Of a stretch of 64,000 nucleotides of DNA, positions 1 through 64,000 are shown piece by piece (the stretch's first letter is position 1; the number at the start of each line of letters is the position of its first letter). The DNA comes from Tilletia caries (taxonomy: Eukaryota > Basidiomycota > Exobasidiomycetes > Tilletiales > Tilletiaceae). The DNA is taken from positions 1,332,001-1,396,000 of the forward strand of contig JALUTQ010000003.1 in NCBI GenBank assembly GCA_032718865.1, given 5' to 3'. The position numbers were made by a program, and so were the translations under genes. The notes under the pieces were generated by a model that ran no database searches, was not told where the DNA came from, and worked only from the letters and a program-made list of their open reading frames with translations.

Positions 1-299
1 TTGTATCCGCAGACCGTGCCAGACATGATGCATGATGCTGCGCTTAGGAAATTTCTTTCGGCAGTCGTGATGCGGTGATGATGCCATGATGGGGAAGAGG
101 GAGGTCGTTGCAGCTTCTTAGATGCACTCGGAAACCTCAACGCTATCACGCATCACGAGCGGCACCTGTATATGTGAGCAGCAGCTGCCTCGCTCTCTAC
201 CCAGTTCTTCCATCGCACGTCGCTGTGGTCCCTACCGCCCATACAAGCTCACTCAGCTTTCAGTGACAGCTTCGTCGAACAGCAGCAGAAAGGTCCCCG
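1..299. other. Unassigned left edge
   Basis: No gene, repeat or splice-supported reading frame was recognised here. Short open frames exist but have no family features. Confidence 0.4.
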
Positions 300-324
300 C
301 GGGGAAATTATTCAAGACAGAACA

Positions 325-1210
325 ACACCTCAAGTAAAAATTATACTATACTCCTACGATAGTATAAATTAGCACCATAGTATACATATGCTCATCAGTA
401 TACTATACTACCTGCCAATTATACTATACTTCTACGAAGTATATGGTAGCACTATAGTATGCATATACTATTACTATAGCACTACTATAGCACCATTATA
501 CCATATTGGCTTTGCCTGGATTGCGTTTGAGAAGGAAGTATTTAAGTATCATACTACTACTATAGTATGATGGAAAATTTGCGCATACTTCAGTAGTTAT
601 ATCATAATACTAATAACTATAGTACTACCCCTTTTTGGCCTTGGAGTATAGTAATATTACAGGAAATACTACCATACTATCTTATCCTATATACTACCTT
701 CGCCCTCCCGACGACCAAAGGTAGTATGGAGTATACTACTCGAGCCCCTGAAAACAGTATACTATAGTATAATGTTCAATACTGCCAACATCTCACCATC
801 GCTATCGCCCATCCACAAGTCATAACGCATCCAGCAGCATTCTGCATACGTGGCTGTCAGTGGCTGTAAGTGTTTTCACAAACTGAAAGTGGCTGCCAGT
901 TTGTTTTTCAACTTGAACAGTGCTGTATAGTCATAGAAGTTTGAACAGTTTGGGGCCCGAAACCATTCCAACTTAATCAAGTGTGCAGTTGACTGTGCCC
1001 GGGCCCTACAGTTACAGTCAACTTAATTTTGGGGCTCCGCCGCCTACAGTACAGTTACAGTTAGGACTTATTAAGTCAACTTACCTACAGTCACAGTGAG
1101 CACAATTATACAGTCGTCGAGCCTTGCTGCTATAGTATATTACTTACATAGGATGTACTATTTAGTATACTATCGTAGGATGCTATTGATAGTATATTGC
1201 ACCACTGATT
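325..1210. repeat. AT-rich arrays of short near-palindromes (MITE-like)
   Basis: The stretch is dense in short self-complementary words such as TATACTATAGTAT at about 330-780 and again at 1120-1200. Between them (about 845-1095) is a different array built on CAGTTACAGT and AAGTCAACTT words. The change of motif and return to the first suggests one repeat inserted in another. CTCGAGCCCCTG at 737-748 resembles the CTCGGC-type end of the hAT-like MITE at 58,074-58,743. No coding potential was seen and clean ends were not found. Confidence 0.5.
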
Positions 1211-1468
1211 CCATGACATGTAGGCCAAAAAAGGCGAACTTAATGGCCGCCGTACGGCGGCCAAAGGCTCCAAGCCGCCCCTATGCATCAGAGCAGTGTG
1301 CGCAGGATAGCCTTCGTAAACCTGCGAGTTGCGACTTTGTATTTTTTTCGACCCGTAATTTTCTCTCCAAGGCAATTCCCTTCACATCAACTTCGAATGT
1401 CCTAAGATTTCGCATGGATGCTCAGTAAGGTCTTCTCGACACGCATGTGAAATTTGGGCACTGATTTA

Positions 1469-4453
1469 TACAGTCGCTGGTCAGTGAGTGATATATCTGA
1501 ACCAAAATTTTGGCGATCACCTCTCGAGTAACGTGATCACAACACAACCACCTTTGATCACTTGAAAGGAACGATAGTAGAGATAGTCATGCATATTCTC
1601 CAGCTTTCAGATTGTGGATTGGTGTAGTTGCTGACCATAGAGGTTGGTGAACAGTGATCTGCCAAATGAGGTAAAAGAGGGGTCAGTGAGTGATAGACTT
1701 TCTGTTGTCAAAACTTGGTCACACCCACTTGAGAAATTTTCAGCCTTGCCACGTGGAAACCGCGCGTCCAGAGATACGCGTCGCGGTATGGACGGCGGAG
1801 CCGCAATCGCTTTAAACGACAGTCAAGATGCCATCCTCAGACAGTGCAATAAGCGGCGCGTCAATCAGCGAAGGTGAGCAGCGGGTCCAGCAGGCGGTGC
1901 GCATGCACCAGAAGGGGGGGTTCAGCGTTTTAGCAGCAGCAGAACAGACAGGCGATGTGCAGGCTACAGTCTACCGCCGGCTCAAAGGCACTGCTTACCT
2001 AAAAAAAAGAGCTGCCCTTCCATGCAAGCGCCTCACTCTCAGCGAAAAGAATGCGCTGGGTTCCTTTGTTAAGGAGATGCACAGGACTAGCTTCCCGCTG
2101 CGAAAGGGCGGCGTAGAAAAGATGGCCATGGTCATTCTCAGGAGGCGCGCTCAGGGCCAAATGGTCAAGCAGCTGGGCTCGTGCTGGTTCGAGCGATTCA
2201 GAACGCGCTTCCCAGAGCTGGAGTTTAAGCGGATTGCTACTCTGTCGCACGCTAGAATTTCGGACATGACTAGATAGAACTTCGGACGTGACTAGGTCCC
2301 GGGCTAGGGGCCTTTTCTCTCTAGTTTGTATAAGCGTATTCCCGATTGTTATGGTCGTCTCACGTCTCACCGCTGATGCGCTAATGTTCTATTTCCCCAA
2401 CCCTCTGCTTTTGTCCTTCCATCTGTCTGTAGGTCGAAGGAGTCAAACCCGAGAACGACCTGAAACCAACCAGCATTTTCACGATGGACGAGACGGGTGT
2501 GCAGTCAGGTACCCCGTCAGTCAATCAGCACTTTTTGGTGCCTGCAGGCTCCCAAAAGAGTCTTCCCCCTGCTGTAATCGGTACATGTTTGTAAGAGTTT
2601 GATCGCGCAGACACTACACGCTGGAAGCTCTAATGGTTATACTGGCGTGGTTACACTTTTCAGGTGGCGGACAGGAAATCACGACCGTAATCGAGTGCAT
2701 TGCGGCAAATGGAAGCGTTCTGCCCCCCCCCCCCTCTCCTACGTTTTCAAGGGAAAGACTCTGGACCTCTCCCCAGTCGTGAACGAGCCGCATCGCGGCC
2801 GTGTCACAGCATCAGAGACGGGCTGGACGAATACAGACATTACTTTGCAGTGGTTTGACGAGGTGTTTCTGCCCGAGAGCGAGACAATCGCAGGCAAAGG
2901 TGAACCTCGGCTTCTAATTATGATTAGTGTATACAGATGTAGAGACACAGACGGAGTGCTGGTGGCGCGTGAAAATTGCTAATTCTGGGACAATTTACAT
3001 TTCAATCTAGGATGACCACAAGTCTCACTTTCCACTCGAGCTCATTGAGCTGGCGCTGGAGAAGAAGGTGGAGATTCTCTGCCTTCTCGCACACACAACC
3101 CAGGCTCTGTCGCCGCTGGATGTGTCCTGCTTTCGACCCCTCAAGAAGCTTGGGCGGAGGAGATCAGGAAAGAAGTGCTGCTGACTGGCTGCGTGAAACG
3201 ATGCGATGTGATCCGGTAAGATTACCCTGAGAAGAGCTGCTTGCCAGTGCCGAGAGTCGAGACTAATTTGACGCTCTGATTGCCACTTTAGTCTCTATTC
3301 AGCCGCTAGGGAAAAGGCGATGACGGCAGCAAATGTGATTAGCGGCTTCGCCAACACTGGCATGAGGCCCTTTACTGGCCTCGCGGCAATCCCGCCGGCT
3401 AACTTCATCGAGGACAAGAAGACAGACGAAGTGCTGGAGGAGCTGGTCGACGAGACGAACTGTGCCGACGAGTGCGTTGATACGCTCTGGGCCCTGGGAC
3501 CAGCAGCGCACGCTCAAAGCAAAGGTGTTGCTCCTGCAGGTGGCAAAAGAGATGGAACGCCTGCGGTCTCTCGAGGTCATGTTTGACCATCCATTTCAAC
3601 GTCCAGCTACGGGACAAGGCACAGACAAAAGAAGATGAGGGAGATGAGGGATGTGCTGGGAAGTGGGAACGATGATGCGGTTACGGAGCTGCAGGGGGCC
3701 TTGGGTTCGAAAATTCGAACTGCATACGAAGGTTCGGAGCAGTGCTAGACATCGTTTTAAGAGGAGTGGGAAGGCAACGAGTGCAAGGATTTGGCCAGCA
3801 CTAGTCTGACAGTCAACAACATCGCCGACGCCCGCAAACAGCTCGGCATGGAGATGACCAAGCGGATTCAAGAAGTTACGGTTCGGGCCGATGCGCTGGT
3901 CAGGAGAGAAGTTCGCAACGAGGATGTTTTGGATGGACTGATTTCCGGTAGCACAACTACCGCACCCAACAACTCCTCCGCGTCGTCCGACGTACATTTT
4001 GCTGAAGATGAAGCAGAAACCCGATGAAGTGTACAGCCAAAATCGGGCACTAGTTTTGTGAGACCGCTTTCGCGCAAACGGTGTTTGACTGCGACGCGAT
4101 TGAGACTAATGATAAAGTACACCTCAAACTGCTCCGAATGAGCTGAAATTTGGAGACGTAACAGAGAATCGAATGGAACCCCCTTTAAAAAAATTGAGGA
4201 GGTTTGAAGCCGAATTCCGAAAAAAAATCCTATTGATGTTGCAATGAAGTATGTTCGGCCGTAAGAGGCCGGGGCCGATAGAAACCCAGAACTAAAGTCT
4301 GGGTAAAAGAGGGGCGGCCTCGGAGCCTTTTCCCGCATGGACGCACCCAAAAAAAAGGACGGCTGAGGAGTCTCGAGAGGTGATCACTCAGAAGCAGTGT
4401 TTCGAAGTATACTTGAAGGACAAGAAATTTTTCCAAAAAATACTGCTGTATAC
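1469..4453 (+). mobile_element. Pogo/Fot-like DNA transposon, degenerate
   Basis: A transposase of the pogo/Fot (DDE_1) type lies between candidate ends. TA followed by CAG occurs at about 1467-1471, and the right end reads TA-CAGCAGT on the opposite strand near 4453. An inverted block GATCACCTCTCGAG is found near 1516-1529 and, reversed, near 4372-4385. The outer boundaries are provisional because the terminal repeats are poorly matched. The intervening DNA holds the broken transposase and, from about 3587 to 4396, sequence without a convincing gene. Confidence 0.5.
1828..3586 (+). pseudogene. Pogo/Fot-like transposase (HTH + DDE_1), broken
   Basis: The N-terminal frame (1828-2277) has helix-turn-helix features of CENP-B/pogo transposases, including a segment around TVYRRLKGTAYL and the later WFERFRTRFPEL. 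The catalytic part is spread over exons at about 2433-2580, 2664-2899, 3011-3215 and 3292 onward, bounded by GT-AG introns. Visible motifs are MDETGVQ (first Asp), DDHKSHF (second Asp) and SPLDVSCF (third Asp), followed by KAMTAANVISGFANTGMRPF. It would cut and paste its own element. It is broken by a small tandem duplication with in-frame stops near 2255-2296 and a frame change at the C run near 2711-2722. The 3' end is uncertain; an open frame at 3791-4027 may be its tail. Confidence 0.7.
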
Positions 4454-4500
4454 AGTATGATTTGGTCCGGGACGTCTGGGTACTGCGTGATTACGGCTCG
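3587..4500. other. 3' part of pogo-like element and spacer
   Basis: Contains a possible transposase C-terminal frame (3791-4027) and the reversed GATCACCTCTCGAG block near 4372-4385. Nothing else is recognisable. Confidence 0.35.
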
Positions 4501-4579
4501 TGTGGTCTACATATGCGATGATTCTGAACCTCTCTATCCTCTCTCTCTCTCACCCTACCTTGAGGCAGAATCTACTTAG

Positions 4580-5757
4580 TCTACTTCTGTTCCCGCGTGG
4601 GCCAAAGCCAAGGCCAAGGGCGACGCCCAGCCGCAATGGAAGAACAATGCTTTGGGCCCCGGCTGCCCCTCCTCCCACACAATTGTTCTCAATTGGCTCA
4701 ATGAATCGAGCAACTATGAGCGATGGAAGGCTTCTGAAGGAGATACTCAGACGGCGTTGGCCTCTGATATACAACAAGAAATAATCCAGAACAAGTGTCG
4801 CGCCGAGCGTTCCGTGGCCACTATTGTAGAAAAGGTTTGTAGTCTCTGCTCTCTCTCTGCGGTGCTGTAAAATTCTGATGCTCGCTCTATCATTTTTGTC
4901 GGCAGATCAAAGCAATGGAAAAAGCGTTTCGAGCTGCAAACGACTGGCGGCTTCAGACCAGCCAGGGCATACTGAACGATGCAGCGGCGCAAGATGACAG
5001 TCTCAAGGACGACGAGGACGAGAACAAGCTCACGCGTCGTATGAACCTCTTCAAGTCATCTGTGGAGGCCGAGGATATGAAGAAATACGATTTCTATTAC
5101 GGCGTCCTTGGAGTCATCGGTGAACGAGTCTCAAGTAACCCCAGCTCCAGCTACAGCACTACGGCCAAGACCGACCGTGCTGGAGCTGCGCTGCGTCGCT
5201 CCGTCCTCGCGCATCACTCTGACGAGGAGGACGAGAGCGACGGTGAAGACGAGAAGGAGAAGGAGGAACGGCAACGGAATGAGGGAGCAGGCGAGAAGGA
5301 AGGGGAGAAGGTTGAAGAGGATGGAAACAAAGAGAAGGGTGGAGAGGGCAAGCGCAAGGGTAAAGGAAAAAAGAAGGAGACATCGGTGAAGAAGGAGGGC
5401 GTGAAGGGTCGACCGTCAGAGACTGGCCGCAAGTTCGGCAAGGTGGACAAGGCCAGCAGTGAGTACTTATTCTTCCACATCTTAGGTCCTTGGACGTCGT
5501 GCGTGCAGCGTGCTTGATAATAACTGTTCATTACTCGCTTCCCAGCCCCGAAGCGAAAGAATACTGCTATCGAAGCTGCTCTCGAGCTTCGAAGCCAGGA
5601 TCGAACCAAGATGGAGGCCGAGCTTAACATCGCCAAGGTCAAAGCGGAGAAGCTTGGCGCCATCATGGCTGTCGCCCGTCAGCTTCGCGAAGCCGACGAG
5701 GACCTTTCCTTTTCGGACGCTATGAAGCAGGCAAAGGAGATCTACGAGGACATCTGA
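4580..5757 (+). CDS. Myb/SANT-like accessory protein of a PIF/Harbinger transposon
   Basis: Three exons fit one protein: 4580-4834, 4906-5458 and 5545-5757, joined by GT-AG introns. An upstream exon with the ATG is not identified. The N-terminal part carries a trihelix/Myb-like pattern (VLNWLNESSNYERW, then IVEKIKAMEKAFRAANDW). The middle is an acidic and lysine-rich linker (DEEDESDGEDEKEKEE followed by KRKGKGKKK). The C-terminus is a charged helical segment ending in KEIYEDI and a stop. PIF/Harbinger elements encode such a protein beside the transposase; it binds transposon DNA and helps bring the transposase to the nucleus. It converges on the transposase remnant at 5985-6957, which supports this reading. 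I see no break in the visible exons. Confidence 0.7.
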
Positions 5758-5984
5758 TTGTATTTCTCTCCTCTGTTTCCAAGTAATCCACATGCTCTTC
5801 ATCTTTGTGCTCGCCACATGCTGGCAAATGTCCGAACTCTTCGGCGCAACCTCTGACCCTCCGATCCCTCTTCGTTCTCTGGATCCAATCCGACGTCGGC
5901 TTCCGGATCGTCGCCCTCCTCCTCCCAACGAGAGAAATCTAACCCGTGTTCTCGCTGTGCCCTAACCCTCTCCTCGCCCGTCAG

Positions 5985-6957
5985 TCAGTCCCCCGGCTCC
6001 GATCCCTCGTCCACCAGAACGTTGTGGAGCACAACGCACGCCCGAATCCAACAAGCTGCGCGTTGCTCCTCCAGCGCAGCCTTCAGGATGATCGGAAGCG
6101 CGCGAAGAGACTGCCAGCGCAGCTTGAGAAGCCCAAACGCGTGCTCGACAGCAACGCGGCGAGGGGAAGCGTACTGGTTAAAGCCAATCTAAATGAGAAA
6201 GGGGAACATCAATCAGATAATATTCTCGTGAGGCGCGAGAGGGAGAAAGGAAGGAAACACTGACCTGCGCCGCAGAGAGACTGCTTTTCCCTCTGAACCG
6301 GCGGAACAACGAGACGAGGTGCGCGTCGGACGTGTAGCCCGAGTCGCCCAAAATGAACTCGTCCTTTGAGAAGTGATGACCAAGGGTTTTCGCGAGCGCG
6401 CTCGCCCTGTACACACGCTGGTCGTGGGCGGACCCAGGGAAGCCAAGATGCAGAAAACGAAATCGTAGATTGTCATCGACCACGGCCAGGATGATGTAGG
6501 AATGCCTATGGTGTCGGTTGAAAAAGTCGGCAGCATCGTGACGGGCAGGAGCTCCGATGAAATTAACGTGTGTCCCATCGATGAAGCCGACGCAGCTGGC
6601 GAGCCCGTGATGGTCGCTAAGCTCTTGACGCAACTGCCGACGCTCCCCTGCCGTCGGCCGACGGCCACCACACGTTCGTCGATTCATCACAGCGCAAAGA
6701 ACTCGATTTGTCCACGCAATGACAGTAGTCAGTACCCTCTACAAAATGAGATTGAGATTGTCAGCAACTGAGGGGAGTAGAGTTAACGTGCCGTACTTCA
6801 TGACCCCTGTTCTGATAGCCCATAGACTAACCGGAGACCCCAAAACGCTCTGCAGTGTGATTCTGCCTGAGTGTGAAAATCAGTGGCGCCCGTGCCCGGA
6901 TGAGCAAAGCGCCAAAGCACCAAAAGAACTTGATGTTCGACAGGCTGCTGAGGACTA
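5985..6957 (-). pseudogene. PIF/Harbinger transposase (DDE_Tnp_4), degenerate N-terminus
   Basis: The catalytic core is clear. Exon 6265 to about 6741 contains GFIDGTHV (first Asp), GFPGSAHDQRVYR and LGDSGYTSDAHLV (second Asp). After an intron at 6189-6264 the exon 6188-5985 contains VEHAFGLLKLRWQSLRALP with the catalytic Glu, then a stop. An upstream exon (about 6829-6957) carries LWRFAHPGTGAT, a typical N-terminal block. Two frame problems are visible: the frame changes between GTGATDFHT and HTAERFGVS, and an apparent 7-bp duplication (ACTACTG) lies near 6730. The protein would excise and insert the Harbinger element. Its 5' side is cut by the CTCCG-rich repeat at 6957. Confidence 0.78.
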
Positions 6958-8106
6958 AGGATGAGCCCGGAGCGCCCCGGAGTGCTCCGTAATCCGGGGC
7001 TCATACTCCGGGGCGCTCCGCTGACTTTCTGTGATGCTCCGTGCTCCGTCTCTTTCCAGACTTACACCAGCATCTTACTCCGTACTTCGTCACGATAAGG
7101 AGCACCAGAGAAAACTTACTCCGTGTTCCGTCAAATTATGAAGTGTTTCAGAAAGTCTACTCCGTACTCCGTAGCTACGGAGCCCGGATAATCCGGGGGA
7201 GCTCCGTACTCCGGGAGATGATTTCACAAATCTCGAAGCATGGTACGATTTCAGAAATGTGTATGCTTGTGATCAAACTTGTAGCAGCTGTGCTTAAGAG
7301 AACAGTCTGAGAGCGCTTGAAGAGCTGTTTTAGTCATATTTAGACTGCGAGATGAGGTTTGTGAAAATGAATTTTGAAAATTGACCCCCAAAATATCTAT
7401 GTTTATGGGAAAATACCTTCCTTACGAGAAAAATGTGGAGTCCCCGGAGCGTCCCGGACTCCGTCACATATCACAGGTATTTACTCCGTACTCCGGGGGG
7501 GATTTTCTGCAACGCCCAGAGGTCAGCTCCGTGCTCCGGGAAATTTCCTGCGATGCTCAAATGCCAGCTCCGTACTCCGGCAACGGTGAGGTAACCTCTC
7601 GATTCTCACTCCGTGCTCCCGGCTCCCCCGGAGTACGGCCCCGGATAACCGGGGCGCTCCGGAAAAGCCGCTCCGGGTGTATCGAAGCTGGGTCGATAAT
7701 AAAATAAGAACTAACCTGGAGCTAGTCTTGAGGAGGTATTGGAACCCCAGTAAATACGAGAGAAGATGTGGGAAAGGATTCCTCGATTCAGAGAGAACTA
7801 CTAAGTACATCGAGTCGTTATATACCTAGAGCCAGCTTGTTTGGAGCGGGAGTGACTATTGGGGATCGTCGGAAAGATGGAGAGCGAGGAGGGAGTGAAG
7901 GAGTGACGAGTCGTTGCGCAACGATTTCGTGTCATCGACGAGGAGTGGAATTGAATATGGACTGGGAACGGAAGCGGATCGGAACGGAACGGAACGGAAT
8001 GGCAGAGAGGAGTGAGAACAAGAATGGGAACGCAGCAGAATTCAGAAAGGGAGAGCCGAGCAGAGTCCATACTAGCACACCGGGGCTTACTCCGTGCTCA
8101 TCCTTA
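6957..8106. repeat. CTCCG-rich TIR repeat, copy 1 (interrupted)
   Basis: The region is filled with variants of CTCCGTACTCCGG. It begins TAAGGATGAGCCCGGAG and ends in the inverted counterpart CTCCGTGCTCATCCTTA near 8106, so it has inverted ends. Two further copies lie at 12,733-13,065 (reversed) and 16,907-17,227. All three share a unique stretch around ATGTTTATGG..AAATA. In copy 1 a solo LTR (7678-8079) interrupts the right end. No coding region was seen; it looks like a non-autonomous DNA element that disrupted the Harbinger transposase. Confidence 0.65.
7678..8079 (-). repeat. Solo LTR (gypsy-type) with 5-bp target duplication
   Basis: A 402-bp insertion interrupts the CTCCG-rich repeat, as comparison with the uninterrupted copy near 17,190-17,227 shows. 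It is flanked by CCGGG at 7673-7677 and 8080-8084. Read on the minus strand it begins TGTGCTAG and ends GATACA. Like the other gypsy LTRs here it contains GGAACGGAAC runs and a TTGCGCAACG palindrome. No internal region remains, as expected after LTR-LTR recombination. Confidence 0.75.
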
Positions 8107-8177
8107 TCCACAAGTGCACGTTGGGCACTGGTCCTCCGAAGGACTGCACAGTGCACGGCACGGACAAGACAGGGTCA

Positions 8178-9363
8178 TATGGAGGCAGACGAGCGCATCG
8201 TTCGAGACCTGCTCGCCCTCGGACAGCAGCCGGCCCTGGTACTCCTCAAAGCAGCGGACCTCAATCGCTTGGCCCTGGTCGCCGAGGACATTGCCTCCCC
8301 CTTCCCCTTCCCCCTCCACCTCACCTTCCTCTCCATCATCTTTCTAGCCTTCTCTTCCATCCCTCGACGAAGGCATGAGCGGAGTATGGTTCGAGGACGA
8401 CACGGACGGCGAAGCGGACTCGGATCATGAGGAGGGACTACTGGACGGCGAAGAAGATGAGGAGCAGGAGTTCGATGCTGACTCGGACGTGGACAAGGAG
8501 AGGCTTTTGCCCGGGGATTTTGTCCTCTTCTTGAACGAGAGTGACGAGGAACGCGATGCGGATCGACATGGTGCTCAAGACCAGGCAGCCGATCAAGGCT
8601 ACGAGGATGAAGAAGATTACGACATCAACGACGGCGGGACTCACAGTCGACACTCCCAAGTTTCAGGACCTCTTCGACCAGTTGGCGGGCGACTACAGCC
8701 CGGGTCCCCGCCCTGACCATCCTCCCGATCCAGAGACATCTCCACTCACCTACGTCGACCGACTCACTCCAAGCGAACAGGCCACTGTTCGTCACCTTCG
8801 CACATGGATCCGTACCGACGGAACTCTGGCGCAGTACAAGGCGTTTGGTTGAGACATCGAGTCCGTCAACGAGCAGGAGGGGATCGAGATCGTGGGAAAG
8901 GACCGAGCATCTTCTCTCGTCCGGAATCTTACCGGCCTCGAAGAGAAGAGGTGGGACATGTGCGACGTGCATGGCGTTCATAGGTCCACATTCCGACCTG
9001 GAGCGCTGCATCGGGATAAGGAACAAGAAAACATGCGGCGCGTCCAGACGAGACAGGCATGGAAAGCCGGTCAAGCAGTACGTGACACTGCCTCTTCTTT
9101 CTCGGATTGTCGCCAAATTCGCATTCGGAAATGGATCGACATATCTGCACGATCGACATGAGTGGGCGTCTTGGTCGTGGGGTCAGTCTCATCATCTCTT
9201 TCAAGATTGGTCAGACGGCGCGATCCATCGGCAGCTGAAGGCTCAAGGCATGTTTGACGACCCTCGACACGACGCTTTCATTCTCAGCACCGATGGCTCT
9301 CAGATCATCGACAAGAAGGTATCGAACGCTTGGCTATTCATCTCACGCTCAGTCAGCCATTGA
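8178..9363 (+). pseudogene. CACTA/EnSpm Tnp2-type transposase fragment
   Basis: The 5' part (8375-8716) is strongly acidic (EEDEEQEFDADSDVD). Other frames follow: 8541-8852 with LTPSEQATVRHLRTW, and 8845-9363 with CGASRRDRHGKPVKQYVTLPL, WSDGAIHRQLKAQGMF and DAFILSTDGSQI. The last segments match the pattern that precedes the catalytic core in fungal Tnp2-domain (CACTA) transposases. The reading frame changes at least twice and everything after about residue 170 of the last frame, including most of the DDE core, is missing. It is therefore a dead 5' fragment of a CACTA transposon. Confidence 0.6.
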
Positions 9364-9992
9364 CTTCTGGCTCTTCTTTACAACAGTCCAGACTCCAGAA
9401 ACGTACTCGTTGCGCAGGAGCAGGCGACTGACGTTCATTGTAGACTGTGGGGCTACGACAACAAGAGTGGTGAGTGTGCTGAATGGCCTTTCCCGCTCGC
9501 TGTGGTAGTGTCTGTCTGTACGTAATGGAATGTAATTGTCAGCGTCAGCGTGTCAGCACTTCCTTACGCCTCTAACGAGACGCGTATGTGGGTTTTTGAG
9601 CGGAGTTGATCCGCTCGAACGATGCGACCGAGCCCGTGCGGCTCCAATCTGCGGAACGCTACCGCTCCGGGAGGTCTGTCGCATCGCGCAAACCCACCAG
9701 CAGAGCCTCGAGAGTGGAGGCCTGCCGACTGCCGCCTTGCCGTCCGATCCACCTGCTCAAACCTGGTTGGGGCCACCATGGGACCAGAACAGGGAGCAAA
9801 AGACGCAAATAAACTGCTGACTGTCAACTGAAAATGGGGGAAGGCATTTAGCAGGCTGCATTGGAGGGCAGAAAACGTCAGCGACAGATAAATGAGAGAG
9901 GGGAGAAGGAAAGGGTTAGGATCAGCGAGGTAAAGTGTTCAGACGTGAGACAGCGCAGCTGGCGGCCGATGTTGAGTGGCCGAGAGTCGTTA
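9364..9992. other. Unassigned spacer between CACTA and DIRS remnants
   Basis: No family was recognised. It may contain the 3' end of the minus-strand DIRS-like element or the tail of the CACTA remnant; neither terminus could be defined. Confidence 0.3.
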
Positions 9993-11851
9993 TCATCTGG
10001 AGGAGTGAATGGTGGTGTGATTGTCAAGAGTCAAGATCCATGAGTATCGAAACTCTTCGGCAGAAAATGGTCCGTAGTCAGCAATTGATACCGCACACAT
10101 GTCAATCGTAAAACAGGTGTGTTGCGTCAACATCGACAAACAGCTCCGCGTGTCGGACATAGCTGTCCCGGATGTACACCAGGTACGCGTCCGACTCCCA
10201 GCCCCCCTAATTCGAATGTCATCGAGGGGCTTCTCCGCACTGAAGAAGAAGGTGGCACCCCCGATCCGGAAGCAATGGCCTGTCACACGCTCGCGACCTG
10301 CGGTATGCAGCCAGCTGTTGACGGTCTTAATGAAGTAACTGTCGGTGAGCTCCCGAAGTTGTCCTGTGGCGGTGATGTACGAGTACGAGAAGGCGCCAGT
10401 TTTCGTGGCGTCTTCATTGGGTCGCGGTGCATTGGCAGCCTGGTGTTGGTGAAACGCGGCCACCGGGCATAGCTCGGGCATTTTCCGCTGTTGGGCGACA
10501 ATTCGATCAAAACCTGCTGAGCCATGAACCTTTTCCGAGGGCAGCTTCAGAACCATCGAAGCAATGTTCCTTGCCCCCCGCGAGGCAACAAAACTGAAAT
10601 CCGACCACCGTGCTCGCTCAGCCGTGTCTACGGTCAGGGTCCGAACCGAGATCTCGCCTGGTCGGCACATAGCAAAGAATTGCAAACAGGGCCGCTGCCC
10701 AAATTGCACGATGGGCTAACGTCAAAAAGATCCGCGTGCTCCCGCAGAGCCTGCAGATCAGGAAGTCGTACGGGGCGACGTTTCTCCAGAGCGGGAAGCG
10801 CTGTCAACTTGGCCGACCGCCGGAGAAGCCTTGTGGCGGAGGCATCGAGCGCCCATGGCATCTTCTGAACGCGATGCCAGTGCATGAGTGCGTATGTTCG
10901 CTGTTGGGACGTGCTAGCTCGTCTCTTGTCTTGGTCGTGTGTCAGAAAACAAGAAAGGATGTTGGTGCCAACGGGAAAGCGGTAATGGTGTGGCAAGCCG
11001 ATCTCTTCACACCAGCGCAAGTACTGGACGACCACCTGACCATAGGTGATTCGCGTCGATATCTTTACCGATTGGGCGAGGGGTGTCGAAAGACTGATCG
11101 CCAGCGCCACGTCCGACGTTCCATGCGCAGTGGTGATGAGGTGGCAGGCCGGGGTCATTCTCAAGACCACGTCTTCTTTGGGTCGGATACTCATGGCGAA
11201 TGTCGTGGCCATGTCACACGTGGGCTGATTTGCGGGAGATAGAGACTCCCACGTCCAAGCTGGCTCTATATTGCCGACCGGGCGCAAAGATCCTCTGGAA
11301 GTCGCATTGACAGACTCGCTCCCTCGCGTGCTTCTCTGCGCAGATCTGCTCGCCGACGATGAAACTGCTGAACCTGAAGCAAACGAAGCTCGAGGCTGCT
11401 CGCTAGCGCGAGAATAGGGGTGGTATGTTGGCCGGTTCGAAGTGGGTTGGTTCCGAATGGCAAAGAACGACGTACCGAGGCGACGCGGTGCTTTGCTTTG
11501 GATCGAGCTGAGACGGGCATTAATGGAGGAGGGAGGCACATGTGTGGAGCGCTTTTCCGCCGCTGTAGAAGGACGAGATGGGGGGTGGGAAACTCCGAGA
11601 CGACGCGGCGGGCGAGACCGAAGGGAAACGATGGCAGATGAGGAGGACTGAGAGGCGGGGTGTGATGTTGATGGTCTGCGAATGACCTCGGTAGCCGAGG
11701 CCAAAGACGATGCATGTAATTCATCGGACGATGAGTCCAATGAGCGCGTGCTGGTGAGGAGAACAGGGGATACCGGGAGGGCTCGACTCGCTTCAGTGTT
11801 AGGCTCTTGTCGCGCGGAGTCGACGGCGCGACAAGAGGACCTGGTCCTCAT
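9993..11851 (-). pseudogene. DIRS-like tyrosine recombinase, frameshifted
   Basis: Starting at the ATG at 11,851, a Ser/Arg-rich N-terminal region is followed by a helical core-binding domain (TRITYGQVVVQYLRWCEEIG, then AYALMHWHRV-like text). The catalytic domain continues in a second frame (10,709-9993) with RPGEI (first Arg) and GHCFRIGGATFF (His-x-x-Arg). The text matching the final part, ESDAYLVYIRDSYVRHAEL, with the candidate nucleophilic Tyr, is in yet another frame after the C/G run near 10,202. Such recombinases join the circular cDNA of DIRS elements into the genome. The frame changes near 10,640-10,700 and 10,200 make it non-functional as sequenced. Confidence 0.75.
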
Positions 11852-12729
11852 TTGGAGGCGGCCGGCCTTATGATGACGTGTTCCCAAGGCTCGGCCAGAT
11901 GGAGGAGAAGAGGAGCGAACGCCGCAGCGTCGCCCCGAGATGGCGCATCGGCGAGGTTGTCTGCCGATGCCACGTAAACGATGGACATGATGATGTTCGA
12001 ATTCATTGCGCGTATAGCCGCATCGTTCAAGCATGTGTTGGTAAGCCGGGATCGAGAGCGTCCCTTCCTCGCCGCGAACACGACGCCTAAGTTGTCGACG
12101 TGAAAGGTAACGACACTGTTCCGGACGCCGAGCTGTACCACAGCCTGAAGAGCCAGATGCAACGCCCACATTTCCATGACCCCAATATCAACATCAACCG
12201 CTCGCGCGTGCTCCGGCAACGCCCAAAACCGGGCTCGCCCGTCCACGACCACTCCGCAACCTGCGCTAGACGCATCGGAGTAGATTGCCAGTGACGAGCT
12301 GTTGGCGGGCAGGGTGAAGGAAGCACTGAGGTTCGGCGTGCGAAAGAAGCGTGCCCAATCTTTGAGCTCGGCCAACACGTCGCGGGGCAGATGAAGACGT
12401 TGGCCTCTTCGCTCGGGATGGAAGCGATTCCGATGGGCATAGAGGGCGTTGAGCCTCGACCTTCGCTCCGAGAAGATGACGCATGTATGGACGAGCGAAC
12501 CAATGATGCTGGAGATGTCCTTGTAGCCGTAGGTAAAGGCGACTTGCTCGGGAGGGCCCTGACGCAGAAGATGATGAATCTTGGCCATATATTTGTCCCG
12601 CTTATGCGACGTGAGCTCGGCGCGATGACTGTCTAGATCCCATAGGAACCCAAGTAGCTCAAACTTGCGCGACCAGCCAAAGCGCTTCGTCGGGTGTATG
12701 CTCCATCCGAAGCGCTCCACCTCGGCCAT
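11848..12729 (-). CDS. DIRS-like RT C-terminus and RNase H
   Basis: The open frame of 293 codons starts inside the reverse transcriptase, in the thumb-like region (FGWSRKFELLGFLWDLD), and runs into an RNase H with LAIYSDASSAGCGVVVDG (first Asp), VMEMWALHLAL (Glu), TFHVDNLGVVFA (Asp) and ASADNLADAPSR (last Asp). RNase H removes the RNA template during reverse transcription. The stop codon TGA overlaps the ATG of the recombinase ORF as ATGA at 11,848-11,851. The catalytic YxDD part of the RT lies upstream of the truncation and is absent, so the enzyme cannot be complete. Confidence 0.8.
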   Translation of the reverse strand: MAEVERFGWSIHPTKRFGWSRKFELLGFLWDLDSHRAELTSHKRDKYMAKIHHLLRQGPPEQVAFTYGYKDISSIIGSLVHTCVIFSERRSRLNALYAHRNRFHPERRGQRLHLPRDVLAELKDWARFFRTPNLSASFTLPANSSSLAIYSDASSAGCGVVVDGRARFWALPEHARAVDVDIGVMEMWALHLALQAVVQLGVRNSVVTFHVDNLGVVFAARKGRSRSRLTNTCLNDAAIRAMNSNIIMSIVYVASADNLADAPSRGDAAAFAPLLLHLAEPWEHVIIRPAASK

Positions 12730-12732
12730 GTT

Positions 12733-13065
12733 CCCCGGAGTACGGAGTAAACTGTAAATACCTGCGAAATGTGACGGAGTACGAAGTTACCCCCGGAGTC
12801 CGGGGCGCTCCGGGACCTCCACATTTTTCTCATAAGGAAGGTATTTCCCCATAAACATGGATATTTTGAGGCTATTTTGGTGTCAATTCTCAAAATTCAT
12901 TTTAGAAATCTCATCTGGCAGTCTAAATCTGACCAAAACAGCACTTCAAGCGCTCTCAGTCTGTTCTCTTAACCATAGCTGCTACAAGCTTGATCGCGAG
13001 CATATACATTTCTGAAATCATACCGTATTTTGGGATTTGTGAGATCATCTCCCGGAGTACGGAGC
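12733..13065. repeat. CTCCG-rich repeat, copy 2 (reversed, truncated)
   Basis: The reverse complement closely matches 7202-7500 of copy 1, including the ATGTTTATGG segment and flanking CTCCGTACTCCGG words. Its other end is cut by the 5' LTR of gypsy copy A at 13,066. Confidence 0.75.
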
Positions 13066-13413
13066 TGTGCTGGCGAACCAGGTCCTTACCGACAAGTAGT
13101 ACTAGTTTGATCATGATCAGTCCATTCCCGTTCCGTTCCGTTCCGCTCTCTCTCTCTCTCTCACTCGATCGATCACTCCACGTTTCTTCCCCTCTCTGCT
13201 CTCAGATCGTTACGCAACGGCGTGGCAGCCGGCTCTTCTCTTTTTCCTTCTTCTCACGCCTCGGCTTCTCTCTTCTTCCTTCTGCTTCTCTCATTCCCAT
13301 AAATAGCCGAGTTCCCTTTGTACCTCCTAAGCGAATCCACTTAGCCTTTTCCATTAGAACATCACTGACTTTATTGTCCAGTTGTCTCAGGTGAATTACT
13401 CCGCTCCCGCATA
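13066..13413 (+). repeat. 5' LTR of gypsy copy A
   Basis: A 348-bp LTR starts TGTGCTGGCG and ends CGCATA, like those of copy B. It contains a short TTCCG run, a GTTACGCAACG palindrome near 13,210 and an AT-rich ATAAATAG near 13,299 that may act as a TATA element. The internal region starts with TGGTGATGAGAGG, the likely primer-binding site, at 13,414. Confidence 0.85.
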
Positions 13414-13727
13414 TGGTGATGAGAGGATTCTCTTGCTGACCATCGACCCGACGATCCTCAGCAGCCCACGACGATTACAACTTCCAGTTCTCTCGTCGAG
13501 ACGCCCCTTACTCTAGACCGCCCCTGCTCTCGCTCCGGCCCTCTACTCCAGACCGCCCCAGCTCTCGCTCCGGCCCTCTTCTTCTCCGTCGCCAACGTCG
13601 AGCCTCTCTTTGACCCTCGCACGTTCCCGACTCTTCTCCTTCGCACTACTTCTCTCTACTCTACTCCTTCTCTTCTCTACCTCTTTCTTCTTCCTCACCC
13701 CTCAAGAACAAGACCTCAAGAAGCACC

Positions 13728-15479
13728 ATGTCCTCACACGCATCAGCAGCACCGTCTCTTTCTGGCCGTCGTCCCCGTGCTCTCCCTCAGCAGCACCACG
13801 ACGAGGGCCTCGACGTGCCGACACTCGACCCCCGTTCTCTTGCCATCGTGACGGAGCTGCGCACCATGCGCACGGAGTTCAACGACCGCTTCAACGACGT
13901 CGCTGTGCGTCTGGTCGCCGTCGAGCAACGACATCAGCCGGTGCGCGACGACCCCGTCGACGATTCCCTCAGCGACCATCAAGCCGCTCCGGTCGACCAT
14001 AGCCGACGACCATCCACCATGCCCATACATCCTCCGTCCGGACGGACTCGCCCCTCCGCGGAGACCGCTTGGAGTCCGGCTCTCCTCGAGGATCGGTTCG
14101 TCACCACCACTCGTGGGCCATCTCGCTCTCGTCCAGCTCAACCACCCGTCACTCCTCGACCACTCCCCTCCGAGCTTCCTCCGGCGCCCTCCACCTCTCT
14201 GTACGGAACCATCCCCCTGGCTCGCTACAAGCAGCTGCCGGGGGCGGAGCAGGGCCGCATAAAGAAGGCGCTGCGACGCATCGGTCTGTCCCTCGAGCAC
14301 ATTCTCGGCTCGGCCGACGCTGTCGAGGAGGACGATCCGCTGGACGACGACGAGGCCTTCGACGACGAACCACCAGTGCAGAGTCCCCCACCGGCCCTCT
14401 CCACCCCTGCTCGTCCCGTCCAGGCCGACTCCAGTGAGAGCCCTATTCGGATCCGTGGCCACGTCGCTGCCACCCCGACTCCTGAGCTCTCCCCGGCCCC
14501 GAACATACGAATCGGTGCGCCGCCGGTCTGCCGTCAGGAATTCATCGGCGAGTACAACGGAGACCCATACCGTCTCGAGGCCTTCCTCGGCCGCGTCGGC
14601 AACGTTATCCGGACCAACTCGGACCCACAGTGGCTCCCTGCCGTCCTCCGCGCTCTGCCGATTGCTCTCCGAGGGAACGCCGTCAAATGGCATGAGAGTC
14701 TCTCCAACAAGCACGCCAAGGAGCTCAACTCCTTCGAGAAATGGGAGGTCGAGATGCGCAAGACTTTCAAGGTCAACCAACGCGAGCAACGTCGATCAGC
14801 TCGAGATCGAGTCTGGGTTCCCGAGGCGGAGTGGGTTGCAGCCTACTACTTCGACAAGCTGCGCGCACTTCGCCAGGCGTTCGGTTTCGACCAAACAGAC
14901 GACGAGCTCGTCACGGAGATCAAGGACGGGTTCCCGACCAGCTTCATCGCGATGCTTCGTCTCCCTCGCCAGGATGCCACCCTGGAGCAGCTTGTGGACG
15001 AGATGGGGGAGTGCGAGCCTCAATGGCGCACAATGTACAACATCGCATCGCCCCCCGAAACTGCCACAAGCAACGAAGTCGGCGCCGGCGTGCCCAGCAC
15101 GACTCCAGCCACACCTCAGCCGATGGCTCTACGTCGATTGCAAGGACAGGCCATGGTACGCTCCGCTTCCGCGCCGCTGCTTCCTGCTGTTCGCCCCATT
15201 GCGGCTTCAGCACCTCAAGCACCGCGCGCAGCTCCAGCTGCACCATCCGGTCTATCGGCAATGGCCGCCGCCTACGACCCGGCCCGAGTGATTCCCGCCG
15301 CGAATGGCGAGCCTCGCAAGTACCGGGTCGATGGCCGTGAGACGCCGATGCGCCTCAATCGACCATGTAGCAAGTGCAATGGCGACCACTTCAACTTCGA
15401 ACACATACACCTCGTTCCTCAAGTTCGCGTCATGGCTATACATGAGGACGACGACTATCCCTTCTATGATGATGGCTGA
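13728..15479 (+). CDS. Gypsy gag polyprotein (copy A)
   Basis: 583 codons. A Ser/Pro-rich N-terminus with a coiled-coil-like ELRTMRTEFNDRFNDVAVRL is followed by a retrotransposon gag domain at roughly residues 265-430 (EFIGEYNGDPYRLEAFLGRV, LPIALRGNAVKWHESL, YYFDKLRALRQAF). A zinc-knuckle-like C-x2-C-x3-H-x4-H occurs near residue 550 (CSKCNGDHFNFEH). Gag builds the particle in which cDNA is made. The ATG has an A at -3. In copy B the equivalent frame continues up to a candidate intron; in copy A a small indel after DDDYPF ends the frame earlier. The long minus-strand frame opposite is a shadow. Confidence 0.88.
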   Translation: MSSHASAAPSLSGRRPRALPQQHHDEGLDVPTLDPRSLAIVTELRTMRTEFNDRFNDVAVRLVAVEQRHQPVRDDPVDDSLSDHQAAPVDHSRRPSTMPIHPPSGRTRPSAETAWSPALLEDRFVTTTRGPSRSRPAQPPVTPRPLPSELPPAPSTSLYGTIPLARYKQLPGAEQGRIKKALRRIGLSLEHILGSADAVEEDDPLDDDEAFDDEPPVQSPPPALSTPARPVQADSSESPIRIRGHVAATPTPELSPAPNIRIGAPPVCRQEFIGEYNGDPYRLEAFLGRVGNVIRTNSDPQWLPAVLRALPIALRGNAVKWHESLSNKHAKELNSFEKWEVEMRKTFKVNQREQRRSARDRVWVPEAEWVAAYYFDKLRALRQAFGFDQTDDELVTEIKDGFPTSFIAMLRLPRQDATLEQLVDEMGECEPQWRTMYNIASPPETATSNEVGAGVPSTTPATPQPMALRRLQGQAMVRSASAPLLPAVRPIAASAPQAPRAAPAAPSGLSAMAAAYDPARVIPAANGEPRKYRVDGRETPMRLNRPCSKCNGDHFNFEHIHLVPQVRVMAIHEDDDYPFYDDG

Positions 15480-15570
15480 TGCTGGTTCAGCCACCGCATA
15501 TATGGCGGTTCCCTCGGTGCAGACGGTGGTGGAGGAGGAACTTCCCTCACAGGAGCCCAATATCTCCTCC

Positions 15571-15652
15571 GTGAGTTGAGCGCACAGACGGCCTTGCTTT
15601 CCCTTGCATTCCCCAAATTCCATTCTCATGTGTTCTCTCCCTTGTTACATAG
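15571..15652 (+). other. Candidate gag-pol junction intron (copy A)
   Basis: GTGAGTTGA at 15,571 and CTTGTTACATAG ending at 15,652 delimit an 82-bp candidate intron. The donor supplies a TGA stop in the frame that continues gag. Splicing would place PNISS directly before IPMERS of the protease. The same structure is present in copy B (34,328-34,408). Confidence 0.55.
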
Positions 15653-16906
15653 ATCCCCATGGAGCGAAGTCCAGCGCCCTCCATGTCCAATTCCATGAGC
15701 ACAGCTCCACATGATGATCAACCAGCTGCCTCCAGCACGCCTGAGTCTCAGATCTTTTTCACCCACAAGAGCGTCTTCACGACCGCTCGTCAGCTTCGAC
15801 CCAATGAGACGTTGCCTCCCCTCTCCCAACCAAAACGGGCGTTCGGGCGGGTGATTCCATTGGCACGCAGCGCATCGACGGGCACCGGCAAGGGCTATCG
15901 GTCACATGTCCCCCTCACCATGCACGTCCGCGTTAACGACACCGATGGCCGGGCTATGTCGTCGTTGCTCGACACTGGTGCTTCGTTGTCCTGCATCGAT
16001 GCCGATCTGTTACACAAGATGGGCGGCCGCCCGACGGGTGTACCTATGAAGGTCCAGGGCATTGGTGCGGCTACCACTTTGGGATGGGTCACACTGCCCC
16101 TCTTTATTCGGGTGCAAGACCCCCAAGGCCGTCACGCTCACCTCGAACTGGACCAGGACTTCCACGTGCTTCCTTCCTTCGGCCCGGGCATGTGCCTTGG
16201 TCTGGACTTCATCGACGCGCATGGTGTCGGCATCTGTCCAGTCCGAGGTCGAGGACGAATCGGCATCTACACATTTCAAGTGCATGAACGTCTTGCTGGT
16301 CCCTTCGCGGCCGAGGCCGAACTCTGTGTCGCACACGATGTCGATCTGCCGGCTGGCACGCAGGCTTGGGTTCCGGTGGACGCCTCTTGTCTGGCCCCCG
16401 ACGTCGACTACACCGTGGGCCCTCGGATGTGCGTCAGTCCTGACGAAACTGTTCGGCTCGCCGGCCCCGTCGGGGTACTCACTCATGCTGCCGTCCGTCA
16501 CGTCTTAGTGGGGAATCACGGCGTAGCTCCTTTCATCCTTCCCCCGCGGGACCGTTATCGCCGACGCCGTCGCCGCTCGGGTAGGGGACACCGTGTCGTC
16601 CGCAGCGGAGACCTTTACCCTCTCTCCGATGACGCCCCAACATGAGGCAGCGGCGGGCTTCTCTCTAGCCGTTGACGAGACCGACCCTGCTTTTCCGGTC
16701 GATGCCTTCGCCGATGAGGCCGCGGCCACTCCGTCCTTAGCCCAGGACGTGGCTACCACGTTAGTGGACGCTGCATTTTGCGTGGGCATCGATGGACAAG
16801 GAGAGGCCGACGCGGATCTCGTGGCCCTGCTCCGCCGTCACAAGGCTGCGTTCGCTCTAGATGGTCGCCCTGGTCGGATTGTTGGAAACGACATGGGCAT
16901 TCAGCT
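15653..16906 (+). pseudogene. Gypsy protease and start of RT (copy A)
   Basis: The first frame (ATG at 15,659, 328 codons) contains the retropepsin motif SSLLDTGASLSCIDADLL near residue 100 and the flanking GLDFIDAHGVGI. The protease would mature Gag and Pol. After ILPP the frame is shifted by one extra C near 16,546 relative to copy B; the correct continuation lies in the frame 16,593-16,906. The RT begins (RRHKAAFALDGRPGRI) and is cut at 16,906 by the CTCCG-rich repeat, so no RT, RNase H or integrase remains. Confidence 0.85.
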
Positions 16907-17227
16907 TCATGTTTATGGGGAAATATGTTTCTTATGAGAAAAATGTGGAGGTCCCGGAGCGCCCCGGACTCCGGGGTAACTCCGTACTCCGTCAAATTTC
17001 GCAGGTATTTACTCCGTACTCCGGGGAATTTTTGCAACGCCCAGAGGTCAGCTCCGTACTCCGTGGAATTTCCTACAATGCTCAAAAGTCAACTCCGTAC
17101 TCCGGCAACGGTGAGGTAAGCTCCCGATTCTCACTCCGTACTCCCGGCTCCCCTGGAGTGCGGCCCCGGATAACCGGGGCGCTCCCGCAAAGCCGCTCCG
17201 GGGCTTACTCCGTGCTCATCCTTAGCA
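16907..17227. repeat. CTCCG-rich repeat, copy 3
   Basis: Starts at ATGTTTATGGGG, then runs through CTCCG words to the terminal CTCCGTGCTCATCCTTAG. This copy keeps the right end uninterrupted and shows what copy 1 looked like before the solo LTR entered. Its left part is missing where it meets gypsy copy A. Confidence 0.75.
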
Positions 17228-17842
17228 GGCGCGTTCAAACCCAAAAACCGCGGGGGCGCGGTAAATAGAATAGTCCTTTCAGTTTTGTTTTCATTATGGT
17301 CCAAAGTTCGTCATTTTAGAGGCATTTATTGAGTGCCCAAAACCCTCCGAACTTCGCTGCGGCACAGCCACGTGTTCTCCACGCGGCTTCCACGTGTAGG
17401 ACACACGCGTGACGCGCTACGACGCGACGTGTCTCATCTTCTTCCTCATCAGCAATGTACCTCATCTCATTCTCTTCATCATCCTCCCCCAACATGCCCA
17501 ACCGCTCCAAGCGCGCTCGTCTGATACCGGCGTTATCAAGGTACTTTCGTCTGCTGGTACCGGGCATCGGCAGCCGCAGTGAATGAAGGATTGGAGAATA
17601 ATCAATGAGATCGACGAGTGCGAGGAGGCCCCCGACCACGTTGAGAGCAGTCGGTTCCTGTCTCAGAGACGTCCGGCGGAGGAACAGCGTCATCGAGGCG
17701 CGCATCGTTCTTTTGAAGAGCATCTCTCTTGGAACGACGACGATTTCAGACGCGGATTTCGGGTCACCAAGAGTCAGTTTGACTCGGTCGTCGACCTTCT
17801 CGCCCCCGACGACGTTATTTCCCGAAAGCGGCGCGGTCGTCC
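17228..17842 (+). pseudogene. PIF/Harbinger transposase N-terminal fragment
   Basis: The plus-strand frame beginning near 17,583 contains DDDFRRGFRVTKSQFDSVVDLL followed by RKRRGRP, the N-terminal pattern of DDE_Tnp_4 transposases. It is a second Harbinger copy, unrelated in position to that at 6 kb. No catalytic residues remain: about 17,843 the sequence passes into the reversed RNase H of the DIRS-like element 2. Confidence 0.55.
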
Positions 17843-19733
17843 TCACTCTCTGGAAGGGGCATCGGCAGGGTTGTTGGCACTGGCGACAAGGACTGGGATG
17901 ACATCAAGGTTGTAGTCCGCCTCCATTGCCCGGATTCGCGCAAGCACCGCCATGATCTGCGGATTGCGGCTGTGCCCTGAACGCTCGGAGAAGAAGACGG
18001 AGGTGTTGTCCCTGAGAATCCGGAACTTGCAATCAAGGACGCCTTGGTTCACGAGGAGCTGCACCGTAACCTCAAGGGCAATCGCCTCAAATCAGGCAAT
18101 GTCACGACCTTGAGACGCCCAACCGGGGCGTAGTGGGAGGGAGAGTTCTCGGTCTCCGACGCGCACCCCAACCCCGAAGGACGTGGAGGCATCGCAAGAT
18201 GCATCGATTTGAAACACGTCGTCGTCATGTGCGAATGAACGCCGAAGAGTAGGGCGAGCCAGGGCGGCTTCCCACCAACGCAAATCCGCAGTGACCATTT
18301 TCCCAGGCCAATGACGCATGCGAGGAGCAGCATGAGACATGGAAGCCACAAATCCCCGAAGGGAGCCAAAGCGTTTGCGACCGTGCAGCACCACAAAGCT
18401 TGCGTGCTGCAGCTGACCGAAGAGCTTCTGAGCGGCGCGAAGTCCTTGACGGGTATTGGAAAGCCAGAGCTGCAAGGAGGCGAGGTATTTGAGGCGCTTG
18501 GCGTCGGCAAGAGCCACGCAGCGTTCGGCGATGAACCACTCGAACCCAATGTAGATTGGGTTGGGGCAGAAATCAACGTCTTTGGAGGCCTTCCAAGGGA
18601 CACCAAGCGGAGACGTGATGCTGGTGATGGCTGATAAAGAGGCCACGAGGTCGGAGTTGGCATTGGGAGCGTGGTTCCGGAGCGGAAAGGCGTAGTCTTC
18701 GACGTGCTCTTCGCCGTCAGCGGAGGCAAAGAAGGCCACACCGCCTCTGACTTGACGACCTTGTATGGAGCAGGCGAGAGTACTGCGGTCGAGATTGACG
18801 CGGTGTAGGTCTCCAAGAGGGACGGAGAGGAAGAGAAAGTCGTCGACCCATTTAAGAATGGGTCCCAGGCCTCGCGCGCGACATACGTCGGCAATTGCGT
18901 CAGCCACCAGACCCCACACTCCGGTGGCCGGCGAGAGACCAAAGCCGAGGAACATGTCGATGTAGAGGTCGTCATTAAGACCACGCACGACAGTGCCCGG
19001 CCACTGCGAAGGGTGTAGGGGAACCCTGCGAAAAGCCTCCCCGACGTCACGAACTGCGCCCTGCGCAGACGTTGGAAGAGAGAAACGCGTAAGGGAGTGC
19101 CCGTGGCTGACTCAACGAAGACGAGACGAGGAGAGGAAGAGATGTCTAGTCAATCCACGAGGATTGACGTGAACCAAGAAGAAGGGAAGCATCGCAGAGC
19201 GAAGTCCTGAGCCGAAGCTTTGAGGGAATCAAGGCGTGAAGCTCGAGGCCCTGAATGAACCCAAAGGAGGGATGAGAGGAAGAAAGAAAAGATGATACTC
19301 AGTGATACTCACAGTGCGCACAACGTTACGAGCAGCACCCCAAGCAGTGGGCCAGCTGTCGCTGCACAGATGAGAGTTGATGCTTCCCCCGACCCCCAGC
19401 CCGAGGCCAGGAAAAATCTTGGATGATGCGTCAATCCGACTCACCCTTTGGTACGAGACCAAGAGGGCTGGACTGGAAAGGGCCAATGAGTGCTTGAAGC
19501 TCAGAGGCAGAGAAGGGGCCCCGATAACGACCGGCGCCCAGCTAGCGCGCAATCGCGGCTTGAATGACAGCCGGTTGCGCCACTGCGCTGCTGTGGTTGG
19601 CTTGCAGTCGGGAATGATGAAGAGACGGGATACCGATGTCGAAACCGGACGAGAGGCCAGAAACCAGAGAGGGAAACCGAGGCAGAAGGCCAAAGCGTCG
19701 TAGCTCGTCATTGAAGCCTGTCGACGCGAGCAC
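17843..19733 (-). pseudogene. DIRS-like RT and RNase H, frameshifted
   Basis: Segments in different frames line up as one protein. GLSSGFDIGIPSL and GPFSASELQALIGPF-QSSPLGLVPK (about 19,690-19,420) form the entry to the RT. AFRRVPLHPSQWPGTVV, LGFGLSPATGVWGLVADA and WVDDFLFL (about 19,000-18,830) form its catalytic core, the last being the YxDD-equivalent. IDASCDASTSFGVGV (about 18,210) starts the RNase H, and ASANNPADAPSR ends it (about 17,850). Frame changes occur near 19,450 and 18,090. It would copy the element RNA into DNA if intact. Confidence 0.75.
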
Positions 19734-20144
19734 GGTGCCTGCAAGAGAAGGAGAATCGAGACATGGAGAAGCAGAGGAAAAAGGTAAAGGATGTGAAGAA
19801 GGTGAAGTGAGGGCAGAAGAAGAAGAGATGGAGCCATGGAGGGGTGGTGATGGAGGGAAGAAGGAGAGGAGTCGAAATGAGAAAAGGATGAAATGAGACT
19901 TGAGGTAGAAGAAGAAGAAGGAACTGCGCCAAGAGCGAGAGAAGACCGAGCATCATGCCGAGCATGATGAGGCACCGTGACCGCCGGTGCCACAGTTTGC
20001 ACACCTGTGCATGCCGCCGGTCCGACAGCTGGTTCCGCAACCCTTGAATGAAAGTCGATACATATGGGCTTGAGGGAGTCTGCAAAGACTGGACGTCCCG
20101 TAGGCCCGCGGACGACGTTTTGGGTCTTGCCATCGACCCGCTCC

Positions 20145-21119
20145 TTAGTCCTTGGCGGCGCAGGTGCGGAATGGATGACCCGGGCTGCTGGAAAAACAGA
20201 CGAAGCACCGAAACGTAGAGCCGGTGCGAGCTACCTTGACGGGAGGCGGAGCGGTAGAATCGTCGGGAAAGGAGCGTTTTGAAACTCCCAAAACGCGACG
20301 AGTGGCTTGCGCCTCGATGAGCCGAAGGCGAATAGCGTCGTAGTGGTGAGGATTTGGCTTTCCCAGATTGAAACGCTTGCCGTCCGGATTGAGATGACTG
20401 CTGAGGACCCACTGCCGGCGCTGATGCTGGTTCCACATGCGAATGGCCGTGCTGTGCTCCTCGAAGTCGGGATGATTTGTGAGCGTGTGGTTGAGCCGAA
20501 TCAGCGACTGAACAATGTTGTTGGACACAGCTTCGGCTTGCATGACCGTAATCCAGGCCGTCATAGGAAGGTCTCGATCCGCTCGGAAGCCGGTCGTGGA
20601 CTCCTTGATCTTGAAACTGCCGTCCGTTCCCAGCTCGAAGGTAGTATCGCCGCTCAACTTGGACTTGGTGGCGACAGCCATGCCGTCTGCAGTCAGATGC
20701 CACAAATCGATATACTCGTTGGCGCGAATACGATCCCGAATCTTTTGCGAGGGCGAAGCACTAGCAACAAGCAGATCCAGGGAATTTCCGAGCGAGTCGT
20801 CCTAGACAACCTTCTTTGCTTTGTCCTTGGGTTCCGAAACAGGGTCGGTCGCCTTGGCCAGATCGATGAGATGTTTGGCAGCAGAAAGGTGGGCCTCCTG
20901 CTCCTGCAAAGCCTCGGCACGACGTGTCTCGGCAGCAGCAACCGCAGCGCGCTCCCGTTCGAGACGTTCCGCTTCTCCCTCGGCTTCCTACGCAGCCTGT
21001 TGGTCGACATCGAATTGGGCTCGAATGGCTTGTTCGGCAGCCAGACGATGCTCTTCGCCAAGGCGTTCGCGACAACGCAACGAGGCAGCGAGAGCGGGAG
21101 GATCTTGTGAGGAAGACAT
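20145..21119 (-). pseudogene. DIRS-like gag ORF with two in-frame stops
   Basis: From the ATG at 21,119 one frame runs 324 codons to 20,145, interrupted only by TAG at 20,990 and 20,804. The first part is an Ala/Glu/Arg-rich coiled coil (AERLERERAAVAAAE). The C-terminus has a Cys/His cluster, CFVCFSSSPGHPFRTC, and a second, out-of-frame knuckle HRCANCGTGGHGASSC follows near 19,990. This fits the ORF1 product of fungal DIRS-type elements, which binds the element RNA. Both stops could be CAG to TAG changes. Confidence 0.65.
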
Positions 21120-22470
21120 GCTGGAAAGAGGAAGGTTTGATAATGATGGGCAAAGAAACTAAGAAAGGAGAAGTAAGTTTTGAGAAAGAGGAAAGATTCA
21201 GGAAAGTGAGCAGAGAGGAGATGGAGAGCGAACGAGAAACACGGAGAGACGAGGGGGCCGAGGAAGGAAGTCGAGGAGCGAGCCTCGACTCTTTATAGTG
21301 ACCTTGCTGAAGGCCAGAGGATCCCCCAGACTCGGTGTAGACCTCTGATCCTTATGACCTGGCAGAAGTCCTGGTAGATTTCCTCCGAAACTGACTAGAG
21401 GCGTCCCCCCCCCCCCCCTGCGGGATGATTCACTACGTGTGTTAACTGTTAAGTACCATGATCAACATTCAACATGTTACATGAACAATGATAATGATAG
21501 CTACGGTCACAACGGCGTGGCGAAGCAGACGAAGGGTAGCGAAGCTACCCTGAGCTTCTGCGTAGCCATGCCAAGCTGGCTTTTATCCATAACCCATATG
21601 TAATCACATAACATGTTTTTTGTGTCTCGGTGGGGCCGGAAGAAAGGGAGGGAGCTGGAAAGAATTGGAAGAGAAGGAGCGGGAGTAGAGAAATTCTGTA
21701 TAAAACAAAGACGCGAGGCAAACGAGGAGATAAGGAGAGTCAGTGACCAGATCACGGCAGAGAGCGTACGGCGCGGTCAGCGGTCAGACATCGTGGATGA
21801 GGGTTGCTGTGAGAGTAAGGAGGGAAGGGTTAGCTAGCGCGATGGTGGAAGTGAGAGTGAGCGTGAGGGCGAGTGGTGGTAGAATAGATGGAAGATGAGG
21901 CGATGGCTTCGGTCAGTGAGATTTGAAGCGAGTGGCTGACTAGACTCATACTGCGCCGAGCGCTGTCGAGCGGGGAGGTGGTCATAGCGGATGACCTGCT
22001 CGGCCCGGCATTGAGAGAAGAGGGAGCGACAAACGAGACCGAGACCTTCCTCGCTCACCCGTCGACGTAGGGAGAACTTGAATCCGATCCCACCACCAGC
22101 GGCAGAGCTCATCAATGGTGACAGCGGTACAGCCGCAGCCGCAGCTCTCTTGCTTACGCCGTACGTTCCAGCCGTACCTATCCAACCGTCGCTCGCCCTG
22201 CACGCGCGGCGGAACGGGTGCAAGGACCGAGATAATCTCGCCTGTGTCTCGGTGAGCGGAGAAAGATGACATAGCTGATGTGGAGGACAGCATGGCCGGG
22301 GCAGTGCCGATAAGCGAGAATGGTGCTTCTGGTGCTGAGTTGTGGGATGTGGCGGATGACTGATGATGTACGAGACGGAGTCTCGTGGTAGACGCAAGAG
22401 TCTAGGCGTAAGAGCCAAGTAACGAAGGCCGTCGTCGTTGCGTTTGGGCGGAGAAGATCGCAGCCAGCCG
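21120..22470. other. Unassigned region with poly-C tract
   Basis: Contains the leader of the DIRS-like element 2 (to about 21,300), a run of about 14 C near 21,407-21,420, and open frames without recognisable domains. No transposon ends or gene could be supported. Confidence 0.35.
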
Positions 22471-22479
22471 CATCAACTT

Positions 22480-23345
22480 CGAGCATCAATTCCGGTGTAG
22501 GAGCAGCGACACTTCTGGGCCTTGGGGCTGCCTCGAGAAGGTCGGACTGCTGGACGTGTATATGTGCACTTGACGACACCGTCCGTTCTCGCCGTTCAGG
22601 CCTCAGGGCGCGGATTAGGCTGAGCAAGGAACGAAAGGAGAGTGTCAGCCTTTTGCAGATGAGAGACGCGTGTTCCGCGCGGGGGAGGAAAAGGAAGACT
22701 CACTCTCCGCTGAAGACAGCGGCAGCGTACGCCATGGAGAGCGTAGCCGTCCCTGCGCCATCCTTAACCTTGACGAGCTCATCACCACCAAACTGGATGC
22801 GGTGTACGCACTTCTCGCACTGCTCGCCGGCCGAGACGAAGAAGACATGGGCGACCTGGCAGAAGAGGGGCACAATGTTCACGCCAGAGTGGCCACTGAC
22901 GATGGGCACGTTGACCTTAATAGCGGGCTTGAAGTTGGCAATGCCGGAGAGGAAGGTGGAGGCGCGGTTGACGTCGAGCGTGATCACACCGAACAGACTG
23001 TACGAGGTTACGAAGTGATGAGCATCATTGTAGCTCATGACGCGTCAGAGCCGCCCAAATAAGGGAAGAGGAAGAACTCACCGCTTGGGGTTGTACTTTG
23101 TAGACAACATCGGAAGCGACATCGGGGGCGAGACGGATGTCGTACAGCCGGAGGTTAGTGACCTGGGTTTCCTGCTTGAGGAGAAGAGCGAGCTTTGTAA
23201 CGTAAAGGGAAGGCGTCAGTCCAGAAATCGTGTAACGAGCGTGTGTTGTTGTGACTTGAGGGTGTGCCCGTGTGCTCACAGGCTGACCAGTGTCAACGGT
23301 AGCACGGAGGTCGGGGGATAGCGATCTATCGGTTTGCGGCTGCAC
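22480..23345 (-). pseudogene. Malate dehydrogenase pseudogene
   Basis: Two blocks match malate dehydrogenase (NAD, mitochondrial/glyoxysomal type): LALLLKQETQVTNLRLYDIRLAP (about 23,200-23,120) from the NAD-binding half, and LFGVITLDVNRASTFLSGIA, VPIVSGHSGVNIVPL and GAGTATLSMAYAAAVFSGE (about 22,990-22,700) from the substrate-binding half. Around 95 residues of the middle, including the catalytic loop, are missing at about 23,040, and the start (GGIGQP region) is degraded. The C-terminal part after 22,690 (LIRALRPERRE) mixes frames. The functional enzyme interconverts malate and oxaloacetate. This copy is dead and lies inside the transposon island. Confidence 0.75.
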
Positions 23346-23373
23346 TGGAGAAACAGCGCAGGTCGGGAGCTAC

Positions 23374-23637
23374 TATACTAGCGAGCCTGTAGAGCAGATA
23401 TGTGTGCAAATAGCAGAGATTGAAGAGTGAATATATGAAAAGGGAGAGATTTAAGTACAATGATGAGCTCGAGAAGGGTAACGATGAGAGCGAGGGGAAA
23501 GTGTGACGTAAGAAAAGTGGAGGTAGAGTGTTGCTATGCAGAGATGCGAGAGAAAGAGAAAGAGGAAGGAAGATAAGAGAAAGGAAAGGGAGAGATAAGA
23601 TAAGGGACACGTGGAGTAGCCACGTGCTCGTGAGACC
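23374..23637 (-). repeat. 3' LTR of the short element
   Basis: Shares nearly all of its sequence with 24,766-25,036, from TATACTAGCGAGCCTG to GGACACGTGGAGTAG. Confidence 0.7.
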
Positions 23638-24410
23638 AATGGTGGAGCCGGCGCACGGGATGGAAGAGCAACAGATGCGCCGGAAGAGAACGTTGTAGGT
23701 GCCGCGTTGTTCAGCGCACTGTCGATGCAGGAAGGAGCGACGGGACCCAGGGCGGCGGCCTCCTCGATCGAAGTCGGTACCAAAGTTGTGTTGTGCCGTC
23801 GCGCTGTCGCCGTTTTCAGCCGGAAGGAGCGCATTTCGAGAAGAACGTCCTCCCACATTGCTGGGGCTGCAGTTGCTGACGTTGGAGCCGCCGCGTAAGA
23901 TGAAGAGACCTGGAGGGAAGGGTCGCTGTCCGGATGGACCGAAGTCGGAGACGAGGTGCGCGGGGCGGAAGTGATGTGGGACGGCAGATGACGAGGGGTG
24001 ATGGGGGGTTGGACGGGACGAGGACGAGTTGGACCGCGAGTGGTGTTTACGAACCGATCTTCGAGGAGGGCTGGGCTCCACACAGCCTCGGCCGATGCGC
24101 GGTTCCGATCAGGGGGAGGGTGGACCGGCGCGATTGATGCCCGACGGCCGTCGTCGACGGTGGCTATAGGGTCGACGGGGTTGTTGCGTTCGTGTTGATG
24201 TTGGTGGAGTTGCTCGACAGCTGTCAGTCGAACGCTGACGGCGTCGAAGCGAGCGTGGAGATCCTCGCGCATGGTGCGCATCTTGGCGATGATCGCGAGG
24301 GTGCAAGGGTCGAGGGTGGGCACTTCTAGGCCGGCATAGTGGTGCTGTTGTGGTTGAACACGGAGACGGCGGCCAGGAAGAGACGGCGAAGTTGACGCGT
24401 GCAAGGACAT
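23638..24410 (-). pseudogene. Truncated gypsy gag (short element)
   Basis: The frame starts at about 24,410 with MSLHASTSPSLPGRRLR and continues with LEVPTLDPCTLAIIAKMRTM and WSPALLEDRFVNTTRGP, clearly homologous to the first ~150 residues of gag in copies A and B. The gag domain proper and the zinc knuckle are absent; the frame runs on into the LTR. Such a protein could not form a capsid by itself. Confidence 0.7.
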
Positions 24411-24765
24411 ATCGATCTCGATGTCTGGACTCTTGAGGAAGGAAAAAGAGAAGAGAGGAAGAGAAGAGTAGAAGAAGAGAGAGAATGCGAGAAGAGGTGC
24501 GAAGAAGAGTGCGAGGGAAGGGTGGTCGGGAACGCGCGAGGGTCGGAAGAGACTCGGCGTTGGCGACTGAAGTCAGAGCTGCTGAGAGCTGGGACAAGAG
24601 GCTGAGGAGGTGAGGGCCGGAGCAGATTGCTGAGGCGATCTGGGATGCTGGAGCCTTGGCCGGAGCAGGGGCGTCTCGACGAGGGAACTTGTGGAAGTTG
24701 AGGTCGTCGTGGGCTGCTGAGGATCGTCGGATCGATGGTCAGCAAGAGAATCCTCTCATCACCAT

Positions 24766-25036
24766 ATACTAGCGAGCCTGTAAGGGTGCCAGTAGAGGGA
24801 GCCTGTAGAACAGATATGTGTGCAAATAGCAGAGATTGAAGAGTGAATATATGACAAGGGAGAGAACTAAGTACAATGATGAGCTCGAGAAGGGTAACGA
24901 TGAGAGCGAGGGGAAAGTGTGACGTGGGAAAAGTGGAGGTAGAGTGTTGCTATGCAGAGATGCGAGAGAAAGAGAAAGAGGAAGGAAGATAAGAGAAAGG
25001 AAAGGGAGAGATAAGATAAGGGACACGTGGAGTAGA
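24766..25036 (-). repeat. 5' LTR of the short element
   Basis: Differs from the 3' LTR by scattered substitutions and an extra GTAAGGGTGCCAGTAGAGG-like insertion near its 3' end. Confidence 0.7.
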
Positions 25037-25039
25037 CTG

Positions 25040-25688
25040 GTCTTTGACAGCATCCAGCTTAACCGCAGCCCAGGATCCTCGGACCTCGCCCGGCTGCGAT
25101 TCGTCGGAAGCTCATCACCATCACCACCACCACCACCACCACCGACGTCCTGCGCTCAGCCGCTCGACGTTTCCAGCCCCCATGAGGGTTTCACCATGCG
25201 GAATTGCCCGCTTTTCCCCGCCTCTACCTCTATCTCGGTACGTACATCCCCCCCCCCCCCCCCCCTTCTTCCTCGTCGGCTCGTCTCTCGCCGCCCCACT
25301 AGCACCTCCCTCTCTCTTCCCCCCTTTCTAGCCTTCCATCCACGCGCGCCAAACACACTCTACTCTTGCCCACACCCGCCATCAACACCTCTCGAGTCAA
25401 CCCCTCATCCCCGCACTCTGCCCTCCTTCTTCTTCCCTCGACCACCCTCACCTGACACCCGCCTACGCACACACCCGACAACCCTCGAGTCACTCTCGTC
25501 ATCCGCCTCCGATCTGGCCACTCCGGCCTTCACACTTTTCCCGCAGCAACACAGCCTACAGCCACACGGCACTCACCTTCATCTACTGATGGTGGTCGTT
25601 TGTTGTTGTGTTGTCGGCGGTGGCATTGACGATGGCGGTGGTGGTGGATGTGGTGGTCGGAATTTTGTTTGTCTTCGCTGAGAGGGAG
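25040..25688. other. Pyrimidine-rich low-complexity region
   Basis: CACCAC microsatellite at 25,110-25,145, a C run of about 18 near 25,248-25,265, and long CT-rich stretches. The open frames are low complexity and I do not call a gene. Confidence 0.5.
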
Positions 25689-25964
25689 TGTTGAAACCTG
25701 TCCTCGCGACACCATACATCTCGGCCAAACCGGACCGACCTTCCTCCTCACCAGTACTCCGACCTGCACCTCAAGCTCAACGATCAACGGTTAACAGTCG
25801 TCCTCAGCATCTACCTTCCTTACTACTTCACTCTCAGTCTCTTCTATCAGTCTGTCCTGCTTCCTATAAGATCCCTGTAGTCTCTCCATTGCAATCTCAT
25901 CCCCAAGCGTTTCCTCTACACTGTGTGCAGAGTCTGATCCCGGAGATCCTGATCATATTCAACA
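25689..25964 (+). repeat. Solo Ty1/copia LTR
   Basis: The 276-bp repeat starts TGTTGAAACC and ends ATATTCAACA, a TG..CA LTR with inverted ends TGTTGAA/TTCAACA. The same sequence, reversed and split by insertions, is the 5' LTR of the copia fragment at 46,766-52,168. The DNA after it lacks the copia primer-binding site and no 5-bp duplication is visible. Confidence 0.75.
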
Positions 25965-26607
25965 GAAACAAAGGGGGCCGTCTTCCTTCTCCCATTGTTC
26001 AACTCAAGTCCTTTGTCCCACAGCTTCAGCCCCGGCACCATCAGGCCATCAGTCCATCATCTTCATTGTCCCACGCAATGAGCTTCATCTATTCCCCAGA
26101 CTCTAGTTCTGGGGTTCCTTGAGCCTGGTTAGAATTTCGGCCGAACTTTTACTCTCGACATCGATTGAAACTTTTTTTTTCGCACCAAGCAAACACACCT
26201 TTCGGTTCTAATGTATCTTGATCTTATGGCTATCCTCTGTTACCGCCCCAAGTTTGAGAGCAGTTGAAAGAGAATTTGTGCACTGGGGACGCTCTGAAGT
26301 GTCACTTTTAATTAATTCCGTCGGCCGATCACGCTGTTGCTAGGCGGATGTACGCTTGGCCGCCCATCTGCCACTCACTGACTTATCCAAGGCATCAAGT
26401 ATCAACACCACAGCTCAAAGCTGATACTTATCTACCTTGGTCACGTCCATGAGGCTCGCTGTCAATTCCGTCCCGCTTCTCCTCCGCATAGCTCTGTAGC
26501 TGTGCTGGCGAGCAGCACGTGGCTACTCTTTTTTTTGATATCATGAGAATGGATTGCGGTGTAGTGCGGGGAGGAATACAGTGTGGGGGAATACATCGCA
26601 ACATTCG
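25965..26607. other. Unassigned spacer
   Basis: No gene or repeat recognised. It precedes the target duplication GTTGACTTC of the RecQ element. Confidence 0.35.
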
Positions 26608-26616
26608 GTTGACTTC

Positions 26617-26961
26617 TAGCCTCATATTATCAGGCGTGCTATCGCGGTGTAAATGCGGTGTGAATTTCTTGTCGAGCCGACTTGAAATGGAAGTGAGTGC
26701 ACTTCTGTGCTGTGCGATAGCACGCCTGATGTAGCCTCATATTATCAGGCGTGCTATCGCGGTGTAAATGCGGTGTGAATTTCTTGTCGAGCCGACTTGA
26801 AATGGAAGTGAGTGCACTTCTGTGCTGTGCGATAGCACGCCTGATGTAGCCTCATATTATCAGGCGTGCTATCGCGGTGTAAATGCGGTGTGAATTTCTT
26901 GTCGAGCCGACTTGAAATGGAAGTGAGTGCACTTCTGTGCTGTGCGATAGCACGCCTGATG
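26617..26961. repeat. Three tandem 115-bp hairpin units
   Basis: Units begin at about 26,617, 26,732 and 26,847 with period 115. Each contains perfect 17-bp inverted arms (ATCAGGCGTGCTATCGC at 26,629-26,645 and its complement at 26,714-26,730 in unit 1) around a loop that includes the core CTTGTCGAGCCGACTTG. The units are practically identical to each other. Confidence 0.9.
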
Positions 26962-27086
26962 CCAAATGTAAGGACTCACCTTGACCGACAGCCCGATGAG
27001 CAACTTAGCAAAATTCACCAAATTCGCCACTCACAGCCAGCAGCCATCCTCAGTCATCACCTACTCGCAGCCACTCAGCACTCGCC

Positions 27087-29010
27087 ATGGAGCCAACTCA
27101 GCCATCCGACGCACGAACGTCAACACAGGCTGGTTTCCCGGACGAACGGCCCACACCGGACAAGCAGGCGCGGTCGGAAAAGCAGCCACTGCGATGGGCA
27201 GACATTGTCAAGGAGCTTCCTTATTCACCAAAGCAATACCAGATCGATGCCGTAGAGGCTACTGCCAGTGGAAAGGATGCGCTGGTCATCGCCCCGACTG
27301 GCTCTGGAAAGGGTTACATCCTCAACCTTCTACTCAAAGCTATGCCGGACAAGCGCTTTGTTGTCCTCGAGCCGCTCGTATTGCTACAAGAGGAACTCAA
27401 AGATCGGATTGGTAGCGAAGCAGTCTATGTACATGCGGGCAACCGCACTCCGGAGCTCCTCAAGGATATCAGGAAGGGAAAGTACCGGATGATCTTCCTC
27501 AGCCCCGAGATGGCCATCGGCAACTCGTTCCGGGAAGTCTTGATGGACAAGGTCTTCGAGGCCTCCCTCGGCGCCATCATCTTCGACGAGGCTCAAGTCC
27601 TCAAGGATTGGGCTGTCGACTCACAGTTCCGCCGTGGGTTCAAGGAAATCAGCGTTCTCCGTCATATGGTAAGCAGGACACGGCTGGGCGAACTCAAAGA
27701 CATGCACAGCTGAACCAGTTTGCCTCCTTCAGGCTCGCGTTCCAGGGATGGCCATGAGCGGCACACTCCCGGCAGCATACAGGGAGGAAGTCCGACGCCA
27801 TTTCGAGCTCCAGAACGAGGTGGTTATCGATGTCGGAACGGACCGTCCGAACATCGAGCTCGTAGTCCAGCCGATCCAGCACAGTTTGGTTTCCTACCTC
27901 GATGTCCTTGCCTGCCTGTCCGAGCTTCACCAGGATCCGCCCGAGACCGAGGAGCAGCGTGCTGCGCTGAAGGCGAAATGTATCGACAACAAAACTCAGC
28001 AGCTCGATCTGTTCCACAAGGTTAGGTCGTGGTACTCACGCTTCGGGCTCGAGGATGCAGTGCTGCTTGTCTCCGCCGACATGAGCGCCAGCCATCGCAG
28101 CCAAGTAAAGGTCCTGGTCGAGAAAGGAGAGGTCCTGTGCATCATCAGTACAAGCGTGCTCGGTATGGGCTCGGATATGCGCAAGATCCTCAGAGTCATC
28201 CTTTGGAGACTCACAGACTCCTTGGCCGCAGCCATGCAAAAGCTGGGACGGGCCGGTCGAGATCCTGCGACCAAAGCCGAAGCATTCATCCTGGCCGACA
28301 AGTGGTCCATCCCCCGTGTCACGCAAGAGGCACTCGACCGCGACGGGCAGCTCCCCACTGAGCCTGTTCCAGAAGGAGAAGAGAAAGGTGGTCTTGCTGT
28401 TCGGTCGGAGGTGACCAAGGCGAGGGAGGGGGCGGACGCCGACCTGCTGCTCGTGGTGCAGACCGCCTTGCTGCGCCGTGGATGTATTCGTCGCCTGGTA
28501 AATGATCTCCTTGGTCAGCCTTCGCCCGACCAGCTCCCTGCACCTCAGGACATCTTTGGACCGACCCTTGCCAAGGACTTACCGTGCTGTGTGGTCTGCT
28601 CGAAACGGGAAATCGGCCAGGTACCGGACGCGTATCTTCCTACGACGACAGAGGAAGGCAGGGCGCGGGACGGAATCACCAAGCTGCAGGAGATGGTGGA
28701 GCCCAAGCTTCGTCAGTGGAGGCTGTCAATGTGGAAGGAGGAGTGGAGCAAGCTCGACGCACCTTCTTGGCTCGGGGTTTCCTTCTACATGCGAGTCGAA
28801 GACATTGCCGACGTGGTGCGGAACCTCGGTAAGATCGACCGGGGCTTGACTGCGGAGGAAGACGGTGTTGTCGAGCGGTTCGTCGCCATGGAGGCTAAGT
28901 CCCTTGTCGTTCCACAGCTGACGGCCAAGCTGAAGGAGATCATCGCCGAGTTTGATGCCGACAAGGAGAAGGCTCGGCAGGAAAAGCGCAGCTTGAACCA
29001 TAGTACATAG
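27087..29010 (+). CDS. RecQ-like DEAD/DEAH-box helicase in a mobile element
   Basis: Exons 27,087-27,668 and 27,733-29,010 join in frame across a 64-bp GT-AG intron to give 619 residues. Helicase motifs in order: Q-motif region SPKQYQIDAV (47-56), Walker A APTGSGKGY (69-77), Walker B IFDEAQ (165-170; RecQ enzymes usually have DEAH), SGTLP (motif III region), STSVLGMGSDM (motif V) and QKLGRAGRD (motif VI). The C-terminus has a CCVVCSKRE cluster but no RQC or HRDC domain that I can recognise. Such enzymes unwind DNA 3'-5' with ATP. Its position between inverted ends with target duplications suggests it belongs to the mobile unit, perhaps acting on the terminal hairpins; that role is inference. 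The frame is intact. Confidence 0.82.
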
Positions 29011-29029
29011 AGCTTCGAGATCAACTCAC

Positions 29030-29284
29030 CTGGACCTTGAGGGCTGTCTGAGCCTTGAGTAACCCGACCGTCTTCCTCGTCAGCGTCGTCCGCATCGAAC
29101 AGCTCGTCGAGTTCTCGTTGAAGCTCCTTGATGGTATCGTTTGAGCTTGAGGTCGGGCTAGAAGGGAAGTCGATGTGCCTTGAAGGGCCGGCCGTGGGCT
29201 GGCTGAGGGCAAAGCTGGGAGGACGGCTCAGTGATGGCCCTGCGCCTTCAGCCGGGAAGAGCGTGCGTGCTGCCGGGAAGCTCA
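29030..29284 (-). CDS. Short Ser/Pro-rich, acidic-ended frame in the RecQ element
   Basis: From ATG at 29,284 the frame reads MSFPAARTLFPAEG, a Ser/Pro-rich stretch, then a helix KELQRELDELFDADDADEED. A splice-donor-like GTGAGT follows PQGP near 29,030, after which the frame runs antisense to the helicase. It may be the first exon of a second gene that converges on the helicase, or a spurious frame. A similar start (NLAKFTKFATHSQQP) is encoded in the left inverted repeat at about 26,999. No function assigned. Confidence 0.35.
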
Positions 29285-29422
29285 TGGGTGTGTTGTGTAC
29301 AGTGTAGCTGATGAAGCTGGCTGAAGGTGAAGCTGCTGGCTGTGGTGACTGGTGAGTGGATTTCGTGAATTCCGCTAAGTTGCGGATCTGGCTGTCGGTC
29401 AAGGTGAGTCCTTGTCTTTGCG

Positions 29423-29516
29423 CTCAGGCTGCCTGCGGCACGGCTTCAGCCGCTTGTCACTTCCATTTCAAGTCGGCTCGACAAGCACACACGTGACACA
29501 CCGCAGGCAGCCTGAG
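29423..29516. repeat. Right-end hairpin unit of the RecQ element
   Basis: Perfect 16-bp arms CTCAGGCTGCCTGCGG (29,423-29,438) and its complement (29,501-29,516) enclose the same 29-bp core as the left units, in reverse orientation (29,457-29,485). The arms differ in sequence from the left-unit arms. A small inner hairpin CGGCTTCAGCCG is also present. Confidence 0.85.
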
Positions 29517-29719
29517 TTTCTGAGGCTAGTTGACTTCTGGGACTCGGGTGCAGTGTGAGGGAGTGGAGCAAGAGAGAGAGAAGTGGGTGGTGGGGGGGGG
29601 GGGGGGACGCCCGTATCGCCCTCGTCATTTTTCCACGTGGCGGCGAAACTGGATCACGTGACCCCACTGTCCATTCAACCCCACTTCCAGCTCGGCGGGG
29701 GGGCTTTGCCCCCCAGGAA

Positions 29720-30056
29720 TATGCGGGAGCGGAGTGATTCACCTGAGACAACTGGACAATAAAGTCAGTGATGTTCTATGGAAAAAGGCTAAGTGAATTC
29801 GCTTATGAGGTACAAAGGGGAGCTCAGCTATTTATGGAAATGAGAGAAGCAGAAGGAAGAAGAGAGAAGCCGAGGCGTGGGAAGAAGAAGAAAAGAGAAG
29901 AGCCGGATGCCATGTCGTTGCGTAACGATCTGGAGGCAAGAAGGGAAAGGAAACGTGGAGCGAGCGATCGGGAGAGAGAACGGAACGGAGTGGAGTGATC
30001 ATGATCAATGGAAACTAAGTAGCTACTCGTCTATGATAGTCTGGCTCGCCAGCACA
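29720..30056 (-). repeat. 3' LTR of gypsy copy B
   Basis: 337 bp, TGTGCTGGCGAG to CGCATA on the minus strand. The pol stop codon at 30,023 lies inside it. Confidence 0.93.
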
Positions 30057-33000
30057 TCCCCACCGCCAGAAGCTGACCGTCCCTGGTCAGGGATGAGGCG
30101 AGAGAGGGCGTCAGCGTTCGTGTGGCGAGGGCCAGGCCGGTAGATGAATCGAATGTTTCCCAAGTGCGGCATAATGAGTGCTCGGCAGCGGGTAACAGTC
30201 GGCCCATAGGTAATGCTGTTGGTCGACCGCAACATTCGCTCCATGGGCGCGTGGTCGGTGATGACCGTGAGAGAGGCCCCCTCCAGCAGGTGGGCGAGCT
30301 TGTGAAAGGCCCACGCCAAGCACACGAGCTCTAGTTCCGCCGCCACGAGTTTTTCCTCGGCGGGAGAGGTCAATCGCGAGATGAAAGCGACGGGACGTTC
30401 GGACAGAACGAGAAGGTCGTTGCCCTCTTGGAACGATCGGGGGCGAGGAAGGGGTCCGCGGAGCAGGTCCAGGAGTTCAGGCGACGGGGCCGGCTGGACG
30501 GTGCCGACGTGGAAGTCGCGCATGCTCTCGGGGAGATGACGGACACGGCGCGGAGGAAGGGCGGCAGCATCGATGGCGACGGAAGAGTAGCGGTCCTCAC
30601 CCGAACGCGACGACGACAGCTCCCCCACCCCGCCCGAGATGTCCCCCTGTAGTGACCCGTCCGCTCGAAGCTCCTGACTACCCCCGTCAACTCGAAGCTC
30701 CGGACTACCGGCCTCAACCGCAGCCGACGACGGACGATGAGCCGCAAAGGGATCCATATCGGACGGGGCGAAGTCCAGTTGTTCGATGTTAAGGACCGGG
30801 TCGATGTCGAGATGAGGGGGAAGGCACAGTCGGACGCGGTGAGGGGACAGCACCTCCTCTACCTCGAAAGGTCCAAGCTTGCGCACATCCAACTTGTCGC
30901 CAATGGCGCCGGCGATGGGCCGGTCGCGAAGCCGGATCCATGCCCGCATGCCCGCGGAAATGAGCGGGGGCCGAGCGCGGCGGCTGTCGAAGCGTCGCTT
31001 CTGGTCGAGACGGGCAACGGAGATCTGCCGCCGAGCCGTGTCCAAACGTTCGTGGCCAGCCGCCAATCGTTCCTCGAACGAGCTAACGCCAAGATGCTCG
31101 TCGGCATCGAACACGGCATGCACCACGGACGGGTGACTCAGAAAGACGAGATCGAAAGGTCGGTGTCCCGTTACCGTCGACGGACTGCTATTCATCGCAA
31201 GCTCGACCGAAGGGAGAAGCCGACGGTCCCAGTGGGCTTTCGAGTCCAGAGACAAGACCTGCAGAACTTGCTGGACGATTTGGACGGCCCGCTCAACGCT
31301 GTTGGCCTGCTGATGGTAGGGGCTGGACGGAGTTGGGACAGCCCCAAGCGAAGCAGCAAGGGCGGATAGGACCGAACCAGAGACACGCGCCTCAGAGTCG
31401 GAGACTAGACGTTTCGGCCGCCATCCGAAACGAAGGATGCGATTGCTGACAATAGCAGCCACACCTTCCGCCGTGATCTCCTTGTGGCACGGTTCGAGGA
31501 GGATCATCCGCGAGAACAAATCCTGCAGCACCAGCGCGGCGTCGTTACCGGAGCGGGAACGAGGGAAGCCGTAAATGAGGTCGAAGGAGACCGCCTCGAA
31601 CGGCAAGGAAGCGTCCTTGGACACATCGAGCACGCCCGTCTTCGGAGCGGTCTTGATGCGCTGGCACTCGGTACAGTGCTTGACCCAGGCTCGGACGGAG
31701 GTAGCGAGGTGGGGACGCCAGAAGTGGTTGCGGACAGCAAACAACGTCTTGGTAAACCCGAAGTGACCACCGTCATCGTGAACCGCCTTCAGCACGACCG
31801 GAAGCGCGGCCAACGGGAGAGCAACGCGATCATCCACTCGCCGAACCAAGATCTCGTCTTGGATAACCCACTCGTCCGACGCGGTGGGCGTGTCTCGAGC
31901 CTGTCGGAGCAGAGGGGCGAAGTAACGATCCTCCTCAAGCCATGACCGCCAGCGCTGGCGAGCGAACGGGGATGGCAGCTGGGGGATCGTGAGGGTGTTG
32001 AGCTTGGCGTGAGGATTGGATGCGGGGACAGACGCGGAGGACGAAGAGACTTGGTGGAGGATAGCGGCCAGAGCGTGTTTGGAGGCGTCCGTGTACAAGA
32101 GGTAGGGACGGGAAGGATCGGGATGAGCGAGGACGGGAGGGTTAGCAATAGCATGCCGAAGACCCTCGAAGCTGTCCTGTTGTTCCGGACCCCACGCAAT
32201 CGGAACCCGTCCTGCAGCGACCGCTTTGCCTTCCGTGTTAACCAGTCTGGTATGGCCGTCGGCTGATTCGTAACGCCAGCCCTTCAGGAGGCGAGTGAGG
32301 GGCGCGGCGCGAATGGCAAAGTTGGGGACGAAAGCTCGGTAGTAGCCGAAGAGGCCAAGAGTGTGGTACAGCTCTTGGAGTGTGGTAGGGCGCGCTAGGG
32401 TGGCTATGGCTTGGGCCCTGTCCTCCCAGATAGCGACGCCCGCCCCCGACACCTTCCGACCCAGCAGAGTCAACGAGGGCACACCGAAAGTACATTTGGC
32501 CGGGCTGAATTTCAACCCAACGTCGGTGGCCGACTGAAGGAGGGTATCGAGGGCCTGGATGTGTTCCGCCATCGTGTCAGTGGCCACGACGGCGTCGTCG
32601 ATGTAAACGACGGCCTGATTCCACCGTAACGGCCCGAGCACCTTGTCCATCAGTCGTTGAAAGACGGCCGGAGCATTGCGGAGGCCGAACGGAACGGTTT
32701 TGTACTGAAACAATCCTTTGTGGCAGACGAACGCGGTTTTCCACCGATCGTCCTCCTTGACGCCCAACTGGTGGTAGCCTCGGATGGCGTCGAGAGAGCT
32801 GAACACCTTCTTCCCGCATAGGGTCTGGAAGATGGAGTCGATGGTGGGTAAGGGATATCGGTCGGGGATGGTGTCGGCATTGAGCTTGCGATAGTCGACA
32901 CAGAATCGCCACTTCCCCTGTTGGCGTACCATGACGACCGGGAACGACACTGGACTCGCCGAGGGCTCGATGACGTCCCAGTCGAGGAGCTGTTGGATGG

Positions 33001-33244
33001 CAGCATCCATAGCGGTCCGCTTCTCCGGACTGGCTCGACGGGGTGCTTCAGACTGAAGAACGGCTCCTGGTTGGAGCTGGATGCCCATATCGTGCCCGAC
33101 GATCCGGCCAGGCCGTCCGTCCAGGGCGAATGCGGCCTTGTGACGTCGGAGCAGGGCTACGAGGTCATCATCGGCCGTTCCATGCTCTCCAATACCGACG
33201 CGGAAGACGTCGTCCACCAACGTGGTGGCCACGTCCTGGGCCAA
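30023..33244 (-). CDS. Gypsy pol: RT, split RNase H with integrase nested inside (copy B)
   Basis: 1073 codons without a stop. RT: KWRFCVDYRKLN (~111-122), FVCHKGLFQYKTVPFGLRNAP and VVYIDDAVVATD (YIDD catalytic site). RNase H part 1: LLYTDASKHALAAILHQ (~380-397). Integrase: zinc finger HDDGGHFGF...CTECQRIKT, core Asp in SFDLIYGFP, Asp in VSDSEARVSGS, Glu in YHQQANSVERAVQ, then a GPY/F-like module KLGPFEVEEVLSPHRVRL. RNase H part 2 comes last (~945-1050): RPVAFISRLTSPAEEKL, AAELELVCLAW (Glu), VITDHAPMERML (Asp) and TNADALSRL. The usual gypsy order keeps RNase H whole before the integrase. The frame continues the protease frame after a TAA at 33,263-33,265, where copy A has a sense codon. Confidence 0.93.
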   Translation of the reverse strand: MAQDVATTLVDDVFRVGIGEHGTADDDLVALLRRHKAAFALDGRPGRIVGHDMGIQLQPGAVLQSEAPRRASPEKRTAMDAAIQQLLDWDVIEPSASPVSFPVVMVRQQGKWRFCVDYRKLNADTIPDRYPLPTIDSIFQTLCGKKVFSSLDAIRGYHQLGVKEDDRWKTAFVCHKGLFQYKTVPFGLRNAPAVFQRLMDKVLGPLRWNQAVVYIDDAVVATDTMAEHIQALDTLLQSATDVGLKFSPAKCTFGVPSLTLLGRKVSGAGVAIWEDRAQAIATLARPTTLQELYHTLGLFGYYRAFVPNFAIRAAPLTRLLKGWRYESADGHTRLVNTEGKAVAAGRVPIAWGPEQQDSFEGLRHAIANPPVLAHPDPSRPYLLYTDASKHALAAILHQVSSSSASVPASNPHAKLNTLTIPQLPSPFARQRWRSWLEEDRYFAPLLRQARDTPTASDEWVIQDEILVRRVDDRVALPLAALPVVLKAVHDDGGHFGFTKTLFAVRNHFWRPHLATSVRAWVKHCTECQRIKTAPKTGVLDVSKDASLPFEAVSFDLIYGFPRSRSGNDAALVLQDLFSRMILLEPCHKEITAEGVAAIVSNRILRFGWRPKRLVSDSEARVSGSVLSALAASLGAVPTPSSPYHQQANSVERAVQIVQQVLQVLSLDSKAHWDRRLLPSVELAMNSSPSTVTGHRPFDLVFLSHPSVVHAVFDADEHLGVSSFEERLAAGHERLDTARRQISVARLDQKRRFDSRRARPPLISAGMRAWIRLRDRPIAGAIGDKLDVRKLGPFEVEEVLSPHRVRLCLPPHLDIDPVLNIEQLDFAPSDMDPFAAHRPSSAAVEAGSPELRVDGGSQELRADGSLQGDISGGVGELSSSRSGEDRYSSVAIDAAALPPRRVRHLPESMRDFHVGTVQPAPSPELLDLLRGPLPRPRSFQEGNDLLVLSERPVAFISRLTSPAEEKLVAAELELVCLAWAFHKLAHLLEGASLTVITDHAPMERMLRSTNSITYGPTVTRCRALIMPHLGNIRFIYRPGPRHTNADALSRLIPDQGRSASGGGDVLASQTIIDE

Positions 33245-33262
33245 GGAAGGAGTAGCCGCGGC

Positions 33263-34327
33263 TTAGTCAGCGAACGCGTCGATCGGAAGAGCAGGATCCG
33301 TCTCGCCCACGGCCAGAGAAAATCCCACCGCCGCCTCATGTCGGGGCGTCAACGGACAGAGCGTGAAAGCCTCCGCTGCGGACGACACGGTGTCCCCTAC
33401 CCGAGCGGCGACGGCATCGGCGATGACGGTCCCACGGGGAAGGATAAAAGGAGCAACTCCGTGATTGCCCACTAAGATGTGGCGCTCGGAAGCATGGGTG
33501 AGCACCCCGACGGGACCGGCGAGTCGGACTGTCTCGTCAGGACTGACGCACATCCTAGGACCCACCGTGTAGTCGACGTCGGGCGCCAGACACGAGGCGT
33601 TGACCGGGACCCAAGCTTGAGTGCCAGCGGGCAAGTCCACGTCGTGCGTGACGCACAGCTCGGCCTCGGAGGCGAACGGCCCGGCGAGACGCTCATGGAC
33701 CTGGAAGGTGAAGGTGCCAATCCGTCCTCGACCGCGGACTGGGGAGATGCCGACGCCGTGGGCATCAATAAAGTCCAGGCCGAGGCACATGCCTGGGGCG
33801 AAGGACGGAAGCACATGGAAGTCCTGTTCCAGCTCAAGGTGGGCATGTTGGCCGTGTGGGTCCTGCGCCTGGATGAAGAGGGGCAGGGTGACCCATCCTA
33901 AGGTCGTGGCTGCGCCGATACCGTGGACCTTCATAGGTGTGCCGGTCGGCTGGCCTCCCATTCGACGCAACAGGTCGGCATCAATGCACGAAAGAGAGGC
34001 ACCAGTGTCAAGCAGCGACGACATGGCTCTTCCGTCCGTGTCGTTGATGCGGACGTGCATCGTCAGAGGGACGTGAGACCTGTAGCCCTTGCCAGTGCCG
34101 GTCGCGGCGTTGCGAGCCAACGGAACTATCCGCCCAAATGCCCGCTTCGGTTGGGAGAGGGGGGGCAGGGTCTCGTTGGGTCGGAGCTGACGGGTCGCCG
34201 AAAAGATGTTCTTCTGACTGAAGAAGAGCTGAGGCTCGGTCTCAGGCGGAACAGGTGAAGGGTCATCATGTGGAGCTGTGCTCATGGAATTGGACATGGA
34301 GGGCGCTGGACTTCGCTCCATGGGGAT
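33263..34327 (-). CDS. Gypsy aspartic protease region (copy B)
   Basis: The frame begins right after the candidate intron; the first ATG is at 34,321. The retropepsin site SSLLDTGASLSCIDADLL lies near residue 103 of 352, followed by VHGIGAATTLGWVTLPL and GLDFIDAHGVGI, the flap and C-terminal region. It should cut Gag-Pol during particle maturation. It ends at a TAA (33,263-33,265) in frame with the RT ORF; copy A has GAG there, so the stop is probably a lesion, though readthrough is not excluded. Confidence 0.88.
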   Translation of the reverse strand: MPMERSPAPSMSNSMSTAPHDDPSPVPPETEPQLFFSQKNIFSATRQLRPNETLPPLSQPKRAFGRIVPLARNAATGTGKGYRSHVPLTMHVRINDTDGRAMSSLLDTGASLSCIDADLLRRMGGQPTGTPMKVHGIGAATTLGWVTLPLFIQAQDPHGQHAHLELEQDFHVLPSFAPGMCLGLDFIDAHGVGISPVRGRGRIGTFTFQVHERLAGPFASEAELCVTHDVDLPAGTQAWVPVNASCLAPDVDYTVGPRMCVSPDETVRLAGPVGVLTHASERHILVGNHGVAPFILPRGTVIADAVAARVGDTVSSAAEAFTLCPLTPRHEAAVGFSLAVGETDPALPIDAFAD

Positions 34328-34408
34328 CTATGTAACAAGGGAGAGAACACATGAGAATGGAATTGGGGAAAGCAAGGGAAAGCAAGGCCATCTGTGCGCT
34401 CAACTCAC
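34328..34408 (-). other. Candidate gag-pol junction intron (copy B)
   Basis: 81 bp (27 codons) with donor GTGAGTTGA and acceptor TTACATAG. Unspliced RNA ends gag at the TGA in the donor; spliced RNA fuses gag to the protease in frame. The length and sequence are conserved with copy A (82 bp). Confidence 0.55.
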
Positions 34409-36246
34409 GGAGGAGATATCGGGCTCCTGTGAGGGAAGTTCCTCCTCCACCACCGTCTGCACCGAGGGTACCGCCATGTATGCATTGGCTGAACCAACAT
34501 CATTATCGAAGGGATAGTCGTCGTCCTCATGTATAGCCATGACGCGAACTTGAGGAACGAGGTGTATGTGTTCGAAGTTGAAGTGGTCGCCATTGCACTT
34601 GCTACATGGTCGATTGAGGCGCATCGGCGTCTCACGGCCATCGACCCGGTACTTGCGAGGCTCGCCATTCGCGGCGGGAATCACTCGGGCCGGGTCGTAG
34701 GCGGCGGCCATTGCCGATAAACCGGATGGTGCAGCTGGAGCTGCGCGCGGTGCTTGAGGTGCTGAAGCCGCAATGGGGCGAACAGCAGGAAGCAGCGGCG
34801 CGGAAGCGGAGCGTACCATGGCCTGTCCTTGCAATCGACGTAGAGCCATCGGCTGAGGTGTGGCTGGAGTCGTGCTGGGCACGCCGGCGCCGACTTCGTT
34901 GCTTGTGGCAGTTTCGGGGGGCGATGCGATGTTGTACATTGTGCGCCATTGAGGCTCGCACTCCCCCCCATCTCGTCCACAAGCTGCTCCAGGGTGGCAT
35001 CCTGGCGAGGGAGACGAAGCATCGCGATGAAGCTGGTCGGGAACCCGTCCTTGATCTCCGTGACGAGCTCGTCGTCTGTTTGGTCGAAACCGAACGCCTG
35101 GCGAAGTGCGCGCAGCTTGTCGAAGTAGTAGGCTGCAACCCACTCCGCCTCGGGAACCCAGACTCGATCTCGAGCTGATCGACGTTGCTCGCGTTGGTTG
35201 ACCTTGAAAGTCTTGCGCATCTCGACCTCCCATTTCTCGAAGGAGTTGAGCTCCTTGGCGTGCTTGTTGGAGAGACTCTCATGCCATTTGGCGGCGTTCC
35301 CTCGGAGAGCAATCGGCAGAGCGCGGAGGACGGCAGGGAGCCACTGTGGGTCCGAGTTGGTCCGGATAACGTTGCCGACGCGGCCGAGGAAGGCCTCGAG
35401 ACGGTATGGGTCTCCGTTGTACTCGCCGATGAATTCCTGACGGCAGACCGGCGGCGCACCGATTCGTATGTTCGGGGCCGGGGAGAGCTCAGGAGTCGGG
35501 GTGGCAGCGACGTGGCCACGGATCCGAATAGGGCTCTCACTGGAGTCGGCCTGGACGGGACGAGCAGGGGTGGAGAGGGCCGGTGGGGGACTCTGCACTG
35601 GTGGTTCGTCGTCGAAGGCCTCGTCGTCGTCCAGCGGATCGTCCTCCTCGACAGCGTCGGCCGAGCCGAGAATGTGCTCGAGGGACAGACCGATGCGTCG
35701 CAGCGCCTTCTTTATGCGGCCCTGCTCCGCCCCCGGCAGCTGCTTGTAGCGAGCCAGGGGGATGGTTCCGTACGGAGAGGTGGAGGGCGCCGGAGGAAGC
35801 TCGGAGGGGAGTGGTCGAGGAGTGACGGGTGGTTGAGCTGGACGAGAGCGAGATGGCCCACGAGTGGTGGTGACGAACCGATCCTCGAGGAGAGCCGGAC
35901 TCCAAGCGGTCTCCGCGGAGGGGCGAGTCCGTCCGGACGGAGGATGTATGGGCATGGTGGATGGTCGTCGGCTATGGTCGACCGGAGCGGCTTGATGGTC
36001 GCTGAGGGAATCGTCGACGGGGTCGTCGCGCACCGGCTGATGTCGTTGCTCGACGGCGACCAGACGCACAGCGACGTCGTTGAAGCGGTCGTTGAACTCC
36101 GTGCGCATGGTGCGCAGCTCCGTCACGATGGCGAGAGAACGGGGGTCGAGTGTCGGCACGTCGAGGCCCTCGTCGTGGTGCTGCTGAGGGAGAGCACGGG
36201 GACGACGGCCAGAAAGAGACGGTGCTGCTGATGCGTGTGAGGACAT
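34409..36246 (-). pseudogene. Gypsy gag (copy B) with a homopolymer frameshift
   Basis: Nearly identical to gag of copy A over the first ~425 codons (same gag domain text, EFIGEYNGDPYRLEAFLGRV). At 34,963-34,969 the minus strand has seven G where copy A has five (15,005-15,009), shifting the frame; the original continuation, with CSKCNGDHFNFEH, resumes in the next frame down to the candidate intron. As sequenced it would yield a protein without the zinc knuckle. A homopolymer length error in the assembly is an alternative explanation. Confidence 0.85.
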
Positions 36247-36528
36247 GGTGCTTCTTGAGGTCTTGTTCTTGAGGGGTGAGGAAGAAGAAAGAGGTAGAGA
36301 AGAGAAGGAGTAGAGTAGAGAGAAGTAGTGCGAAGGAGAAGAGTAGGGAACGTGCGAGGGTCAAAGAGAGGCTCGACGTTGGCGACGGAGAAGAGTAGAG
36401 GGCCGGAGCGAGAGCTGGGGCGGTCTGGAGTAGTTGGTGTCTCGACGAGAGAACTTGGAAGTTGTGATCGTCGTGGGCTGCTGAGGATCGTCGGGTCGAT
36501 GGTCAGCAAGAGAATCCTCTCATCACCA

Positions 36529-36875
36529 TATGCGGGAGCGGAGTAATTCACCTGAGACAACTGGACAATAAAGTCAGTGATGTTCTATGGAAAAAGGCTA
36601 AGTGAATTCGCTTATGAGGTACAAAGGGGAGCTCGGCTATCTATGGAAATGAGAGAAGCAGAAGGAAGAAGAGAGAAGCCGAGGCGTGGGAAGAAGAAGA
36701 AAAGAGAAGAGCCGGATGCCATGTCGTTGCGTAACGATCTGGAGGCAAGAAGGGAAAGGAAACGTGGAACGAGCGATCGGGAGAGAGAACGGAACGGAAC
36801 GGAACGGAGTGGAGTGATCATGATCAATGGAAACTAAGTAGCTACTCGTCTATGATAGTCTGGCTCGCCAGCACA
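36529..36875 (-). repeat. 5' LTR of gypsy copy B
   Basis: 347 bp; differs from the 3' LTR by two extra CGGAA units and a few substitutions. The primer-binding site TGGTGATGAGAGG follows at 36,528 reading leftwards. A GTTACGCAACG palindrome lies near 36,730. Confidence 0.93.
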
Positions 36876-37618
36876 AGGAACCCCCCCAACCAAAAGGACA
36901 ACCTCTCCGTCTCCATTGCTGTCATGCTTAATCCTGTTCGCTACGCGCTAACTCTAACCCGCAAAAAAAAAAAGTCAACACGATCCTAACTTAGCAACCA
37001 AGTCGATAAAAAGGGAAAAAAGAATGATAGCAAAAGGATTCTAACCGTGGACCTGCAGAATAGCAAGCCATATCACTAACCGCACAGCTTTGAGGGAAAG
37101 TTGATGCAGAGTTTGATTTGTGACGCACTATAAACAATCCTTACACGATCGCGTGAAAAGATAGTAATCAAAGCGCGCCAAGGCGCGCTCAAACTCCGAA
37201 TCGCCGGATCCACGTGGAAAATTGACGAGGGCGATACGGTCCTTTGGGGGGGGGGGGGGTTCGGAGCAGGAGGCTAGGGCCGAGGAATAGGTCATCGTGC
37301 TGACGTTTGATGTTTGTGAAGTTGAAATGGTTGTGGGAGGCGCAGCGTTGAAGTGAGACCAGCCGAAGGGGGTCCAAGATGTCCTCGCCGGGAGTCATGC
37401 GCGGAGGAGTTGCCCTGGGGGAGATTGGTAGGTGGCGAGGCATCGAGGGTTAGGACGGCGGGGGTTGGTGTTCAGAAAGGAGTGTGAGGGTGCGCGTCCA
37501 GGGCGGCCAGGAGCCAAAAGAAAAGGGTTGGTGGAATCGTAGGCAGAGGGTGAGCCGTCGTCCAGGGCGAGTGGCCAGTCCGAGTGTGAGTGGGGTCGGC
37601 ACGGGGTCGGCGGAGCGA

Positions 37619-40600
37619 CTACGGTGCCGTGGCGGGAGGTGGTGGTGCTGTGGGGAGGGCAGTGACGACCAGAGAGGATCCCTCGATGTGGAGGAGGGAG
37701 GATCCTAGGATCCAGCGCGCATGGAAGCGGTCGATGGCCACCTCGGATTCCTGGGGGAGTCTGGACCAGGCGGACGTGAGTGCAGACACCACTGATGCGG
37801 TGGTGAAGGACAGGACGTCCATGGCATCGCAGTGGTGGAAGTTTGGAGGGGAGGCACTGGTCCGGGCATCGCGACCCGCAATGGTGCGAGCCGTGTGCAA
37901 GGTGACGAGGACGGCGTTCCGCCACAGCACGAGTCGGCCACGGAGGCCGGGCAGGTGCTGCCATGCTCCGATGATAGTCCGCGGGCTGAAGGAGAGGGGT
38001 GTGGAAACGCCCATCGCCTGAAGGAGGGGCAGGCATGCGGACCAGATCCGTAGGGCCGCGGGGCACACGCAGATGCCGTGTGTCGGAGAGTCCGCCTCAG
38101 GGCAGCCGACCGGGCAATTGAGGCGCCGGGGGGGAGCGGGCCGGTAAGTCCACAGGTTTTGGCCTAGGACCAGGAGGCAAGCGGAGCGCATGTCCGTGGG
38201 CAGAGGACTGGCCTCGAGCTCGGTCCACACAGTCGACCAGAAAATGGGAGAGACGGGCGGGTCGAGCGTCCAGCCGGGGACGCGGGGCTCTTGTGGGGTG
38301 AGGGAGCGCCGGACCGAGCGGGGAGAGGCGGTGAGAATGGATCGTCCGGCGATTGTGAGTAGGTGCCAGGGGAACGAGGGGTACGCGGGATCCACCGAGA
38401 GGAGGATCCACGTTTCCGACGGTGTACGAGAGCGCAAGGCGTCTGGGGTGAGGAGCCGATAGGAGGTGGGCGAGCCCAGGCAGTGCGAGGTCAAGGCGGT
38501 AGCGAGTCGTGGCTCAAGTTGGGACCACATCGTGAGCCAGGGGAGGGAGGGGACACCTCCGAAGCGGTCGCGCGCCGAGGACAGGCGGTTGTGGGCCGTC
38601 GCTGAGCGACTTGGAGGTAGGCCCAGGTAGGAAGGGACGGGCGCAGCGGGGTGCGACTGAGGGCCGAGCCAGAGCATGTCACCGACCGTGACCCAGTGTG
38701 AGCGCAGGTATTTGACCTGGCGCTGGTCGGTGAGCGTAGGCGAAGGGAAGAGGAGGAGCCAGGGCAGCGTGACGAGAGCTGCTTCTGGTAGGTCCTTCCA
38801 TTCCGGGGCGAGTCCGAGGTCGACGCTGGCCAGTGCGTGAAGGAGTCGGCCGAACAGACCCTCGGCGCGCGCGTCGGCGTGCTGGAGGGCTGTGAATGCG
38901 GGGCTGGATCGAGCAAGCAGGATGGCGGGGACCGCCGAGTAGCGGTGGTGAAGCTCGGCGGTCAGGTTGAGACGTAGCCACGAGCCGATGGGGCCGGGGT
39001 CCGAGAGGTAGTTGCGCAAGAACGAGATGCTGAGGGCGATGGCCATGTGGTCCGGGTGAAGGAGGTTGAAGCCTCCGAGGGATCGAGGGCGCGTGAGGTC
39101 GTCCCGGGAGATGTATGGCTTGGTGGGGGCGAAGATGTAAGGGTTGAGAGCCTCGAAGTAGAAGTCGTTGAAATCGTGTGGTAGCCCGCCCAGGGAGATG
39201 GAGTGCCAAAGGCGCGATGTCAGAAATTGCTTAGATTTTTGTATGCGGCTCAGGATACTCACGCCAATGGTGGGGAAACAGAGGGCGCGAGTGCGGATAG
39301 CTGCGAGACGGGCGACGAGAGCGTTCGTGGGGGGTCTGGGCCACAGGGTGATGGGGTGACCCAGGTGGGTGAGGAATGCGCGGTGGTTTTGATTTGCGAA
39401 GCCGTATGACGCGATAGTGGCGGCTAGGGCGGAGGCGGCGGTGGCATCGGTGGGGGAACCGACGAGCCAGAAGGAGGATTTGGTGGTATTAATCTGAGCG
39501 TTTGAGGCGCGCTCGTAGAGGGTGAGGGCGGACTGAAGGGCGTGCCATTGCTGGAAACCACGGCTGGAGGCGTCGATGAAGATAAGGACGTCGTCGGCGA
39601 AGGCGAGAGAGGTGAGGAAGCCAAGTCCTGGAACCGTGATGCCCACTCCCCAGGCGCGTAAGAGGTCGAGGAAGGGTTGCAGGGTCAGGTTGTAGACGAT
39701 ACAGGACGATGGGTCGCCCTGGAGAACGCCTGAGAGGAAGGGAATGGGGGCGGTCATACCGTCGGCGGTAGAGACGCGGGTTGAGGCCGATGAGTAGAGG
39801 GCGGAGAGGAGCAGAAGCAGAAGAGGGGGGATACCAAGACGTTGTAGGCAGGCAAAGAGCCATTCGTGTCGGACGCGGTCGTAGGCCTTGCGTTGGTCGA
39901 GAGAGACCACGAAAAAGGCGGAGGGTGCGGCCGGATGAACCTCGGGTGCTGCCGCGGTGTCGATAAGTCCTTGGAGAAGGCCAGAGACGAGGGTGGTGCG
40001 GCGACCAGGGATGAAAGCCGCCTGGTTCCACGGGAGAAGGAAGGAGGCTACCGTGAGTAGGCGGGCAGAGAGCATGCGGGCCAGGGTACGTACATAAGAG
40101 TTACTGATGGAGATCGGACGGTAGTTGGCGAGGTTGGAGAGGTCTCCGGTCTTGGGGAGGAGGATGGTGCGTGCAGTGACTTCTAGAGAGGCGCCCGCGC
40201 CGAGGGCGTTGGCGAGAGAGGCCAGGAGGGGGCCTGCGACCGGAAGGAGTTCCGACCAGACGCGGTATGGCAGGCCGTCTGGCCCAGGGGAGGCTCTGCG
40301 GTTGGCGAGGCGGAGGGCGTTCGCCACCTCGTCGGTAGTGAAGGGAGTGGCAAGCCGGTCGGCGAGGGCGATGGGGAGAGAAGAGAGAAGATGGTGAAAG
40401 AGAGTAGCACAGTCAGTTTCAAAGGTGTGAGGGAGAGGCGGTGGGGTGTAGAGAGACGTGTAGAACGCGCAGACGGCCGCGAGTTTTTCGTCGGAGGACT
40501 CACAGAGGTGGCAGTCGTATGATAAGGTTGGGAGTGGTGTGGTTCGAGGTGAGGCCGAGGCTTTGGAAAGCCAAGAAGAGAGGCGAAGCTCGGCGGCGGC

Positions 40601-41449
40601 TAACCGAGAGGCGTAGGGGAGCGTTAGGGCGAGGTCCAGGGCGGCGAGGGCTTTGCGAAAGCGGGCTAGGAGGGAGGGGAGAGCGAGCATGTCCGGGGGA
40701 GAGCGACAGTCGAGGGAAATCAGCGCTGCCGATACTGAGGCGAGGTCGTCAAGCAATAGTCGTTGGGTGGCGCCATGGGCTACCGATAGGCGTTGAAGGT
40801 GATCCTGGGTTGCGATAGAAAGGAGCTTCCATGTTTGGAGGGGTGAGAGCGGGAGGGAGTCGCATGTAGGGTGGTAGCGGGCCGCAAACGCACGGACGTC
40901 TCGTAAGAAATGGACAGACTGCCAGAGGCCTGGATGGAGGGCCCAAGTGAGAGTTCTGTCGATAGACGTATCGGTGGAAGAGGCGGAAGGTGTCAATGGG
41001 GTGTCGATAAGTCCGAAGGAGGCGGACACCGCGTGGTGGTCGGAAGATGTGAAGACGGACGCGGAGGTGTGGAGTGAGGGGATGAAGGGTCCGGAAACTA
41101 GGATGCTGTCAAGTCGGCGAGCGCTGGTGAGGATTGGGGCGTCGGCAGCCCGAGTGATTCGGAAGAAAGTCCATCCGGGGTCTGTGGGGTGCAGGGAGCG
41201 AAAGGCATCAGTGAGGTGCAGAGGGGAGAGGAAAGTAGCAGGAGTGGACCAGGGGGTACCAGTAGGCAGGGGTAAACTCCCGTTGACGGGCGCGGAGGCC
41301 ACCAGGGCCGCAGTTGAGGGTAACGACGTGCAGGCTTTCCAGAGCAGATGGTGGAAGAACAGTGGAGACAGGAGATGAGGTGAGAGGAGAAGTATGATCA
41401 GATTCGGATATAGCGACGGAGATAAGAGGCACAAAGGCAAGGAGGACAC
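37619..41449 (-). CDS. LINE ORF2: endonuclease remnant, reverse transcriptase, zinc-knuckle end
   Basis: 1276 codons. Residues ~60-150 resemble only the C-terminal part of an APE-type endonuclease (TDAFRSLHPTDPGWTFF, ARRLDSILVSG, SSDHHAVSASF). The N-terminal half is missing: VVTLNCGPGGLRARQREF lies in another frame just upstream at about 41,300. The RT is complete: LLPKTGDLSNLANYRPISI, QAAFIPGRR, VVSLDQRKAYDRVRHEWL, GVLQGDPSSCIVYNL and SLAFADDVLIFID (FADD catalytic site). The C-terminus has CPVGCPEADSPTHGICVCP, a zf-RVT-like cluster. The RT copies element RNA at a nicked target. The endonuclease loss suggests this copy cannot nick DNA itself. Confidence 0.9.
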   Translation of the reverse strand: MSSLPLCLLSPSLYPNLIILLLSPHLLSPLFFHHLLWKACTSLPSTAALVASAPVNGSLPLPTGTPWSTPATFLSPLHLTDAFRSLHPTDPGWTFFRITRAADAPILTSARRLDSILVSGPFIPSLHTSASVFTSSDHHAVSASFGLIDTPLTPSASSTDTSIDRTLTWALHPGLWQSVHFLRDVRAFAARYHPTCDSLPLSPLQTWKLLSIATQDHLQRLSVAHGATQRLLLDDLASVSAALISLDCRSPPDMLALPSLLARFRKALAALDLALTLPYASRLAAAELRLSSWLSKASASPRTTPLPTLSYDCHLCESSDEKLAAVCAFYTSLYTPPPLPHTFETDCATLFHHLLSSLPIALADRLATPFTTDEVANALRLANRRASPGPDGLPYRVWSELLPVAGPLLASLANALGAGASLEVTARTILLPKTGDLSNLANYRPISISNSYVRTLARMLSARLLTVASFLLPWNQAAFIPGRRTTLVSGLLQGLIDTAAAPEVHPAAPSAFFVVSLDQRKAYDRVRHEWLFACLQRLGIPPLLLLLLSALYSSASTRVSTADGMTAPIPFLSGVLQGDPSSCIVYNLTLQPFLDLLRAWGVGITVPGLGFLTSLAFADDVLIFIDASSRGFQQWHALQSALTLYERASNAQINTTKSSFWLVGSPTDATAASALAATIASYGFANQNHRAFLTHLGHPITLWPRPPTNALVARLAAIRTRALCFPTIGVSILSRIQKSKQFLTSRLWHSISLGGLPHDFNDFYFEALNPYIFAPTKPYISRDDLTRPRSLGGFNLLHPDHMAIALSISFLRNYLSDPGPIGSWLRLNLTAELHHRYSAVPAILLARSSPAFTALQHADARAEGLFGRLLHALASVDLGLAPEWKDLPEAALVTLPWLLLFPSPTLTDQRQVKYLRSHWVTVGDMLWLGPQSHPAAPVPSYLGLPPSRSATAHNRLSSARDRFGGVPSLPWLTMWSQLEPRLATALTSHCLGSPTSYRLLTPDALRSRTPSETWILLSVDPAYPSFPWHLLTIAGRSILTASPRSVRRSLTPQEPRVPGWTLDPPVSPIFWSTVWTELEASPLPTDMRSACLLVLGQNLWTYRPAPPRRLNCPVGCPEADSPTHGICVCPAALRIWSACLPLLQAMGVSTPLSFSPRTIIGAWQHLPGLRGRLVLWRNAVLVTLHTARTIAGRDARTSASPPNFHHCDAMDVLSFTTASVVSALTSAWSRLPQESEVAIDRFHARWILGSSLLHIEGSSLVVTALPTAPPPPATAP

Positions 41450-41606
41450 GAGTGGGTGGGCGAAAGCCAGCGAGGCGAGAAGAGACAGCGGACAGGAGTA
41501 TTAAGAGGGCGTAGAGAAGGAGAGAGAGAGACGACGAAGAGCGATGAGCAGCCAGGAACCGTGGAAATGATATCGTGGAGCATAGTGAGGCAATAGCAGA
41601 AAGGAT

Positions 41607-43880
41607 TCATCGTATGATACGGGACCGTTTGGATGCGGCAGAGGAGGGGGTAGAGGGAGCTGTGGTGGAAGTGGTGGTGGGGGTTGTGGGCTCCAAGGTA
41701 GCAGCAGATGAGGACGCGATGGTGGAGCTGGTAAATGAAAAGGTGGCAGAATTGGCCGAGCGGGCGAAGGTGAGAGAGGTTTGGATGAGCCCATCTGTGG
41801 CCTTCTTCTTGCCCTTAGGCATTTTCTTGGCCGGGGAGCGAGGGGTTGTGATGGGGGGGTGTGTGCCCATCGAAGAGGAGGAGGTGGCACTGGAAGGTGT
41901 GACACGAGACACAGAGGGCGAGGTCGTGATGCCAGCGGAAGAGGGTCGCTTGCTGCCACGGGGCTTCGACCCAGAGGGACGAGTGTTCGCCGTGGGGGTT
42001 GAGGAGTGTGGGGCCGATTGGACGGGTGCAGGGGGTTCCACGGAGGAGGACGAGTTGGTGGGAGTAGATTGGGGCCCGGGGGTGCCTTGAACGAAGGAGG
42101 CGTAGCTGAAAGCGGAGGAATTGTTCGCCGAACCCGAGGGGTGCGCGCCGGGGGCTGTGTGTGAGGTGACAGGGGGCGTCGATGTGGAGTCGTGCTGAGT
42201 CTGACCCGCGGGGTCGGGACCAGGGATCTCGGGTGCTTCGGGGAAAGAGAGATGACCGGATAGGACAGGAGCTGGTTGGGGGTTGAGCAACCCAAGGTTT
42301 GCGTGCGATGTTTTCCGGGGACAGACGATGCCGGTATGGTCGCGCTTTTGGCACGGACCACAGGGGACAGACGCGTTGACACACATTTCTGTGCGGTGGA
42401 AGGCAACAGCGAAGCCTTTGCAGCCCCAACAGTGTCTCGGCCGGAAGGGGAAGTCGATCTGCACACCGGCGGTGCCAATTTGGAAAGCAAAGGCAGGGAT
42501 CCCTCCGCGTTGATGGTCGGAGACTGGGTCGGCCATGCCAGTGTATGGCGGTGCGTCCGGGGCGCGGGGTCCGAGGACAGGTACCATGACGAGGAATACG
42601 ATCTCGTGTTTGAAGACGAGGCCGTTTGGGCGGCGCCGAACGAGTTCCCAGGCTTCCACGACGTATGCGGTGTGGACGTTGGAAAAGGTGTGAAGGAGGG
42701 CTACCTTGGCCTCATCGCTGGTAGTCTTGGCGTCGAAGCGGACCCGGCAGGGTATATATCGCGGCGAGATGGCCAGGCCAGCCTTAGGAGGAGAGAGGAC
42801 GGCGTGACTGAAGGAGTCGCTCCCAGGAAGGACCAGGGAGGAGTCAACGAGGGCCAGATGGAGCTCAGTGTGAGCCGTGTACACGTCCACGGCCTTCTGC
42901 CGTGCCTCACTGCCCTGAGTGTGAAAGAAGGTGGTGAATTCACGAGGCATGCGGAAAGTGGCGAAGCGTTGGGTGAGGGCCTCTTCAAAGGCGTCCTCCG
43001 CCCATTGGAGGTGGGCGTCGTTGTTGTGTTTCCACCAAGTGGGAAGGAGATAGCGACAGGCGCCCGGAGGGATTCCCCCGTAGGCTCCGGCGGCGGCGCG
43101 AATGGTGAAGGAGTCGCAGAGGGGTTGCCGTCCCCTACGTGAGCGGTAGAAGGATATAGCCTCAAGGCCGTTGGCGCTGGGAAGAGGGATCTGCGCGACG
43201 GGAGCGGGAGGAGGAATTGCCTCGGGCTCAGCAGAGGAAGAAGAAGTCGCATCGTCTTGATCGCTGTCTGTGTAGTCTGCGTCGTCGTCGACCTCGGCGT
43301 AAGCTCCTTCGGCGGGGCGGTTGAGGTAACGATCCAGGGGTGTGGAGCTAGGGGGGCCAAGGCCAGCGACCTCCTGGGAGAGGGTGGCTGCTTCGTCAGT
43401 GAGTTGAGAGTTGAGGACGACGGGCTGAGTGTCCGGAGCGATGAAGTCTTGGTCTTCATCCATGAGGATGTCTTGAGATCCGCCGGGGAGGTGAGACGAC
43501 GAGGTCGTGGAATCACTGTGTTGAGTCGGAGCAGGGCTCGATGAGAGGGGAACTTTAGTTGTCGGGTTGCTGGGGTGCATTGTTTCGTCGTAGTCGACGA
43601 GATCGTCCTCGAGGGTAGCAGGGGTGGAGCCGGAAGGAGCTGGAGGTGGGAGGGCTGAAGCCGGGTTACCATGGTACGTAGGGTCCTCGTACTCAGCGAG
43701 GTCATCGTCCGGAGTGAGGTGAGTGGCGCCCGTGGGGGTGGTAGGCGGGAGCGCAGGAGAGGGAGGAAGCTCGTCACCCTGGGATTGGGTACCACCGACA
43801 GTGATGGCCTGGGAGGGTGTGAAGCCCGCGGTGGCATCCAAAGGAGGAGGAGGGAAGAAGAAAGAGGGCGGAGTGGCCAT
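41607..43880 (-). CDS. LINE ORF1 (gag-like RNA-binding protein)
   Basis: 757 codons ending 157 bp before the ORF2 frame begins. The N-terminus is Pro/Ser/Thr-rich (FFFPPPPLDATAGF). The middle has a folded segment with LPTWWKHNNDAHLQWAEDAF and HEIVFLVMVPVLGP, and two Cys/His knuckles follow: CWGCKGFAVAFHRTEMC and CGPCQKRDHTGIVC. The tail is Ser/Pro-rich with basic patches (KKMPKGKKKATDG). ORF1 proteins of this LINE group bind the element RNA. The 851-codon frame overlapping it on the same strand is a low-complexity shadow. Confidence 0.82.
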   Translation of the reverse strand: MATPPSFFFPPPPLDATAGFTPSQAITVGGTQSQGDELPPSPALPPTTPTGATHLTPDDDLAEYEDPTYHGNPASALPPPAPSGSTPATLEDDLVDYDETMHPSNPTTKVPLSSSPAPTQHSDSTTSSSHLPGGSQDILMDEDQDFIAPDTQPVVLNSQLTDEAATLSQEVAGLGPPSSTPLDRYLNRPAEGAYAEVDDDADYTDSDQDDATSSSSAEPEAIPPPAPVAQIPLPSANGLEAISFYRSRRGRQPLCDSFTIRAAAGAYGGIPPGACRYLLPTWWKHNNDAHLQWAEDAFEEALTQRFATFRMPREFTTFFHTQGSEARQKAVDVYTAHTELHLALVDSSLVLPGSDSFSHAVLSPPKAGLAISPRYIPCRVRFDAKTTSDEAKVALLHTFSNVHTAYVVEAWELVRRRPNGLVFKHEIVFLVMVPVLGPRAPDAPPYTGMADPVSDHQRGGIPAFAFQIGTAGVQIDFPFRPRHCWGCKGFAVAFHRTEMCVNASVPCGPCQKRDHTGIVCPRKTSHANLGLLNPQPAPVLSGHLSFPEAPEIPGPDPAGQTQHDSTSTPPVTSHTAPGAHPSGSANNSSAFSYASFVQGTPGPQSTPTNSSSSVEPPAPVQSAPHSSTPTANTRPSGSKPRGSKRPSSAGITTSPSVSRVTPSSATSSSSMGTHPPITTPRSPAKKMPKGKKKATDGLIQTSLTFARSANSATFSFTSSTIASSSAATLEPTTPTTTSTTAPSTPSSAASKRSRIIR

Positions 43881-45252
43881 GGTGAAGGAGGGAAGGTAGG
43901 CGGTTGGTGTGGGAGTAGAGGAGCAAGGTGAGGTGAGAATGGAGAGTTGGAGAAAGGAAGATAAGTGTCAGCTGGGACAAGGTTATATAGGAGGGGCAGA
44001 AGAGCACTGGGGTGAGAGGGGAGTTGCGTACCGAGTTTGAGAGTAAGGGAGACTGGTTGCATGTGAGAGAGGGAGTAGCCAGGCGGTGTGTTCGATCTTC
44101 GAGCTGAGTGGGCCGAGGTGGGCGGAACGAGAGAGACGGAATATGTGCCAGAGGAAGCAGTAGTCGGAAGCAGAGTGTTGGCGAGACACGGGTCAATCCT
44201 TGCTGCTCGGGTAGGCGGAGAGGGCAAGGTCTGGATTGGGTGCATTGGAGCTGTGAGTGAGAGAGGCAAGAGAGAGGGTAGTTTTGGGGCAAACGACTGG
44301 TGATGAGTGTGGAAATGGATGTGCAGAGAATGGAAAGGAGGTGGATCAGAGAAGTGGGGACGATGGGAAAGGAGAGAGGTTAGCTGTGAAGAGAGGAGAG
44401 AGAAGGAAGAGGGAGTGAGAGCTGTAGGAGAGGAGAGGGTAGGGTCAAGAGGGTGAGACACAGTCCGAGACATGTTTGGTTTGTAGAGTGGATCAGGTCT
44501 GAAACGGTTTGAGACGGCAGAAGGGTCGGATGGAGCGTGAGAGGGGCGAGAGCAAAGATAGGGGGAGAACGAAAAGGAGAATGAAGGGGGGAGACGGTGG
44601 GAGAGTAGTGCGAGGAAGAGGAAATCAGTCGTCGGCAGAGATGGCCTGAAGGTAATTGAAACTGAAGAGGGTAGCGTGAGGAAGACGGATTGGTGCATCA
44701 ACAGAATGGCATTGCGAGAGGGACCAGATAGGGAGGTGCACAAGCGAGTGGTGTCACCGAGCGAGCGAGCGGGAGAGACTGTGAGAGAAGGGAAACGGGT
44801 GGAAGGGTGCTGGGATGAGAAGAGAAGAGAGCAGTGTAGGAGAGACTGGTTCCAAGGGAACATGGTGCGGTTCACGAGGAACGAGGTGTGGTTCGCTAGG
44901 AACGGAGCCTGGTTCTCTAGGAACGAGCTCGGGTGTTGGTGTGGGAAGAAACGGAGAGGGGGAAGGGGGACAGGCGGTTGTCGAGGTCCTTGATGGTGAG
45001 GTACTTGTTGCTGATGCCGACTCCCTCTTCTTTGATGCGCGGGAAGCCGAGTGGGTTGTTGCGGTGAGTGCAGGAGGTCCGGATCGCGTCTTTCTCTGGT
45101 TTGGACGCGTCGTTGACCTTGATCTCCTTGTTCTTGCCTTGCAGGTACTCCCTCTGCTCGGCGGCACCGGTGCTGTCGGCGAGGCCGAAGTCGAGGAGCG
45201 CGAAGGAGGGGTCTTGCTGCTTGGTGAGTATGGCGCGAGCGTATGCGACGTC

Positions 45253-46656
45253 TCATGGATGCATGTCTTGCTGATCGAACATGTCTTCTTGCAGGTCCAG
45301 GAGCGGTCGAGCTCGGTGGCGTTCCGCCGTGTCCTGCGCTGCTGCTGGGTTGGTTCCGGGCTTGGTGCTGCCGGTGAGTACGGCGTCGAGGTCGAGTGGC
45401 TCGCGCGCGTGTATCTTGTACTGACCCTCCTCGCGTGCTGCCGTTGCGACGCAGGTTCGGTCAGGGCGGGTCACTCGACAGGTGTCTTTGGCGAAGACGA
45501 CCTTGAGACCCTCATCCACCATCTTCGACACAGACAGTAGGTTGGATACGGCTCCGGGCACATACGTGGCCCCATTGATACTGATGATCTCTCCGTTCTC
45601 CGTGCAGACCTTGACGGCTCCGATCCCGAGGACGGGCATTCGGTCTCCGTTGGCGGTTGTGACGACGCGACTCTCCTCGACGGGTTCGAACTCGGTGAAC
45701 CATCGGAGGTCGGTGACGATGTGCTCGGTAGCACCACTGTCGACTATGAAGGTGAGTGGCGACCTCGTTCCTTCCTTGTCGGTACACAGCATGACTTGAC
45801 CCATGTAGATGGTCTCGCCGTGTGTCTCGCGTCCAGTGTACGCATAGTCCGCGCGATCACTGACGCCGTTGTCCTCTTCTTCGTGTCGCTCCTTCGTGCG
45901 ACACACGTCTTCGTCGTGTCCCTTCTTCTTGCAGTACTCGCAGCGCGCGTTGCGGTCCGATCGGGGAGAGCGTTGGCGGTCGTTGTTGCTCTTGGATGCC
46001 GATGCCTGGTGAGCAATCAGGGCGGTCTCCTTCTTTGCCTGCGCAGTGTAGTGGTGCTGACGATGCTCTTCCTCCGTGATGTGAACTTGCAGTCGCTCGT
46101 AGGTCGCGGCGCTACCGAGGACGTCCATGGCCATGGCGAGGCCGCCGTAGCTGCTGGGGAGCGTGGCGAGGAGGTGGACGACCTTGGCCTTCTCGGTGAG
46201 TGGACAGCCGACGGCGTTGAGGTTGCTGAAGATGGTGTCGATCTTGCCGATGTGCTCACGCATGTCCTCCTTTGGTTCGGATCCCAGGTCGATGAGCTGC
46301 TTCAAAAACCGGGCCGTGTTGGCGTAGGAGCCGCTGAGGCATTCCTCCTTGGCGACCTCGAGCATATCGATCGGTGAGTGCTTTTTGATGACCTTGGCTT
46401 GGATCGAGGGACTGCAGCTGAAGCCGATTATATATGCAGCTCGGTCTTGACGCTTCCGGAACATCTCGACGGCGAGAGGATTGACGGGCCCAGCTTCCTC
46501 GTCTCGGTTCGGGACGGCCTCAGGATCGATGGTGTCGAGGAGGTCTCGACCTCGGAGGATCAGGAGGAGAAGTGGGTGCCAGTGCGACCAGTTGGAGCTA
46601 GTGAGCTTGGCCATGCCTCCGGCAGCTCGGGCGTCGGCGTCAAGGGTGTCGGACAT
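45253..46656 (-). CDS. Copia Gag and protease (truncated polyprotein)
   Basis: 467 codons. The N-terminus matches copia Gag (UBN2 family): KLTSSNWSHWHPLLLLILRG, AYIIGFSCSPSIQAKV, LGSEPKEDMREHIGKIDTIF, HLLATLPSSYGGLAMAM. A zinc knuckle CEYCKKKGHDEDVC lies near residue 245. The protease site FIVDSGATEHIVTDL is near residue 312, followed by GATYVPGAVSNLLSVSKMV. Gag forms the particle and the protease matures it. The frame ends at 45,253 before any integrase, and no GAG-pre-integrase His-Cys motif was seen further left, so the element is truncated. Confidence 0.88.
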   Translation of the reverse strand: MSDTLDADARAAGGMAKLTSSNWSHWHPLLLLILRGRDLLDTIDPEAVPNRDEEAGPVNPLAVEMFRKRQDRAAYIIGFSCSPSIQAKVIKKHSPIDMLEVAKEECLSGSYANTARFLKQLIDLGSEPKEDMREHIGKIDTIFSNLNAVGCPLTEKAKVVHLLATLPSSYGGLAMAMDVLGSAATYERLQVHITEEEHRQHHYTAQAKKETALIAHQASASKSNNDRQRSPRSDRNARCEYCKKKGHDEDVCRTKERHEEEDNGVSDRADYAYTGRETHGETIYMGQVMLCTDKEGTRSPLTFIVDSGATEHIVTDLRWFTEFEPVEESRVVTTANGDRMPVLGIGAVKVCTENGEIISINGATYVPGAVSNLLSVSKMVDEGLKVVFAKDTCRVTRPDRTCVATAAREEGQYKIHAREPLDLDAVLTGSTKPGTNPAAAQDTAERHRARPLLDLQEDMFDQQDMHP

Positions 46657-46765
46657 GGTGCGGGAGTAGAAGTATGGGGGGATTGGGCTTCGTAGGGATG
46701 TAAGAAGTGAGTAGAGGATGTGTGTTGTGTTCTAGGCCAGCTAGGGGGAGGTAGGGCTCATAACC

Positions 46766-46854
46766 TGTTGAATATGATCAGGATCTCCGGGATCAGACTC
46801 TGCACACAGTGTAGAGGAAACGCTTGGGGGATGAGATTGCAATGGAGAGACTAC
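46766..46854 (-). repeat. Copia 5' LTR, left piece
   Basis: Reverse complement of the end of the solo LTR (to 25,964). It stops at ACTAC (46,850-46,854), the target duplication of gypsy copy C. Confidence 0.85.
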
Positions 46855-47215
46855 TGTGCTGGCAAGTGGCCAGTAACCAGTGATGCAGCTTCTTCCACTT
46901 CTCTTTCTCAATTCTCTTCCTCTATGACTGCTGATCCCGTTCCGCTCCGATCCGACTCGGACACGTGGTTTCCACTCCAGCTCCTCGCAAACGTTGCGCA
47001 ACGTGCCACTTTCTTCCCTTCTTCTTCTTCTTTTTCTCATCACTCGCCACAGCGGCTTCTCTCCCTTCTCCGCCTCGGCTATTTAAGCCACTGTGTCTCA
47101 TTTCCCCCCTCTTGTAATTAGTCCGACACTGCATACTTGTTTCATCTCAGTTCTCTCCGAACACAGTCCTTAGTGAAAGCTAGGTGATTAGACCATCTCG
47201 GCCTGTGTTCGCACA
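46855..47215 (+). repeat. 5' LTR of gypsy copy C
   Basis: 361 bp, TGTGCTGGCAAG to GTTCGCACA. Contains GTTGCGCAACG near 46,993 and a TATTTAAG TATA-like element near 47,080. The 3' LTR is 360 bp once its insertion is removed. Confidence 0.9.
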
Positions 47216-50200
47216 TGGTGATGAGAGGGGATCTTTCACGGCCCCACAGTTTAACGACTACAGCGCCTCTCAACCCTTTCGTCCTCGCACTCGACGGCCT
47301 CACAGTCTCACGACTACAGCGCCTCCAGTGCCTCGACCTCCAGTACACCGTTCTCAGACATCTCCTCTTTCTCTTCCACACACGCCTTCTTCTCACCAAG
47401 ATGCTTTCGCCCTCGACGGTCGGCCAGGGCGGATCGAGGACCACGATATGAGGATCGAGCTGCTTCTCGATGCCGTTCTCCCCCCCGAACCTCCTCGTCG
47501 CGCCAGCCCCGAGAAGCGGACGGCTATGGACTCTGCGATCGAGCAACTCCTCGATTGGGAGGTTATCGAGCCTTCTCAGAGTCCCGTATCCTTCCCGGTG
47601 GTGATGGTGAAACAGAACGGAAAGTGGCGGTTCTGTGTTGATTATCGACAGCTCAACTCGAAGACCGTCCCGGATCGATACCCCCTTCCGACCATCGACG
47701 CTATCTTCCAGACTCTCACCGGGAAGAAATGGTTCAGCTCGCTCGACGCCAATCGGGGGTACCACCAGCTTGGTGTCGCGGCCGAAGACAGATGGAAGAC
47801 CGCTTTCGTATGCCATCGAGGCCTCTACCAATACAAGCGCGTCCCCTTCGGCCTTCGAAATGCCCCGGCAATCTTCCAGCGGCTCATGGACCAGGTCCTC
47901 GGCAGCCTACGATGGCAACAAGCGGTCGTCTACATTGACGATGCTGTCATTGCCACCGACACGCTCGAGGAGCACAACTCCGCTCTTGTTACCTTGCTCG
48001 AGAATGCGATGACGGTGGGTCTCAAGTTCAGCCCCGCCAAATGCACTTTCGCCGTGCCCAGCCTTACCCTCCTCGGCCGCAAGGTTTCGGGCGCCGGCGT
48101 CGCGGTATGGGCCGATCGCGCTCAGGCGGTTCAATCTTTGGCTCGCCCCACGACGCTTCAAGAGCTCTACCACACGCTTGGCCTCTTCGGGTACTACCGG
48201 GCTTTCATTCCCAAGTTCGCAGAGAAGGCTGCTCCGTTAACCCGGCTTCTCAAGGGATGGAAATATGAGTCTGTCGATGGTCAGACCCGGCTCGTGAACA
48301 CCGAGGGGAAGGCGGTCTCGGCCGGTCGCGTCCCATTGGCTTGGGGAGCTGAACAGCAGGACAGTTTCGAGGCCCTGCGCGCCGCGGTCGCCAACCCTCC
48401 CGTCCTGGCTCACCCCGACCCGTCTCGGCCCTACATTCTCTACACCGACGCCTCCAAAGACGCTCTGGCGGCCATCTTTCATCAGGTCTCAACCGCCCCC
48501 ACCCCAGTCGAGGTTTCCGACGCCATTGCTCGCGTGAACACCCTCTCGGTCCCTCATCTGCCTGCGGATTTTGCCCGGGAGCGGTGGAATGCCTGGTTAT
48601 CGGAGGACCGGCATTTTGGGGCCCATTCTGCGCTCCGTTCGGTCCGATCCGGCCTCGGTTCCTGACTGGGTGATCCGGCAGGACGTACTGGTGCGTCGCA
48701 GCGACGACCGGGTTGCGTTGCCGGCGGCAGGCTTGTCCACGGTGCTGAAAGGGGTCCATGACGAGGGCGGCCACTTCGGGTTTTGGAAAACCTTCCTGGC
48801 GGTCAGCCGTCACTTCTGGCGACCCCAGCTGTCGACTGCCGTCCGTGCTTGGGTAAAGCACTGTCAACTCTGCCGCCGAACGAAGACCGCCCCAAAGACC
48901 GGCATGCTGGACATCTCCCACGACCCGACGTTGCCGTTCGAGCACATCTCTCTCGATCTGATCTACGGTTTCCCTCGGGCTCGCTCGGGCAATGACGCCG
49001 CTCTCGTGGTACAGGACCTCTTCTCCCGCATGGTCTTGCTCGCGCCCTGCACGAAGGAGATCACCGCCGAGGGGGGGTGGCCGCTATCCTCAGTGACCGG
49101 GTCCTTCGTCTCGGCTGGAGACCGCGGCGGATCGTGTCCGACTCGGAGGCTCGAGTGTCCGGGTCCATCATGGCTCAACTCTGTGCATCGCTGAACGCAG
49201 AGAGCACCCCGTCCAGCCCGTACCACCAGCAGGCGAACAGCGTGGAGCGGGCGGTGCAGACGGTACAACGCGTCCTCCAGGTCTTGTCGTTGGATTCCAA
49301 GGCGCACTGGGATCGCCGGCTCCTTCCGTCTGTCGAATTGGCAATGAATGGCAGCCCTTCGACCGTGACGGGACAGCGCCCGTTTGACCTTGTCTTCCTC
49401 AGTCATCCGTCGGTCGTCCATGCCGTCTTCGATGCCGACGAGCACCTCGGCGTCAGCTCGTTCGCGGAGCGACTGGCGGCTGCTCAGGAACGGCTGGAGG
49501 AGGCTCGACGCCACATCACCATCGCTCGGCAGGAGCAGAAACGACGGTTCGATCACCGACGCACCCAGCCCTCGCTGATCGTACCGGGCATGCGTGCTTG
49601 GATTCGCCTTCGGGACCGACCAGTCGCCGGCGCCACGGTGGACAAGCTGGACGCTAGGAAGCTCGGCCCGTTTTCCATCTTGGAGGTTGTCTCGGCCCAT
49701 CGCGTCCGTCTCGATCTCCCTGCTTCGATGGACATTGATCCAGTACTCAGCATCGAGCAACTGGATCTTGAACCCATCGCTGATGATCCCTTTGCTGCGG
49801 ACCGCCCCGTCCTCCCTGCGCCGTCTCGCTCCTCACTCGTCGACGATGACGGTGCTTCGGTTCGACGGACAGGATCCTCGGCTCCGACCTTCGCTGGATC
49901 TGATGCGGACGAGGATGCGGGCCCCAGTCTGCCCCCACGCGTACGTCGGACCCCGCTGGGCCTTCAAGACTTCCAGCTCGGGACGGTCCGCGCCTCCCCT
50001 TCTGCTGCGCTACAGGACCTGCTTTACGGCCCCCTGTTCAAGCCCCAAACGCTGCAAGAAGGGGACACGCTCCTCACTCTCACGGAGCGGCCGGTCGCGT
50101 TCCTTTCTCGCCTCACCTCCATTGCCGAGTCCAAACTGGTGGCAGCCGAACTCGAGCTTGTGTGTCTGGCTTGGGCGTACCAGAAGCTCTCACACTTGCT

Positions 50201-50459
50201 CGAGGGCGTTATAACGACTGTCGTCACGGATCACGCGCCGATGGAGAGGATGCTCCGTTCAACCAATTCGATTGCATACGGGCCAATAATCACTCGCTGC
50301 CGGGCTGTTCTCATGCCTCACCTGGCCAACATCCGGTTTGTCTACCGCCCGGGCCCCCGCCACACCAATGCGGACGCGCTCTCCCGCCTGCCAACGATGA
50401 CTGTCGACCAGGGACGGCCGACTTTGTTGGGGGGGGATGTGCTGGCAAGTGGCCAGTAA
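47184..50459 (+). pseudogene. Gypsy pol with nested integrase (copy C), two frameshifts
   Basis: Three open frames make one polyprotein. 47,184-48,620: AFALDGRPGRI, KWRFCVDYRQLN, YQYKRVPFGLRNAP, VVYIDDAVIATD, then LYTDASKDALAAIFHQ. About 48,620-49,070: integrase zinc finger HDEGGHFGF...CQLCRRTKT and ISLDLIYGFP. 49,070-50,459: VSDSEARVSGS, YHQQANSVERAVQ, KLGPFSILEVVSAHRVRL, then the late RNase H half RPVAFLSRLTSIAESKL, AAELELVCLAW, VVTDHAPMERML and TNADALSRL. The order is the same as in copy B. Frame changes lie at GGGG near 48,617 and at a G7 run near 49,070. The last frame ends inside the 3' LTR. Confidence 0.9.
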
Positions 50460-51408
50460 CCAGTGATGCAGCTTCTTCCACTTCTCTTTCTCAATTCTAT
50501 TCCTCTATGACTGCTGATTCCGTTCCGCTCCGATCCGACTCGGACACGTGGTTTCCACTCCAGCTCCTCGCAAACGTTGCGCAACGTGCCACTTTCTTCC
50601 CTTCTTCTTCTTCTTTTTCTCACACTCGCCACAGCGGCTTCTCTCCCTTCTCCGCCTCGGCTATTTAAGCCACTGTGTCTCATTTTCCCCCTCTTGTAAT
50701 TAGTCCGACACTGCATACTTGTTTCATCTCAGTTCTCTCCGAACACAGTCCTTAGTAGACACTTTACGCACGCTCGTTGCAGGCCAACGGGAGAGGCTCG
50801 GAGCGCTTGAATCGCGAAATGAGGTGGGAGGAGCCATTTTTCAGGCCAACTCCATTAATAGAATTGCAACGACCTTCGTCCCATGCCATCTGCAAGGGAC
50901 ATGAGATCTGCACAGGGAAGACCATTGAACCACACAGGATGGACAGCTTTTCAGCTGGTTCTTCAAGAGAAGCCTGCACTTCTTCATTGCTGTTATATTC
51001 TTATATGCTGACTTTTCACTCCCTCACACAGGCCGCACAGGCTGAGGATGCAGACAAGCGAAGATGGTCAGTCTTAGGTTTTTTTTTTATAAACTATCGT
51101 ATGGAAAAATGAGCAAAGAGTCAGCTTGTGCTTGCACTGGGAAGATGGAAATTTGAAAGACGTCAACGAGCGAGAAAGACGGTCAAACAGCGCTCTCTGA
51201 GTCTCTGACAGGCTTCAGGCGCGATAAGTACAGACTTGCAGAGCCTCATCTCATCTCCAGGGGTTGCTCTCGCAACGACGTTGCGTAAAGTAAAAAATGA
51301 GGTATTCTTCGTTTCAGCGTTCCTGGCCGGGTGGGACGCAACGGCAGGCGTGCGTAAAGTGTCTAGTGAAAGCTAGGTGATTAGACCATCTCGGCCTGTG
51401 TTCGCACA
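50438..51408 (+). repeat. 3' LTR of gypsy copy C, interrupted
   Basis: Matches the 5' LTR except for the insertion at 50,757-51,364. A G-rich polypurine tract (TTGGGGGGGGA) directly precedes it. Confidence 0.9.
50757..51364. mobile_element. 608-bp TIR element in the LTR
   Basis: Perfect 17-bp inverted ends AGACACTTTACGCACGC, flanked by AGT at 50,754-50,756 and 51,365-51,367 (a 4-bp TAGT reading is also possible). Comparison with the intact 5' LTR shows the empty site. No transposase is encoded; the superfamily is not certain. Confidence 0.8.
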
Positions 51409-51413
51409 ACTAC

Positions 51414-51478
51414 AGGGATCTTATAGGAAGCAGGACAGACTGATAGAAGAGACTGAGAGTGAAGTAGTAAGGAAGGTA
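51414..51478 (-). repeat. Copia 5' LTR, middle piece
   Basis: Reverse complement of about 25,812-25,880 of the solo LTR. Confidence 0.8.
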
Positions 51479-52052
51479 TCAGCCCAGAGCTCGGCAAGTG
51501 AAGATAGTGAGCATTTTTTCGGACAAAGTATAGTGAAAGTGAAAGTGAAGGTCTCAGCCGGCCGACAAAGTATAGTTTAGTTATGAAAAGTTGAGATAGT
51601 GACTACTAGTTTGAGCGCTTTTTGCGACCGTTGCGGCCACATAGAAGACCGCGGTGGTCCCTGGTTTTGTCTCATCAGAGCCCTACCAATTCACTAGGTA
51701 GTGAAGATAGTTGCAAGAGTTTTACAAAGTGACGTGAAATGAGGAGTGTCTAATAATATTATGAAGTGTTGATAGCAACTGGGCAGTAAACTATTAGTTA
51801 CTTTCCTGACTGGATAGTTACTTACTAGCGACTTCCTTAACTTGGCAGCACTACTAGTGATAGCAAGTTTAACATGAAGACGAATTCACTATCTCCATAC
51901 TTTCTTCACTTTCCCGGCCCCGCCAAAGTTAAAGTTCACTATCTTTTTTTCGACGGCTCGGAGGCCAAAGTGTAGTGATAGTTTCACTACTAGTTCTCAC
52001 TTCCAAGTTACAAAGTATACGAAGTGAAGGAAGTTGCCGAGGCCTGCAGCAT
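51479..52052. repeat. Array of AGTGATAGT-type words inserted in the copia LTR
   Basis: About 574 bp absent from the solo LTR copy. It is built of words such as AGTGAAAGTGAAG, GATAGTTACT and CACTACTAGT. The ends CAGCCCAGAGCTCGGCAAG and (reversed) CAGGCCTCGGCAACTTCC share CTCGGCAA, similar to the CAGGGCTCGGC ends of the hAT-like MITE at 58,074. An exact target duplication was not resolved. Confidence 0.6.
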
Positions 52053-52054
52053 CG

Positions 52055-52168
52055 GACGACTGTTAACCGTTGATCGTTGAGCTTGAGGTGCAGGTCGGAG
52101 TACTGGTGAGGAGGAAGGTCGGTCCGGTTTGGCCGAGATGTATGGTGTCGCGAGGACAGGTTTCAACA
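52055..52168 (-). repeat. Copia 5' LTR, right piece
   Basis: Reverse complement of 25,689 to about 25,800; ends in TTCAACA at 52,168. Confidence 0.85.
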
Positions 52169-52225
52169 GTTTCTCGATCGATCTCCTCCTCTCTGAGCTC
52201 CAAAGGCCAGGTGGGGTCTGCGGCC

Positions 52226-52782
52226 GAGAAATTTCACAGGATGACCCCCATTTTTATCTAAGTTGACAGAATGACCCTCATGCACAGAATGACCCCCCGA
52301 TTGGAACCACCACTTTCGGATGTCCAGTAAAAGCTCCGCCACGGCGATCAGAGGCTCGAACACGTCGAAACTACCTATGGCAGCGCGGCTACCCACGCTG
52401 AAGCTCCTCCCACTTTTTATTGACAATTCGAGAGACGCACCGTCGAGCAATGGTCGCGCAAAAAAGGGCAGAACGAAGCGAACAAAGAGCGCCTCTCGGC
52501 CGAGAGAATTTTGCCTTGGAATTGATTGACCCTTCTCTCAGCATCTACTGCTCATCTTTGGATGATTCGATTTCAATACCTTCAACGTTGTTGGCTTTGT
52601 TGTAGGCGCGCAAAGCTTTGTGCCAAACGTCAGCTGTGTTCGCCTCGTTCTGTGGTCATGGTGTGGATCAGTAGAGAAAGGTTTTCCTCTGCTTTCTGGG
52701 AGGGGGTCATCCTGTGAAGAGATAAGGTGAGGGTCATTCTGTCAACTTAGATAACAATGGGGGTCATCCTGTGAAATTTCTC
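52226..52782. mobile_element. Mutator-type MITE with long TIRs
   Basis: 557 bp with nearly perfect inverted ends of about 58 bp beginning GAGAAATTTCACAGGATGAC. The flanking 10-bp direct repeats GTCTGCGGCC lie at 52,216-52,225 and 52,783-52,792. Long TIRs with 9-10 bp duplications are typical of Mutator-like elements. No transposase frame; non-autonomous. Confidence 0.85.
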
Positions 52783-52987
52783 GTCTGCGGCCACACGACG
52801 ACATTCAATGAAAAGGCTCAGACGATTTTCAAGCGTGGTACACGAGTGGCGGCGAGGAAAGCAGACTTCTGACTGAGTATTGCTGTACCCGCCCCTCGCG
52901 GTGTGTGCAACTTTGGAAAGGAGAGGTGGATGAGAAAATCTGTTGGGGCCTTTACAGGATCATTGTGGGTCTCGGTTGCCCTGACCT

Positions 52988-54394
52988 TCATGCTTGCATG
53001 TTCAAACTAAGAATTAAGAAGACGCTTTGTGAGTGAATTGCCTCCCCTTGGCCGCAAGCACAAACTTCTTCAGGCTGGGAGAACTTACAGGAGCCCATTG
53101 CCGTGTGGTAGGTAAGTGACATTCCGCGCGTTCGCGAGAGTCTGTGCGATCTCTTTGCTCGCCTCGATGCGACGAATAGTAAGAAGACCATCCCCAGCCT
53201 TCTCGAGGGCCCGCGAAATGGTTGATGCGGCCTCTGCCTCACCCTCGGCGCGAATGACGGATGCTTGTCGCTCTTGCTCAGCCTACACGCGCGAACACCA
53301 GAAGAAGTCGGATCAGCAAGCTGGTCCCGGTAGTTCAGCTTCACCCAGCCGACGTCACTCACCTTCTCAACCACGAATCTCGCTCTCTCGGCATCTTGCT
53401 GCGCAATTTGCTTTTGCTCGACAGCCTACGGAGCGGAGAGAGGTCATGAAATGGCGTCAGAATTCGTTGATTCGTGCGATGCGTCTGTTCCCAGAATGGA
53501 GATGCTTACCTTGGTGAAGTCAGGGCCGAAGGTCATATGGGTCTGTGGATATCATATTTTGGTGAGCAGTGAACGCCTTCCAAAGATTCCCGTGCAGGCG
53601 AACATACAATTGACACATCTTCGAGAAGGATGTTGAACTCGTTGGCGCGCTTAAGGAGGTCCTCCCGAATCTTAGCGCTGACGATCTCACGCTGTGTGAT
53701 GAGCTCCGCAGCGTCGAACTGAGCAACCGTGGCCTTCAGCACCTCGTTACCGATGGAGGGCAGCACGCGCTCGTCGTAATCTTGACCCAAGTTCTGGTAG
53801 ATGCGGGGGAGGAAGCGAGTGTCGGGACGGGACAGGACGCGCAGGGTGAGAGTCACCTAATGGAGATACGCATAAATGCACCGGAACGGGGCGGTCGACT
53901 CGGTCAGATCAAAGTTTCTCCAACTTGAGTCGTGTGCTTGCAACACTCACCATCTGCAGATCCTTCGTCCCGGTGGTGGTAGAGATGTTACGAGGCTTGA
54001 TGCGCACGTCGAAAAGAATAGCGCGCTGCAGCCAGGGAACCAGGAAGTGAGTTCCCTCTCCAGTTGCCTGGAAAACAGTCACGAGAACAAAGGTTTGAGC
54101 TCAGTCAGCATTATACGGCCCGTGAATCAGAGAACGCATCGCTGGCTTACCCTGTCCTTGACTCCTTGGAAGCGGTCGAACATGACTGCCCGGAAGCCAC
54201 CAGGCACGTCGTAGAGACTTGACTGGATCACCAAGGCGCCGGCGCCGAGCGGCACTGTAAAAGAGAACCGCCGCAGTAGAGGTGACGGGACAGCAGAAGT
54301 CAGTGGTCAGCTTGTTTTGCCATCGGAACGATCCGAGCTCGAGTTCTCAGCACTCACCGGCAAAGCGAGAGACGAGATTGGCGATGGAAGCCAT
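52988..54394 (-). CDS. PHB1: Prohibitin 1
   Basis: Eight exons fit: 54,394-54,358, 54,254-54,151, 54,067-53,951, 53,856-53,608, 53,542-53,510, 53,425-53,363, 53,282-53,089 and 53,006-52,988, all with GT-AG introns. They give 816 nt and 271 residues, close to the usual PHB1 length. The N-terminus [16 protein letters not shown] and following hydrophobic ALVIQSSLY form the membrane anchor. The SPFH/band-7 domain shows [47 protein letters not shown] and [16 protein letters not shown], followed by an Ala/Glu/Arg-rich coiled coil and [17 protein letters not shown] at the end. With Phb2 it forms ring complexes in the inner mitochondrial membrane that chaperone proteins and restrain the m-AAA protease. 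No lesion seen. Confidence 0.93.
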
Positions 54395-54797
54395 TGCGCG
54401 TGATGAAATCTGTCGAGGTACTGAACGCTGCTCCTTGCGAGGGTCACGGTATGCTCGAGCGTCCTTTCCAAGCGGCGGGCAACTTGGTCGAGCTGCGCTG
54501 ACGGAATCTTGTCCTGGGCGGCGCGTTTCTGTCGGCCGAGAGGTTTTGCATGTCATCGAGGTCAGCCGTCAGTCCACTCACTTTGAGGCTACTGTACTAC
54601 CTACCTGCTTTTCCATCCTCGCCAGCTTTCCGCTGTGTCCAGGTAGTGATGATGCTAGCTTCTGTTCTCTGTATACCCTTCTATTCAGAGCGCGACGCGC
54701 GGCAGAGCTCGGTGGCAGTGAGGCATCGCTGTGCTCGTCCTTTCTCAGGCTTTCAGATTTCAATTGATTCGGATCGTACATTCGAGGGGCCCATCGA
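54395..54797. other. Intergenic region between VMA12-like gene and PHB1
   Basis: 403 bp holding the presumed 3' end of the VMA12-like gene and the promoter of PHB1. No TATA box or repeat is obvious. Confidence 0.5.
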
Positions 54798-55900
54798 TCA
54801 TTTCAGTGAAGGACGACTTTGGCCAAAGGACAACGGGGCGGGTGCTCGTCCAGAGTCGAAGCCTCTCATCTTCGCCTTGCGTGTCACTTGCTGTTCCGCC
54901 GAAACGCGCCAGTACCGCGCGTACATCGCAGTCTCGGCCACTCCGACCACAATCGCCAAGGCCAGACAAACCAGTGTTTTCTGAAGGCGGAATAGATGGG
55001 AATGGAACAGTCAACCAGTGCGAGATGCAGGAAACGTGAGGAGATACGCACCCAGATGACGCTGGCCGAGCCTGCTGCCCACCAACCTGCGGTGACAACG
55101 GCGCCCATGCTGACGATGATGTTGACGACGGCGCTGATCTGCTTGTTCGCCTCGGCCCACTCCTCGGCCTCTTGCTCGGGCGTGAGCTTTTGGACCGAGA
55201 GTGTCGGGACCGTGTCGTAGGTAGAATCAGTGGGGTGGGACCGGGGAGGTTCGGTAAGGTTGAAGAGGGATCGCCTCTTGTTGTGAGGCTGTTGTATTGT
55301 CGACATACGCTCGTACTCTGCCTGCTCATGAGCAAGCCGGATGATTGCAAGGCTCTTTTCGAGCTCAGCAGACTGCGATCACGCGTAATTCAAGGTGACG
55401 GGATTGCATGCAGTCAGTAATCCAGTATGTTAGACGGTTCGACAGAAAGCGGGGAGATCATGTTCTCACTCTTTCGAACTTCGGCTTTGGGGGGAAGTGC
55501 AGCTTTGCACCACGCGTCAGCGCGTATAGAGTGAGCTGCTTTGGATCTATTGAACGTGAAGGCGGGATGTCAAGCCTGATGGGTACGTGTGCTCGCACTG
55601 CATAATGTACTCACCTATGTCATGTGACTGCAATACTGAAGCTGCTTTTTGTGCGCAGCTAGATAGGTTTGCTAGGACGGAGTGGTCGATGATGTATGGC
55701 GGCTGCATTTCCGATGCGTTAGCATTGATCGGCTTCGAAGTGTGCTGGAAAGCGGCATCGATTTGGGACTGGACATCAGAGGAGATGTCCAGTTGGTTGT
55801 TGACCTCGTTTAGTTGGCTCAACGTCCTGGTGACCTTGAGAGTCAGTTCGAGTTGAAGCGGCTCTCTTGAAGCTGAGGTTGCAGCTGTCGACGACTCCAT
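54798..55900 (-). CDS. Vma12-type V-ATPase assembly factor
   Basis: Exons 55,900-55,615, 55,546-55,470, 55,372-55,052 and 54,980-54,798 join in frame to 288 residues. The N-terminal half is helical and cytosolic in type. LTLYALTRGAKLHFPPKPKFER and the helix KSLAIIRLAHEQAEYERM match the Vma12/TMEM199 family (PF11712). Two membrane segments close the protein: VVNIIVSMGAVVTAGWWAAG (~202-222) and TLVCLALAIVVGVAETAMY (~230-248). Vma12 family proteins sit in the ER membrane and are needed to assemble the Vo sector of the vacuolar ATPase. The ATG lies two bases after the stop codon of the upstream gene, so its transcript may be shared with that gene. Confidence 0.85.
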
Positions 55901-55902
55901 CG

Positions 55903-56573
55903 CTATGTAGTCGTTTCTGGAACGGTGGCTGGCGTTGTTGCAGAGGAAGGAGGGTTCAACCGCGGAACGACGGGTCTGAACACGATATGTCGGTTAGAGA
56001 CGCTCGGCACTGGTGCTTCCAGCGGGATAGGAGACACGACGAGTTGTTGGTGCGGTGGACGCGACGGATCTGAATCGGAAATGCAGCTGATCAGTGCGGT
56101 ACGGAATAGGGGGAATGAGGGGAGGTATCAGGCTTACCCTTTTCGACGTTGAGATGGATGTCAGTTCCTACGGGCTCGGTCCAATCACCTCGGAAGATGT
56201 TATCACCAATTCGAAGATGTGGGGATGAAGATTCGAGTCCCTGTGATCCGGAAGATTGGGGAGGTGAATTCTGGCACAGGTGGGCAAGTCAAAATGGATA
56301 TGGGATACTGACGATGAGAGCACACTCGACCCCGTTGCGAATGAGTCGATGGCCAAAGCCACTGAGATCAAGAGTGACGAGTTCTTCCTCGGCCTCGCAC
56401 TCCCACTCGGTGTCGGATTGTGTTGATGTGCTTGGACCGTCCTCGCTGAGCTGAGAGACTCGATTCCAGGAGCTGTCGAGTGGTCCGCTGTTGTTGACGA
56501 CGGTAGGTGGTGGCAGGTCTGTGGAAGGTGCTGAGGGTGATACCAACTGGGCTCCTGGCTGCACTGTGTTCAT
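55903..56573 (-). CDS. TFIIIC subunit 6-like protein (tau55-type domain)
   Basis: Exons 56,573-56,313, 56,270-56,138 and 56,069-55,903 give 186 residues. A Ser/Pro-rich N-terminus precedes DTEWECEAEEELVTLDLSGFG, the beginning of the TFIIIC_sub6 fold (PF10419). Exon 2 supplies SPHLRIGDNIFRGDWTEPVG, the conserved second half of that fold. The C-terminus is Pro-rich (VVPRLNPPSSATTPATVPE). In TFIIIC, which binds tRNA gene promoters for RNA polymerase III, this small beta-rich domain pairs with a partner subunit. The first intron is only 42 bp. The TAG stop at 55,905-55,903 is followed after two bases by the next ATG. Confidence 0.72.
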
Positions 56574-58065
56574 GCTTCCTCCCTTCCAAACGATTTCCAC
56601 AGCAATGCAGGCGCGCTGGGTCGGGATCGTGCTAGTCTGGTCACACCAGACCGTCGACGCACGTGATGAGAGGACACAAGATCCCGTGGTGACGGTCTGG
56701 CACCACTCGACTCCACCGCCGGACCATCCCTACACTGCGGGCAAATTCTAGCGTTAGAGTAACGCTAGCCGAAACTTCTCAGAGTACTACGAGACCCCTG
56801 TAGGAGGTGGGCTCATGAGTTTTCCTGAGGGCTTAGAGCATAAATGGGAGCCACTAGGAGGATTCCCCTCTGAGGCCCTCCCGAGTGGTGGATCCAGAGG
56901 GACTCAGGAAGGTTGCTTACATAAGCCCCGATCCCAGAGGAGCTAAAATTGAATTTCAAAAAATAAAAATTCCGCATGCGGGAATGGATCACACGACTGG
57001 CCACCACACCCACTTCCACACATACATACTACCACCTATACTATCAGCGTTTGATACAGAAATCACTCTATTTGTTACAATATATACCAAAACATATTTT
57101 TGTTGTCGACGATAAATGGCATTCTGTCGCGCTGAGCTGGTGCAGTGGATGAAGATTTGACGACGGCGCGCAACAGCACTCTTTTACTATGCACAGTTAT
57201 GAAGATATGAAATTTACTCCTAGCCACTCATGACCTTGAGACTCCAGTGTGACTCCTAGGCCTCGTTTCCCTAGGGCTCCGGGGCGTTTTTCTGTAGTCT
57301 TTGTAGTGCCTTGCGGCTCTAGCATCTCGGGAGTCCCCGACTTCATTTGGCGGTGTAGTCTATTATAGACTTGGCCGAACTCTTGTACAAGACTCTCCTA
57401 TAGAGTCTTGTCAAATTCTATCGCCAATTGGATCAAGTCTTGTGAAAGAGCGGCCGCCCAATACTTGTGCGATAGCAGCTATAAGACTTGTGGGATAGTG
57501 AACTCAAGTCTTGAGCCGTTCTTACCATAGGTAGCCCCACTTTCCAGGATCCCCGGCTCCAGGCGGCCTCCAGCCTCGAGCAGTGCACATACAGCGCATT
57601 AATGATGAAAGCAGAAGCACATATCGTTCGAATCTAGTATTGGGAGCTGGGTACAATTCTGACTGGATGGTGGTATAATAATATGCACTGGTGCATATGA
57701 CTGTGAGAACTGAAACGAATCTGTGGGAGCTGTGAAAGGACAAAGAGTGGGTGGAGAATGCTGCAGGGAGAACTTGCACTTCAGACGCAGTTCCAGAGGA
57801 TCAAATGCGTGGGAGCGGGCGACTCACTGGTGCGATCGACTGTTCTGAGGAACGAGGCGAGGGCGTGAATCGAAAATGCATATCAAGTCAGCGAAGGGAA
57901 GGATCAGAGAAGGGAGGCAAGGGGGCAGACTCACTGGTTGCTGGTAGCCTTTCGCAGTCGACTGGTGTGGAAGAGTATTGCGTGAGGGTGAGCAGACTCA
58001 CAAGAAGACGTCCATGGTCAGTACTCAGGTAACGCGTTGTCAAAACCTTGACGGAGAAGAAAGGT
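56574..58065. other. Unassigned region with short-repeat arrays
   Basis: Near 56,637 is a palindrome-like TCTGGTCACACCAGACC, 65 bp upstream of the TFIIIC-like ATG. From 57,340 to 57,510 there is an array of CAAGTCTTG/AAGACTTG words, probably another MITE. From 57,800 to 58,030 several splice-site-like GTGAG/CTCAC motifs occur on the minus strand, but no protein family could be recognised. Confidence 0.4.
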
Positions 58066-58073
58066 ATATCAGT

Positions 58074-58743
58074 CAGGGCTCGGCTCCGACTATAGTCGCA
58101 CGTTTTTTGGCATAGTCATAGTCGTAGTCGTAGGCGTTTTTTGAAAATCCGAAATAGTCATAGTCGCAAGTCTGACTATAGTGCCATAGTCGACTATAGT
58201 CGCAGGATTTTGCGCAGCCAAATTTTGCACTATAGTGTGACTATAGCCAAAATTGGAACGCCAGTGCGCCACTATAGTCGGACTTTGGGACAATAATTTT
58301 CACACTATAGTTGCACGCCAAATTTCAGACTATAAATAATTCTAGTGTAGGTCGCTTTTGATTGTCTAAAATTGGATATAGTCAGGCTATGGTTCGACTA
58401 TCCAACAATAATAGTCGCACTATGACTGGCTATAGTGTTTCATGGGCAATGGATGTCATAGTCTGACTATAGCGGTGGCGGTCGGGCCTGCGGCTATAGT
58501 CGCAACTCCAAGCTATAGTCAGACCATGACATGCTATAGTCGGACTATAGCCGAATTGTTTGCTGCGACTATAGCCTTGACGTCCAGCTATTGTCCGACT
58601 ATAGTCGCAAAATCAATTTTAGACCAGATTTCTAACGACTATGGCGACTATTGTCTTACATTTTCTGGAGCATAGTCATAGTCATAGTCGTATGAGGCTA
58701 TAGTCGTAATAGTCGTAAAATCCCATAGTCGTGCCGAGCCCTG
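58074..58743. mobile_element. hAT-like MITE with GACTATAGTC array
   Basis: 670 bp with inverted ends CAGGGCTCGGC and 8-bp direct repeats ATATCAGT at 58,066-58,073 and 58,744-58,751, both typical of hAT elements. The interior is almost entirely made of short palindromic words (GACTATAGTCG and variants). No transposase. Confidence 0.88.
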
Positions 58744-58751
58744 ATATCAGT

Positions 58752-60470
58752 GCATGTATGCGCCCCGAAAGAGCAATGCAAGCGCGTAGCAGCATCAGAT
58801 ACTACTCACAAGGCCAGGATGCCGCCGCAAGGTGACGAGACCGAGCAGCGTGAGTGTCACGCATGCGCAGCATCGAAATAGTGGATGTATGCTGGACATC
58901 TGCAAAGAAGAAAAGAAGAAGCATATGCGCGTGTCACGACTCACAGCTGACCGGGGAGCGAGGACAGGAGAAGGGAGGCAGATGGGGAAGGAAGAAGAGG
59001 AGGGAGGAGACGATGCAGAGACGAAGGATAATAGAGAAGGTCAGTGGCAGAGAGGCGTGGTCAGCGGGGCATAGCATGCGCCATGCAGTGCGAAGGAAAG
59101 CCTGCAAGAAGGAAGAAACCGAGGCAAGGAAAGAGGGGTGTAGAACTCAGAAAGTATGGTGAGTCCGGTCATAAGTTGCTCGTCAAGGGGAAGAGACTAT
59201 GAGCAAGTGGTGATGCTGTATACTCTCGCTGGTGCTGTGGGTGAGAAAGAGGATCAGGGAAGGGGTCAGTGACACCGGTGTACTCACCAGCGCGCAGCCG
59301 CGCGTGCCAATGGCCTTGACAAGAGGTTGTCGACAACTGGTTTGTTGTGTTGTTGTGTGGATGTGATCGTGGTCGTGGTCGTCAGCTAGATAGATGCCTT
59401 CCCGAAATTTCGCTAAGTCTTTTTCTACACTCAGCCAGCTCACATCTTCCCACCACGACACCGTGCACACCACACATACACATGTGTGTGCATAATGAAG
59501 CCTGCTCTACGTTTGGGACCCTCACAAGGCTGATGTTCCTGTAGGTGGTAGATGATTTCTATAAGAAGTTGAGAGCGCTCTGCTGCTGAAGGTTGTGTGT
59601 GTGAGGGCAGCCTTGCCCAACCATTTGGCCACTTAGCCTTCCTCAACTCTTGCACAACAAGGATGTAGAAAGTCTCTTATGCTTCCAGACTTGGGCAATA
59701 CTTTACGGGCCCAGGGTTGCACGGGTCTTCATTTCCGAGAGATTCCCAGGTCTTCTGCCAGGCTGTCACAACCCTAGAAGCGCACAACTCTAGGACAAGG
59801 GTAGGGCTTAGCCGGCGGTGTCGATTTCATTGGGCACCTCCCTCACTCAGAGCCAAAGTTGTCTACCTCATTTCGTCGCCCATCTCGCGCTTCCAGAGGG
59901 CTCGCGCACGGGCCCTCACTCACTCAAAACTCCCTTCGACTGACTGAGCAAGGCTGTTGCTATGCAGAGGAGTGGAAAAAAAGGGCTGAGGTAGCAGATA
60001 AAGGAAGAGACCAGAAATGCGGTTGACGGAAGCGTCAGCTACGACCATGGGAAGTGCCGGAATACCAAAACAACACCTGGACTGTGTACTTTGGGTGTAA
60101 CCCTCACAAGGCCGATGACTTTGTTCTGACATTGGTTGATGAGTAAAGGTGCCGTGAGGCATGGAAGTGTGCGTTGGTTGGATGCAAAAGGAAAATTTTG
60201 CGGGAGGTGTCACTCAAATTTCGTCGAGTGGAGCCAGACCGCGCACAGCGCGGTCTGGTGTGACCAGACTACACTGCCAGTCGGCTGCGAGGATCCTCAC
60301 CCATCGCGAGGATCTCGCAGGATCATCGTGAGGCTAAGGGCTAAGTGAGGCTAACCCGACCCAGGACTTCCCACGATCATTTTGGGCTCAATCGTTGAGA
60401 GTCGCACGAGATGTTAAGCCAACGATCATCCTCAGAAATCCAAAAAAAAATGAGGGAAAAAAACAAAACC
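58752..60470. other. Unassigned region
   Basis: Several minus-strand candidates with GTGAG donors and CAG acceptors (for example near 58,805, 58,945 and 59,288) suggest a spliced host gene or its remains, but no translated segment matched a family I know. A palindrome GGTCTGGTGTGACCAGACT occurs at about 60,250-60,268. Confidence 0.35.
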
Positions 60471-60542
60471 ACTCACACCCGGATTCGAACCCGGGACTTT
60501 TTTTTCTGAATCCAGCGGTGCTACCACTAAACCACGAGCGCC
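60471..60542 (-). tRNA. tRNA-like sequence (probable pseudogene)
   Basis: The minus strand has a good A box (TGGTTTAGTGGT) and a perfect B box (GGTTCGAATCC), with a T run downstream that could end polymerase III transcription. The acceptor stem pairs poorly, the T-arm has a shifted stem, and the anticodon loop is expanded by eight A, so no anticodon can be assigned. It may be a decayed tRNA gene or a tRNA-derived repeat head. Confidence 0.5.
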
Positions 60543-61393
60543 GTAGCGCATAACAGATACTTCCAGTTTTAAAATATATTGTGTGACATAAGTTTGGAAA
60601 CACGAATCCAGAGCATGGGGATCATTCAAATGCTGGCTGACGCGCTCAATTAGGACCTGGTGTTCAGAAATAAATAACGTTGTACAAAAAAAATATGCCA
60701 GGCGATGCTCATTTATCTGAGGATCTCCTCAGATCTCGTGGATCCCACGAGGGTTGTAAGATGATCGCACGATATCGTCGAGGATAATCCTCACGTGTCG
60801 TGCTGAGGACTATCCCCAGTTCTCCATGGACGATTGGCAGTGTAAGGGATCGTGCCGTCCGTGTGCTTGGTGAACGCGAAGCTCGGAGCCTTTTTCTGGG
60901 TCGCACACGGAAATCACGGCACGGAGTTGGGAAAAGCTCGCCTGCAGTAGCAGTGGGGTTGGGTGAGAGGCCGTCATACGATATGGCAACGGTGTTCGCT
61001 GGTGTGGATCAGAGAAGAGGAGATGCAAGGGAGCGTGTGATAAACAGCTGCTGCTGCTGGTGCTGATGCTGCGGCGCGGCTGCGGCTTTCTGGTGCGAAT
61101 GAATGTGAAGTTGTGCTTGTGGATCTGTGTGCAGTGAAATGCCGGGTGTCGTATTGGCGAGCGCGACAAGGCGAGGCGAGGCAAAGGCAAGGCGTGGGGA
61201 GGGATGCGATGGGGATGCGAAAGGGGATGGCTTGAGGAATCGCCCAGTCTCCCGCTCCACCACCACCATCACCATCCCCATCCTCAACGCGCACGCCGCA
61301 CTCCTCGTCTGCCACTGTGCACACACTCGCAGGCTCTCATCTCTGCCACACAACACCTCTCCTACAAGCCAGAAGGTCGTCTCCCAGCGCACA
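60543..61393. other. Upstream region of the Ser/Ala-rich gene
   Basis: No gene recognised. A CACCAC microsatellite lies at 61,256-61,275, shortly before the chosen ATG. Confidence 0.45.
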
Positions 61394-63085
61394 ATGCCTC
61401 CCAGAGCAGCATCAAACAGACGCAACGCGGCGGGTGCCGGTGCAGGTGCAGCAGCATCAGCATCGGCAACCGCTGCAGGCACAGCAGCTGCCACTCAGGA
61501 CAGCACCAAGTCAGCGCAGACACCAGCCTCACCCAGACACAACAACGGCCGGCCTGCATCGGCAACAGTCTCACGATCAGGATCAGGATCAGCGTCTTCC
61601 AACCCGAACGACGGCGTCAAAGCGACTCTACCGGACGGCCTCAGCATGCACCCCACCTTCGCATTCTCCATGGCAGGCAGCATTCCATTCTCGCTGCCGT
61701 CGATCCTCGCACAACCCAGACTTCCCACACACTCCTCCAGAGTCACATCCTCGGCTCTCCCTTCACCTTCCTACGCAAAGGGACCAGCTCATGTTTACAT
61801 CAACAACAACAGCAACACCGCTCCAACTACAAGCATCATTCCAAGAAGTGAGCCCTTCCGACGGACGAGGAAACAGCCATTCCCATTCCTCATGCCCTCA
61901 CAGGCAGCACTCAAGGCCCTCAACGCAGCTGCATTCAAAATCATCCCCACCCTACCCGCTGAACCTATTGACCTCGGACCGCCAACAGCATCATCGTTAT
62001 CAGACCAGCCACCGCCAGCGAAAAGACGGAGAAAGATCAGTGCTGTCAGGAGTCCAGTCTCATCTTCATCCTCGATCTCATCACCACCGTTGTCGTCAAA
62101 TGCTGCTAGGAGCATCGCTGCACCGGCTATCGTCACCACCGGCCATAACAACTCCGGGTCCTCTTCCTCTGCCAGCAGCAGTTCCAGGTCCAGCACAGGC
62201 TCACCTGTCATCAAGATCACCATCCTACCCGCAGGCGAGATCCGCACAAGCGACTCACCCTGGGGTCGAGCCGGACCACCCTCCGACTCTATCGCTCTCC
62301 GCCGCAACTGCTTCGCCCTCGCCAACGACCGATACCCAGGCGCACCAGGCACCGCACTCGATAAGGCCCGCAAGGAACTTCAGCGCGCAGAACAGGCCGC
62401 CAAGCGAGATGCCACAAAGAAACTCGCGGCCCGCAACGAACTTGAGCACCTTGGCGTCAAGGGTCTCGGCAAGAAGCGGAAGAGCGCAAGTCCGTACGCA
62501 ACCACGAACCAACACGGCACGTTCTCCTCCGCCGCCGCGGCCTCAGCTGCTGCGGCAGCGGCTGCGGCGTCCTCGGCGCTCACGCGCTCCAAGGGGAAAG
62601 GTCGGGCATCTAGCAGTGGCTCTGCGCCCGCAGAGAGCAATCCGCACCCGGGATCTCGTTCCCGTCGGCCGCCTTCCCGCGCCGCCAGCCCAGCTATGAC
62701 CGCCGCAGGCGGCTCACTGTCACGGAGTCGCAGTCGCGAACCGAGTCCGATGCGCTCTGTGGTGAGCAACAGTCTACCGGCAGCATTGATGGCCTCCTCT
62801 TCTCTCAAGCGCAAACCGAGCGCCCTCAGCAAGGAGGTTCTTCCCGATGAGAGCGACAGCCTACCGGAGGTAATAATGGCCTCTCCATCTCCCAAGCGCA
62901 AGGGGAGCGCCCTCAGTAAAGAGGTCCTTCCCGATGGGAGCAACAGCCTACCGGCGGCAATAATGGCCTCTTCTTCGCTCAAGCGCAAGGCGAGCGCCCT
63001 CAGCAAGGAGGTCCTTCCCGATGGGAGCGACTCGGACTCGGCATCAGCAACGACGGCGACATCGAGAGATGCCATCGCCGCGTAA
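61394..63085 (+). CDS. Low-complexity Ser/Ala-rich protein with C-terminal triple repeat
   Basis: The ATG at 61,394 (MPPRAASNRRNAAG) is preferred over an in-frame ATG at 61,127 because coding-like composition starts here; 563 residues follow. A moderately conserved-looking segment is HPTFAFSMAGSIPFSLPSIL, then a basic PAKRRRK (nuclear-localisation type) and a more ordered block SIALRRNCFALANDRYPGAPG followed by a charged helix KARKELQRAEQAAKRDATKK. A poly-Ala run and Arg/Ser-rich stretches follow. The end holds three ~31-residue repeats of the type SLPAAIMASSSLKRKASALS (nucleotides ~62,770-63,050). I do not recognise the family; a nuclear role is inferred only from composition. Confidence 0.65.
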   Translation: MPPRAASNRRNAAGAGAGAAASASATAAGTAAATQDSTKSAQTPASPRHNNGRPASATVSRSGSGSASSNPNDGVKATLPDGLSMHPTFAFSMAGSIPFSLPSILAQPRLPTHSSRVTSSALPSPSYAKGPAHVYINNNSNTAPTTSIIPRSEPFRRTRKQPFPFLMPSQAALKALNAAAFKIIPTLPAEPIDLGPPTASSLSDQPPPAKRRRKISAVRSPVSSSSSISSPPLSSNAARSIAAPAIVTTGHNNSGSSSSASSSSRSSTGSPVIKITILPAGEIRTSDSPWGRAGPPSDSIALRRNCFALANDRYPGAPGTALDKARKELQRAEQAAKRDATKKLAARNELEHLGVKGLGKKRKSASPYATTNQHGTFSSAAAASAAAAAAAASSALTRSKGKGRASSSGSAPAESNPHPGSRSRRPPSRAASPAMTAAGGSLSRSRSREPSPMRSVVSNSLPAALMASSSLKRKPSALSKEVLPDESDSLPEVIMASPSPKRKGSALSKEVLPDGSNSLPAAIMASSSLKRKASALSKEVLPDGSDSDSASATTATSRDAIAA

Positions 63086-63898
63086 CTCTCTATTCACCAA
63101 TGTCTTTTCGATTATCTTCTCGCACGACCCCCGCGCGTCCCAAGCCTCCAGCCCTTAAGCCTCAACGCCTCAACCTTAGACCGCGCCGTGATCTTCTTCC
63201 GGGACCGACGACGATCTCCTTCATCTGAGTCAGGGGACTCTGTGTTACTCTTTCCATCTGTGTTCTGGTTTCCAATCTTAAAGCGCGCTTCTTTCTCCGA
63301 AGTTCTCTGTTCGATCTGCAAGCGTGTTTGGGCTCAGACGCGTCTAATTGTGTGACGCGTCGCGTATCGCCCCAGTGAATACCGCCTTAAAGCCGTCTTA
63401 TATCCGCCCTTCTCTCATCGTCCTCATTCGATTCCTCGACCCTCTCGTCCACAACTAAGTACACCGTCTGCACGAGCCACTGATCAGCGGGATTTGTACG
63501 AGTAAAGGTATGTATCTGATGATCCGGCTTCTGCTACAGTCGACGTGCTCGGATTCGTGGCACATTTCATCAAGCAGAGGGACATGTCAGGAGCATAAGA
63601 AGGCCGGAAAGAGACAAGACCATTTTCCCTCCTCTTCCTGACCAAGCACTGCTCGCTGAATCCTTCCAGCTCCCTTATCCTTGCAACAGATCACTCGTGC
63701 TGAATCCCTCTATCCTACTGGACCTAAGCCTTCACCTCACTCCGTCTACCAAGCAGATCCGTCACGACCGCCATTCTTGCAGCTATACTCGCCTCTCTGA
63801 GCATTTTCTTCTTTCCTATCGCACGCAGCCAGCTGGCTCCCTCGTACCTTTGCGCCCTTTTCACCCCATCCGCATCGCATCATTTCATCAAGCTCAAG
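63086..63898. other. Intergenic region and leader of the dioxygenase gene
   Basis: No additional gene seen. CT-rich sequence precedes the next ATG, and GTAAAGGTATG near 63,500 could be a leader intron donor. Confidence 0.4.
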
Positions 63899-64000
63899 AT
63901 GGCAGCGGCGAATCGAGCTCCGGTTTGGTTCATTGCCCACGGAGGGCCACCGACTTTGTTCCAAACCCAACATCCTGCCCACAAACATTGGGTCCAGATC
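63899..64000 (+). CDS. LigB-family extradiol ring-opening dioxygenase, 5' end
   Basis: The first 34 codons are present before the window ends. APVWFIAHGGPPTLFQTQHP closely fits the N-terminus of 4,5-DOPA dioxygenase-like LigB proteins (PF02900), in which the His of the SHGGP-type motif is a metal ligand. The motif here is AHGGP. Family members cleave catechol-type rings. The ATG has AAG directly before it and a long CT-rich leader. Confidence 0.8.
   Translation, partial: MAAANRAPVWFIAHGGPPTLFQTQHPAHKHWVQI

What the first reader, a model, noticed from the sequence alone, without database searches (positions are those of the whole stretch)
30023..33244. Integrase nested inside the RNase H domain of a gypsy pol
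In copy B the RNase H beta1-beta2 hairpin (LLYTDASKHALAAILHQ, about 32,050-32,100) is directly followed by the integrase zinc finger, DDE core and GPY/F-like module. The rest of RNase H, from RPVAFISRLT through AAELEL, TDHAPMERM and ADALSRL, is the last ~110 residues of the polyprotein (about 30,090-30,410). Neither half has the full catalytic set; together they do. The ordinary Ty3/gypsy order is RT - whole RNase H - integrase. The break falls in the beta2-beta3 loop, where an insertion of ~550 residues could be tolerated. This implies either an integrase inserted in a folded RNase H, or two separately cleaved halves that reassemble.
Basis: partly seen in the sequence, partly recalled or inferred. 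Interest (0 to 1): 0.87.

Follow-up and report, generated by a model that had tools for sequence, protein, structure and literature searches.

The report
Integrase nested inside retrotransposon RNase H
In a large family of jumping genes of Tilletia bunt and smut fungi, the part coding for the enzyme that inserts DNA copies sits in the middle of the part coding for an RNA-removing enzyme, an arrangement kept by selection in several species and not found described in the papers searched.

Summary
In the 1073-residue pol ORF (30023-33244, minus strand) RNase H is cut in two. The first piece covers RNase H profile positions 1-52, the second 55-100. A Ty3-type integrase lies between. On solved Ty3 RT the pieces fall on 325-374 and 383-477. 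It is not one damaged copy. In this genome, whose contig sizes match Tilletia caries TC1_MSG, 70 of 78 truncated first pieces have the second 1.3-2.0 kb downstream. Of 141 database homologues 115 show RT-RH1-IN-RH2; none shows another order. All 141 are Tilletia, from two lists cut at 120. The RNase H D-E-D-D set and integrase HHCC/DDE set are conserved; dN/dS is about 0.02-0.10 in both pieces. Splicing is not supported. Best reading: a Ty3/Gypsy branch whose RNase H folds from both pieces, with the integrase as an inserted domain in the beta2-beta3 loop. Whether protease frees the integrase is unknown. Packing of the pieces rests on indirect evidence; co-variation did not support it.

The parts
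29715..29719 (.). target-site duplication AGGAA (other copy 36876-36880)
29720..30056 (-). 3' LTR of copy B (337 bp); the pol stop codon lies inside it
   Evidence: 4 mismatches and 10 gap positions against the 5' LTR
36529..36875 (-). 5' LTR of copy B (347 bp)
36512..36528 (-). putative primer binding site next to the 5' LTR (complement ends in ...CATCACCA like a tRNA 3' end)
   Evidence: sequence; tRNA not identified
30057..30067 (-). putative polypurine tract GGCGGTGGGGA next to the 3' LTR, inside the pol reading frame
   Evidence: sequence
34681..36246 (-). gag-like ORF (521 aa)
   Evidence: PF03732 E 8.6e-4, under its curated cut-off
33263..34321 (-). protease ORF (LLDTGAS); same frame as pol, separated from it by an in-frame stop in this copy; relatives without that stop exist
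   Evidence: (PF13650 E 3e-5)
30023..33244 (-). pol ORF: RT - RNase H first piece - integrase - RNase H second piece
32459..32917 (-). reverse transcriptase (RVT_1, residues 110-262; YIDD)
   Evidence: best PDB relative Ty3 RT 4ol8, E 1.3e-52
32039..32194 (-). RNase H first piece RH1 (residues 351-402, catalytic D386): profile PF17919 1-52
31970..32050 (-). linker 1, variable
31649..31798 (-). integrase H2C2 zinc finger (residues 483-532)
31292..31582 (-). integrase DDE core (D555, D616, E651)
30776..30901 (-). integrase C-terminal SH3 / GPY/F-like domain (residues 782-823)
   Evidence: E 5.9e-6, under cut-off; 7q5b aligned over model residues 86-503 of a homologue
30434..30775 (-). linker 2, variable, predicted mostly disordered
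30095..30400 (-). RNase H second piece RH2 (residues 949-1050; catalytic E972, D997, D1045): profile PF17919 55-100
46855..50756 (+). copy A: second element of the same branch, LTR (46855-47174) - RT/RH1/IN/RH2 with broken frames - LTR (50438-50756); no room for gag and protease between the LTRs

Best explanation
This is a branch of Ty3/Gypsy LTR retrotransposons of Tilletia whose pol order is protease - RT - first piece of RNase H - whole integrase - rest of RNase H. Shown: the order, its recurrence, the complementarity of the two RNase H pieces, and purifying selection on the parts. Inferred: the two pieces pack into one RNase H with the D-E-D-D centre built from D386 (first piece) and E972, D997, D1045 (second piece). 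The integrase leaves and re-enters through the beta2-beta3 turn on flexible linkers, so RT, RNase H and integrase start life as one chain. It works like a Ty3 reverse transcriptase plus Ty3 integrase; the integrase may stay fused, or be cut out by the element's protease while the RNase H pieces stay together. The rearrangement probably happened once in an ancestor of the present Tilletia families.
For: Profile pieces complement without overlap. On Ty3 RT (4ol8) they align at 325-374 and 383-477 (the second alone only E 0.02). 115 of 141 homologues have RT-RH1-ZF-DDE-SH3-RH2 by best hit of each piece; the other 26 lack one or more pieces; none has another order. In 118 aligned sequences D386 117, E972 118, D997 115 (3 gaps), D1045 110 (7 gaps, 1 Glu); the seven integrase HHCC/DDE residues 113-117 each. 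Pairwise identity goes down to 46%, median 57%, in the 102-sequence set. dN/dS in pairs with dS above 0.5 and not saturated: RH1 0.02-0.08, RH2 0.04-0.10, DDE 0.02-0.08, zinc finger and SH3 up to 0.18. 7 of 22 loci keep RT to RH2 in one frame. RT tree: 28 split rows are one side of a branch, one change, in 92% of bootstrap trees. AlphaFold models of two family members give RH1 and RH2 as confident secondary structure (10-residue blocks mostly 85-94 pLDDT) with disorder in linker 2, and strands beta2 (13 residues) and beta3 (16 residues) longer than their local hairpins can pair.
Against: The packing of the pieces was not seen directly: no coordinates were available, fold searches were filled by integrase and RT rows, pTM is low (0.38 and 0.54), and the two models share one set of aligned sequences. 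Co-variation between the pieces was not enriched (2 of the top 300 pairs, 0.20-fold; Meff 72), and register scans were inconclusive. Of the 78 truncated first pieces in the genome 4 had no second piece in the list, and one of these (C35:522786) has the second piece contiguous in another frame, like an ordinary element with a frameshift. Branch support for the split clade is modest (87/44) and only 8 canonical rows were used. No enzyme activity is shown.
Confidence: 0.8

Rival explanations
1. The protease cuts on both sides of the integrase, giving RT-RH1, free integrase and a small RH2 peptide; the RNase H is active only when RH2 re-associates, in cis or with the partner chain of an RT dimer.
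For: The element family carries a protease; both linkers vary in length and at least linker 2 is predicted disordered. In Ty3 the integrase is released by proteolysis, RT is an asymmetric homodimer and RNase H activity comes from subunit B (PMC5371799, passages read).
Against: No clear motif shows in the linkers (conservation line, muddied there by gaps); no cleavage data exist. In Ty3, CA-RT-IN but not CA-IN rescued cDNA synthesis, so an RT-IN link can be useful.
Confidence: 0.35
2. The integrase segment is a retained intron: splicing joins RH1 to RH2 and makes a normal RT-RNase H, unspliced RNA makes the integrase.
For: A GT follows RH1 in 21 of 22 loci, because the next residue is Val there.
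Against: The codon before RH2 is GAA in 7 of 22 loci, so no AG is kept at the border; synonymous sites are saturated between many pairs, so kept sites should stand out. A fungal donor consensus occurs in linker 1 of 1 of 22 loci; the block would be about 1.5-1.7 kb. Seven of these 22 loci (L040-L046) are near-identical, so they are not 22 independent cases. Copies with all pieces in one frame keep RH2 in frame with the integrase (7 of 22).
Confidence: 0.04
3. Damage or assembly artefact: one element inserted in another, or a rearranged dead copy.
For: Many copies have broken frames; copy A is broken within pol, and copy B has a stop between protease and RT.
Against: Same order in five Tilletia species and in 70 of 78 loci here, with purifying selection.
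Confidence: 0.01
4. RH1 is only a degenerate tether and RH2 a self-sufficient RNase H with a substitute first strand (the hairpin just before RH2).
For: A hairpin with a recurring motif precedes RH2 (30 of 101 rows printed; strands).
Against: The Asp of that hairpin is not kept (absent in the window copy), while D386 in RH1 is Asp in 117 of 118; profile comparison of the hairpin with RH1 gave nothing.
Confidence: 0.06

Closest known systems
Ty3 (Ty3/Gypsy, Metaviridae) of budding yeast: RT 4ol8, integrase complex 7q5b
   Same: RT, RNase H tetrad and integrase match; 4ol8 is the best sequence relative of the RT part, 7q5b ranks first by Foldseek for both models
   Different: Ty3 has an unbroken RNase H in RT, before IN (PR-J-RT-IN in PMC5371799); here the integrase interrupts RNase H
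Ordinary Gypsy families in the same genome
   Same: Same superfamily and host; in L001-L003 and L005-L007 both RNase H pieces are contiguous and integrase pieces follow, in L004 the DDE piece follows
   Different: RNase H is whole and precedes the integrase
Gmr1-like Gypsy elements and Ty1/Copia (recalled; Gmr1 papers seen only as a search listing)
   Same: Precedent for a moved integrase in pol
   Different: There the whole integrase lies before RT and RNase H stays whole
Inserted domains in an RNase H fold: HNH inside the RuvC of Cas9, insertion domains of DDE transposases (recalled, no call)
   Same: A discontinuous RNase H fold that carries an inserted domain
   Different: Not a reverse-transcriptase RNase H, and not a nested integrase

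Membership tests
Ty3/Gypsy LTR retrotransposon | LTRs with short target-site duplication | tested here: met
   LTRs 337/347 bp, 4 mismatches and 10 gap positions, TSD AGGAA
Ty3/Gypsy LTR retrotransposon | RT of Ty3/Gypsy type | tested here: met
   PF00078; best solved relative Ty3 RT, E 1.3e-52; placed with canonical Gypsy-type RTs of the genome, no Copia RT was included
Ty3/Gypsy LTR retrotransposon | aspartic protease and gag upstream of RT | tested here: met
   PF13650 E 3e-5, over its cut-off; gag only weakly, PF03732 E 8.6e-4, under cut-off
Ty3/Gypsy LTR retrotransposon | integrase downstream of RT with H2C2, DDE and GPY/F-SH3 parts | tested here: met
   (rve and SH3 models under their cut-offs in the window copy)
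Ty3/Gypsy LTR retrotransposon | canonical pol order RT - whole RNase H - integrase | tested here: not met
   filed as a variant branch descended from Ty3/Gypsy, not as an ordinary member
Chromovirus | chromodomain after the integrase | tested here: not met
   no Pfam chromodomain among families at E up to 1 in the window pol
Gmr1-like or Ty1/Copia order | integrase before RT | tested here: not met
   integrase follows RT in all 115 full-order proteins
Functional RNase H | D-E-D-D catalytic set | tested here: met
   117, 118, 115, 110 of 118, divided between the two pieces
Functional RNase H | both pieces fold as one domain | tested here: inconclusive
   secondary structure fits; packing not seen; co-variation not enriched
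Functional RNase H | enzyme activity | not testable with these tools
   needs a bench assay

The most novel reading that the evidence does not exclude
A naturally split reverse-transcriptase RNase H: protease excises the nested integrase, and RNase H switches on only when its two pieces meet again, possibly across an RT dimer, so that RNA removal is tied to maturation of the particle; failing cleavage, a single RT-RNase H-integrase chain would copy and insert the element.
Probability: 0.35. Interest if true: 0.9.

Novelty: new variant of a known kind. Interest (0 to 1): 0.8.

Why it matters
Pol domain order is used to classify LTR retroelements, and RNase H is normally treated as one unbroken domain next to RT. 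A selected, many-copy branch with integrase inside RNase H shows that the order can change in a way that cuts a catalytic domain. It offers a natural test of whether RT-RNase H and integrase can work as one chain, of how protease processing is ordered, and of how large an insert the RNase H fold bears. Annotation that expects the usual order would call such elements truncated.

Tried and rejected
Splicing of the integrase block: rejected on border codons and lack of donors. Vestige of a second RH1 in front of RH2 (duplication-deletion origin): profile comparison found nothing, so the route of the rearrangement is open. Co-variation between pieces: RH1-RH2 pairs 0.20-fold among the top 300, a list dominated by RH2-RH2 pairs, perhaps from poor alignment there. 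Ladder scans: some registers passed the 99% null, but 35 antiparallel registers (those with at least 6 pairs scored) and 16 parallel ones were tried, so this counts for nothing. Foldseek and VIA against PDB: RT and integrase rows or integrase rows only among the 50 shown; no row isolates the RNase H, so packing stays untested. IMG/VR scan: 188 pattern matches, no relative. Relatives outside Tilletia: two protein searches list the best 120 of 171 and of 160 hits, all named Tilletia; the rows below were not seen, so restriction to Tilletia is not shown. Pairing count: RH2 rows typed were 126 of the 150; I dropped 24 (20 matches to whole RNase H elements and 4 second fragments of loci already listed). 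Literature: searches gave no title or abstract describing this; listings were cut (for example 30 of 84, 15 of 1,721). Passages only were seen of PMC3248453, PMC10684912, PMC9172201, PMC5371799; all other papers as listing.
Full report
What was checked. The finding says that in a Gypsy pol at 30023-33244 (minus strand) the integrase sits inside RNase H. The ORF is 1073 residues. Pfam gives RT 110-262, PF17919 (RNase H) 351-402 covering profile 1-52 of 100, integrase zinc finger 483-532, rve 566-644, SH3_Tf2-1 782-823 and PF17917 949-1009 covering 30-90 of 105; rve and SH3 are under their curated cut-offs here. Given alone, the first piece covers PF17919 1-51 and PF17917 1-24, the last piece PF17919 55-100 and PF17917 30-90. 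L051, about 63% identical to the window copy in RH1, shows the same split (1-48 and 55-100), and a canonical element (L007) covers 1-100 in one stretch. Against PDB sequences the first piece aligns to Ty3 RT 4ol8 residues 325-374 and the last piece to 383-477 (E 0.02, weak by itself). In Ty3 these are neighbours, 8 residues apart.

Where it is. Two contig sizes equal figures published for Tilletia caries TC1_MSG (N50 1,798,756 = contig C36; largest contig 2,689,501 = C7; PMC10684912, passages). The paper has 46 contigs and 38.18 Mb, the copy held here 40 contigs and 38.10 Mb. Tilletia caries is a basidiomycete, Exobasidiomycetes.

How common it is. The PF17919 search of the genome scored 150 of 322 candidates. 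78 of the 150 end at profile position 68 or earlier, the other 72 at 91 or later. 70 of the 78 have an RH2 match 1.3-2.0 kb downstream on the same strand, 4 more at 2.2-4.1 kb, 4 none (RH2 list of 126 of 150 rows). Of those 4, C35:522786 has the second piece contiguous but in another frame, like an ordinary element with a frameshift, and C4:2128469 is followed by the integrase start. The N-terminal integrase piece (residues 402-489) has 115 matches. Twenty loci, chosen because they hold both pieces, plus the two window copies show RT, RH1, zinc finger, DDE, SH3, RH2 in that order; 7 of 22 keep all in one frame, the rest are broken in places. Seven of them, L040-L046, are near-identical.

Controls in the same genome. 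In L001-L003 and L005-L007 RH1 and RH2 are contiguous and integrase pieces follow; in L004 the DDE piece follows; in L008 no integrase piece was matched. In L059-L062 this query did not match RH2 (nor RH1 in L060 and L061); their whole RNase H is shown, and a zinc-finger match follows it.

Other species. Two protein searches gave 171 hits (E up to 1e-20) and 160 hits (E up to 1e-5); each listed 120, all named Tilletia (laevis, controversa, caries, indica, walkeri). Of 141 distinct proteins 115 have the order RT-RH1-ZF-DDE-SH3-RH2, 2 lack only RT, 24 lack other pieces, 0 show another order (best hit of each piece). The source names seen are hypothetical protein, reverse transcriptase, RNA-directed DNA polymerase, integrase catalytic domain-containing or uncharacterized protein. 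Because lists were cut at 120, relatives outside Tilletia are not excluded; an IMG/VR scan found none.

Is it kept by selection. In 118 sequences the RNase H set is D386 117, E972 118, D997 115, D1045 110, and the seven integrase HHCC/DDE residues 113-117 each. Pairwise identity of the 102-sequence set has minimum 46% and median 57%. dN/dS in pairs with dS above 0.5 and not saturated is 0.02-0.08 for RH1, 0.04-0.10 for RH2, 0.02-0.08 for DDE, and up to 0.18 for zinc finger and SH3. For many pairs dS is saturated, and for two near-identical pairs ratios up to 0.69 mean little. The RT tree (36 rows: 28 split, 8 canonical, all canonical rows from this genome) needs one change; 92% of bootstraps agree, branch support 87/44, with warnings on long branches. 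A single old origin is the simplest reading.

Could it be an intron. The residue after RH1 is Val in 21 of 22 loci, so GT is there by coding. The codon before RH2 is GAA in 7 of 22, so no AG is kept. 1 of 22 loci has a fungal donor consensus in linker 1. Splicing is unlikely.

The element. LTRs 29720-30056 and 36529-36875, TSD AGGAA, 4 mismatches and 10 gap positions between the LTRs, so a recent insertion. The pol stop lies in the 3' LTR, and the putative polypurine tract is inside the reading frame. In this copy an in-frame stop separates protease and RT; relatives without it exist. Gag is weakly recognised.

Novelty. Eight searches of an open-access library gave no title or abstract that describes integrase within RNase H; listings were cut and subscription papers are mostly missing. 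Gmr1-like and Copia orders, recalled, move the whole integrase in front of RT. I file this as a new variant of Ty3/Gypsy: descent is supported by RT and integrase, the ordinary order was tested and not met.

Noticed in passing
window 46855-50756: Copy A is a short element: LTR, about 3.26 kb holding broken pol (RT-RH1-IN-RH2), LTR, without room for gag and protease; its LTRs differ by 3 mismatches and 1 gap, so it may have moved as a non-autonomous form.
   Followed up: partly
window 37619-41449 (-): 1276-residue ORF with a reverse transcriptase domain (PF00078, E 6e-21) and no other Pfam match at E 0.001: perhaps a non-LTR retrotransposon.
   Followed up: partly
window 27087-29010 (+): Two adjacent ORFs with the DEAD and Helicase_C parts of a helicase, divided between ORFs, next to the retrotransposon; looks RecQ-like (recalled).
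   Followed up: partly
window 30400-30439 (residues 936-948) and homologues: A hairpin with a recurring motif (GPxxRPR...ERPVAF) stands directly before RH2 (30 of 101 rows printed); it is not aligned to Ty3 and may brace the inserted integrase.
   Followed up: partly
window 36512-36528: Putative primer binding site resembles a tRNA 3' end (...CATCACCA); the tRNA was not identified.
   Followed up: no
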